Shown here piece by piece: positions 1 through 64,000 of a stretch of 64,000 bases of DNA. Every line of letters begins with the position of its first letter. Positions within the stretch are counted from its first letter, which is position 1. The stretch spans positions 496,001-560,000 of the forward strand of contig NC_052484.1 of the NCBI RefSeq assembly GCF_009730915.1, in the 5' to 3' direction. This DNA is from Dioscorea cayenensis subsp. rotundata (lineage: Eukaryota > Streptophyta > Magnoliopsida > Dioscoreales > Dioscoreaceae). The position numbers and the translations under genes are program-made. The notes beneath the pieces were generated by a model. The model did not search any database and was not told the DNA's origin. It worked only from the letters and a program-made list of their open reading frames with translations.

Positions 1-568
1 TCTCCCATAAAAGACCTAATGTCCTCAAACCCTAGAAACTACAAACAATCACCAAAGCCAAAAGCAACCAAAGGAAAAGCCTTATCAAATCAAAACTTCA
101 ATCCACTCAACACCCAATTGCCAAAATCCCACCTTTCCACAAAAAATCCTCCAAAACCTCAGCATCTCTCACAATAAAAACCAATCTCAAACCAAAAACT
201 GAAGCAAAACCCCCTTTTTGACTAAGATTTAAGATAGATCCAACCATAAACAGCAAAATTCATATCAAAGATCCAACCTTTATTCACTTATTCCCTCAAT
301 GCAAAACATTCATTGAGAAATCATGCCATTTTGAGAAGTAAAAAACAAGGACAAGACATCACCAAAGATCACACTCCCAAAAAGAAAAACCAGCATCAAT
401 CTCTAATCTTATAGCTTCTTTGTGAGAAGAGAAAACACTAACAACTCTCACCCACACTTTCTCTCTCACTCTCTCCAGATCTCATGAGCTTTGTGAGTGT
501 GCTTCTCACTTTTTCACTCTTAAAAGCCATCATCAGTGTGAAAGAGAACACAAAAATCTCAAACCATA

Positions 569-599
<31 letters not shown>

Positions 600-660
600 A
601 CTATTGAACACTCCAAACTTCACCGCAACAGAAGCATGCCACGTAGTGAAGCTCATGCAT
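1..660 (-). promoter_or_regulatory. Probable 5' leader/promoter of a gene beyond the left edge
   Basis: No convincing coding exon is present. Read on the minus strand, the stretch is rich in CT/TTTG tracts (for example around 440-540) and looks like the transcribed leader of a plant gene whose coding part would lie left of position 1. A seven-unit (AAAT)-type microsatellite lies near 568-600. The call rests on composition only; it could equally be ordinary intergenic DNA. Confidence 0.3.
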
Positions 661-3600
661 ACACGTTTGGGGGTACGTGTTTCCTTGATCTTATCCGTTT
701 CCCCCTAAATGAACGGGGAAACGGAAAAGGGAAACGAGATCAGCAATTAAGTTGTGTTTAATTAAATGCTAAAAATCTTGAACAATGTAATTAAATTAGT
801 GTTTTTAAATAATAATAATAATAATTAAAAAATAAGAAAAGAAAATTGTTTGCATGGCGGGTGGGTAATTGATGGTATATTCTTTTTAAAATCATATTTG
901 TTCATGCGCCTCAATAAAATATGTATTTTTATTTTTTATATTTATATAGTTGCAAATTAATTTAAAAATTTTATCAAAATGAATTAATATTTTTTGGTTG
1001 CCTTTAAATAAATGAAAAGTTTTATCAATTTTTTAGTTGATTTTGAAAAGAAATATGAAGTAATAAAATTATTTAAATAAGCATATAAAAAATGTCATTT
1101 TTAAAGAATATATAAGCAATTTTTATTTTTATAAAGATATGGATGGTTAAAAAAAAATTACATACGAAACCATCCTATGACAAACAAAATAATGTTAATT
1201 TGTAAATTAACTCATACAGGAATGGAAAAAAGATTTTTTTTAATTGTTCAGCCAAAATCATTTGATTCAAGTAGTTAGTGAAAACAAAAATAAATTTATT
1301 ATGTGGCATACGAAATAGCAAGGGTTTGAATACTTATTAAAAAAATTAACTCACGGGTGATATTACAACCCACACTCATGCGTCATAGAGACAAACAACA
1401 CTTGTCGATTTAAAAATAAAAATAAAAAAATAAAAAATAAATTGTTCACATCTAAAAAGGTATGTAATTAAAAAAATAAATAGAGCACTTTTCTATAGTT
1501 AAAGTATCATATCCACTAGTAAAAAAAAATATTTTTTTTATAACTTTATTATCTATTAGTACCAGATAAATTTGGTTGATGGTACCACCTCTCCAACAAA
1601 ATAATTGGTACTTCATGTCATTATTTATTCAATGGTCGAAATTCGAATCCTTCTAATAGCCTATCCACAAGTTTGGAATTAAATATCCAGTCAATACATA
1701 TCAGTCAAAGAGTTTGGAATTGAATATCCAGCCAATGCTCTCTTACTTAGAGATATGAGGTTTAAGTTGTATGTCATAACCAAGGACCTATTGTCACTAT
1801 TGCGCCCAGTAGGATTTGAACTTAGAAGTTTCTAAATCTACAATTTTTTTAAAAAAAAATTGTGGATTAGAGACGTAATTGTACATGAGAAGCCAAAATC
1901 ATGAAAAAAAAAATCAAGTAATTTTTTATACTGTGAATCCATTGAAGTAAATTACTGCATGATTGCATGGGAAACGCAGTCTTTGGGAAACGGGAAACGG
2001 AATTGATGGATAAGAAACAATGACCAGGAAACGAAGGACGTCCACATGCAAACAAGATCCGTGCTTCACGTAAAACTCTTTCATCTCTTTTTGTTTAATT
2101 TCATTGCATGAAGTTTTCATTTATTTATTTATTATTTTTATAAAAAAATTAAATTAGAGTAATTAAAAGAAGTCATATTCAAATCACACAATCATAAGAC
2201 GTGAATGATATGAATGCCATTTAATTTGCGAATGAAAAGACTTTGTTTCTCGGATAGAGATAATTAGACTTGACATGTTTAATATTTTACACTTAACAAA
2301 AAAGCAAAAGCACAAGATGCCATGTTTTTTCTTTTTCATATATGAGTAAGTTTATCATCATAATCATCATTCCATTGAGTCAGTGCTTGTCCACCAAATT
2401 GACATCTATCTTGGATCCATGTGTGTGGATGTACTATCCCACAAGCCTTTGTCTTCCACTCGTCATGAACTAATCATCATGACCTTGCTCCACTGTTTTC
2501 CCATGTGCTTCCATTCAAACACTTTCTCCTTGTCTCTCCCCATCACTTTCTGTTTGATGATGATTTGTATATATTTACTTAATATATAGTAACAATAATA
2601 ACACCTTTTTTTTTATTGCATGAATACTATTTTTTATTAAAAATAAAAAAATAACTGTCTTATAAATACCGATAATAAAAAAACAAACATTAAAAAACAC
2701 TGAACACATAAGTCGGCATATAAAATAAAACCCTCTAATCCGCTAGGAATGAAGGAGAACCGACAGTGATTTAAAATTTTAGACAAAACATTAGTTAGCA
2801 CTAATTAGAGTGGCACCTAAAAAACAAATACTAGGAGAAACGAAATTACTTCTTAGCCAAAGCTTTATTGTCTGCTTTATTTGTACGGTATTATGTTTAT
2901 ATTAATTATTTGGTACCAATAGAGATTTAATATCTTTTGTATTTTTTGTGCACATCAGTATATGTTGTCTTTAATTTTTTAATTTATGCATGTAATTAGT
3001 TAAAATGAAATGAGAGAAGAGAAGATTTCACCACAAAATACTCTCAAAGGTTTAAAACTTTGCTCCTGTATTATTATTTATTAACACTGTTAACGCATTA
3101 TACATTAGAGTTAGTGTTGTTCATTAATATTGTTTGCTGGAAATAGTGTGAATCTTCTATTAAAAAAACAGTGTTTTTTTTTTCCTTCTATGAATATATG
3201 ACATGCCAGTTACTTTTAATTATCATTAAGTCATCATTACAAATACATTTCTATATCTATCTGTTTCTTTAATCATATTTATTAGAAATAATAATAATAA
3301 TAATAATAAAACCGAAGATTAGGTTTAGAGTCATAGTAAGTGAGGGCGTGGTGCTGTTCTTGGTGTTGTCACGCATCGTTTGATGGCAATTACAAACATT
3401 CGGAGCAATTGAATTAATGAATGGCTACCATCCATCCCTTTTCTAACCCCTTTTTCAATGCTAATTAATTTCCAAGCTCCCGTGTCTCTTATCTCTTTTT
3501 ATAATACTCACTAATAAATTAATAATATATATATATGTGTGTGTGTGTGTCTGTGCGAGCGCACGTGCGTGTGAGAGTCCATAATTACTCCTTAAATTAC

Positions 3601-4020
3601 TTAATTTTTTAAATTTAATTGAAGCTTGATGTTAAGACCAAACAGATTTATTTTTTATGGTTAAGAAAAAATATAAATTTTCTTAAGGACATAAATGAAT
3701 AAATTCATATAAAATCTTAAATATATTCATAATATATATATATATTTAAACATTTTAAAAAAAATATTTTAATTATTTTCTAATATTCACCATTTTTTTT
3801 ATTTTAGAACCAAAAAGTAAATTTATACATTACGATATATATCTATATATTATAAAGTGAAGAAATTATATCAGGATCATGTAACTGTGTCCTTATCTTA
3901 TATGAGTTGATGTTTGAACCAGAGTCTTTAGCTGGACACTGAACATTGAACTCTATATCAATAGACCAAAATAAATAATAATATATTTGAAATATATAAA
4001 TAAAAAAATTGAAGGGTATT
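661..4020. other. AT-rich intergenic region, no gene seen
   Basis: Very AT-rich with poly-A/T runs, an (AAT)n tract near 3287-3310 and a (TG)n tract near 3536-3552. Around 1670-1735 a short phrase (GTTTGGAATTRAATATCCAG) occurs twice about 40 bases apart, suggesting an old local duplication. The few open frames are short, overlap on both strands and resemble no protein I recognise. Confidence 0.6.
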
Positions 4021-4189
4021 AAAGTAATTTAAAGCAAACGGGTACAGATCTCACGGCGCAAGCGACGGAGAAGGAGACGGCCTAACTCAAAGCATGGGCT
4101 TTTTCTTCTCAAAGTTGGTAAGTTGTACCGCCCCGCGTCGTTAGTTAAACCTTCGACAGCGGGCAAACGAAAAGATCTTTGACAGCTAA

Positions 4190-4700
4190 GAGACAAAAAC
4201 AAACCTCTGTCGTGACGTGTCATTCAAGGAACCAAACAATGACACGTGTCGAGTTATGTTTGGCCGGAGGACCAGCACGCGTGCGCGAGTTTTCTTTTCG
4301 AGTTGACTAAGAGACATCGACACGTGGCGGACCCCACTCTTTGACTTTTGCACCACCAAATCTTTGTCGGCATGTAACTCAGTAAACCTTAAGCTAATAA
4401 TAATAATTGGTTTGATTAATAAAGTGATTAAAAAGTTAATGGAACTATTAATCATTTTGTTAGATACTTGCAAATTCCCCTAGTTTAGAACTAATCCTAA
4501 TTTCATGGCGTTAAATCAGCTTATTTTCCAAGTTTGACCAAGAAAAGTCAACGTGAAAATCAACTCTTTGCTTAGAAATGCAAAATAAGATTAATGAGAA
4601 TAGACAGGGCTTTGACATTGATTAAATGCACCGCCTCCCTAATCAGAAATATAAATGCTATAAAAACAAAGCCTGATAACCCAGTAGTACTACAAACACA
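4190..4700 (+). promoter_or_regulatory. Promoter-like cluster of ABRE/G-box and W-box motifs with no gene behind it
   Basis: Within about 130 bases there are three ACGT-core elements: GACGTGTC near 4214, the perfect palindrome GACACGTGTC at 4241-4250, and GACACGTGGC near 4319. W-box cores (TTGAC or its complement) occur near 4303, 4341 and 4535-4560. A TATA-like CTATAAAAAC follows at about 4658. Such clusters are typical of ABA- or stress-responsive plant promoters. Downstream on the plus strand no open frame appears before the MITE at 4803, so either the gene is lost, the transcript is noncoding, or the cluster is fortuitous. Confidence 0.4.
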
Positions 4701-4802
4701 TCAGTACTACTAAATACAGTGATGATAATAAATTCTAAATTATGAGTGTGGATTTGCCACACAAATTTGTATATTTCATCGGGTGCTCAATTCAATAATT
4801 AA

Positions 4803-5232
4803 TAGTGGTGTCAAACGGGCCGTGTCGGCCCGGGCACGGCACGAGTTAGGCCGTGCTTGGCCCAAGCATGGTGCTACAGATCGCGTGCTTGGGCGAGGCT
4901 GCCCTAAACCCCGGGCCGTCTTTGGGCTAGGGGTTCTGCTGGGCGTGCTGCACGGCTCACGCACGCTCGTGCCAACATGGCGTCGAAACGTCAAATTTTT
5001 TTAAAAAAAATATGTTTTGTATATTTTTTTTGTTTTTTTAGTCAATAAGACTTTTAGTTCTATGTTTTTGAATTTTAGGATATATTTTTATATTTTTGAG
5101 TAATTTTAGGGTTTTTTTAAAATATTTTTGGAGTTTAAAATAAAAAATATAAATATAATATAATTGGGCCAGGTCACGTGATGGGCCAACCTTGGTGGTT
5201 GGCGGGCCGTGTCGGCTCATTTGACACCACTA
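4803..5232. mobile_element. hAT-type MITE, 430 bp
   Basis: The left end TAGTGGTGTCAAACGGGCC and the right end form an imperfect terminal inverted repeat (both begin TAGTGGTGTCAAA outward-in, with GGCC-rich continuation). The flanks ATAATTAA (4795-4802) and GTAATTAA (5233-5240) match at 7 of 8 positions, as expected for an 8-bp hAT target duplication. The GC-rich subterminal part contrasts with the AT-rich core. No transposase is present, so it is non-autonomous. Open frames inside are by-products of the GC-rich arms. Confidence 0.75.
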
Positions 5233-5240
5233 GTAATTAA

Positions 5241-5686
5241 TTTTCGATTCGTGCATATGCCCATGTATGTATATAACATTTGTCATTTTTATCAATATAT
5301 ATATATAAATAAATGCTATAAAAAAAATCAATTCTCTAGAAAACCATAGGCAATACTAGATTGAGTTTATTATAAATTGATATATTAGATGATAGATATA
5401 GTTGAAAGAATACTGAGTTACAACATAAGATTAGAACTAATTATGAACTGGTTTTGCATCCCAAATGGAGTTACAATTGAGTGATCCTCTGAATTTTTTT
5501 TTCTTTTTTTTTACAATTTACATTTTATCCGCGTTTACGACACCGAACAAAAGAATGAGTTTCTCAGCTGATTAATCTGCAGTAAAAATAACAGTAATTT
5601 TTAGTAGCAAATTGGACATTTATGCAGAAATTTTATAGAAAATTAAGACAAAAAATTAACCTTTTTTTTTTGTTAAAATCTTGGCA
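5241..5686. other. Short intergenic stretch downstream of the EDR2-like gene
   Basis: AT-rich sequence with homopolymer runs and a short (AT)n tract near 5295. It lies just beyond the stop codon of the EDR2-like gene and probably includes that gene's 3' UTR and polyadenylation region. No gene is seen. Confidence 0.5.
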
Positions 5687-8600
5687 TTATTTTACTGGAA
5701 CTGCTCTGGAGGCATCAAGATGGTTCACTAGACAAGTACCAAGAAGAACTTCAGGGAGTTCTTCTTGAGTGTTGCCCTACAGTAAATTCAATCCATATAA
5801 TTATATTATGATTATTCAATAATTAAAATGTATGTTGAAACTTCTTCAATTTGTATATTACCTGTATAAGAAATGCTAATTCTATCACCAGATTATTCAA
5901 ATAACCGAGAACAAGACTCACAACACCTCTGGCAACTGTCGATGATCCAACATCAATGCAAACCTGAAAGAAAAACACACAACTATTTTTACAGCTTCAT
6001 TCAATACATGATACTACATTCAGTAAACTTTCTCATAATTTAGTTACCTCAAGATAATTTTTCCCACTGAAATAATTGATTCGAAGACCTTGGCCAACCA
6101 AACAAGCTTTTTTTCCCACGCTTTGCTTTACTATCCAAGACCCCTGCAAGCACACCGAATCATTGATACATAATGTCGAAAAAGGATATCTAACTGCTAA
6201 CAATAATAAGAATGTGATAATATGCTTACTTTTGATATATATGGGATGAGCTTGAACCTTGAATTCCTATATGCATCATCGCCTTTGACAAAATTTTTAA
6301 GTAAAGGAATGGTTTCCAATGGGGTATCCATCATATAATAAAAGGCAAGATTGTATGTTGTCGAACCGGGGACCTAATGTTCAATCAAGAAGTTTAATGA
6401 CTTGATTTGATTCTATTGTTTAAAACTGATTTGATATTAAGAAGATGAGAAGAAATAACCTGTATGTTGATAATGAAAAAAAATTCGCTACTCGCCTCGT
6501 GCAGCATACTCCTGCAACATCCAAATTCGGTGAATTTCTTTTGGCAATTAAGTAGTTGAAGAAGTTTCTTTTTCTTAAAAGGAAATATAGATGTACCTGA
6601 ACTATGCTCCCCGAGTCGACCACCAAGATCATCTTCCCGCTTATCAGATGATAACCAATCAGTGCCTACAAGTTTCATCAATGTACTCGTCGCTTTCACC
6701 TGTTGCATGATTAAATTAGTGAAGAGAATATGAATCGAATTAGTAAATTGATATGTATATGTGTTGAAAGAACCTTCTGATTGTTTTGCAAATAAGTTTG
6801 ACCACGAATCAAAAATGATGAAGGATCAGCAGTGGCCCAAGTGCAAGGTGAAGCACAGCTTGAATCATATGGAAGAGTAGTTCCATATCTGCATGTCACC
6901 ATGTTGCCTGTTCTTGTGTCTAGTGAATACATGCTGTTACTCCTTTCGACTGCGGATGCATAGTTAAAATTAAATCAATGAAACTTAACAGTCAGATTGC
7001 GGGAGATATATATCAAAAATCTCGAGACAAATATTACTGAAACTGACCAGTAAGGTTCTGAAGTCTATGCACAAACACAGCAGTTGTTGGTAAAGAATGA
7101 CACTTATCCTGCACGAAGACAGGAATCATAAATGCAAAATTTGGACTTGAGAATTTAGTGTCAATCATGAATACAAAGTAGAATCTAGAATGCAAACTCA
7201 AGCATGAGGTGAAATAACCTGAGATAGCATTTTCGCATCAGATGGCCAAGTAGAATCTAGATCATACTCTGATTCATCAGGAACATCAAAGAATTCCTCA
7301 ACAACATCATTTCGACGAGGAATTGAAACATTGATATTTGCATGTTTTGAAGGAGAATTTGAAGTTTCCTCTGAAGAGTCGGCACATTTGCCAGTCTCAC
7401 CAAGTGACTGCACTTCCATCTTGATGTCTTCTGTTTCACTCTGTGGCAATCCTATCTCCCTAGTTAATTCAACTGATGATACATCAGCAAATATGCAGTT
7501 CCCGATTTTTGCCCGGAAAAATTCTCTCAGGGCTGTGAAGAAACAAACAGTAAAAATAAATTCACTTTACAAGAACATTCATGATCTAATCGACACTGAA
7601 AATAGTGTATCACACCTGCAACTCTCCCTAGCATCTGCATTGTCATAAACTTTGCCGAGGAGGAAAATACAATAGCTCTCCAAACTCTCCAATCAACTGC
7701 CATCATGTGCTTGACGACCGATTGTTTTCCTTGATTCACTGGAGTTATAACAAAACCTCCACCTATAACCAAAGAAGACATAACAATGTTACGCCATATG
7801 ATTTTATCCTCTTTAAGCATATGAGACGATTTCGTTCTTAGAGTTTAAGCATACATTACTTTTAAGGTAGGCACGTATGCAGCCTCTTTCAGGATGACAT
7901 TTTGGGTGGAAAACAGACTGATAAAGAATTACTGAAAACAAAAACCAGAAGAGTTATTGTATCTGTCACAAACCGAAATAAATACTGGCCAGTTTTCATC
8001 TAAGAAATTACCATATGTTCCATCATCTTCTCTCCTCCAATAACGTTGCAAGAGCAAATCTCTGCGCTTCATTCCCCTGAAAATACATAGTTTTAAGCAT
8101 CAACATTGATGCATTACAGTCTGATGTTATTGAAATGTAGGAAATCAAAATATCTGACCAAGGAATCAAAGCATCACTGAATTTCTTGTGAATAACATCT
8201 GTATGACTGTCAAGGTGTTCAACCACTCCGCCACAAGAGAAACAGAAATCCCATCTGCATGGAATTTCAAGAAGCTCAATCAAACAAAATCACTAGCATT
8301 GATGCATTCGAGTGCGCTTGATAATTAGAAATTATCAGTGTTTAATTATGGTTGAATTGCTAAGAAAAGTTTGAATATAAATTTACTCTGATCTGGATGG
8401 ACCAAGAGACATCACTGTCTGAAATATCGCCTCTGAAGTTGCATCTACCACACCTACTGCCATTAAAGCTTGATTATCATCCCACTGTAGACATCCAAGC
8501 ACAATTGATCACAAGGATATCTTACAAAAGATAAATTTCTTTTCGATCGAATTAAGTATGTACCTTTCCATGGGAATTACCATCCCTAGCCTCCTTAAAA

Positions 8601-9880
8601 AATCTTAAGCCTGCATAAAAAACTACTTGTTAATTATATGTCAAGCTTCTGATAACTGTACAAAAATATAAACAAAATCACAAGCTTTACCGTTTTTACA
8701 ACCAAATATTGTCCATGGAGAAGGTGCAATAACATCTGAGGACATAGAGTATGAGCGTGGAGACAGAAGACCGGTCCAGTCTAACAAGATATTCACGTAA
8801 ACACTTGCAACGAAGTTAGAAGATGTAAAACTAAATTTTCAATGAAAAGAAAATTCATGGAGTCAAACACATGAAACCTTTGAAAAAAAAATTGTATGTG
8901 CTTACCAATGGAGCTGCTACGAGCTCTTTCCTTGGTGTTCAATCTGCAAGAAGAATTTATACAGATAAAGATTTGAACAAACGAAAATAATCACTTCATC
9001 ATAACATCAAAAATTATAAATTTACAGAGAATTAAGGTACATATATTTTGGAAGGAAATGAACAACAAGACATTTCATCTAATGCATAAGGTTTAAACTT
9101 TCAAGATTTTTAAACAAGAGATTCCTTTAGATTAGAGGGCAAAGTATAACCTATGAGGTTGCTTTCTCCTCCTAGAGCAAGGTACAAAATTCTCTCCCTT
9201 ATTCGGTAACTCCTGCAACTGTGAGTACAAATTTGATGAAACAACTCATTCACCAAAATGAAAGCAAGAAAGGAAAAAAAAAAACCTGCAGTGCTGTATC
9301 AGTTATTGAATGAATCCATCGAGCAGCTTCCTCTGAGCTTCTAGCCCCCAACTGAAAAGTTGAACATGTAATCTTTATCACAAACATGTAATTAATTAAA
9401 TTAGTAGGTAAAAATCAAACCAACATGATGACCAGTGCACCTTAAGTGGATCAATGTGATTAGCAGCATTATAAAGGGTAAAAACATAGAAATCCTGCAA
9501 CATTGGCAACAAAATGATTAACATGACACAAAACATCAAAACCAAATGCAAAAACTCATACATTCTTGTGGATGCTCTCTCTGCCATTGTCCATAACACG
9601 CGTGCAAGAATCAATTGGGACATTTCTCACAGGACTCTGACAAACCAAAAATCATTCATTTTACATTCAAACACAATAAAAATCAGATTTTGATTATGAT
9701 AACAAAAACTAGAAAGATAATAAATACCTGAGTTCTGGATGTGGGAACAAACTTGTAACAAGAGAGGGAGTTGGTATCGAGAATGATGTATCTTCTCTTG
9801 AAATTCTGAAGGCCAAGACGATTGAAACGGATGAGATACAACCAACCTTCCATCTTGCCATCAACTAGAGAAATTCCCAT
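5687..9880 (-). CDS. EDR2-like PH-START-DUF1336 lipid-binding protein (frame broken by two 1-base insertions)
   Basis: Twenty-two GT-AG exons: 9728-9880, 9562-9636, 9441-9494, 9286-9351, 9151-9212, 8906-8943, 8691-8780, 8564-8610, 8387-8484, 8159-8254, 8012-8076, 7860-7931, 7616-7762, 7219-7532, 7048-7108, 6774-6949, 6597-6699, 6460-6511, 6230-6373, 6048-6143, 5862-5963, 5687-5776. The deduced product is about 732 aa. An N-terminal PH domain (begins MEGWLYLIRFNRLG, residues ~10-115) is followed by a START domain (~150-355), an acidic linker and a C-terminal DUF1336 (EDR2_C, ~470-725). The family is membrane-associated and lipid-binding; Arabidopsis EDR2 restrains salicylate-dependent defence. 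Exon 17 has one extra base in a C run at 6609-6612 and exon 18 one extra base near 6490; read literally, the protein stops near residue 604 and loses most of DUF1336. The start at 9880 is chosen because MGISLVDGKMEGW opens homologues as I remember them. Upstream ATGs in the leader are likely uORFs. Confidence 0.85.
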
Positions 9881-10140
9881 TGGAGATGGTTCCCTCTGCT
9901 TCACCTACAAGAAGAGCAATGATTTCATTGGAAAGATTGGATTTTTAAGCAGCTTTCTTCGTCTTCTTCTTCTTCTGCTGAGAGATCTCTCTCAGTAGAA
10001 GAAGAAGAAGAGAAGGGAGGGTAAGGCAGAAGAGGAAGGAGAGTGGTGGTCTTTGGAATTGTAGGAATTTGAATTATAGAGGGAAGGAGAGGAATGGAAG
10101 AAGCTCTCAACTTTCTTACCACCACCACCACCTTCTTCTT
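9881..10140 (-). promoter_or_regulatory. 5' leader of the EDR2-like gene with upstream ORFs
   Basis: Read on the minus strand this CT/GAA-rich stretch precedes the chosen start. It contains a 68-codon open frame starting at 10131 and a very short one (MKSLLFL, stop just before the main frame) at about 9910-9933. The low-complexity content (Pro/Ser, Glu runs) and lack of recognisable domain argue for leader rather than protein, though an N-terminal extension joined by splicing cannot be excluded. Confidence 0.4.
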
Positions 10141-12214
10141 GGCCTTTTCTTTACTTATTATTATTATTATTTCTTAAAAAAATAATAATTTTTTTTTTGT
10201 TTTTTCATAATTTCATGTGAATTGACCATTCTACCCCATGGAAAATAATTTCTAATAATAGGAGGAAGAGTTATTTGATGATTGGTTTTCTTCTTTTATA
10301 ATGTAAACAAACATTCACCTAATTACTTGTATGCTCATCAATAAAACTAAATATAATATAAAAATTTTTTAAATTTTGGTTTGTTTAAATATATATATCC
10401 CTGTGGCTAAACTTTAATAAAGTATATACGTGAAACAAAAAAAGATATACAAAACATTTAATTTTATTGAGTGTATATATGTATTTAGATGAGTTTTTTT
10501 ATGTTATACAAACACAAAATTGTATATAAATATGATTAATTGTTTTATTTATAATGTTCATAAATTAGTCATCGTCCCTCTATTAATGGAATTAATTATT
10601 GCTTATTATACTTGAATTATTATACATAATATTTGATCTACTGTATTTAATAGTTAAATAGAAATTCTAAAATATCTAAAATGAGGGGCAAAAGAGTCTT
10701 TTCATTAAAAATGATTTAATGATTTATGAGGGTGTTTTTGTAAAGCAAAAAGCCCTTTTCTATTAATAGGAGTGACGGTTAATTAATAATATTGATTATT
10801 ATTAGTTCTTTACATGGTTAATGAAAAACACTGATGAAAAGCTAAATTTAAGGGAGTAATTACTCTAATTAGGTGATCAAAGTGGGCCAAGTTGGAGGTT
10901 GAAATAAAAAGAAGTGGATGAGAGTGTTTTCAGGGAATATACATACATATGATATTGGAACAATCCAGTTGTGGGGTCCTCATGGAATTATTTACTTGGT
11001 CAACGCTAAGTCAAAGTCAAAAACAACACTTTGTTATGGACCTATATTCATATTCAATGATGGGAGGTGATTGCCAACTCTTTCTATTTATAGTTTAGAA
11101 GTAAATCTATCAATAAAAATATACGTACCATCAAATCCAATTCACTTTTTATTAATAAATAATAATACATATATTAAATATATATATATGGTTAAAATAT
11201 GAATAAGTTACATGTCTGCACGGAGTTATTACCTTAATGTACTTTATACAGATTATATGTATGATTTTTTATATTTTAACTCCCTAACAAAAGATCGGAA
11301 ATTTTTATAATATTTAAGGGAAGAAAAGAAAAAGTTATTTATAAAATTATTTAGCCATATATATATATATATATATAAACATTATTTTTATCTTTCAATC
11401 ATTCAATGGTTCATGGAGTTTGTTTTAAACTTTTAATGGCTATCAATGTTAGTTGCTTGAAGTGTGAATGCTTTTAAGCAAAGCACATGCATAATGAGAC
11501 TGGCAGAAGAACAAGATAAGGAACTCTTTTATGTATGATTTATATAGAATACAGTAAACTTTCTAGTTTCATGCAAGAGAGATGTGCTCAAAGTGTGGAA
11601 TTAGTATTGCTTTTGAGTATATATATCTTAAATGATACCTTGTGGCTCAGCATGATCTTATAGTTGTGAAAACTTCTTATTATGTGACTTTAATTGTTAG
11701 GCCAATTCGACTTATTTTTCAAGTTGATAAATAGGTATGAATTCGAATAAATAATGCATGTTTGGACACTTTTAGAATAGTTCGGCATCGATCTTCATCC
11801 TTCATTAATAGCTCTGCATTTAGGTAAAGAGTATTGAAGAGTGCCAAATCAAGAAGATGCAGGAACACTGTAACATTGGAAAGAGGATGAAATGCAGAAA
11901 AAAACAGAAACAGAGGTGCTTAAACCATCTGCAAAAATAAGTTTCATTTCTTTTAGTAAGTGACCATTTTACAAAAAGCGCTCACCAAACTGACCAAATG
12001 AAAGAGGTGGCCCAACCATTCATACAGATCAGGGACATACAGTAAGTATTTTGATTCAAAACCATCAGAATACAACGTAAACGATATTTAGTAGTATGCC
12101 AAAAAATAAATTTTCAAAAAGCGAGCATTCTGATACAGCTTCGATGTAATCTTCACGGTCAGTAAAGTGTAGTATTTTGTATGGTCCCTTGATCATCTCA
12201 ACAGTGTAACTGCT
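10141..12214. other. Intergenic region between EDR2-like and epsin genes
   Basis: AT-rich, with (TTA)n near 10157, short (AT)n runs near 11175 and 11356, and no open frame worth reporting. The left few hundred bases should hold the EDR2-like promoter. The right few hundred bases (about 11830-12214) are less AT-rich and probably hold the epsin 3' UTR. Confidence 0.55.
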
Positions 12215-15200
12215 TCATCGATACCCGCCTCCCCCGTATGGTTGCTGTGAACTATAAGGACCGGGTCCCAATCATCGGATTATAGCCAGCGCCAGGCATG
12301 CCGGGTCCTTGAGGATGGTTGGGAGGCATTCCCATCGGAGGTCTCATGGGTGCTCCGGGAGCCATGCCCATGTTCATTCCCATCCCCATGCCCATGTTCA
12401 TATTCATGTTCATTCCTCCCATGCCCATGGCTTGATTCATCGGTTGATTCATGGCGCTGCCATAACTACCACCAATGCCCATGCCCTGCCCGGACCACCA
12501 GGTCCCATGCCCATGCCAATTCCAGAAACCGGCCATGTGGTTAGGAGGGGGAGCCAGGCCACTCGCACCAGCCCGCCCGATTCCTGAGCCAGTTCCCATA
12601 GCTTTGCCCATGGTGATTGTAGACGTCGTCACAGGTGCAGCAGAACTTTTGGCTTCTCTCTTCTCCTTCCGGTTAATGGATTCAAAATCAATTCCAATAT
12701 CAGCCAATGGATTGATTTTAGCTGTCCATGAAATCAAGACTTGATGATCAGTAAAAGCTAAAGCTCATGTAATGAACTGGCATTTAAAAGGTAACAACAA
12801 CTTACGTCCGGATATGTTGAGATTGACAAGACCCCTGCTCAATGTGTCAGCCCAAACTGTTGATTTTGGCTCAAACTTGTCTATCGATGGCTGGGATTTG
12901 ACGGTTGGTAAACCAGTAGTTAAAGCTGCTAGAGGATCATTAGCCGCCAAAGCCGAGGATTGTAGAGCATGGCCCAGAGGTGCAGTCTGTATACTAGATG
13001 GAGCTGCAGGCTGAGATACATAGGAAGGAAATTGAACTGACTGTGGAGCTAAAGAAGCCGAAACCTCTGTTTGTGGTGGAATGTTCATGTGAGGTGTCTG
13101 CATATGTGTCATGCCCACAGGTTGAGCTGGAAGTGAAGAAGCCATGGTTGGAACACCTGTCGGGGGGAGAAGAGCATCCAGAATATCATTTGTTGCTTGA
13201 GCCTCAGGGAACCATAGAGGTTGAGATGCAACATTTGCAGAAGACTGCGGACCATTTGGAACACTAGTAGGAGTATATGTAAGGCCACCCAGTGCATCCC
13301 CAAAATCAAAGTTAGGAACCGTTTCTGTTGCTTGTGCAACAGCTGGAAAGGGTTCAGCGCCACCAACCATGCTAGGAGGCTGGAGAATAGTTGGTTCAGA
13401 ACTCTGTGGCTGAGCCGAGAAATTTTCTGGCGGAGTTGCCTTGAATGGGGGATCCCCGAAAGGATTTTCACCAGGCTGCATGATAGATCAAAAAAGTAAT
13501 GCCCACTCAAGCTAAGAAGAAAACTAAGCGAGCGGAAGAAAGGATGCAACACATCAATATCATGCTGTGCTTATTGCAGCTTTCTATTTTAGTGTAAAAA
13601 GAAGAAAATTCCATTCAAATTTTGCCGGCAAGGATAAATAGGAAGAAACGGATGATGATCAGAACATGACAAGCTTTAACATTATGCATACCTTTTGGAG
13701 AAGTTTAGAAAGTTGAGATGCCATATTTTTAGTATGAGGTAAATTCAATATAAACCTTTGTTTTGAGAAAATAGTACCAAGACACTTGCCAAAAGTAAAG
13801 GCTTCCCTGAGGATAGTGAGATCGTACCTGGCTCATTACAGTGGATGCAGTTGATAGTGCCACAAAGTCTGTTCCATAGCCAGAATTGATTGACGAATCA
13901 GGTTCAGATGGTGCATCTGAAGCCACAGGCATTAAGGCTAATGAATTTGCATCTGATACTGCTAATGACCCGAAGAAGTCCATATCAGGGGGAAAAGCAG
14001 CCTGAGGGACAGCTGATCAATTTAAGAAAAAAAGACTTGTTACTTCCCAATGAAATATATTTTTATATCAGTTTACATCAACAAAATAACTGTTTGTAAT
14101 TTTAGCATCACCTGACCAAGGATGGTAGTAGATAAAAGATCCACCAAGATGAAATTCAAGTCAAAGCAATCTTAAGGTATAAGAGTAGTACACTAGTACA
14201 TGCTCTAGGTTCTCTACCATAGATGTTTACATATTCATTCCAGTTAAACAACTCATTTGATGCTCCTTAAGGAGAGTAATAAGATGATTTACAGGAAGAT
14301 CATACTATTTAGATTTTACTTGTACACCATGAAAGGTTTAATCATTTAAATTTAATTGTTTAATTGAGAAATACAGTTGACGATAAAACTGAGGAGAAAC
14401 ATCTTAAATCATTTCCACCACAGTGAAAAACTTACTGACTCCAGCAGAAACAACAGGAAGCAAACCAAGAACTATGCTCTTGTATGCCCAATAGGAAAAG
14501 ATTAACAACATTGGTTTCAGTAAACCAGATGCCATAAAATTTCCATAGACCAAGAAACAAAAACTTCTTCGCCCTCATATTGTTCAGTTCTAGTTGATAT
14601 CATATATTGTTTACTTGGATTCAGAGTAAATAGTTCCACAATAAAGCATCCAGAAATAAATGGCAGAAGTTAAAGAACATGAAAATAGCAAGTGAAATGG
14701 GTTTGGCACACATACAGAGGGCATTCAGGATATGGATTACCTGGTGTAGAGCGTGGGTCAAACTCATCAAATGGATCAACTTCTTTGGTGGAAGCTGCCA
14801 CTGGTACCCCTTCCACAACATGATCAGGACCTTGACCTGAACTTCCAGCAGGAGAGGAAACTTTAGGTACAACAGGCGAAGATTCATTTTGTGGGGATGC
14901 TGCTACAGAGCCTCCATCCCTTAGATAGAAAAAACAAAAGTCAGGAACAAGGGGGATCATTATCAATCTCATCATCCTCGAGGTGGATATCCTACTTTTC
15001 ATCCTGAATATGGTTTTGGGCATCTTTCAGAGCTTCTTCATAGCTTGGCGGTGCACCAATAGAGTCTGGAATCTTGTACTCTTGTCTTCCGGAAGCACAA
15101 TTTTTATCAAGGAAAAGAAAACATATTAAAATTTCGCCCCACATATGTAATTAAAAATTATGAACCATGTGAAAACATGCACTACAGTAATAAAGGCCAA

Positions 15201-16800
15201 GGCCTAGGATATTATTTCACCTTTCATCTTGGGGAAAGCCATCAGCTCTGCTACCACTGCTACTGCACCATTAAGAGGATTGTGAGGAAGTCTTTCTTAT
15301 CATGCAGAGAAGCATGTTTTCCAAGGAGAGAAAAAGCCAAATTAAAGCACACTTTTGAGCAAGAAGCATACCGAGACGAATAGCGATCGTCATCTTCATG
15401 TGATCTCTCTGTATCCCTATCAGTGCTCCTCCTGTTCCTTGAACCATATTGGTAATCATCATTACCACGGCCCCTGTAATCACCATCTCTGTAGCTGTCT
15501 CTAACACAGCGGTCATCAAGATCCCTGCCATACCGATCTCCGTCTCTGCTATAAGGGTCCTTAGATCTGCCATACCTGTCATCATCTCTGCTGCCCCAAT
15601 CCCTTTCTTTCCCATACCCATTTCTGTCATCTTCCCTATTTCCATAACGATCATCATCATATCGGTCACCATAGCCTCCTGGTCTATTTGAACGATACCT
15701 GTTGATTTATATCATATAAGATCCTGTGTTGCTTGCTGGATGCTTTCTTCCAACAACTAAATTGAAGTTACCTAAGCAAACTCACTTGTCTTTGTTATTA
15801 AGGGCTTTCTGCCTGACCTCAAGAACCCTTTCTTTGTCATTGACAAGAGAAACAAGACTCAGCGATTTCCTTCGTACATTGCTTCCCTGATCCCTTCCGG
15901 AAGAATCAATATACTGGAAATCTGATAATGTCTGTCACACCAAACAATCTAGTCAAGGCTTCAGAAATTCAAAACACGGTGCCTCATGATAAAATAAGTA
16001 AGGTTTCACAGTACACAAACAGAAAGACAATAGAATTTATTACTGATAGCTGGTAAGCATGTTCCCTGATTTCATCAATGACACGCTCAGATCCATTTGC
16101 TACCAGATATTCCAAAACAGTCAATGCCTGAATTCAAAGGATAAAAAAATAATTAAATTTTACTTGCATGATTGCAAATAAGGAACAAGAGAATTTAAAA
16201 CCATCGGGCAATAGCTAACATAATACCTTGTAGACATGACGCCAATTTTTACCAGTATCATTAATCCGCTTCCAGATCACATTCATGATCAGCTGGTACT
16301 CATGGCTGAAAAGTTGCTTAAATCAAAACTATATTCACTGGGAAGAAATAAAGCCAAAGGGTTCTGAGCAGATAACACAGTAAGCTCACTAGTTTCGGGT
16401 AGCAAGTGCAATATCTGCCAGATTTGATCCATGAGGACCCCAAGGTTCATTGCTTGTAGCATCAAGAACCTAATTGAAAGTGGAAAAAGAAAAGATACTA
16501 TTCAGGCTGACCGTTTATAAGTAATTATAAAATTTGAACAAGTGCAAAGCCAATATGTTCTACCTTTTGCTCTATGCCTGGCACCTTCAAGACTTTCTTA
16601 TTGACCTCTCTCTTACTGCAAATCATCAGAAGTTATCCAATGAGTAAATAGCGAGTTTCAACAAAATGTATATATGAATAAACATATGAGAAAGAAAAAT
16701 AATGCTTCTGCAAAAATCCACATAAATACAGATGCGTAGTTATAGAAATAAGGAAGCATTCTTACAGGTCTCTCACAGTTTGACCAAAAACTTTTTTCAT
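12215..16800 (-). CDS. Clathrin interactor EPSIN (ENTH domain protein)
   Basis: Epsin-type adaptor linking phosphoinositide-rich membranes to clathrin and its adaptors in trafficking. Exons: 16766-16800, 16564-16615, 16390-16469, 16227-16305, 16044-16127, 15786-15931, 15372-15698, 14996-15085, 14741-14919, 13828-14012, 12806-13475, 12215-12721; about 810 aa. The ENTH domain fills residues ~10-158 ([12 protein letters not shown], then NEPWGPHG, then [18 protein letters not shown]). A charged Arg/Asp-rich stretch follows (exon 7), then a DPF motif ([10 protein letters not shown]), an NPF motif ([10 protein letters not shown]), a Gln/Pro/Ser-rich region, the conserved [19 protein letters not shown], and a Met/Gly/Asn-rich tail. 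One extra base near 12267-12269 shifts the last codons: literal reading stops at 12252, whereas the other frame gives the family-like end PYGGGGYR and a stop at 12215. A noncoding first exon lies near 17749-17830. EPSIN2/3-like is likely, but the subtype is not certain. Confidence 0.9.
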
Positions 16801-17830
16801 GATTGTTTAAAAATTGATTATAAATGCCTTTTTCCTTCGAAAACCTTCCTTGCGCCCCAGGTCACAAGTAGTTTCCTGTAACTGCACAACAAGACAAAGC
16901 AAAGCATCAAACACAGAAACCTCAGATGCTGAATTTAAAGGACCCAAGAAGTAGCATACAGAATAATCATATAAAATTGTATAAAGGAGACAACTTTTAT
17001 AAAAGCCAGCCAATGGAACACATTCATTTACTCTCAAAGCTTAAAAAAGGCGAAGGCTTCCACCAGGCAAAACATGAAAAACACAAAAAACAAAATCGAA
17101 TAGCAAAATAAAGGGCATTTTCAAGCCGAAAACTGAAAACTTCATCAAATTAAAACATCTTCCAAAACAGAAAAAAGAGAATAAATTTTCGAAAAAATAC
17201 TTTTTATAATTTACCAATTCGGATTCAAATTTGAATTCTTAACCAAGATAAACAGGGGTCATCAGGGGGAAAACCCCACCAACCTAAAATTTGCATCAAA
17301 AAGACTTATATTCCAGAATGCCAACAATGCACGAAATTCCCAATCAAATGTTGAACAGCAAAACCGAGATTTTCCCAAAAGATGCAACTTTTTTATTATC
17401 AAATCTCGAACTTTTTCATCCAAATCGACATTGAAAAAAGTGAAAGACAACTCTAAATCCTACACCCAAAAGTCACCATCAACAACTAATCACATTTTAA
17501 AAATTAAAATAAAAAACGCTCATCAAACAGATCTAAATGGCAGCACCAAACAAAGAAAAGCGAGAATCCAACCAAACCTCAAACCGATTCCCAGAAAACC
17601 AGATCAGATCCGGCTCCAAACCAAAGAAAAGCCCGCAATGGGAGAGATCGCGAGCAATAAATTTGAAGGATCCGAACTCAATGTGAGGAAACAGAGGGCT
17701 TAGAGGGGATCAAAGTGGAAGAATGGAGGGAGAGGCTGGGGATCCTACCCGGAAATCACGAAGGAGCTTCGAGAGCTGAAGCGCAAGATCCGGCGATAGA
17801 GACGAATTTAGGGCCTATTTTTCTCTCTTT
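16801..17830 (-). promoter_or_regulatory. 5' UTR exons and leader intron of the epsin gene
   Basis: Upstream of the epsin ATG, an acceptor (TTGTGCAG) near 16882-16884 opens a short untranslated stretch ending at the start codon. A matching donor (CCGG/GTAGGATC) at 17747-17748 bounds a first noncoding exon from 17749 to roughly 17830. The intron between is about 870 bases. (TA)n sequence near 17836-17855 lies where a TATA region would be expected. Inferred from splice signals only. Confidence 0.5.
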
Positions 17831-17859
17831 TATATTTATATATATATATATATAAAATA

Positions 17860-18475
17860 AAAATAATTTTTTTGCCGCTTTTTCCGCGCTATAAACAGAA
17901 CAGATCTAAATCCGTTTCACGTTTCCCTGTCTCGAAATTCACTATTAGTCCCTAAATTAAATCCAAATTTTGATTTTGGTCCTTATTTAGAGTCCCTAAA
18001 AGAGTTTACGTTTTGATGAATTATTTTAGTTTTTTAATTCAGTTAAAATGTTACTGAATCTGTCTAAAGCAAAGATGCCTGGATACTTTTTACACCTGTG
18101 AATAATAATTATTTATTATATAAACAAATTTATAGTTTTAAATTTGAAGATGTTTATGTTAGTGAAATGATTTAATTTAAAATTCTAGTGTAATATGTAT
18201 CTCAAAGTTTTCAAGTATATATATGAAGAACAAAAGAGATTATTGTTATAAAATGAATTGAATTTATAGAACACCCCTGCAATAAAATAATTGATATTTT
18301 ATTTCCCTTCCAACTCCATATTTTTATAATAATAAAAATAATAAAACTGCATTAAAGGTAAAATGAAAACAGGTATTTATTTCACAATGTGAAAATGAAA
18401 ATATCTAAATGTGATTTACAACAGCCAGTGGTTAGAGGACAGCAAGAGGAACATATTAAGAAATAAAAGGTTCCT
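17860..18475. other. Intergenic region between epsin promoter and PAM16
   Basis: AT-rich; the right part should be the PAM16 3' UTR. A stretch near 17940-18060 (TTAGTCCCTAAATT, TTTGGTCCTTATTTAG) reads like the edge of a common plant transposon but I cannot delimit it. No gene is seen. Confidence 0.5.
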
Positions 18476-20174
18476 TCAATCACTGGTTTGCTTGTACACA
18501 GTTTCTAAACATTCTTTGGCCCTGTGAACTTTGGATTGGAGATAAAAGCTCCCACCACTGGCATTCCTTTCAAACATTGAGTTGTATTTCTGAATAAATG
18601 GAATGAAAATTAATAACAGTAATATGATTCAGAAGAGATGCATATGATAAACAGGTAGAGCATAAAGTATAGAAGTATTGAATCTACCTGCATGATCTCG
18701 TCCCATGAGGAGTGCTCGGTGACCCCAAGAACTTGCCTGGCTTCTTGTTCGGTCATAGCTCTGCTTGATTTGAAGACATTCTTCACTGTTTCTTGTGCAA
18801 CTCCAGTTTTGTTCGCATCTAAATGTAGATCAGAAGAACACACATTGGCATCAGTTTACAAAGCAAAATAAAATTTTGATACATCTTTATATTTCGTTAT
18901 GATTGGCTGTTCCTCACATATGCAGGCATACAGTGTATCAGGATATTCAATTTCATCAAACACAAAATGTTTCCCTCACAATTAAACCAGATATCAGATT
19001 AGTTGTTTCTTCAGAATTTAGATGTGGATAAGTATATAATTATTTAAGTGAAAGTTATCACGACTCTCTGAAGAGATCTAGCGAAGAAACTAATAAAAGC
19101 ATCGAACAAAGGTATCATCTTTCAAGCCCAGCTGTCAGCTAAGCACAAACCCTTCACCCCAAAAAATGTGATGCATATTGGTATTGAACTAGAAATGGGG
19201 GAAAAACAGAAAAGAAAAGGATCAAACAATGGGAAAACTTTGCTTACTCTCAAGTGCTTTACGATATGCTTGGAACACAGCCCTCCCGAGTATTCCAGAG
19301 CCCATTACTAGCAAGTTAGCAAGAAGTTTTGCAGCCTAATTGAACAAGAACCAAGAGAAAAATACAAAGTGATTGTCTGCATATCATCTTTGATAAATAG
19401 TACATGTAAATACCAAAAACAACGTACATATTGAATTTGACAGTGAATCAAATTCACCAACTTGCTGCAAATCTATCAAAAGAACAATAACATATTTGTA
19501 TCGAATGCAAAGCAAAAATAAAAACAACTATGCAGACATTATTCGTAAAGGCAACAACAATTTGCAGTAAAAGAGGAACATGTTAGAGAATTAATCATAC
19601 AGGTCAAGCTAACATAAAGTAAAAGATTGGCATTTAGTCATCCCAGAAGGGCCAGAACATAGAAAGCTAACAATAAAATGTCCACTTTTTTCCTCTACAT
19701 CCTTTTCCATAATTCTTTTGGCCAGATATTTCAATCTTTAAAATTATCTAAAATTTTCATTCTAACAATGCGATTGAGTAAACAAACAAACCAAAGACAT
19801 CACTACCTCAATTGTTTCTCCTCTTTTGTCTAAAGTTTCATTTGGGGGTAGAAATAAGATAGAATTAAATCAAATATAATCACGACCTCCAATCAATCTA
19901 TCAAATAAACAAGCTATAATTAAGCCCTAGAACACAATTCAGCAATGCAATGACACTGACACATCGAATGAGCACTGACAAAAAAATCTAATCTTTCAGT
20001 CAAACTCCAATCAATCTATCAGATAAACAGACCCAATTAAACCCTAGAACGCAATTTCAGTAACAATCCATTAGAGCATCTAATAAACACAAAGAAAAAT
20101 CTAATCTTTCATTCAAACCCAAAATAAAAAACCAAAAACAAAAGTGAATTAGGGCATGAGAGGCCACTAACCAT
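18476..20174 (-). CDS. PAM16: Mitochondrial import motor subunit PAM16/TIM16
   Basis: Four exons: 20172-20174, 19248-19335, 18688-18818 and 18476-18589, giving 111 aa with no frame defect. The product begins MAAKLLANLLVMGSGILGRA, continues through NANKTGVAQETVKNVFKSS, and carries the degenerate J-like domain (MTEQEARQVLGV, then SSWDEIMQKYNSMFERN, then FYLQSKVHRAKECLE). PAM16 pairs with PAM14/TIM14 at the inner mitochondrial membrane and regulates the Hsp70 import motor; J-like PAM16 lacks the HPD tripeptide, and none is seen here. Arabidopsis homologues include TXR1 and MUSE5, the latter a negative regulator of immunity. The first exon contributes only the ATG, so the start depends on splicing of a roughly 0.8-kb intron. 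Confidence 0.9.
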
Positions 20175-20967
20175 TATCGATTGAGAACAACGCCGATCTC
20201 AGACGAAAAACTAGGGTTTCTACGAGGGCCCTTTGTCGTCACCGGCGCGAATGAGAAAGAGGGACGGACATATAAAACCCAATAACGGATTTCGGATCCT
20301 TCGATAACGACCCGAATCCGCCCACAATTTCGGATCCGCATTAACGGGTCCAAACCCGACCCGTTTCATTCTTATCTTTATAAGTTTATAATTATCAAAC
20401 CTTTTTATAGAATTTCTAATAAAATTTAAAAAAGGGATATTTTTTTAGTAAATGCAATATAATTAATTAAAAAACACAATATCTGCAAGTAAAAATAAGA
20501 GCCATTAATTAATGCTATAAATTTTCTTCAATTTTTTTTTCTCCCACAAAGAGACACTAATTAAAACACAAAAATTAAGAAAACGACTAAAGTGAAAAAA
20601 TAAGGGAAAATTCAAGTAACTCTATATAAGATAACAGGTTAATATATATATATATGATTATAATCAAAAGAGTTAAGATACAGCATGCAGCCCAGAATAT
20701 ATATATATATATATATATAAAAAGCTTTACATATTGAGGTCCTCTCTAAGTTTTATCATACAAAAAATGGATCAGTTGACCTACACACACACATTTGCAT
20801 ATATATATATATATATATATAAATTGGGACATTAGAAATCAGATATCATAAACCAAGTCCATTCTTGCTAGATTTCTGCAGTTAAGAGCCAAAATGTTGT
20901 TCATGATGTTTCTTCTTCATTTGACAGCCAAAAAGTTGTCCATAATGTTGTTGATATCTTTATATTT
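20175..20967. other. PAM16 leader and promoter, then LOG 3' flank
   Basis: 20175-20350 is GC-richer and probably the PAM16 leader and core promoter. The rest is AT-rich, with (TA)n runs near 20642-20656, 20698-20719 and 20799-20821. No further gene is seen. Confidence 0.5.
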
Positions 20968-22940
20968 CTAAGTTGAAATTTCACTGATCTGAGAGTGACC
21001 AAGCTGCTCAGACTCCCAGTTCAGTTTTGGTGCCACTCCTTCATGACATGGAGAGTACTCCTGCAATCAACAATTTAATCCAAAACAATCAATACTAATT
21101 GTTGAAAAACAAACATTCAGTAAATATAATTTAAAGTTTTTAAACATTACTTCGAGTTTCTCAACCAATTCCTTTAGCATTCGAAGCTGAAACGATGATA
21201 TGCCTTGCTGTTGGCTTGATAAAATCCTTCCTCTACAGCTTGGTCGATGAATGAAAGCAGGGAGTTGTAGTACCCATCGACATTCAGTAATCCAACCTGA
21301 AACAAATGATGATAAGCTCTCATCTTCTTTTCTTAATTTCACCTGTGCATTGTGTGTGTAGTAGTAAAGAAATTAAATTACCGGCTTGTTATGTATGCCC
21401 AATTGTGCCCAAGTAATCACTTCAAGAAGCTCTTCGAGTGTACCATAACCTCCTGTGCAGTAAAAACTCAAATGAGATTTGAATTCTTCCTTTCTGTGTA
21501 TTTTCAGTAATTGACTTCAAGAAAGCAAATATAATGAATGGTGAAAGGAGTTGAGATTTGTGTGTATAATGAATGATGCAAGAGTGTGAACAAAAGGAAA
21601 TTGTCCTGAAAATTCTATTCTGTTTCTCAATTGAAATTCAATGTTCAATGGCAAACCATTAACAAGTTTCAATAGGGGTATAATGAACAGTGAAAAAAAG
21701 TTCATTTCTGCACATTTTTAAGTGATACAATTTTATTTTCAGTAATTGACTTCAAGAAAGCAAATACAATGAACAGTGAAAGTAGTTGAGATTTGTGTGT
21801 ATAATGTGTGATAAAAGAGTGAACAAAATGAAAGTGTCTTTGAAAATTCTATTCTGTTTCACAATGGAAATTCAATGCTCAATGGCAACCATTAACAAGT
21901 ATAATGAACAGTGAAAAGAAGTTAATTTCTGTGCATTTTTTAAGTGATGCAATTGAGTAAAGTATCTTTCATTCAATTCTATTCCTCTTTGAAAGTTTAA
22001 ATGCCAACCATTAACATCCACTTGGTATAAAAAGTATAGAGAAAAGGAGATTGATTCATGTGCAATATTGAGTGATAGGAAATGCAGGTTATACACAAAC
22101 CAGGTAAAGCAATAAAGGCATCAGAATGCCTGGCCATCTCAGCTTTTCTCTGGTGCATATCTGCAACTGGCTTCACTTCTCCCACAGTAACACCAGTTAT
22201 CTGAAAATCAAAAGACAAATAAAATTAAAAAACATAGTACCAAAGAACAGCCATTGATATCTGTGCTTTAAGTTTTTGTTTTATCAGGAGTTTTTGTATT
22301 GTTTTGTTTATTCACTGATGTGAAGAAATGCAATGATATTTTATCAAGTGATAGGACATCAAAAAGGCTACATACAAGAAACACAAATAAAAACAAAAAA
22401 CAATATTTTTTCATACCTCTCTAGGCATTAGAGTCTTGGGAATCACACTGAATGGATGGATAAAAGATTTGGTTAATAGGATCAGAAGATTTTCATTAAA
22501 TGAATGAACTTTAAATAATCATTTCTTCTTCTTCTTCTTCAAATTTTTCAGAAAAAAAAAATAAACAAGAAAAACATACCCAAGAACATGCCTTCCTCCA
22601 TCAAACACAGCTTGAGAAATCAAACCCATTAATCCAACACTTCCACCTCCATACACTAAATCAATGTTCTTGACCACCTACAAACCCAACATTTGCCAAA
22701 ACCATTTCAAACAGCTTCATTTACTCACTTATTTTCAGAACAAGAACAGAGAAGAAACAAAGAACAATGAAAAAAAAAAAGAAAACAAATAAACAAGAAG
22801 AAAGAAGAAAGCAAACAAACCAGTTGTTTAGCAAGATCAATGGCAGCATCTTGGTAGCTTCTCTTCTTCCCTTGACTACTACCACAAAACACACAAATCC
22901 TCTTGAACTTTGACACACTCATTCCCTCCTCTTTCTCCAT
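20968..22940 (-). CDS. LOG: LONELY GUY cytokinin riboside 5'-monophosphate phosphoribohydrolase (frame broken by two 1-base insertions)
   Basis: Directly releases active cytokinin free base from its nucleotide. Seven exons: 22821-22940, 22580-22677, 22417-22447, 22101-22200, 21382-21452, 21151-21296, 20968-21060; about 218 aa once two extra bases are discounted. The N terminus contains [14 protein letters not shown]; next come [28 protein letters not shown], and the signature [21 protein letters not shown] (split by an intron within the second Gly codon), which holds the nucleotide/phosphoribosyl-binding loop. In exon 6 an extra A/T at 21221-21224 and an extra base at 21171-21172 move the frame twice; read literally the protein stops early in that exon, while the alternative frames give the expected helix [18 protein letters not shown]. 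The C terminus is longer than the core domain, as is common. Which of the plant LOG paralogues this is cannot be told by eye. Confidence 0.9.
21501..21960. repeat. Tandem duplication of ~235 bp inside a LOG intron
   Basis: The intron between LOG exons 4 and 5 contains a unit beginning TTTTCAGTAATTGACTTCAAG at 21501 and again near 21736. Long matching phrases follow in the same order (GAGATTTGTGTGTATAAT, AAAATTCTATTCTGTTTC, ACCATTAACAAGT). A third degenerate partial copy appears to continue toward 22020. The period of about 235 bases is read directly from the repeated phrases. Confidence 0.8.
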
Positions 22941-23125
22941 TTTCTTTCACACCTTCTCTTGTCCCACTTTGTATTGGCAGCCACTTTTCACTTCAAAGAG
23001 TATATATGTATATAAAAAGTTCTTTCTCTTTTTTCCTTTCCTTTTTCTTTTCTTTTTTATTATTTTCTCTCTCACACGTGCACCATCACACCATCAACAA
23101 CACCAACACCAACACCAACACCAAC

Positions 23126-23160
<35 letters not shown>

Positions 23161-25061
23161 ACAAAATAATAATAATAAGAATAATAATAAGAATAAGAAA
23201 AGGAACAGAACTCTAAGTCAAGAAGAAGAACAAGTAGTAGTTGGAAGAGTATACATGTTCAAAGATAATGATAACTCTTTTGCAGTCAAATTGCTATTTT
23301 CATTTCAAAATTCTTTTTTGTTATTTGGGAATTGTGCTCTTGCAAGCATGCTCTCCCTCAACTGATTGCCATCTCCATTAAAATAAATAAATAAATAAAT
23401 AAATAAATAGAGAGAAAAAAAACAAGCATATAGTACTGACACAAGAGTACAGATAGCCCACTTCTCACTCTTTTGTCTTTGTAGTAGCATATATACTGTG
23501 TAGTAATTAAACCACACAGTTAAAAAAATTAATAATAATAAAAAAAAATGTCATTCCCTAGATTGTAGGAAAGAACTTATATAATAAATAAATAATAATA
23601 ATTAAATAAAAAAAGAAAAGAAAAGAGAAGGCCTAACATGATCCCCAGAAGAAGGTATGGTTTATAGACTTTATTTTATCTTGTCCTCATGTTGGTTGAT
23701 TGCAGAGAAAAAGAAAGAAGCAAAAAATAAAGGAAGTGATTTTGGCCTCAGGTGTCCACATGAACTTTATTCAATAAACAGAGAGATTAATTTTGGAATA
23801 CAAGAGGGATGCAAGAATCGACAAGTGGCATGATTTTTTTTTTAAAAAAAAATAAATAATAAATAAATAAATAATAAAATTATATATATATATATATATA
23901 TGAGAAGGTCTACAAGGATTCCATATTGTGAGAGAGAGAAAAAGGAAAAAAAAGAATGGGCTCATATGAAGGGCAGAGATTGTCACCATCTCAATCATAG
24001 GCCAAGCAACAAAGCAGAAAAGCAGGATACCATCATTTGGTGCAAAGACTGTCTTCTCTTTGTTTTCATTTTCAATTTTCAATTTTCAATTATTTATTTA
24101 TTTTATTTTTAATTATGTGAATTGTGGAGGATCCAAAGACAACAAGAAGCAAGGAATGGGAGTCAACATGGCTTGGATTGGATAAGGTTCACTATGACTG
24201 ATGGAGCTTGCATTCATTCAGCCAATGTTCCCCATTTCTTTTTCCTCTCTTCCATTCTCATGTCCTATTTGGTGGGGTCTTAAAACCAATTTTTGAATGG
24301 ATCTAGTCCAATGTTGTACCATATTATCACACATTATTAATATTAGATTTGTGTTCTATGACTATGTTTTTAGTGTGTTTGATTTAAATATATCTTTTTT
24401 TTATTTATTTTTAGTATGTGTTGGATAACATTGCACTTTAAACTTGGATCTTCTTGCTTGGGTCATTATGTGAAATATTTGATTAGAATAGAAAAAATCT
24501 TATTTTTAATTACATTTAATATCAGTAAGAATAAAGCTTATGAACTCTCACAACACTATCAAGTGAAGTCTTGAATTTTTCAAATTTTATGCAAATAATT
24601 ATGAGAAAATGTAACAAATTTTATCGCCCAGTACTACTATTTATTCTCAGTCTGTCACCCTGAATAAATAATCCATCATAAGATTATTTCTTTTGTACGA
24701 CTGACTTTTGTATTCTCCTTTTGGTTTAGCAATTATTTATCCACCTTTAGCGGATCTTGCATCTATTTTTTTTTTGTTATTGTGTCTCACTTTATTTCGA
24801 TTTTAATTTTACTTTTGTACTAGGTACTTTGCCTCTACTTTTTATAGTTGTCTATTCTTTTTCAATCAAATTGTGGTTTATTCATTTTGATAATAAATAA
24901 ATAAATAAATAAATAATTTGAAGAGAAGCTTGATATTGAATGTATCATGACTACACATGACAGAGTCTTACAATAAACCAGAGCAGTGGAACTTACTTGT
25001 TGTTCATGTTATCATACAAGACAATGTATTCAAGATTGATTAAGAAATATTAATTATGAAT
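22941..25061. other. LOG promoter and intergenic DNA up to the CNGC gene
   Basis: Contains a CAACAC minisatellite and (AT)n near 23093-23157, (AAAT)n near 23383-23410, and (TA)n near 23881-23901. A plus-strand LINE-like tail (GTGGTTTATTCATTTTG followed by a TAAA repeat) lies near 24872-24917. The LOG promoter should lie within the first few hundred bases. Short open frames here are translations of these simple repeats. Confidence 0.55.
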
Positions 25062-27101
25062 TCAAATGTCTTCATCTACACTGAAGTCTGGTTCTGTTGG
25101 CTTCTTCAATGGTTTGACCATGCCAACAACAACATCTTCAGCTGTTGTTCCTCTCCTTGAGCTTGCCACAAGTCTTGCAACAAAGGCTTCTGGTCCTGGA
25201 TTTGGTACATTAGTCTCTGACTCTGTTACCTCAAACTCCATTAATTCAATGATTCCTTCTGCCTCACTAAGCTCTTTTAATGATCTCCTTCTCTTGTGTC
25301 TCCTCCATGCTGCTTGAATAAAACATGCTGCCCATGTTCGCCAATGGTGCGAGTAAAATCTGAATGAAAAAGAGAATGATAAACAAAACAATTTTGTTTC
25401 GTCTAAAGATCATGTGGTTATATGTATGACTAATGACTTGAACCTGAATTTTTGTCTTAGTTGTTTGCTATGAAGACGGCGGAATTGTGAAGCAACAAAC
25501 TTGAGATCACTCGATACAAGAGCGAAAGCCTCGACCTCGGAGATTGCACGGACAGTTCTAGTGGAAGAAGGAAGACAAGCGGAAGGTCGAGGATCAAGAG
25601 CCCATGTTAATAACTCCTCGCCGCAAAAGTCCCCGGGACCAATGCGGCAAGAGTTGAAGAAACCAGTTCGGCCGCCGTCGGTTGTGGTGGAGTCTAAGTG
25701 GCCTCTGATTATGAATATCATCTCGTTCACTGGGTCGAGCTCTCGCACTACATATGTGCCGTCTGTGTATAATGCCGGTCTCAACCGCTCGCATATTGCT
25801 TCGAGCATTCTCTCATCCATTTGGTCAAATAACGGCACCTAAAATTCAATCCAAAAACTTAAATTTAATCATTGAGTTGGGAGAGAAATGAAATACCGAC
25901 TCTTTTATTGTAGTGATGGTAATAACTGATATTTATTTCAATACTTACCCGACGCACAAGGTCAAGACAAAGATGACGTTTGATATCTCGCCGGAGATCC
26001 ATTGGAAGGCTGTTGAGGAGTGCTTCTTCATCAACTCCTCGAGTAGCTAACCATCGGTATTGCTCGTATCTGCGAACATACTGCCGGAGATCAGGTGGTA
26101 GCTGCCGATGCCTCATCCACTGCTCAGTGTCTGTTTTCTTGATCCTCCATTCTTCTATTCTTACTGTGGTAGATTGCAAATATGACTGTTTTCATGATCA
26201 AACTCAGTAAAAAGTATAATCAAAAAAATCAAGAAAAGAAAAGGAAAAAAATGATCAACAGCAAATGCATGCACTTACTTGCATGTTACCAATGAGAAGT
26301 CCAAATAGCACTAGGCCAAGAATTGCAATAATTATTGCAAAGATAATCTCATCAATGTGAGTACTAGTTGATAGATTCTGTCCCAAAGAACTGTAACAAT
26401 TTCAGTTTGATTAGTCATATATATATATATATATATGACATAATAATAACATAAAAGAAACTCTTTGTTTGTTTGTTTGTTTATTTTCACCTTAGATTCT
26501 TCAAACCCCACCATAAGCAATAAAAGTACTTGTGAAAGAAGCTCAAGGATGTAATTCTAGAGCTGAGAGCTTCACCATAAATTCCAAAATCATAGAAAGA
26601 ACTGTTTGGACTGCACATATCCGACAAATTACTCGATTGGTACCATGTATTTCGTGTATCGCTTATACTCTGACAATCGAAATAATCAAACTGACATAAT
26701 GAGCTTTGAAGTTGGCATGCTTCTCTCCAACACCCTTCTTTTCTATCAATTCCTAGCAAATACCAACAAGCTCCAAGAACCTATTCATATCTTTTATGAA
26801 TTAACTGATGAAACATATAAAATACATTGAAATTTTGTTTTTGAAACACTTACATGACTTGCAAGCATGTAAAGTATCAGGTTGTATACTGCTCCTGCCC
26901 ATGCAGTTTCAAGCAAAACTCCGGTGCTCTTCACAATTTGTGATGAAAGTGGAAAGATTAAAAAAAGTTTCGGGATGTATTGCACAATTATGATTAACTG
27001 AATAATGTTCTTCGTGTTTCTTATCATCGAACCTTTCAAACCCGGAATCACAAACCAAATCATGAACTGAAATCAAAGAAAAAAAACTCATATTGTCTTT
27101 A

Positions 27102-27133
<32 letters not shown>

Positions 27134-27798
27134 ATATGGTATCAGAGGATTCAGAGCTATTATTTTTTCAAGATATATGTTACCTGAGGGAGTGGTAATG
27201 CGGCGAAGAGATCAAGCCAGAAGGACTTGGAATTGATATATCGACAAGCGATCTTGGAAGGGTCAATGATGAGCTCTCCTCGACCAAAAACACGGGATGA
27301 CGGAGCGACATAGGCGGTTCGGAATTTGATGAAGATGTGCATTGCATAGAAAACATCTGCTAAAGACCTTATGATAGTGAGTACCACCTCAAGTGGAGTA
27401 TCAATATTTATGCAATCAGAGCTCTGAGTTTCGGTCAAGTAGAAGAATAAAGGATCGACAAAGAGCGAAACGATGCATGCGAGGAGGAATATTTTGTTCC
27501 ATCTATGAATTATTGATCCCCGGGGGTCTAATATCTTCTTCTTTAGCTTTGCCGACGAGTAATCCTCTGAGAAGACTCTTGATAACATCTTATGTTTCAA
27601 GCTCTGCTGTTGTTTCTCAGGGTGCACCTTGTTAGATTTCGACAAAGTGAACATTGTTCTTGGTTTGGATTCAATATCATCTTCAAATCTGAAGGAAAAA
27701 CAATAAGAAATCAATGAATTATAGAATTTGAACATCAAAGAAATTAAGGAATGGAGAATCACTAACCTCATTGATCTTGAATTGGAATAAGCAGCCAT
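25062..27798 (-). CDS. Cyclic nucleotide-gated ion channel (CNGC)
   Basis: Plasma-membrane cation channel of the plant CNGC family, gated by cyclic nucleotides and calmodulin and typically passing calcium. Eight exons: 27767-27798, 27184-27688, 26854-27066, 26491-26780, 26279-26390, 25949-26185, 25444-25838, 25062-25359; 693 aa, fully open. The first transmembrane helix begins near residue 95 (IFLLACIVSLFVDPLFFYL); the pore with the plant-type GQN filter (SLGQNLSTSTH) is near 350, followed by S6. A C-linker (EEWRIKKTDTEQWMRHRQLP, then PMDLRRDIKRHLCLDLVRR) leads to the cyclic-nucleotide-binding domain (about 463-590, with GDFCGEELLTWALDP and STRTVRAISEVEAFAL). The calmodulin-binding IQ segment is FIQAAWRRHKRRR. 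The C-linker wording recalls group III members such as CNGC15, but the subgroup is tentative. Confidence 0.93.
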
Positions 27799-28313
27799 GT
27801 TGATAAATTCAGAGGCTTCTCAACCATTAAAACTCAAAGCATGCACTTGCATAACTTATTGTTGCTGTTGTTCATCAAGTATCTTGTGATATAAATTTAA
27901 TGGAATGGTACCTCATGTCACTACACCGATTTTTATTTTTAGAGGCACATTGGTAGAAGGGTTTTTTAAAAAAACACCTCTATAACTATGCATTTAATTT
28001 TCTTTATAAATCTATAGAGGGGGTTTTGTAAACCCCCTCTAATTTTTAATTAATAAAAACATAGTCACTTGCAAACTTAACTCTCCATTAATGATAATTA
28101 GTAATTTTTTAGACTAACTAATGTCTGGTCTTTACTCTCTCACACAAATGTCTTCTCATTTCTCACCAAAACCTAAATCCAACGAACCAAAATTCCCCAA
28201 AAACCCACCAGAACCAAACCCATGCTTCTTCTCCGCATCTCTCCTCGATCCATCCTTATGCCTCCCCGGCGCCGCCTCCTCTCTTCCTCCAGCCACCGCC
28301 CCCATCCTCCTCT

Positions 28314-28668
28314 GATGAAGACGAAGACGATCCCCACCTCTCCTCCCGTCACCGTCGATCCCTCCTCTCCAATGACGACCAAATCTTCTCCATCCTCCAA
28401 CAAGACAGTCTCGGCATCGACTCCCAGACCGCCCTCAACAATCTCTGGCAAAATCTCACCGCCGCCCTCGTCCATGTCGTCCTCCGCCTCATCCACTCCT
28501 CCATGACCACCACCAACAAATCCTGATCCGCCAAACTTGCCTTCAAATTCTTCACCTGGGCTTCCGATCAACCCCACTACTCCTACCCCACCCACATCTA
28601 CAATCTCACCATCAAGATCTTCGCCGACGCCGGCGAGCTCAAGAACATCCTCTCCAATAAAGTGTAAC
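28314..28668 (+). pseudogene. Fragment of a pentatricopeptide (PPR) protein gene
   Basis: In the frame starting DEDEDDPHLSS (28314), the translation runs through SLLSNDDQIFSILQQ to an in-frame TGA after TTTNKS. It then continues AKLAFKFFTWASDQPHYSY and YNLTIKIFADAGEL, wording typical of the start of plant organellar PPR proteins (the AFKFFxWA...YN motif). It ends at a stop after ILSNKV. Only the N-terminal part of such a gene is present, it is interrupted, and it sits inside the CACTA-like element, so it is best read as captured DNA. Confidence 0.6.
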
Positions 28669-30493
28669 GTAATGAGAGAGTCTGTGTGTGTGTGATTGTA
28701 TTTTTAAACATCACCATCATCACCATAATCATCTAGGGTTTCTCCAGCGTCTCTAGCATCTTAGAAGATGGCGTCCAAAATGCTCTCAGATTCCGCCATT
28801 GATGAAATGCAGCAACGCAAAGGAGAACATTGAGGTCTCTGCTTCACCGCTGATGCCACCTTCATGTCTGTGTCCGCTTCGAGGATCATTGAGGTCTCTA
28901 CCAAGCGTGTCACCATCGACGCCGCCTTCATCTCCATCTCCGATTCGAGATCATTGAGGGTCTCTGCCAGGAACTCAATGTTTCATCTCAAGTTAATCAA
29001 CTCTTACTACCAGGTTCAACGAAAAATCAATGATGGTTTCAATTTAGGGTTCTAATTTCAATTGATCTGTGATGATTTTCTTCATTGTGTTGTAGCTATT
29101 GAAGGTCTTACACTACAACGTGTCAGTGTTATTCTCAAAGGCTCTGACCAACATCAGGCCACAAATTTGTTCGAGGTTTCGACGTGTCAATGACGATCAC
29201 CGGAATCCAACTAAAAACCATGTCAGTTCATCCTAGAAAGACCATCCAGGTTCATCTCTTTCTCTGTTTCTTTGATTTTGTCCCTAATTTTAGTGTGGTT
29301 TTAAATTTGTTGTTGAATGTGGTTTTGAAATTTTTTTTTTTTGTTAATCTTCTTTGTCTTAGGTTTTATGATTTTCTGACTGTTTTTATTTAGATTTTTA
29401 TTTGCTGAAGATGCAGAGGTCTATTAGATTTTGATTTCTGTTAATTTTTATGCTAACGAGGTAATGTTTCATTTGTTGATAGTTTCACATCCTTCTTAGC
29501 TCTTATTTGTTTAAATCTTAGAACTTATAACTTCTTGTTGGGACATTCAGAAGATGTGCTTGCCATTTCTAATGCTCTTAGCCTAATTTTTTTTATATTT
29601 TGTTATTGAATATATTGGATGTTTTATTCGTTGATTGTTACACATTCTTCGCAGCTTGTTTAACTCCTACTTGGGTCGTATCATGCATGATATCAAAAAA
29701 TAGCTGTGCCCCAATGCCTCTTCCAGTGGCTGTTCTATTAGTCTTATATCAAATTATGTTCTTTAACCACTTGGTACCAAGTTGCATTCCTTAACAATTA
29801 GGAGTAGCAAATAATATATATGATTATCACTTGGGCTAGTTGATTGTATTGCGAGTAGTAAACATACTATTTCAAATCGATGTTACGAGTTCTGTGGTGC
29901 TTAGGGCTTTCATTGCATGCTTGTATACACGAAAATGCTTTTTTGAGGTTACTTGTTTTCTTTTTCTTTTTTTTTATTATCCCTTGTATAAAGGTCTTCA
30001 TTGCTTGTAGGCTAGGTAGCTATCTGCTTGGCTCTTAAAAATTTGTTTCCAAAATGTATTTAGTTTAACATATCAACAAATGCTGGCAAATTGCTCATAC
30101 TATGAGAAGAATACCTATTACTCATTAGAAATCTTCTTAATTAAAAATCATAAGAAAAGGACTTAACCAACTAAGACTTGTTTTACATTTTAGAATACAT
30201 AAAAAGAAAGAAAAGAACTGCTTTAAGTTAAATCACCTATGTGCACAATATGTTAGACACAAGTAGCATAACTTGTTTCTCCATCACTTTGGTCAATGTT
30301 TTCAAAATAATGAAAATCGATCAGAAAAAATGAACTTTAGAGAAGGTTAGCTTAACTTAAACCTTATGCCTTGTTAGTTTTTAAGATGTGCCATCATCCT
30401 GAGAGTAATATTTTCTAATTTTCCTGGTTGAGCTGCAACATCAATTTATTGATTTATGGGTTTTTTTTAATACATGACTGCAAATGGATTGAG
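28669..30493 (+). other. Unrecognised internal part of the CACTA-like element
   Basis: 28750-29000 is GC-richer and contains about three degenerate copies of a ~60-70-base phrase around ATTGAGGTCTCTGC, with an ATGGCGTCCAAAATGC start-like site at 28768 that soon meets a stop. It resembles the first exon of another host gene, but I do not recognise it. 29050-30490 is T-rich, intron-like DNA. Confidence 0.4.
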
Positions 30494-33030
30494 GCACCCA
30501 TCAAATATATCTCTTTTGCGGGGGAATCATGAAAGTAGGCAATTAACATAGGTACATTGTTATCCTAAAGTACAACTTTGTGAAACATTTATTCTCCATG
30601 TTGCATTTGTAATGTTTGTCAGGTTACCATATTTATCTTACCATTGACATCATGTGTAGGAACCAAAAGATTTAACATTATTCTTTTATTGCACTTTTTT
30701 TACTCGAGTTGTTTTGAAAAGACAAACCGTTTAAGTGTAGCTCATGATCACAGTTAAAATTATTTAATCCTATTCTAGAGCTTATAAAATAACTGATTGA
30801 CCCCTTTTCAGCCTTCTTAGCTAACTATCTTGTTATTGCTGTGTGCTTTGAAAATTGTTAATTGCCTTTCCCAATCATGTAGTGAATATTTGTTTGGTTC
30901 ATCTGTCATCCATCTTACCCTTTGTAATTTGTGGGAAAGCTTGTTAATTCAGGAAGATTTGTTGCTGATATCACATTTAAGAAACAAATTTCTTGCGTAT
31001 TATTTTTTTATTTTTTTATTCATTTTTTTATTTTTTTGCATTGTTTACATAGAGAAGAAATCTTCTGTGTGTTGCCCTGAATAAAATATTTTGCACTTTG
31101 TCGTTTTGGTGAGCAATAAGGATGAGGGGGAGGCCTGGAAAAACTATATATTTATTTCAAATATGATTTCAGAGTTCCCGAATCGCTTTACTTATAATGA
31201 ATTCTGAATTTAAATCAATTATGGTATTTACAGTGCCCTTGCTTTGAGTTATAAATCCCTTACATCAGTCTAGAAAAGAATAGGCCTTTTGTGTTTATTT
31301 TGCCATTTATTTTATAATTTACCTTTCTATAGTTGCTCGCAGCAGTGATTATGCACCTCAAAGTTCTCATACCTTTTTTGCTTGCATATTTAGTTAGCTG
31401 TTATAAGCTGCAGAAGTTTCTCTATGATATGTATACCTTAAGTGTTTGTCATCTTTTATAGGGTTTATGGTTTTTATGATGAGTACCAGAGGAAATACGG
31501 CAATGCTAATGCATGGCAATATTGTACAGATGTTTTTTACTACCTTACATTGTCAGCAATCATAGATGGAACTGTAAGACAACATTTTTTTAAACATTCT
31601 AATGAACTATGTTTTCTGTTGCAGTTTCCTTCCCTCTTGGTTGCTGTTTTATTTACTCTTATTCTTATTCTCAGTATTGATTTTTGCTTGGATTTGCAGG
31701 TTCTTTTTGTTCATGGTGGTCTTTCTCCTGATATTCGATCAATTGATCAAGTTCATTGCTTCTTATGATTTTATTCTTCATAATCAACATTTGAACCTTT
31801 AAATCTCCATATGCTAACTGGAAGCATATTTTACAATTCATTGATTTCACATTTCGATGGTAGTGCTTCTCTATAAAATGATTATCAGTTGCTAGACTCC
31901 ATCAGTGGTATAATCATGTCATAATGTAAGAATGACGTTGTGCTACATCTCCTACTTTTTTAAGATTTATGGCAATGTATTGGAAATGGTGGTTATGTGA
32001 CAGGGAGAACCAAAGTCTACAACTAAATGTTGGAAAACCTCCTTTCTGTTTTTCTGAAATCCAGTATTCTTTCTCTTTGCCATCTAGAAATCCTGCTAAT
32101 TCTCCACAAACACTATTTTCTAAGTTTAATATTGACTTGACAGAAGTAGCTTCTGGTATATAGATGTGTAACCATTTCTACTAAGTGTTTGCCATTGATG
32201 TTCGTTGCTTCTGTTTGAAATTAATTCCTTTTTTTCCTTCTTCATAGATGAGAGTTATCGACTAGAACTATGAAATTCCTCACAAGGACCCTTTTTGTGA
32301 TCTAATGTGGAGTGACCCTGATGAGATTGCAACTTGGGCAGTTAGCCCTCATGGTGCAGGATGGCTTTCGGGTCAAGGGTGGCCTCAGAGGTTTGTGTAC
32401 ATGTTCTTTGTTGTCTCCGGCTTCCTGCTTTCCTCTATGATCCGCTGCTCCTAATACAAAAGTTTACTATATTCTCATTCTGCAGTTCAACCATATAAAC
32501 AAGCTCGACCTCGTCTGCCGAGCACACCAGCTCATCCAGGAGGGTCTAAAGTACATGTTTCAAGACAAAGGCCTCGTCACTGTGAGTTATTATAAATTAC
32601 CATCCCAACTTTTTCCTCAAGAATCCCAGCCAACTAATCTTGTGATTGCTTTAATATAATTTCAAGTCTTCAAATTATTATATTTATTGGCATTCCAGGT
32701 GTGGTCTGCACCCAATCATTGCTACAGATGTGGAAATGTTGCTTCTATTCTAACCTTTAATGAGAATATGGTATGCTACTACACTACTACGATTCCCGCT
32801 ATTTCAGTCATTGTTGCTGTCTTATTTATACTCATGCACTTAACATTTAAAATGAACTTGTAAACCTTACAGTGCGCATGATTGAAATGGACTAATTAAA
32901 ATATGATCATAAACTTATAAAGTTTACCCTCTTAATAATGACAGGAAAGAGAGGTCAAATTTTTTTCACCGAAACACAGGAAAAACAACCAAATGAGAGG
33001 ACCAAGAACAGGAGTACCATAATTTTGTAT
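30494..33030 (+). pseudogene. 3' half of a PP6-type serine/threonine phosphatase catalytic gene, with introns
   Basis: Seven exon-like blocks in order with GT-AG spacing: 30494-30551 (SLLRGNHESRQLT), 31462-31573 (VYGFYDEYQRKYGNANAW), 31700-31750 (VLFVHGGLSPDIRSIDQ), 32248-32390 (CDLMWSDPDEIATWAVSPHG), 32486-32581 ([20 protein letters not shown]), 32699-32770 ([18 protein letters not shown]) and 32945-~33030 (EREVKFF, then NNQMRGPRTGVP in another frame). GNHES and HGG are PPP-family catalytic motifs, and the C-terminal wording matches plant PP6/FyPP. The N-terminal part with GDxHG and GDxVDRG was not found. It is dead: CAG has become TAG at the end of the first block, an Arg codon has become TAG in the fourth (VID-stop-NYE), the loop wording is altered (GWLSGQGWPQ), and the last block is frame-shifted. 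Retained introns mean it was copied as genomic DNA. Confidence 0.8.
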
Positions 33031-33289
33031 GAAGTCAAGGAAGCTTCATCTTCTACTTTTGGTACTGCATGCAAGGATCCAATCTTTACATCATGCAGTA
33101 AACATGTAGATTCCTCTATATTGTTGTTAGACTGACAAAACTATCATCCTATCTGATGATTTATGAATGGGAATTAGAATTCTATTTTTTACCCTTCCTT
33201 TTTTTTCTTTGTTCTTGTTTAATCTTGATGTCTTGTTTAATCTGGATGTCTTGTTGATTTTAATATTTCCTGGTAAGAGATAAAAAAAC

Positions 33290-33521
33290 CACCTTTAAAA
33301 AGCTATTGAAAAGGAAATAAAAAATTATTAACTATAGAGCCGGTTATAACCGCCTCTAATCTATTGGTGAGAGATAAAAAATTTTAGCTATAGAGGCGGT
33401 TATAACCACCTTTATAGCTATTGGAAAGGAAATAAGAAATTATTAACTATAGAAGCGGTTATAACCGCCTCTAAGCTATGGGTGAGGTATAAAAAATTAT
33501 TAGCTATATAGGCGGTTATAA
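33290..33521. repeat. Subterminal palindromic tandem repeats of the CACTA-like element
   Basis: Four successive units of about 60-65 bases contain CTATAGAGNCGGTTATAACCGCCTCTAA-type sequence, near 33335-33360, 33390-33415, 33448-33474 and 33503-33521 (cut by the gap). The core AGGCGGTTATAACCGCCT equals its own reverse complement. Dense subterminal repeats of this sort are the transposase-binding regions of CACTA elements. Confidence 0.75.
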
Positions 33522-34521
33522 NNNNNNNNNNNNNNNNNNNNNNNNNNNNNNNNNNNNNNNNNNNNNNNNNNNNNNNNNNNNNNNNNNNNNNNNNNNNNNN
33601 NNNNNNNNNNNNNNNNNNNNNNNNNNNNNNNNNNNNNNNNNNNNNNNNNNNNNNNNNNNNNNNNNNNNNNNNNNNNNNNNNNNNNNNNNNNNNNNNNNNN
33701 NNNNNNNNNNNNNNNNNNNNNNNNNNNNNNNNNNNNNNNNNNNNNNNNNNNNNNNNNNNNNNNNNNNNNNNNNNNNNNNNNNNNNNNNNNNNNNNNNNNN
33801 NNNNNNNNNNNNNNNNNNNNNNNNNNNNNNNNNNNNNNNNNNNNNNNNNNNNNNNNNNNNNNNNNNNNNNNNNNNNNNNNNNNNNNNNNNNNNNNNNNNN
33901 NNNNNNNNNNNNNNNNNNNNNNNNNNNNNNNNNNNNNNNNNNNNNNNNNNNNNNNNNNNNNNNNNNNNNNNNNNNNNNNNNNNNNNNNNNNNNNNNNNNN
34001 NNNNNNNNNNNNNNNNNNNNNNNNNNNNNNNNNNNNNNNNNNNNNNNNNNNNNNNNNNNNNNNNNNNNNNNNNNNNNNNNNNNNNNNNNNNNNNNNNNNN
34101 NNNNNNNNNNNNNNNNNNNNNNNNNNNNNNNNNNNNNNNNNNNNNNNNNNNNNNNNNNNNNNNNNNNNNNNNNNNNNNNNNNNNNNNNNNNNNNNNNNNN
34201 NNNNNNNNNNNNNNNNNNNNNNNNNNNNNNNNNNNNNNNNNNNNNNNNNNNNNNNNNNNNNNNNNNNNNNNNNNNNNNNNNNNNNNNNNNNNNNNNNNNN
34301 NNNNNNNNNNNNNNNNNNNNNNNNNNNNNNNNNNNNNNNNNNNNNNNNNNNNNNNNNNNNNNNNNNNNNNNNNNNNNNNNNNNNNNNNNNNNNNNNNNNN
34401 NNNNNNNNNNNNNNNNNNNNNNNNNNNNNNNNNNNNNNNNNNNNNNNNNNNNNNNNNNNNNNNNNNNNNNNNNNNNNNNNNNNNNNNNNNNNNNNNNNNN
34501 NNNNNNNNNNNNNNNNNNNNN
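33522..34521. other. Assembly gap of 1,000 N
   Basis: Exactly one thousand unknown bases. The round size suggests a placeholder rather than a measured distance. It hides the right end of the CACTA-like element and possibly more. Confidence 0.99.
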
Positions 34522-35481
34522 GAAGGAATTCTACACATATTTATTAGCCTTCAAATAAATTCAGGAAACCCATGATTTTTGGAGAACAACTAAACAAAAA
34601 CTTAACATGAAGCTTCAACTTGCAGCTTCAAACTCTTCTAATAATCACATATCAGGCTAGAAAAATGCAAAATTCAATCAGTCAATCAATCTTAAGAGTT
34701 TGCGCAAGAAAAAAAAAAAAACCTCCTTTTACATCAAACAAATCTCAATCTAACAATTTCGATCTGCATCTCATGATATCACTCAGTAATTAAGATATAT
34801 ATATATATATATACAGTGGTCAACAACAGTTTTCATAGCAAAAAAACAGTTAAAAAAAGAATAAAAATCCAAGTTGGAAAAAAGAAAAAAAAGTGTTGGA
34901 TCAAATCACAGCATGATAATCTCTAATTAAGGTTCTCAAAGAAAAACAAAAAGAATAGGAAAATCCAGCTTACTTGAGCACTCGATTGGAGATCCAAGAT
35001 GGTGCGAGGAGGCAAGCGAAGGATTTTTATCAGGCTTCCTTCTCCGGCATGGCAAGAACGATGCAACAAAGCCGTAATAACGAGAAGGAAGATGCAGTAG
35101 CCCTGGTCCGGCGAGGCGATCGGGTTTGGAAATAAGAAGACACATAGATACATGATAAACCAATAATTAAAATGAATAAATTATCATTTATATTGAGGTA
35201 GAAGAAAAAAATACAAAAGCTGTGGTTTATTCACTTTTATCAAATAAAAAAAATTACAGCAAATGTACAAAACAAAAACAGGACATTAAACAAAACACGA
35301 AATTATTTCATCATCATATTCATCTTCTGTGATCCTCAATATGTGATCCTTTGTGGTCTGCAGTCGACCATGACCAAACAACATGAAGATCAAGTTCTTA
35401 AATGGGAAAAACTTTGGTTTAGTCCCCACATCGCCTAATTGAGGAAGTCACGTAGCATATATGTGGGAAGCAGTCCCACCC
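34522..35481. other. Intergenic or leader sequence left of the membrane-protein gene
   Basis: 34522-34920 is AT-rich with an (AT)n run near 34795. 34975-35125 is GC-richer; on the minus strand it reads as an open stretch starting at 35153 and ending in a good donor (GCTCAA/GTAAGC at about 34973), so it may be a first exon of a minus-strand gene continuing into the gap. I do not recognise its product. A LINE-like tail (GTGGTTTATTCACTTTTATCAAA) sits near 35222. Confidence 0.35.
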
Positions 35482-35529
35482 CTATCGAGCCGGTCTTTTT
35501 GGGGTTGTGAGTCCCCCACTGTGTGCTAC
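35415..35529. mobile_element. Solo LTR of a TRIM-type retrotransposon (~115 bp)
   Basis: Begins near TGGTTTAGTCCCCACATCG and ends GTGTGCTACA. It shares with the TRIM elements at 39328 and 51949 the phrases TTTAGTCC(C)CACATCG, a GGGG-rich stretch, CCGGTCTTTTTGGGGTTGTGAGTCC and a GTGTGC-type end. ACTT occurs on both sides, a possible short target duplication. The minus-strand membrane-protein frame ends inside it. Confidence 0.6.
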
Positions 35530-36100
35530 AACTTGTGATAACTTCTTGCACAGAATATCGCACAAAAAAAGCAGTAGAAATGTCCCAAAGAGAAAGAGAA
35601 ACAACCAGCAGTAATCTCTAGAGTTGAGAAGAATTTTGGACATAGAGATGAATGCCAAAATAGCTGATAAGTAACTGATTGCTTGAACTAACCTCTGAAA
35701 CTTCAAAGGGAGAACCATGGCAGTGGATATCAATGAAGAACTGAAAAGAACAAGTGTAGACATGGTCATGACCTTTGTTGAATAAGAAGCTGATGAAGCT
35801 GATGAAGCTGATGACGATGATGATGAAGTAAAAACATAGAGCTAGGAGAGCAGCAGTGGACTGAACTGCAAAGGCAAAGAGGTTCTTATTCAAGGCTTGA
35901 AGTGATGATTTTTGGGAGGGTATGGTTTGAAAGAAATTGTAGGTGTTGTCTTGCTGCATGAAATTGAAATTTATTGGAGGTATTCGTTGGTGGTTGTTGC
36001 TGCCGGGGCGGCAGCGGTCATGCTGAGGGATGTGTATGGTGATATGGTGGGATGAATTGGAGGTGGTTTCATCATCTGAATATTGGGATTGGGAGTGCAT
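35482..36100 (-). CDS. Unrecognised small multi-pass membrane protein (one frameshift)
   Basis: A polar N terminus (MHSQSQYSDDETTSN, residues 1-70) is followed by about four hydrophobic helices. The first (LLALCFYFIIIVISF) is in one frame; the rest (TLVLFSSSLISTAMVLPL, LVQAISYLSAILAFI, YCWLFLFLFGTFLLLFL) are in the next. One surplus base in the CC at 35772-35773 explains the switch and gives a product of roughly 205 aa; read literally it stops at 35618. The final ~18 residues (from about VVAHSGGLTTPKRP) are encoded by a TRIM LTR, so the original C terminus has been replaced. An upstream acceptor (TTTGTTTCAG, about 36147), a donor (GTGAGTATG, about 36594) and TATATAC near 36680 suggest a spliced leader and promoter. 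The family is not recognised. Confidence 0.55.
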
Positions 36101-36690
36101 TACAAATTAATATGGGATGGATCTTTGCAATTTCAATGGAACAGTCCTGAAACAAAACAAGGAAAAAAAAAATCAGTATAAGAATATGACTGTAATCAAC
36201 TCATTCAAGCTGAAAATTAAATCCTGTTCTCATAATATCGAGTGAAAAAAAACTTGACGAACAACAATCAACCAATTCTTTCTTTTTTTTATGTTTCAGT
36301 TTTCTACTTTGTTCGTTTTGTTTGATTCCTCTCTTTTTTGTACTTTGTCTTCTCCTAATAAATATGTGGTTTATCCACCTGTTCAAAAAAAAAAACAATC
36401 AATCAATCAAGTTTTTCACAACTCTAAAGCAAGCAACAGCGATTAACAAAAAAAGAGAACTGTCTGCAACACTCACAGAGCAGCCTTTGTTATTAGCATG
36501 CATGCATCGGAAAATAAAACTCTGAGAAACAAAGAAACATACTCACAAATGGAACAAAGAACAAAAAAACTCAGGAAAACTAGAGACATACTCACGATTC
36601 GTCTCCCTTCACGGCTTCACCCCAGACAGGCCCCTTCCACTATATTGGTTTGCTTCCTTCTGACAAGCATTGTTTGTATATATAATCTTA
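36101..36690 (-). promoter_or_regulatory. Leader intron and core promoter of the membrane-protein gene
   Basis: Splice signals define an untranslated exon from about 36596 to 36650, and a leader intron down to about 36147. TATATAC lies near 36677-36685, at the right distance upstream. The intron contains an inserted plus-strand LINE-like 3' tail (AATAAATATGTGGTTTATCC then poly-A at about 36356-36396). Inferred from sequence signals only. Confidence 0.45.
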
Positions 36691-36849
36691 GCAGGGTGGG
36701 GCCTCAAACTGTCATTTTTGAGGGCCCTACTAGGTTCTTCATTTGACTTGACCTGCAAATTGTGGGATTATTCAAGTCAAAACCCCCTTTTCCTTTCCCT
36801 CCCCTTCACTTAATTTACAGCTTGCTTGGGAGCTGGTTTTTAGAGGTTT

Positions 36850-38170
36850 TGTATGGTAAAATTATCTACTAAATTTTATTTGGATCTAAGGTTAAATGGA
36901 GGGTAGGGTATGAAAGGGTTAAATGGAAGGAATTAAGGGGCCGTTTGGTTCCCGGATTGGGAATGGAAAGGAATGAAGGAGTAATGAAAATGAGGAGGAG
37001 TGGAGAGGGATTGGGAATGAAGGATGTGTTTGGTTGGTGAAGGTATAAGAGAGTAGTTCATCGTGAATGTGGGAAAAGTAAAAGAAGAAAATATGGTAGA
37101 AACTGACCTTTTATAACCTCGATAGAAATAAATAACAATATATATAACATATTAAAGTATATTTGAATCAATTGTTATTTATAATTAAATTTATTTATTT
37201 ATTTCTTTTATTATTTGAAACAATTGTTATTTTAAATATTTGTTAGTATTATGATTAAATTTTTATTAATTATTATTTAATTATGATTTGTATGTGATAA
37301 CTATTTTTTAAAATATTAAATTTACTTTATTATTACAAATGGATATTTAATTTTAATAACTCATTAGATAAAATAAATATTATAAAATGATAAAATAACT
37401 TTTAACTTTTATACGCTTATGTAAATAAATATAATTATATATATAATAATTAATTTTTTAAGTGACATTAATAATTGAATGTTAAAAAATGAATGTAAAA
37501 AAAATTAAATTAAAAAAATGGTAAAATAGGATACATGGTTTCAATGCAAGGGCAAAAGTGTCATTTTATCTCCAAGGCATCATAAAGGAATGAAGAATCC
37601 TCTCAAATTTGAGGGGATTGTGATTACCAACATACATGATTTTACTCCCTTCCCCATGCCTCTCTCACTCCCATGCATGTACTAACCAAACAAAGGGTTT
37701 TCGACTCATTGATGGCTCATTCCCATTCCAAACACGCCAACCAAACACCCTACAGGGTTAGCAGGTTTTTGAATTTTTTAGACAAAAATACCCTCAATCT
37801 TTCCAAACAATTACAAAAATACACTTAATTTATTTTGGACAAAAATGCCCTCAACCTTTCCAAACAATTACAAAAATGCTTCCGAACCTTTTCCAAATAA
37901 TTTTTGAAATCATATTTATTTTTTTAAAAGTATATTTATAATATTTGTTTTTGTTAGTAGTTTATAATAATATTTAACAATCTCATTACAACATACTTGA
38001 GGATATTTTTAAGTAATATAATTATAAAAACCTTACCATCTCTTACCTTCATTCCAAACAAATGTATAACTTAAAAACTCAACTTCCCTTATTTTACCCT
38101 ACTCTACCCTCATTTATGAACCCCTCTTTCCCTCATTTGGATTGAGGGTTAGAATGTTATTAAGATGAGA
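36850..38170. mobile_element. Probable nested MITE-like elements
   Basis: An inner element of about 815 bp runs from GGGGCCGTTTGGTTCCCGG (36938) to a right end near 37752 reading AACCAAACACCCT; the ends are partly inverted copies (GTTTGGTT core) and both continue with GGAATGGGAATG-type sequence. Outside it, 36880-36930 (AAATGGAGGGTAGGGTATG) and 38085-38150 (complement AAATGAGGGTAGAGTAGGG) are also inverted relative to one another, suggesting an older element that received the inner one. A ~60-bp tandem duplication lies at about 37779-37880. Target duplications are not clear and superfamily is not assigned. Confidence 0.45.
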
Positions 38171-39322
38171 TAATATATAATAATGTTTGAGTATATTTCC
38201 CTCATTTTGAAACCATATGATACCAAGTGAGGCATCAGAGTCTCAGAACCTGATTATCCTGCCGTTGCCACTCAATTATTTATTAATAAAGCAGTCCAAA
38301 CAAACTTTTGATCTAATTTTTTTAGTATGATGAATGACAAAAAATTTCCTTCTCATATCAAATCAAAAAAATATATATAATAATAATAATAAATAAATAA
38401 ATAAAACTAAGTGCAAATCTATCTATTTGGTCAATGATCCCTATTCAATTATATCTTTTTTGCTTGTCATTTCCATTGTATCTCAAGGTTACTAAGTCCA
38501 GTTCCGCACTCTTTCACGTTTATCAGCCTTGCATTCACGGAAGCTTCGCCGAAGCTTCGTATCTCTAATAAATTTAGTGATAGCATTGTTTTAGCATGTC
38601 TTTTAAAATCTTTCATTCTCAAAATCTGTAACCATTTTGACTTTGAACTTGTCGTTAGATGATGCCATCATCTGTTTATGAAAGAAAAGAAGAAATTAGG
38701 AAATTGTCATTACCTTCAATCGCATGATTTCAAGATTACTTACATGATGGGTTTTTAACTGCTATCTTTGGTCTCATGAATGTAAAAACATCACCACGCT
38801 GTTACGTAGTAATTTGAAAAATATCACTACGTTTGGCATCAAGACGTGCAGAATTTGAATCTGAAAAATCACATTACCAACTTATAAATATTATCAAGAA
38901 AGTTTGAGTAATTATATTACCATCAAATTTAGTGTCTATCTTGAATTACCTTGGTAATCTTGTAACTTTTTAATATTTTAACAAATTGATTACTATGACA
39001 ACTAAACACTAAGAAATGACTATTCCTGAATAAGAGTTCCCAACCAAACACTAGTTATATATATCAAATTACATCAATATTCCCAACCATATAACATTCT
39101 CACTCATATTACTACTGGTAATCTTATTACGCGATAATATATCATTACCACGAACCAAAGCAAGACCTTAATAAAAATATGTTCCAAGTTTCTACTAATG
39201 ATACTTTGAAATTTTTCTTATTATTTAATTATATTGCACCTAAAAACTAATAATTTATTACTATTATATTATTTATATATTTGACTTAGATTAAGACATA
39301 AATATGCTTTGTAGTTTGTTTA
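38171..39322. other. AT-rich intergenic DNA, probable transposon remnants
   Basis: No coding potential. Phrases rich in GTAAT/ATTAC at 38830-39150 and a terminal TGGTTCGTGGTAATG-like stretch (minus strand, about 39140-39160) look like MITE remnants, but I could not pair both ends. Confidence 0.4.
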
Positions 39323-39327
39323 TTTTA

Positions 39328-39929
39328 TGTTATGCCCATAAGTGGGGGACCCACAACCCCAAAAGACCGGTCTAGTAGGGTAGGGTTGCCCCCCACTTAT
39401 AAGCACACAATAACTCCATTTCATACACTACGCGACTAAAGGTGAATCATTACAATACCCCACCGATCAAGACATCGACGCCCCTCACTCGGGCCTCCCG
39501 TAATCTGGCACCTGGGACTGGGGCGGGACTGGGACCCACCAGGGTTTTCACCCGCTCCGCACTTAACCCGCCTCCTCGAACCCGCCTCAAACATGACGTG
39601 GACCCACACCCGGCCTCAACGAAAAGCACCATCAGTCATGCCCACGTGCGAGGACCCACAACCCCAAAAAGACCGGCCTATGGTGGGGTAGCCCCAACCC
39701 TATGGTCACGGACGGCTCAGTACGCCCACTCAACGACACTTCACTCGCACCCCGGCTGCTAAGCCCGGCCACTGGCGAACCCTTCGCTGGTCACCCCTCA
39801 CCTAATCCACACACAACACACACGCTGGGATCCACAACTCCACAGCATCGCCCTTAATAGGTGTAGGTTCTCACTTATATAGACACGCGACTCCATTTCA
39901 TACCGATGCGGACTAAAGGAATCATTACA
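39328..39929 (-). mobile_element. Complete TRIM-type LTR retrotransposon, 602 bp, with target duplication
   Basis: On the minus strand the element starts TGTAATGATTCC and its second terminal repeat also begins TGTAATGATTCACC and ends GGGCATAACA; the left edge on the plus strand is TGTTATGCCC. It is flanked by a perfect 5-bp duplication, TTTTA (39323-39327 and 39930-39934). The terminal repeats are about 110-125 bp and share CTTTAGTC, ATGAAATGGAGT and TATAAGTG phrases. The interior is only ~370 bp, GC-rich, without gag or pol. This is the structure of a terminal-repeat retrotransposon in miniature, which needs proteins from elsewhere to move. Confidence 0.8.
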
Positions 39930-39934
39930 TTTTA

Positions 39935-42916
39935 TTAGTTAAAAAAATACATATTCAAATAAAAGATAAGAGAAGATGGAAAAAGGTCAAAGTCCTACCT
40001 TGGATCATCGTGTAATAATCGATCATGAATGATAACTTCATAACTAAAAAATAAAAAATAATAAATAAATAAATAAATCACCGTGACCCTCGGATTCACG
40101 CAATTAAAGCTTGGAATTTATTTTTTCAACACTTTGCTTTAGGCCAATATAGTGATTTTTTGGTATTTAATTTTTTTAAATATGACGAAAATTAAATAAT
40201 AAAAAAAACCTAATTCCAGATATTGATAAATTCCTAATTAATTAATTAATTAATTAATTCTCTCCATTGATGGTGAGATGTTGCATGTGGCCCTAGCAAG
40301 CTTTGATGGTGAGGTTTACAACTCGCTAAAAATGATATTTTATAAATTTTTTTAATTAAAATTTATAAAAAAATATTATATTACATTTTTAATTTCAACA
40401 CACGGGGACATCAATATGGATATTTTTTTATAAATTGTCAACAAATATTTATTTATTTATTTATTTATGTTATGCTCGAGAGAGATGTTTATAATGGGTG
40501 GACCCCACTTATTTATATTTATATTTATTTTTTATTTAAAAAGGGATTGGACTCATTACTTTAAATATTTTTTTTAATTCATTTTTTTCAAATTTTATTT
40601 TTATTATCACAAATTAGTTGTTTTTTAAATTCAATGTTTTTATTTTTTTGTAAAAATTCAAATGTTAATCAAATTCAAATTTTTATTTTAAAATATTTTA
40701 AGTTATCTTTGATTTTTTTTAAAAAAAGTTTTTTAAATCAAATATTTTTTTACTAATTATTTAATACTCTAATTAAAAATTAATTTAACCTAAAATAAAT
40801 TACTTAATTTAATAAATTATTTATTGAATGTATAATATGTAATATTTTTACTATCTCCCATAAAAAACAATTATTAGTATTCATATATTTTTATTATTTT
40901 AAATATTTATTTTGAATTTTAATTTTTTAAATATATTATATAATAATTTTATTAATAATATTTAAGACTTTATTAAATAAATATGTTTTAATAAAATATA
41001 TAAATATAAATTTTTAATAAATTGGATGAAATGATTGTAGGTCCCATTTTATAGTATAAATATTATGAAAAATAGTTTAATAAGTAAGAGTTTAATGAAT
41101 TGATAAGGTGCATCTGCATCAAACTCTATGATAGTCTAACGATTAAAAATGTCCTTAGTTTCACTTCCATCTACAATCTTAATATGGCTAATTAAAAATA
41201 ATAATAATTTCTCTCAATTTTGTTAGAATTCCAAATCCTCAATTTGGAACAACATCCAATTTGGATGTAATTTCACATTCACTAAAATCCAATTAAATGA
41301 TATTTTTAAAATTAAATTATCATTTCAAATCTAGCACGTTACTTTAAGGAATGTTGTAATTTCAATTACAAAGAGTTTTAAACCCCCACTATCTGAGTGA
41401 ATTTATCATTTAATTATCCGCTAGAATAAATAAGGAATTAAATAGATTTGAACTAAATAAAGAACTTTATTAACAAAGAGAGACTTGTTCACAACACATG
41501 AAATTAAACCATGCAACAAACTACCTATAAGTGAAGCAAGGAAAACATTACCATTTATATATACTACTACTACCTCTTATTTTTATTTATTTATTATTAT
41601 TATTATTATATATTGGTTGTCATTAACAAGTGTACAAAAGCTGATCAATCAGGACAACCAATCTGCATTTTCCTGCCTCCTTTTTCCTGGTAATTATCAA
41701 GATATGTGTCCTAATCAATCAGCACAAGATCTAAGAATCAAGAACGGGAACAATAATTTTCCACAAAAAGGAAAAAGCATTCTAGACGTGATTTATACTC
41801 CACCGTACTACTAAGCTTTCTAGTCATCAACATCTTGTCTATTTGGTGCCATCTGTCAGCACGCAATGTGGACACAGGCACAAAGATTAGTAAAATCAAT
41901 TTCCACAAGAACATCAGACCAAACTATAACAAGAAAAAAAAATTTAAGAGTTGTTTATTCGCAAAGAATGAAATCGATAAAGGAGGCACCATGTTAGAAG
42001 AGCCGATTAAGAAGATCAAGTGGAGCGGAGTTCGTTTCTGCTAGGGATGTGGGGCACCATGTTTCTCCGGAGGATAGTTACTCACGGGAGATGGGTAGTT
42101 GTTGTTTTTCCTGGGCTTTGCCCCTTCTCGATCAGGGCTTTCTCAGCTTTTGCAGGGTCATTGTTGAGTTTTCTCACTTTTTGATGGGTATGATGTCTTT
42201 GTTGCTCTATCTTTGCTATTTTTAATGAATGCGTTTATCCACTTTTTCAAAAATAATCGAGAGAGAATAAAAAGAATCGATTAAGAATTGAAAAAAAAAA
42301 ATTATAGTTAGTTGGGAAGTATGAGAGAGTTAATTTATTAAAAATGAGAAGAAAAAAAATTTGTGAAATAAAATTTTTTATACCTTTAATACAAATTAAT
42401 AAGAAAAAAATATTAAATTAGATAATAATTATTTTTATAATAAATAATAAATACTTTTTAGTTATAAAATATTTTGACTATTTTTATTTTTATTTAACTA
42501 TATATTTCACTTTAATTATTATTTATTATTAAAATTATCTAAACAAGACATCCAAACAAAGTATTGCACCCAAAAATCCCTAAGAACATTTACAGTGATT
42601 TGGGGAGCAAATGATGCAATCTCAAAAGTGATAAATGTAGGAAAGGAAAACTACAGATATTTTTATTTCTTAGACATTCAAACAAGCTCTTAGAGATCAA
42701 ATTGTTACAGTACTCAGCAGAAACATAATGATCTGAACTACCGCATTAAGACCGGAAATAAATAAAAAGATGGCCTTGGGCGATTGGCAACTCTTTTATT
42801 ACATCGCTCAACGATATGAAAGACCATGCAGTCAATGCATAATTCAGAAGCACAAAAATAAAAAACTAAGAAAAATTTCATATCGAATTTGTTTTCTTCA
42901 TGCCTGTGTCAAAGAC
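39935..42916. other. AT-rich intergenic region
   Basis: Long A/T stretches and simple repeats ((ATTA)n near 40235, (TTTA)n near 40450, (ATT)n near 41590). Short open frames at 41485-42044 show no family resemblance. 42040-42255 is a LINE-like tail described separately. The stretch right of 42600 is probably the ADK 3' UTR region. Confidence 0.5.
42040..42255 (+). mobile_element. 3' end of a LINE-like retrotransposon
   Basis: A GC-richer, T-punctuated stretch ends TTAATGAATGCGTTTATCC, ACTTTTTCAAAAATAA. The same ending signature (..TAATRAATRYGNTTTATYCAC..TTTTCAAAAA) recurs at several other places in the window followed by A-rich tails. This is how the 3' ends of 5'-truncated LINEs look. No reverse transcriptase is present. 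Confidence 0.5.
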
Positions 42917-48950
<6,034 letters not shown>

Positions 48951-50017
48951 ACAAGTTGAAATAGAAAGATAAACAGTATACAGATATAGAATATGCTTGC
49001 TAGATGAAGCACAAGTACCAGAAACATTACAATTTGAAAGAACAAAAGCAAATTAAGACTTGGCTGTAGAGAAGATCAAACAATGTCTAACAAATGGGAA
49101 GTGGTTCACCATTCCATTCCTTCAAGCATTCAAAGAGAGGATCACTGAGACCTTGCCATGGCTGATAGTAGTGAACACCTTATCGAATTCTTCACCTGGT
49201 GATCGAACTTTCTCTCCGGTTAGAAGACTAGTGACGAGCTCTTCCCTCACAAACCGATACAAAGGATAAGATCGACACTCCTTAATCCTGTTGTCAGTGG
49301 CACAGTTACCGTTCTCGAAAGCGGTCCTAGCTCCTTCTGTCTCCTTTGGCAACACGGCCTTTAGCTCATCCTCAAATACTGCGATCTTCTGAAAGATGGA
49401 AGAGTTTACATCTTTCTCTTTGTCGCCATTTTTTTGAGGCGTGTTCGACTAGAACTTGCCTTAGTTTTTTTGCATCAATGGATAAATATCATCTGCAAGG
49501 GTCATCGATGTAGGCAAATACGTATTCTCTGTCGACAACTTTTAATCAATTCTTTCTCGCAGAATCTCGAGGGATGAAGCTCGCCGTTGGCACCCATGGT
49601 CAATACTCTCTTGGCAACTTGGCTCACGGTGTTCTTCACGCTTTGTTTTCGAGGTTCTCCTCAAATGCCTCAAATCAATAGCTTGGCAAAAGAGCAACCA
49701 AGAAAGTGGAAGTCATGAGCTTCAAGATCTCAAGCGCCTCTGCAGGTCTTTCTTGCAAATCAAACCCAAAAGAATTAACATCTTGGTTGTCTTTGCTCCG
49801 CACTTTCAACATGATTAGTCACCTGGATTTGCGAGATATTGAAGCTCGAGAGCGATCTGAAGCCATCGCAATTTTTCGCACCTTTAAAGCCATAATCTAA
49901 GCTCGGATTTCTTCCACCAGAAAGGTTTGACGGCAAACCATTATTGTAGAAGTCATTGACAAGTTCAGTGATTTGCGCAAACATTAGTTTACCTATCGCA
50001 GAAATGGCCAAGCGAGT

Positions 50018-50505
50018 TGTTGGGAATTGGATTCCCCATCGAAGATCGAGAGAAAAAAATAAAGTAGAAAAACAATCACAAGAAAGACAAGATTTACGTG
50101 GTTCGGCAAGATTGCCCTACGTCCCACGACCGCACTATGGTTTTATTTCAATATCCGAAGCACTCATACATCTTACAAGGGACTGCCTATATATAGAAGA
50201 AATCGAGGTATATCCGGATTAGATCTTTGAGGCATATCCGGATTAGAACTACGAGGCATATCTGGAAGAGGGTAAATCATATCTGGATCCTAACTCTATC
50301 TGGATCCTAAACTTATCTAGATCCTAAACCTATCTGGATACAAATCCTATCTGGGCACAATTTACAAGATTATCAAACTATAATCCTAACCATATACAAA
50401 TTACCCTTGTATCCTACTGCGGGCGTTCTCCCCGCACCTCCAACCTAAACCGATGCTCTCCCGCACCTCCTGGGGTATCACACAATCAGGCTCCACATAC
50501 CAACA
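50018..50505. mobile_element. Solo LTR (Copia-like) inserted in the PAL pseudogene
   Basis: Begins TGTTGGGAATTGGATTCCCC and ends CACATACCAACA, so its ends TGTTGG/CCAACA are inverted. CGAG of the PAL sequence is repeated on both sides (50013-50016 and 50508-50511), consistent with a 4-5-bp target duplication with one change. Inside are GATTTACGTGGTTCGGCAAG, a phrase common in plant Copia LTRs, a TATATATAG promoter-like box near 50190, and a run of short TATCTGGATCCTAA repeats at 50270-50350. No internal coding region remains, hence a solo LTR. Confidence 0.75.
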
Positions 50506-51948
50506 ATCGAGCAATGTCCATGGAAACACCAATAGGTGTTCCTTGGAAGTTCCCACAGTGAAGAGCCTTTTTCCTTGAAACATCAACCAAGGGGTTGTCA
50601 CTAACAGAGTTGCGATCTTGCTTTGGCTTTTGAAGAGGGTCATGCTCATTAATCTTCTTCGCCATTTTCATGTACGAACTTCCATTCAATATGTGTTCCA
50701 TGATCGCAGCGGCTTCAATTTGTCCGGGGTGATGCTTTAGCTTGTGAGTAAGATGATCGATGATACTCCAGACTTTTCCAAGCATCACTCGTCAGAAATA
50801 TCTCCTAGTTAAGATTTTATATTTCATATTTGAACTCGAACATTAATTGTATTACCTCACAAAACACTGTTGAAAGAACCTCAGCTAAGACAGCGAGGAT
50901 GTTAGCATCAAAGAGCACAATTGAAGCTAAACCAGAGCCAAGCTGCGAGTGCCATTGACAAAGAGCTAGACCTTCCTTTGGGTTCAAGTCGAAAAAGCCA
51001 CCAGTAATACCTGCCAACTTGAATGCCTCATCAGCATCAACAATCTTCCCTTCCTGGGTGATGGCCTTGCAGTTGGGACGTCCGATAAGGACACCGGCAA
51101 TGTAGGACAAAGGTATAATATCACCGGAAGCAGTGATGGTGCCCCGGAGAGGGAGGCATGGAGTGATATTGTTGTTAAGAAGGCTAGTCATAGCTTCTAA
51201 GATCTCAAAACGAACTCCCGAGTACCCTTGCATGAGAGAGTTAATCCTAACTAACATTGCTGCCCTTGTTACCGAACATGGCAATGTGTTGCTGGATTCC
51301 TTCCCGCCGGCGAAGATTTCCAGCATTTAGAAACCTGCATAAGTTGAAAAAAAAAATATTCATATGACAGATTCTTCTTTCAAAAGTTACAAGTGCGCCA
51401 TCACACGAGGTGTTAAGAAGCAAACAAGTACAGTGATTTATTAATTACAGTGACTTAACGACCCTTAGAGATTTATTAATTTGGTCCGATGCTACATAAA
51501 ACGATTAGAGTCTTACTATGTATATGCCTAGAAGAAGAAATCTTAAAAATAAAATCGAGTTATTAAAACCCCCATGCTTTACCATGCAACCCTAAAAAGA
51601 AAAAAAACGACATTCTCATAAGGGACCCGTGAATAATGAATGAATATTACTACTATAGTATTTTTTATATAGTACACTATGGGGTCTACCAATTTAACTC
51701 TGGATCTCTCCATTCATTATTTTTATAACGTTTTACTACACACATCCCTGGTTATTTTATGACAAAATTATTTGAAATGAGATTATTTTTATTTTTTAAG
51801 GCAATAATAATAATTAATAAAAATGAATACCTAATAAGCTCATTTTGAAGTGCACCACCTTGCTTGGTTCTCTGCGAGAATTAGCACCAAAATCAGTAGT
51901 AATACCATAAGTATCAGTGCCTTTATTGATGCTCTCCATCACCCAATT

Positions 51949-52332
51949 TGTAATGATTGCAAATAAACTAACCCCTTTAGTCCCACATCGGCTATGAGAT
52001 GGACCCATTGCAGTGCATATAAGTGGGGTGGGTGGGTGGGGGGCAACCTTCCCTACTAGGCCGGTCTTTTGGGGTCCGCTCTCCCCTCCACTTGTGTGCA
52101 TTACATTTGGTGCTTTCGTTGAGAGTTGATGTGGGGCACGACTCGTCAGGTTTGGTCGGGTGCGCTGGCCACAGAGGGTTCTAACCAGGCTGGCTGGTTG
52201 CGCACCGGGGTCTGAGTGAAGTGTCGTTGAGTGAAGCGTACCTGACCCGTCCATGACCATAGGGTTGGGGCTACCCCACCCTACAGGTCGGTCTTTTGGG
52301 GTCCGCTCTCTCCTCCACTTGTGTGCATTACA
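51949..52332. mobile_element. TRIM-type element inserted in exon 1 of the PAL pseudogene, 384 bp
   Basis: Ends TGTAATG ... CATTACA, exactly inverted, flanked by CAATT (51944-51948) and CAATC (52333-52337), a 5-bp target duplication with one mismatch. The uninterrupted site is visible in the sister PAL gene near 58490. A terminal-repeat end (CGGTCTTTTGGGGTCCGCTCTC through TGTGTGCATTACA) occurs twice, at about 52062-52111 and 52287-52332. The first copy is followed by TTTGGTGCTTTCGTTGAGAG, placed where a primer-binding site would be. It belongs to the same family as 39328-39929. Confidence 0.8.
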
Positions 52333-52610
52333 CAATCACTATTGGCCTTCACCCTACCCTTTGCCACCTCAGCTAGCTCCACCCTCACCGGAGCCTCCAC
52401 CTCCACCTCCGTCACCGCCACCGCTGCCACCTGAGATATCATTAGAGAAACTCCTTGAAGCTCCACTAATGGCTTCCTAAACTCCTCCACCATCTTCTTC
52501 ACTTCATCAAGGTGACTTCCTTTCAGTCCCTCCCTTGCCACCTTCCACTTCAATGGATCCTTCATGCATAACTCCTCATCCATGCTCATTTTTTCACCAT
52601 TTATTTCCAT

Positions 52611-53894
52611 AATAACAACAAAGTTCTAGAGAAGAAGAAGAAGAAGAAGTAGTTTTGTTTATGTTTTATTGTTGATATTGTTGTGTTTTATAGGTGGTGG
52701 AGGGGTTGATAGTAGATTATAGGGGAGTTGGGTGGGTCTGAGGGAGAGGAGTTTGTTAAGAGATGATATAAGCCGTTGGATCTCGGATCAAAGGTTAAGA
52801 TTTGAAGGGAGAGAGAATGACAGGATGGTTGGTGGGAAAAATTCGAAAATGTAGGGCCGTAACATGTTACATGACTGTGAGTAGAGGTTGAAACCCTGGC
52901 CCGGCCCGCTAAGAGCCTTGCGGTTCATTGACTCATAAAGCAGGTTCATTAACCCGTTAATGCACGATCTGGTTAAAGGTCGTGCACGGGATATCAATGG
53001 GACGGGGATTCATAAGGGAATATATTTCCCGGCCTCGACCCTAACTTAGCAAATTCATCCCGACCCCACCCCCGAATCTGAGTTCAAGAAAAAAGAATTT
53101 CTCTATCCTTGATTTTTTTCATCCATTAAATACATCAAATATATTATCTTTTGATAATATATATTTTATTTAATATAAATATTTCTATCATTATATATAT
53201 ATATAATATTAAAATTATATATTTGGGGATGAGAGAAGGGATTCCCAGCCTCCGACAATATGGATTTACATCCCTGCTTCATCCCCGAACCCATTCCTCA
53301 TATTTTAGCCCTGGCCCAACCCAAGACCTTTCGGGGCAGAAAATCAAGTTCCCCGTTAGGTTTGGGCCAAATTGACACCTCTAGATCGTGATGATTTCAA
53401 ACCATGGAATTGTTGGTTCAACCAACAAGATTGAATCAAGAAATAACCCATCGATTCAATTGATGTGTGGAATTGAACCTTTACCCCCAAAATTTAATTG
53501 GTGGATATTTATTTATTTATTTGTTTGTTTGTTTTTATTTTATATTTTTTTGGTAATAAAAGAACTGCTAGGTGATATTTTGGATGAAATTATTGATGAA
53601 ACATAATATTTTGGATAATTTTATGAAACTAATATTTTTATCAATATTTTATGGTTGGTTTATGCATATAATTGTTATATGCATACAGTAGAAGTATCAA
53701 GGACTAAATAATATTATTTCGGTATGTTTATAACCGAATTCTTTATTGATAATGTTATTAAGTTTCTTTTACTGATGATTCATCAACCAGTTTATTGAGA
53801 AATTTTGATAAAAAATTGATGTAAAACGAAGAAGGAAGTGATAGGTGGCCTGCTAAAGTTAAATGAGACTCTGCCATCTCAACTTTTTTTTTAA

Positions 53895-53929
<35 letters not shown>

Positions 53930-54869
53930 GCCGTATGGCGAAACAGTAGAGAAGAAATTAGGGAGAGACAAACACATAATAATGTGGAGAGAGAAAACAA
54001 CATGGTTATGTACAGTGTCCAAACCATTGTACGGAGTCATTGGATGAGATGTGAGAATGTTGGTGTTTTTATATTTTATAAAAATCACTGTTTATAATAA
54101 AATGTTCACCCACTTTATTATTCTAATGTGCACCCATGTGACAGCCATTTGATAAAGAATGAATGATGAACTGCGAATTTTCGTAGATAATAAATTTATA
54201 AATATTTCTAAATTACCAATCCTCTCTCTATATATATACATATATTTAGAATGAAATTTTTTATTATAAAATAGATAAATCACTGTTTAAAAAAGATAAA
54301 ATAAATAATAAAAATAAAAAAATAAAAAAATAAAGTATACATAACAAATTTATGTAGTTAATATAAGCAGTTGCAAATTATCATTGGAGGGAGAGAGAGA
54401 ATTTCAAAATAGATAAATTATTAGTTACTAAACTGACAATTGACAAACATATATAAAACATAGAAAAAAGAACTAAAAGACCATAGAATAATTACAATAA
54501 ATAAAAAAAAAACCACAAAATAAAAGAAAGCTAAATCACTTACTCACCATCTCAATTTTCACTACTCACCACACACAGAAAAAGTAATTCTTTGAACTCT
54601 TATAAAAAAATTACATTAAAAACATATAACTCTTTCCTTTATCAAGGCGTATAACTCATTCTCCTAACATTGGTTGAGGTGAGTAGCATGTTCACTTTAT
54701 TAAAAAAAATAATGGTATTAATACACTTTACTCTTGAATGGATCTGATTTATTTATTTTCAAAATTTTCTAAAATTTGATGTTTACTTGATCATGAGTCC
54801 AAAAAGAGGAGCAGCAACAAGGCCTAGTAGAGAGTTATTAAACCAAAGAGCTATCATAGCTCTAAATAT
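52611..54869. other. Promoter copy of the PAL pseudogene and tandem-duplication junction
   Basis: 52611-52880 and 53384-53900 match the upstream region of the intact PAL gene (58763-59040 and about 59040-59860). A transposon-like block lies between (52882-53383). After the (TA)n at 53900-53930 the sequence is AT-rich and unmatched up to the second PAL copy's 3' flank (about 54840). No gene is seen. Confidence 0.7.
52882..53383. mobile_element. hAT-like MITE in the PAL pseudogene promoter, ~500 bp
   Basis: Left end TAGAGGTTGAAACCCTGGCC and right end GGCCAAATTGACACCTCTA are imperfect inverted copies, with the TAGNGGTG..AA opening and GGCC-rich continuation also seen at 4803. It interrupts the alignment of the two PAL promoter copies. 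Flanking duplication is not convincing. Confidence 0.5.
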
Positions 54870-55017
54870 CATTTAGCATGGAAAACAAGTAGAGAAAGAA
54901 AAGTAAACAATATACAGATATAGATGCTTGCTAGATGAAGCACAAGAACCAGAAACATTACAATTTGAAAGAACAAAAGCAAATTAAGACTTGGCCGTAG
55001 AGAAGATCAAACAATGT

Positions 55018-58000
55018 CTAACAAATGGGAAGTGGTTCACCATTCCATTCCTTCAAGCATTCAAAGAGAGGATCAATGACCTTGCCATGGCTGATAGCAG
55101 TGAACACCTTATCAAATTCTTCACCTGGTGATCGAACTTTCTCTCCGGTTAGAAGACTTGTGCCGAGCTCTTCCCTCACAAACCGATACAAAGGATAAGA
55201 TCGACACTCCTTAATCCTGTTGTCAATGGCACAGTTACCGTTCTCGAAAGCGGTCCTAGTTCCTTCTGTCTCCTTTGGCAACACGGCCTTTAGCTCATCC
55301 TCAAATACGGCAATCTTCTGAAAGATGGAAGAGTTTACATCTTTCTCTTTGTCGCCATTTTTGAGGGCGTGTTCGACTAGAACTTGCCTTAGTTTTTGCA
55401 TCAATGGATAAATATCGCTGCAAGGGTCATCGATGTAGGCGAATACGTATTCTCTGTCGACAACTTTAATCAATTCTTTCTCGCAGAATCTCGAGGGATG
55501 AAGCTCGCCGTTGGCACCCATGGTCAATACTCTCTTGGCAACTTGGCTCACAGTGTTCTTCACAGTTTGTTTCAGGTTCTCCTCCAAATGCCTCAAATCA
55601 ATAGCTTGGCAAAGAGCAACCAAGAAAGTGGAAGTCATGAGCTTCAAGATCTCAACTGCCTCCGCAGTCTTTCTTGCAGAAATCAAACCCAAAGAATTAA
55701 CATCTTGGTTGTGTTGCTCCGCACTTTCAACATGATTAGTCACTGGATTTGCGAGATACTGAAGCTCAGAGCAGTACGAAGCCATCGCAATTTCTGCACC
55801 TTTGAAGCCGTAATCTAAGCTTGGATTTCTTCCTCCGGAAAGGTTTGATGGCAAACCATTATTGTAGAAATCATTGACAAGTTCGGAAATTTGCGCGAAC
55901 ATTAGTTTACCAATCGCGGCAATGGCCAAGCGAGCATTGTCCATGGAAACACCAATGGGTGTTCCTTGGAAGTTCCCTCCATGAAGAGCCTTGTTCCTCG
56001 CGACATCAATCAAGGGGTTGTCATTAACAGAGTTGATCTCCCTCTCAATGGACTTGGTTGCCATACGAATGACTTCGATTTGGGGACCGAGCCATTGAGG
56101 AGAAGTTCGCAATGCATATCGATCTTGCTTCGGCTTTTGAAGAGGGTCTTGTTCATGAATCTTCTTCGCCATCTTCATGTATGAACTTCCATCAAGGATG
56201 TGTTCCATAATAGCGGCAGCTTCAATTTGTCCGGGGTGATGCTTTAGCTTGTGAGTAAGATGATCAGTATATTCCGGCTTTCCTTGCATTACCTGTCACA
56301 TGTTATTTAGATTCGATTCTATATAAAAACTTAAGCTAATAAGATGAAAAATTCATATTACTTTAATATATCTCCTTGATAAATGCTAGTCTATTTTAGC
56401 TACTTATGTTATAAACAAATCCTGCAAATGAAGTTTAAATACCATGCTACCGTATATATTATGTAAATCCAATCCAATCTAACAATTTGAACTAATAGAA
56501 TGGAAAATTTATATATTTTCTAAATTAATCGATATGAGACTATTAGTTAGTCTAACAGTATAGAATAACAAATTTAAAATTTTTTATGTTACCTCACAAA
56601 ACACGGCAGAAAGAACCTCAGCTAAGATAGCGAGGATGTTCGCATCAAAGAGGACAATGGAAGCTAAACCAGAGCCAACTGCAGTGCCATTGACAAGAGC
56701 TAGACCTTCCCTTTTGGTTGCAAATCGAAGAAGCCTCCATTAATGCCGGCCAACTTGAATGCCTCTTCGGCATTTTACAATCTTGCCTTCCGGAGTGGTG
56801 ACCTTCGAGTTGGGACGTCCGGTGAGGACACCGGCAATGTAGGACAACGGTACAAGATCACCGGAAGCAGTGATTGTGCCGCGGAGGGGAAGGCATGGTG
56901 TCATATTGTTGTTAAGAAGGCTAGTTATAGCTTCTAAAATCTCAAAACGAATTCCAGAGTATCCTTGCAAGAGTGTGTTAATCCTAACTAACATTGCTGC
57001 CCTTGTTGCCGAAGATGGCAATGTGTTGCCAGATTCCTTCCCGCCACCGAAGATTCCAGCATTTAGGAATCTACATACATTGAGAAAAATATATTTAAAA
57101 ATTTTTTATACGAGACATGTTATAAATTTTATTAAAAATATAGTTTCATATCTCTACTTGTGGTTTATTCTTATTTTTTTATTTTTTTTTAAAAAAAATA
57201 GTTTTGAGTTTCAATTTTTTTTTGAAATGGTGAATAAACCACTTTAATTAAAACAGAAAACAGGTAACAACCAACCCCTACAGTCCACAAGGGGAAAGAA
57301 TTCAATTTTTTTTTTTCAAATTTGTGATTAATTAATATCAAAGAAGAGGGTAATTAATAATTTTTTTGGAAAGTAAAATTGAATTTTGGATCTAAGATAT
57401 ATAAATTAATTAATTATTTATTTGACCGAGTATGTAAGTAAATATTTAATAATTTTATATTTAATCAATATGTATTATATTCAATTTCTATCTACTAACT
57501 TTAAAAATTCTAATTTAGTAACCTATCAGCTTTAAATATTTTGTCCACTTTATTAAATAATTATAAATTTGTTAAGAATTAAAGATACATATAAATAAGC
57601 ATGTCCACTTTATAAATTAATATATAATTAAACATATGAAATGAAATCTTGATTGTCAATTTTGTTAGGGATCAATCTTCTAATTAAGAAAACATTAATT
57701 AATACATGTAGTTGGTGTATATGTTTCAACTTTCAACAAGAACCACATGAATAATCCCTTTTTTATTTTATTTTATTATTATTTTCAGAAAAAAATTAAG
57801 GTAGATATTTATGGGTGGAAGCAAACTCTCATGACCCATATTATTATGAAACTCACATGCATCATCTTAACATGTGCCTTTCTTATTTATTTATTTACTT
57901 TCCTTTCCCTACCCTGAAAGCTAGCTTCGTTCCATTTATAGTAAATATAAGAAAACTTAATCTAAAATTTTATTAAAAAATAATTACATTTATTTTAATA

Positions 58001-58762
58001 AAAAAAACTTGCAATGAGTTGATTATTAATTAATCAAGTCTTCTACCAAACCCATACATATTATAAACAAATAAATAAATATTTAAATAAAATCATAAAC
58101 TCTATATATATGACAAATAGCCGATTATGCACGTCTGATAATATCTCAATACACATATGTCATTATTTTGTGTGGGTTTTGAGGTTTAATTTTGAGTTCT
58201 CCTAAAAAATAATGAATATCTTACGTAAGAGACCTGATGTTTATAATTAAACTAATAAACTCGTTGATCTTTAATCATAAACATATAATAAATAAAATAA
58301 AAATAATAAATTATAATAAAAGAATAATAATTATAGAAAAAATAATAAATAAAAAAAAACAATTAATATTATATACCTAATAAGCTCCTTTTGAAGAGCA
58401 CCACCTTGCTTGGTTCTCCTATGAGAAGTAGCACCAAAACCAGTAGTTACACCATAACTATCAGTGCCTTTATTCATACTATCCATCACCCAATCACTAC
58501 TAGCCTTCACCCTACCCCTTGCCAACTCAGCAAGCTCCACCCTCACCGGAGCCTCCACCGCCGCCGTGGCCACCGCCGCCACTTGAGATATTTTTAGTGA
58601 AGCACCTTGAAGCTCCACCAATGGCTTCCTAAAGTCCTCTACCATCTTCTTCACTTCATCAAGGTGGCTTCCTTTTAATCCCTCCCCTGCCACCTTCCAC
58701 TTCAATGGATCTTTCATGCATAACTCCTCATTCATCCTCATTTTCTCTCCATTCATTTCCAT
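55018..58762 (-). CDS. PAL: Phenylalanine ammonia-lyase, right tandem copy (two small insertions in exon 2)
   Basis: Deaminates L-phenylalanine to trans-cinnamate, the entry to phenylpropanoids (lignin, flavonoids, part of salicylate). Exons 58377-58762, 56593-57070 and 55018-56292; 711 aa after correction, the standard length. The residues forming the MIO electrophile, Ala-Ser-Gly, are in [17 protein letters not shown] near residue 200; other family motifs are [26 protein letters not shown] and [19 protein letters not shown]. The first intron (after KELIR) is the usual PAL intron; the second, after VFCE, is unusual but shared by both copies. Exon 2 carries one extra base in 56773-56776 and two in 56707-56717; read literally it stops after GKIV, and without them the expected wording [11 protein letters not shown] appears. 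TATTTAAA at 58863-58870 and an AC-element-like CACCAACAACCCC (minus strand, near 58980) lie upstream, typical of PAL promoters. Confidence 0.93.
57225..57305 (-). mobile_element. LINE-like 3' tail in PAL intron 1 (minus strand)
   Basis: Minus-strand reading gives TTGTGGACTGTAGGGGTTGG, then TTAAAGTGGTTTATTCACC, ATTTCAAAAAAAAATTG: the same GTGGTTTATYCAC plus A-tail signature seen at 24872, 35222, 36356, 42228 and 48310. Absent from the corresponding intron of the pseudogene copy. Confidence 0.45.
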
Positions 58763-59860
58763 GATAACAATAAAGTTTTAGAAAATAAGAAGAAGAAGAA
58801 GAGAAATTAAGGAAGTTTTGTTTATGGTGTGTTGTTGTTGAGTTTTAAAGGAGGAGGGGGGGTTTAAATAGAGGGAAGGGGAGTTGGGTGGGTGAGAGAA
58901 GAGGGTTTGTTGAGAGATGATATGAAACGTTGGATCTTGGATCAAGGGTGGAGATTTTGGAGAGAGAGGAAGTGATGGGGGTTGTTGGTGGGAAAATGTG
59001 GGTAACATGCATGTGTGAGCATGCCATCACCATAAATTTAGTTGGTGGACTTTTATTTATTTATTTTATTTATTCGTTAATTTATTTATTATATAGTTTT
59101 AGAATTGTGTTAGATTTTTTTTTAGTAGGCAGAAGTATTGCTAAGTGAAACATCTCCGAAGAAGTTGTTGACGAAATATATTTGTTCGATTCTTATTAAT
59201 TGTCACATTTGATAAAGGGAGAAATCGGACGCTTCTAAAAGTTTAAAAAAATAAATATTATATTAGATCAATTTTTATCTTTTTGTTAGAGTTACTTACT
59301 CCTATTAATATACATATATTCTAAACTAGAAGAAAGGAGAAATTATATATATATAATTGGTGTTTTTAGAATTTTTAAAAATGACAAATAATTTTAAATA
59401 AAAAATTTTACTTAAAGTGACTTATAATTGGATTGGAGGGAGTAATATATAATTTAAATAATTTCATAAAAATTTCAATTAATTAATTTTTTGTTGCCTT
59501 TTTAAACTTTATGATATTTTTTGTCGATGGAAGTAATATACTAGGTGAAATATTACTTGATGAAGTATAATATATGGTTTGGGTAATTTTATGAAGCTTG
59601 CGTTATTGATAATTTGTGATTCGGTTTATGTCATTTTTCTATGCATATGGTGGAATTATTAAAAGCTAAATAATTTTATTTTGATATATACTTGTGACCG
59701 ATTTTTGGGGAAAAACTTTATTAGGATAATAATGGATGAATGGTCCATTACGAAGTTTTGATAAAGATTGATGCTAAACTAGGAAGAAATTGTTAGGTGG
59801 CCTACGAGTAGCATACTAAAGTTAAATGAGACTTTGCCTTCTTGACTTATTCGTTTCTCC
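58763..59860 (-). promoter_or_regulatory. Promoter region of the intact PAL gene
   Basis: GAAGAAGAAG-rich leader (CTTCTTCTTC on the minus strand), a TATTTAAA box at 58863-58870 and CACCAAC-type sequence near 58980. Homology to the pseudogene promoter continues to about 59860 in two blocks, so about 1.1 kb of upstream DNA was included in the duplication. Confidence 0.6.
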
Positions 59861-62400
59861 CAACTTGATTTATATATATATATATTGATTTATTTATTTA
59901 AAAAATGGATAAAATCACATTCATTTAAAGGTCCAAACAACTTTTCCAATCTGTCAAAAACATCTTTGATTTTTTTTAAATCTTTGAAAGTCCCTCATTT
60001 TTTTCATAATTACTTTTAAGTCCAATAGTTAGATAACTTCGGTTTTACTATTTTTACATCACGCTCAATTTTTAGTTTCGCTCTTTAGTTTTGATACTTC
60101 GGATTTATTATTCTTTAATCGTCTTCATTTTTTAATTTTGCTCTTTAGTTTTTTATGTATCCATTTACTATTTAGCGAATCTATTTAAATTTGTGTGTTA
60201 TCGAACAAAATTCGAACTTCCAAAGTGACAGGAAGGATGAAATGGAACTGATTATAAAAAGGAGGGACTGCATAGGATAATATTTTGTCAGAAGGACTAC
60301 AAAGGATAAACAAAAATTCCAGGAACTAATAAGTAATTTCCCCATAACTATATTATTATGATTTTTTTTTTTTAATTTTTGGAGAGGGTACTATGAGATA
60401 TAGCTATTTTTGCGCAAACATATTAGTTATGGAATACGAATGACATAAGAAAATTTTTGAAAAATCATTACCAAAATAATTAGATTAATGTATACTTTTA
60501 GTTGTTATGGTTGCATTTTAAATGTTCTATTTATTATTTTTATTATTTATTATTCATTATTTAAGTTAATTATAACTCTTTTTTATCCCAAAGGGTTTGC
60601 TCAATATTAATTATTCGAAATTTCAAAGAAGTTCGGTAGAAAATTATATGTTCAATAACAAAAATTTCAAAGACGTATTGTATAAAATTATGTTCTCAAT
60701 AACAATAAGATATTTTATATATATAATTTTGGTGAAGCCATCATAGTTGACTAAATTAAATAGTGTCAAATTTAATTTTGTATATAATTAAAATAAATTT
60801 TATGATTGAATTGAAGAAGAATTAAGAGGTTGGTGTATCACATTTCCACCATATCTTCTCATTCTTTGACTCTAACAAAGACTTAATGAACTCACATAGA
60901 AATACACAGGCAAAATCCTCACCTTAGCTAAGAAAAGATAAACAGTCATATCAAGACACAAAAAGGTGGCAAAAAGGAAGACCATGATTCATGAATAAAG
61001 ACCTAAGTCCATTATATATATAAATATACGTGTCCCCATTTCTCTCAATGTTCATACTTATCCATTAGTTTTTAAATAAATATTTATTCATAACTTATAT
61101 ATATATGTCTAAAGAATAAAGAGTAAAGAGAATGAAGAGTAATATGTTTTTTTTTAAAATAAAATTTTTAGTTGATTTATGGTCAAAGAATATAAATAAA
61201 TATGATCTTTATTTGATTTTTTTTTTAATTTTTATCTTTTAATAAAATTTAAGGTATGGACGTGGTCAAAGATTCAATTTTGGCATTCAATGGTCTTTGT
61301 TTGAGTCAAAGTCTCACCAAAGCACAACATGCAAAACAACAATGCAATGGGAATCCATTATTTAGTTCTCTGTTGACTCATAGTGTGGATTTAAAATGAA
61401 CACCAAATCACACCATCTATGCACATAAACGTGTGAAGCATGCATGGATTAGTGATGGGCATTAAGTTGTTAGATCTAAATTATAATTTATAGCTTAATT
61501 TAGTCTGTTCTTTTTTACATCTTAAATGAATAAATGAAATTGGAAAATAATGTATGAAGTCAAGCTAATGATTCAAAGCAATATTATGAGATGAAATTGG
61601 GTGAAATTCATACTTATAATTTGCTTGGTTTTCAAAACTCGAAACAAATTCTATGGTTTTGCATCTATTTACCACTATTAATATAACTATGTATATAGTT
61701 TTTTTAATGGATTTAGAGTTTAGGTTTAAATTGTTTATAGTTTTGTAGTTATGTGCCCAGTACATGAAATTAAGTATTTTTTTTTTTGTTTTAAAACCAA
61801 AAAAGATAACTTCGTGAAATTGGAACCACAAATGTATCTATCAATATGTAATCTGTGAAGTACACAAAATGATTTTCAAGACAAACTTGAACCACACGGA
61901 CTTCACATTTGATTGCGTGAACTAATATAAAACTACAATATATATATATATATATTAGATTAATTAATTAGTTGAAATAAATGAAGCAATATATTTGATT
62001 GGAAATTCATAATTCAATCTAGCAAGAAAAAAATAAAAGAAGATATTAGTTCAATAATAAGCTAAAGATAACTATAATTAGAAAAGGGAACAAATTATGC
62101 ATCGTAATACAATGTCACATTAATTACTATATATATATAATTTTCATATTTTCTTAATTTTGGATTAATTAATTAGTTAAAATGAGATGTAGCAATATAA
62201 TTAGGGAAATAAATAATACATAGTTCAATAATAAGCTAAAAGATAAATATAATTAGAAAAAGAACAATTATACATCGTATTAACTTACTACAATCTCACA
62301 TTAATAACATTACATAACTTTCAGTTTATTGATACAAAAAAATAAAAAATAAAAAAACTCACATATAAAAATATATATGTGTGTATGTATATATAAATAT
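59861..62400. other. AT-rich intergenic region
   Basis: 59890-60350 has the look of a transposon (AGTCCCTCATTTTTTTCATA on one side, GGAACTAATAAGTAATTTCCCC on the other) but the ends could not be paired with certainty. 61250-61460 contains several TTTGACTC/GAGTCAAAG W-box-like motifs without a gene. No coding sequence is recognised. Confidence 0.45.
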
Positions 62401-62424
62401 ATATATATAACAGGAGTTCCTCTT

Positions 62425-62582
62425 CAAAATATATTACAGTGATGATCATCATATCACATGAAGGTTGCTTTGAGATTCATAATTTACTATATAATAATTT
62501 ACATAAAAGATGAACTATTTTGCAGTTCACTAATCTTAAAGCAACCTCAAATATGATATGTTGGTCCACCTAATATTTTATA
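62425..62582 (-). ncRNA. Putative miRNA-like hairpin
   Basis: The arm 62427-62480 (CATATCACATGAAGGTTGCTTTGAGATT) is matched in inverted orientation by 62531-62580 (complement CATATCATATTTGAGGTTGC continuing TTTAAGATT). Pairing is near-continuous over about 28 bases with a small bulge, and weaker pairing extends outward. The loop is about 50 bases. The shape suits a plant MIR precursor or a decayed foldback MITE; the arms match no miRNA family I remember. Strand is assigned only because a spliced minus-strand leader may lie just upstream. Confidence 0.3.
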
Positions 62583-62714
62583 ATAAATAGTTTCCTGACT
62601 ATTGAAAAAAAAAAATACAACTCCCCATAAGAAAAACAAGGAATATATATATATATATATAACAAAAAACAATATAAAAAACATAACATTACTTCCCTAT
62701 ACAACAAGAAGAGA

Positions 62715-62906
62715 CTATAATTCACAAAGCCCTTGGATCCCAATTGGCATGATTAAGGAGAAGCATAACCCTAGAAAGTAATTAATTAATTAGTTAATTA
62801 ATTAATTGGTATCAATTAATGTAACATAATAAACTATATGCATTAATAATACATTAAAAAAAGAGAGCTTACCTGTTGTAGATCTGGTAAACAAATCTTG
62901 AGCCAT
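62715..62906 (-). CDS. Possible two-exon micro-ORF or spliced noncoding transcript
   Basis: An ATG at 62906 opens MAQDLFTRSTT, ending at a good donor (G/GTAAGCTC, 62871-62872). After an AT-rich intron a CTAG acceptor (62771-62774) opens GLCFSLIMPIGIQGLCEL and a stop at 62715: 29 aa in all (exons 62873-62906 and 62715-62770). No homology is recognised. It may be only the spliced 5' part of a noncoding transcript leading to the hairpin at 62425-62582. Very tentative. Confidence 0.2.
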
Positions 62907-63600
62907 TGTAGAAGATTAACCCAAGCAACACCAACATCAATATATCTACTTAAGTTTAGGAAGTAAGCATATTTAAAATTTTTAATAAATAAAATTTAAA
63001 GGAATAAAAACTTTATAAAAGTCATATTCTTTGTTTATTTAACCATGGAAATACTTTGTATTTTTTATATTGTTATTCCAAAATGTTATAATTGTATGCA
63101 CACTAAAAAAAAAACATATTATTTGTATAACTTTTCCAATAAATTAAACATATTAAGAATACCAAACAACGAGGTGATGTATCTTGAAACTGCAATCAAT
63201 ATTTTTTCAAAGATTATTCTAGAATAGTTTTAAAATAGAATGAACCGAGAAATCATATCTCAAAAAAAAAAAAATCATATATTTTGATAACTTCTGAAAT
63301 TATAATAATTAATCTCCTACGAACTTTTGTGCTTTAATAAAAGACAATCAACAACTACTTATTCTCAAGAAACAATCATTGAAAAATCATATATAACTTC
63401 AATATGTATTACAAATATCATATTTTGTAGTACTAGTAATGAGATGGTTCAAGAGGAACAAAACATTCTACATCTTTATATACAAATCAACAAGAAGACA
63501 AAAGGACAATATTATCTAAACTAGTCCTTTACCCTTAAATAATTAAACTTAAAAACAAGGAGAAAAAACCAAGAAACATACATAATAGATGAAAGAAAAA

Positions 63601-63635
<35 letters not shown>

Positions 63636-64000
63636 AAGGATACTAAAAAGGTAACGTTCCCACCAATCAAGCACATAGAGCCCCAAAGTCACGTTGTAAA
63701 GAAACATCTTTCTGCTCAAATAGTTCATCTTCTTCACAAGAACTTATTAGCCAATAAACTCTATATCCATATACATATACATGCACATATATATATATAT
63801 GAACTTACTTCATGTTTAATTAATTAATTTTTAATGCCACATGTTAATCTACTATTGGTGGGTAAACTATATTTGAGTCGATATTTCAGAGCCGATGAAA
63901 TATTTGGGTGCATTACTTTTTCAAATATATCAAGAATACGCATCTATTCAATGACTTAAAAACATTAAGTTTATGACTTTATGGTTCAATCCTTTTCTCT
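62907..64000. other. AT-rich end of window, no gene seen
   Basis: A-rich, with an (AAAT)n microsatellite at 63598-63636 and (AT)n near 63788. Open frames are short and low-complexity. Confidence 0.6.

Follow-up and report, generated by a model that had tools for sequence, protein, structure and literature searches.

A very probable Pack-CACTA transposon of Dioscorea cayenensis subsp. rotundata with host gene pieces taken up in steps

The window analysed here is a 64-kb stretch of a 584-Mb genome (C14:496001-560000), and an element with a transposon-like end lies in it close to a cyclic-nucleotide-gated channel gene. The putative start codon of that gene is on the minus strand at 27796-27798, 121 bp from the left end of the element, and the gene region gives Ion_trans and cNMP_binding matches. 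At about 34970-35140 on the minus strand, a segment of higher GC content that closes with a possible splice donor is seen by eye. It may represent a leader exon of the channel gene, in which case the element would lie in a leader intron. At about 48-57 kb on the minus strand, repeated open frames resembling aromatic amino acid lyases (PAL-like) are recognised by eye, and the open frame at 55021-56295 matches Lyase_aromatic with an E value of 2.9e-79. Rfam at its gathering thresholds gives 0 matches in the window.

The visible part of the element occupies 27919-33521, and its right terminus falls inside an assembly gap of exactly 1000 N (33522-34521), so that the final stretch is not visible. 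Its left end, on the plus strand, consists of the terminus CACTACACCGATTTTT and a subterminal region with TAGAGG...CCTCTA palindromes (27919-28164), delimited by genome matches. The sequence CACTACACC begins at 27919 in the 64-kb window, where CACTACAC by itself occurs at the chance level, once versus 0.67 expected. The leading 312 bp of the element gave at least 40 genome matches, and in 38 of 40 the match starts at the first base. Position 27919 is therefore a genuine end of the family, and the CACTA terminus read there in the first-pass annotation holds. The TGT at 27916-27918 is the presumed left copy of a 3-bp target duplication, judged from its sequence and from the matching duplications of sister copies.

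The right subterminal region (33268-33521, plus strand) carries a palindrome-bearing 57-bp tandem array, which spans 33300-33521. The motif AGAGGNGGTT/AACCNCCTCT is found at five places in the 64 kb and all five are within the element, two near the left end (28016 and 28031) and the other three in the array on the right (33348, 33392 and 33463). With up to three mismatches, AGAGGCGGTTATAACC is seen 7 times versus 0.14 expected, and one of these extends into the gap. Subterminal direct and inverted repeats, a feature of CACTA (En/Spm) elements, are present in the element, and the earlier reading of related motifs at the left end and in tandem near the gap is borne out by the five sites and the array. 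An exact palindrome scan of viral contigs returned 0.

When the left end was locally aligned with the right array, 23 of 1000 shuffles scored at least as high as the inverted alignment and 2 of 1000 as high as the direct one, while the array tile scored 33 and the next window tile 32. This left-right alignment stands weakly above the shuffles, so we relied on the sister copies instead. Elsewhere in the window, the right terminus was matched at best in 19 of 30 or 11 of 15 bases as raw counts.

The gapless sister copies L010, L011 and L012 are 5858, 6476 and 6100 bp long, and all three terminate in GGTGTAGTG. Beyond the point equivalent to the gap they have about 259, 556 and 551 more bases, respectively, ending in TGTAGTG, and these lengths are approximate because the array is repetitive. 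The stretch hidden in the window is about 0.26-0.56 kb, and in the gapless sisters it consists of array and end sequence. Thus, of the CACTA...TAGTG inverted ends, the left one is in the window and the right one is in the three sisters. Their flanks are GTG/GTG, AAA/AAA and TCT/TCT, matching 3-bp duplications in every case, so both the inverted terminus and the 3-bp duplication that the first-pass annotation proposed to look for beyond the gap occur in all three gapless copies with the same cargo.

The target site duplication of CACTA (En/Spm) elements is 3 bp long. We fetched 14 further members (L015-L028) in addition to L014, which had been fetched earlier. Both ends were located by pattern in 5 of these 14, and 4 of the 5 have matching 3-bp flanks, the flanks of L027 (TAG/TGG) being the ones that do not match. 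The TGTAGTG of L013 (AAT/TAT) and that of L014 (ATG/TGC) have no 3-bp duplication, and judging from the flanks the true ends of these two members may be damaged or located elsewhere. Passages of PMC8903248 give 5-nt duplications for the CACTA elements of its set.

As at window 33522-34521, the tandem array at the right end of the copy L009 runs into a gap of 1000 N, and the gaps in these two near-identical copies probably reflect assembly difficulty. The right flanks of L010 and L012 contain a copia-like retrotransposon translation by eye, and these two copies seem to be inserted within retrotransposons.

The same internal arrangement is found at five places, namely the window, L009 (C19), L010 (C5), L011 (C9) and L012 (C16), so the cargo has been mobilised as part of the element. 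The distances among the five range from 0.47% for the window and L009, its nearest copy (25 of 5369 sites), to 8.6% for L010 and L011. The window-C19 split would date to roughly 0.2 million years ago only on the assumption of about 1.3e-8 substitutions per site per year. A search for other genome copies, as proposed with the first reading, found at least seven places that carry the PP6 (phosphatase) piece with element sequence, including the internally deleted L015. In another of the PP6-piece loci, L038, the piece is shortened with the same right junction, and a left end was looked for there and none was found.

That an assembly artefact or a segmental duplication placed the PPR and PP6 pieces side by side has a negligible probability. 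The 1000-N gap does adjoin the region and the C19 copy is gapped at the corresponding place, but the internal arrangement recurs unchanged in five copies at separate places, and three of these have matching 3-bp flanks.

Two oddities concern single members. Near the window-equivalent position 30048, L011 has about 382 bp extra that are unique among the five aligned copies and whose overlapping matches point to tandem repetition of the adjoining element sequence. L010 and L020 show repeated small letter rearrangements compared with their sister copies, with the CG and CHG counts of L010 shifted, and these are perhaps base-calling or polishing errors.

The first cargo piece (28165-28648, plus strand) is a captured 5′ part of a PPR gene, 86% identical to the C2 locus L041 and with an in-frame stop in the window copy. 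The fragment itself has no PPR match in Pfam, NCBIfam or PDB, and its PPR identity comes from L041, which carries PPR repeats downstream of the matching part (PPR_2, E 2.6e-46). The coding sequence of L041 is spread over several reading frames, so it may be a pseudogene, a donor paralog or a gene with sequence errors. The 16 matches of the PPR search comprise 7 element copies, L041, the C4 locus L042 and 7 weak ones.

The second piece (28710-28814, plus strand) is a captured leader or start-codon-like piece, 87% identical to the unnamed C4 locus L042. Upstream of the PPR piece in L013, at L013:1396-1495, lies a second C4-like piece (L042:27-127, 78%), as if the PPR piece had been inserted into an older and larger C4 capture. 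We rejected 28768-29250 as one further captured gene, as the family shares 28819-29404 and the C4 locus matches 28710-28814 only.

Next to the C4 piece is a core block of 586 bp (28819-29404, plus strand), which stands between the PPR and PP6 pieces and is common to members without either of them (L014 and L016-L024, full or partial). It is also matched in L015, fully or partially as in the others, and is not matched in L025-L028. The core may have been captured itself at an early time.

The block that follows (29454-30497, plus strand) is a captured, apparently intronic piece of an unnamed gene, 83-91% identical to L043 on C24 and 71-77% to L044 on C17. A search with window 29405-30490 gave 20 matches, which were 9 to element copies or L013, 2 on C24, 2 at C17:377 kb, 2 at C4:576 kb and 5 short ones of 51-56 bp.

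The last piece (30496-33267, plus strand) is the captured genomic 3′ part of a gene for the PP6 catalytic subunit, with its introns. Its plus-strand exons are a partial one at 30496-30557 (residues about 99-119) and those at 31461-31573 (about 119-155), 31700-31750 (about 156-172), 32248-32393 (about 173-219), 32486-32581 (about 220-251) and 32699-32770 (about 252-275), followed by the last exon at 32945-33032. In the window copy the 32248-32393 exon has an in-frame stop and a frameshift and the last exon a broken frame. In the PDB, PP2A-type catalytic subunits are matched by four exons in the right order, with one weak match (E 0.0012), and a plant PP6 query matches the window at residues 99-302.

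The parent-like gene is L037 on C6, which has apparently intact PP6 exons for residues 1 to 303 versus a plant PP6 sequence. It is 89.3% identical to window 30496-33237 with introns included. By eye the alignment reaches 33267, where the PP6 gene departs. The PP6 search of the genome gave 13 matches: 7 element copies, L037, L040 on C9 (a PP6-like locus with a stop), 3 in L039 on C18 (another PP6-like locus) and 1 short one on C18.

The likely parents of the PPR and PP6 pieces, sought as the first-pass annotation had suggested, thus lie on separate contigs (C2 and C6), and the places hit by both searches are element copies. As far as the gapless sisters and this genome allow, neither outcome that the annotation named as refuting was observed. 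Of the two gene fragments and the direct PPR-to-PP6 joint in that annotation, the PPR and PP6 pieces within a Pack-CACTA stand. The captured pieces are at least four rather than two, and the C4 piece, the core and the C24/C17 piece lie between the supposed partners. The parent-like loci are 7-14% away from the captured pieces, distances at which they may be paralogs rather than the donors themselves.

A Pfam scan of 14 pieces of the element, each an open frame or an exon, found no transposase domain, and the element is apparently non-autonomous. With its ends, its copies and its cargo, it is very probably a gene-capturing (Pack-CACTA) transposon of the CACTA (En/Spm) type, whose pieces were taken up stepwise and moved as a unit.

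The cargo is decaying. The PP6 exons of the window have stops and frameshifts, and the other copies share some of them and differ in others. Exon divergence is not below intron divergence in any of the 10 copy pairs, and it is significantly above it in four pairs, all involving L010. Since L010 inflates the distances and looks error-prone, we limit the claim to that the exons are not better conserved. Versus the donor gene L037, exon divergence is below intron divergence in 4 of 5 copies, which fits a constrained donor branch and is also compatible with weak early constraint in the element.

The C/T differences also have a context. In 9 of 10 pairs they amount to 0.15-0.34 at CG and CHG sites versus 0.035-0.084 at CHH sites, and the tenth pair, the window and L009, has few changes (CG 8/173, CHG 0/265, CHH 8/1503). 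Changes from donor C to element T at CHG exceed the reverse in all five copies. CHH losses are also above gains, by less, and at CG sites L010 and L011 show about as many changes one way as the other. Enrichment of C/T differences at CG and CHG is the footprint expected of methylated, silenced plant transposons. The broken exons, their lack of extra conservation and the substitution pattern together fit a silenced hitch-hiking sequence and not a selected chimeric protein, and silencing of the element appears probable from this footprint.

These patterns bear on whether the chimera is expressed and useful, either as a spliced PPR/core/PP6 transcript or as small RNAs regulating the parent genes. 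The splice-site dinucleotides of the window PP6 introns look retained by eye, the window copy lies upstream of the channel gene, 121 bp from its putative start codon, and chimeric spliced transcripts are described for soybean Tgm-Express1 in passages of PMC1947982. But the frames are broken, the exons diverge as much as or more than the introns among the copies, and the substitutions fit CG/CHG methylation. We consider such a use quite improbable, and the sequence evidence argues against a protein function of the chimera.

The order of events can be read from L013 (C15), which holds the left end, the PPR piece, the core and the C24/C17 piece, and in which tblastn found no PP6. L013 diverges from the window at 30501, and beyond this point its C24/C17 piece continues in gene order. 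A simple loss of PP6 would not restore the C24/C17 order, so the simplest course is that the C24/C17 piece was in the element before PP6 was added. The joint sequences are GGGGCACCCAT in L013, ATACCCGT in the PP6 gene, ATACCCAT in its paralog and GAGGCACCCAT in the window. They have a short common stretch at the PP6 joint, with the PP6 gene joining within ACCC(A/G)T.

A different cargo is found in other members. In L021 (C9) and L024 (C16), the space between the left end and the core is taken by a sugar-transporter exon (Sugar_tr, E 7.2e-23 in L021 and 1.7e-24 in L024) with adjoining AT-rich, intron-like DNA, and L020 and L023 are without this piece. In L026, an Ovate-like piece follows the left end at 683-1282 (Pfam Ovate, E 6.1e-5, 23.4 bits versus a cut-off of 25), and the core was looked for in this member and not found.

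The scaffold sequence GAGAACATTGAGGTCTCTGC runs uninterrupted, with small differences, in seven members (L017-L020, L022, L023 and the window), so the uninterrupted state at the sugar-transporter site is likely ancestral. It is interrupted in L021 and L024, where about 6-7 bases are replaced. This count was made by eye, the aligner having scattered the bases concerned. L014 carries another short sequence at this site.

Capture by fusion, in which two CACTA elements flanking a gene piece lose their facing ends and move as one, is the mechanism favoured for Arabidopsis Pack-CACTA in the relevant passages of PMC8903248, and part of the review PMC13317346 retells it. The PP6 piece lies between left-type and right-type element sequence, as fusion predicts. 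Against it, the sugar-transporter piece sits in an otherwise continuous scaffold with only about 6-7 bases replaced, so that fusion would require two elements truncated at nearly the same scaffold base. Moreover, no remnants of inner termini were found in the stretches aligned at both PP6 junctions. The PP6 junctions alone do not decide between patching and fusion, and the sugar-transporter comparison favours patching. We regard fusion as unlikely here, although it keeps a fair part of the weight.

Abortive gap repair is reportedly a model of Rubin and Levy. A further reading, to which we give somewhat under even odds, is that the zone from the left end to the core is prone to capture by gap repair or template switching rather than by fusion, with the PPR and C4 pieces patched in in one branch and the sugar-transporter exon in another. 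Rubin and Levy are cited in PMC8978399 for a repair-type mechanism, and "abortive gap repair" is used once in that paper. If the capture-prone zone is true, it would resolve CACTA capture at the base level, with few scaffold bases replaced in the one readable case.

Mechanistically, the ends and the subterminal arrays would be bound and moved by a transposase supplied in trans. The host gene pieces entered as genomic DNA in distinct steps, and patch-like repair or template switching at breaks within the element is the likeliest route. Once complete, the package of the PPR piece, C4 piece, core, C24/C17 piece and PP6 piece transposed as a unit, and it is now decaying, with at least seven places holding a full or shortened form.

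The window element is very probably a Pack-CACTA of the Tgm-Express kind. Tgm-Express1, the closest of the described cases compared, is a 5.7-kb CACTA element in the soybean F3H gene that carries exon and intron sequence from five unrelated genes (PMC1947982). The two are alike in being CACTA elements of similar size with several unrelated host gene pieces including introns, while the host genes differ and the window family has members with varied cargo and uninterrupted sites. The Pack-CACTA of Arabidopsis, rice and maize, according to passages of PMC8903248, are non-autonomous, as the window element seems to be, and likewise have CACTA ends and coding DNA, and multi-locus cargo is reported for those of maize. 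They differ in that the with/without comparison of the window family points to patch-like insertion for one cargo. Chenopodium CACTA elements also have captured gene fragments, but in the portions of PMC8978399 concerned these stand beside the elements' own coding domains, whereas the window element is without a transposase in the scanned pieces.

The kind of element is already known, and what is added here is that relatives with and without the pieces show the insertion points. Gene annotators are warned that at least seven PP6-like places in this genome are transposon cargo. Gene uptake by CACTA elements is still debated, and this one genome offers ancestral-like and derived members for one cargo and parent-like loci for others, so that the junctions are directly readable.
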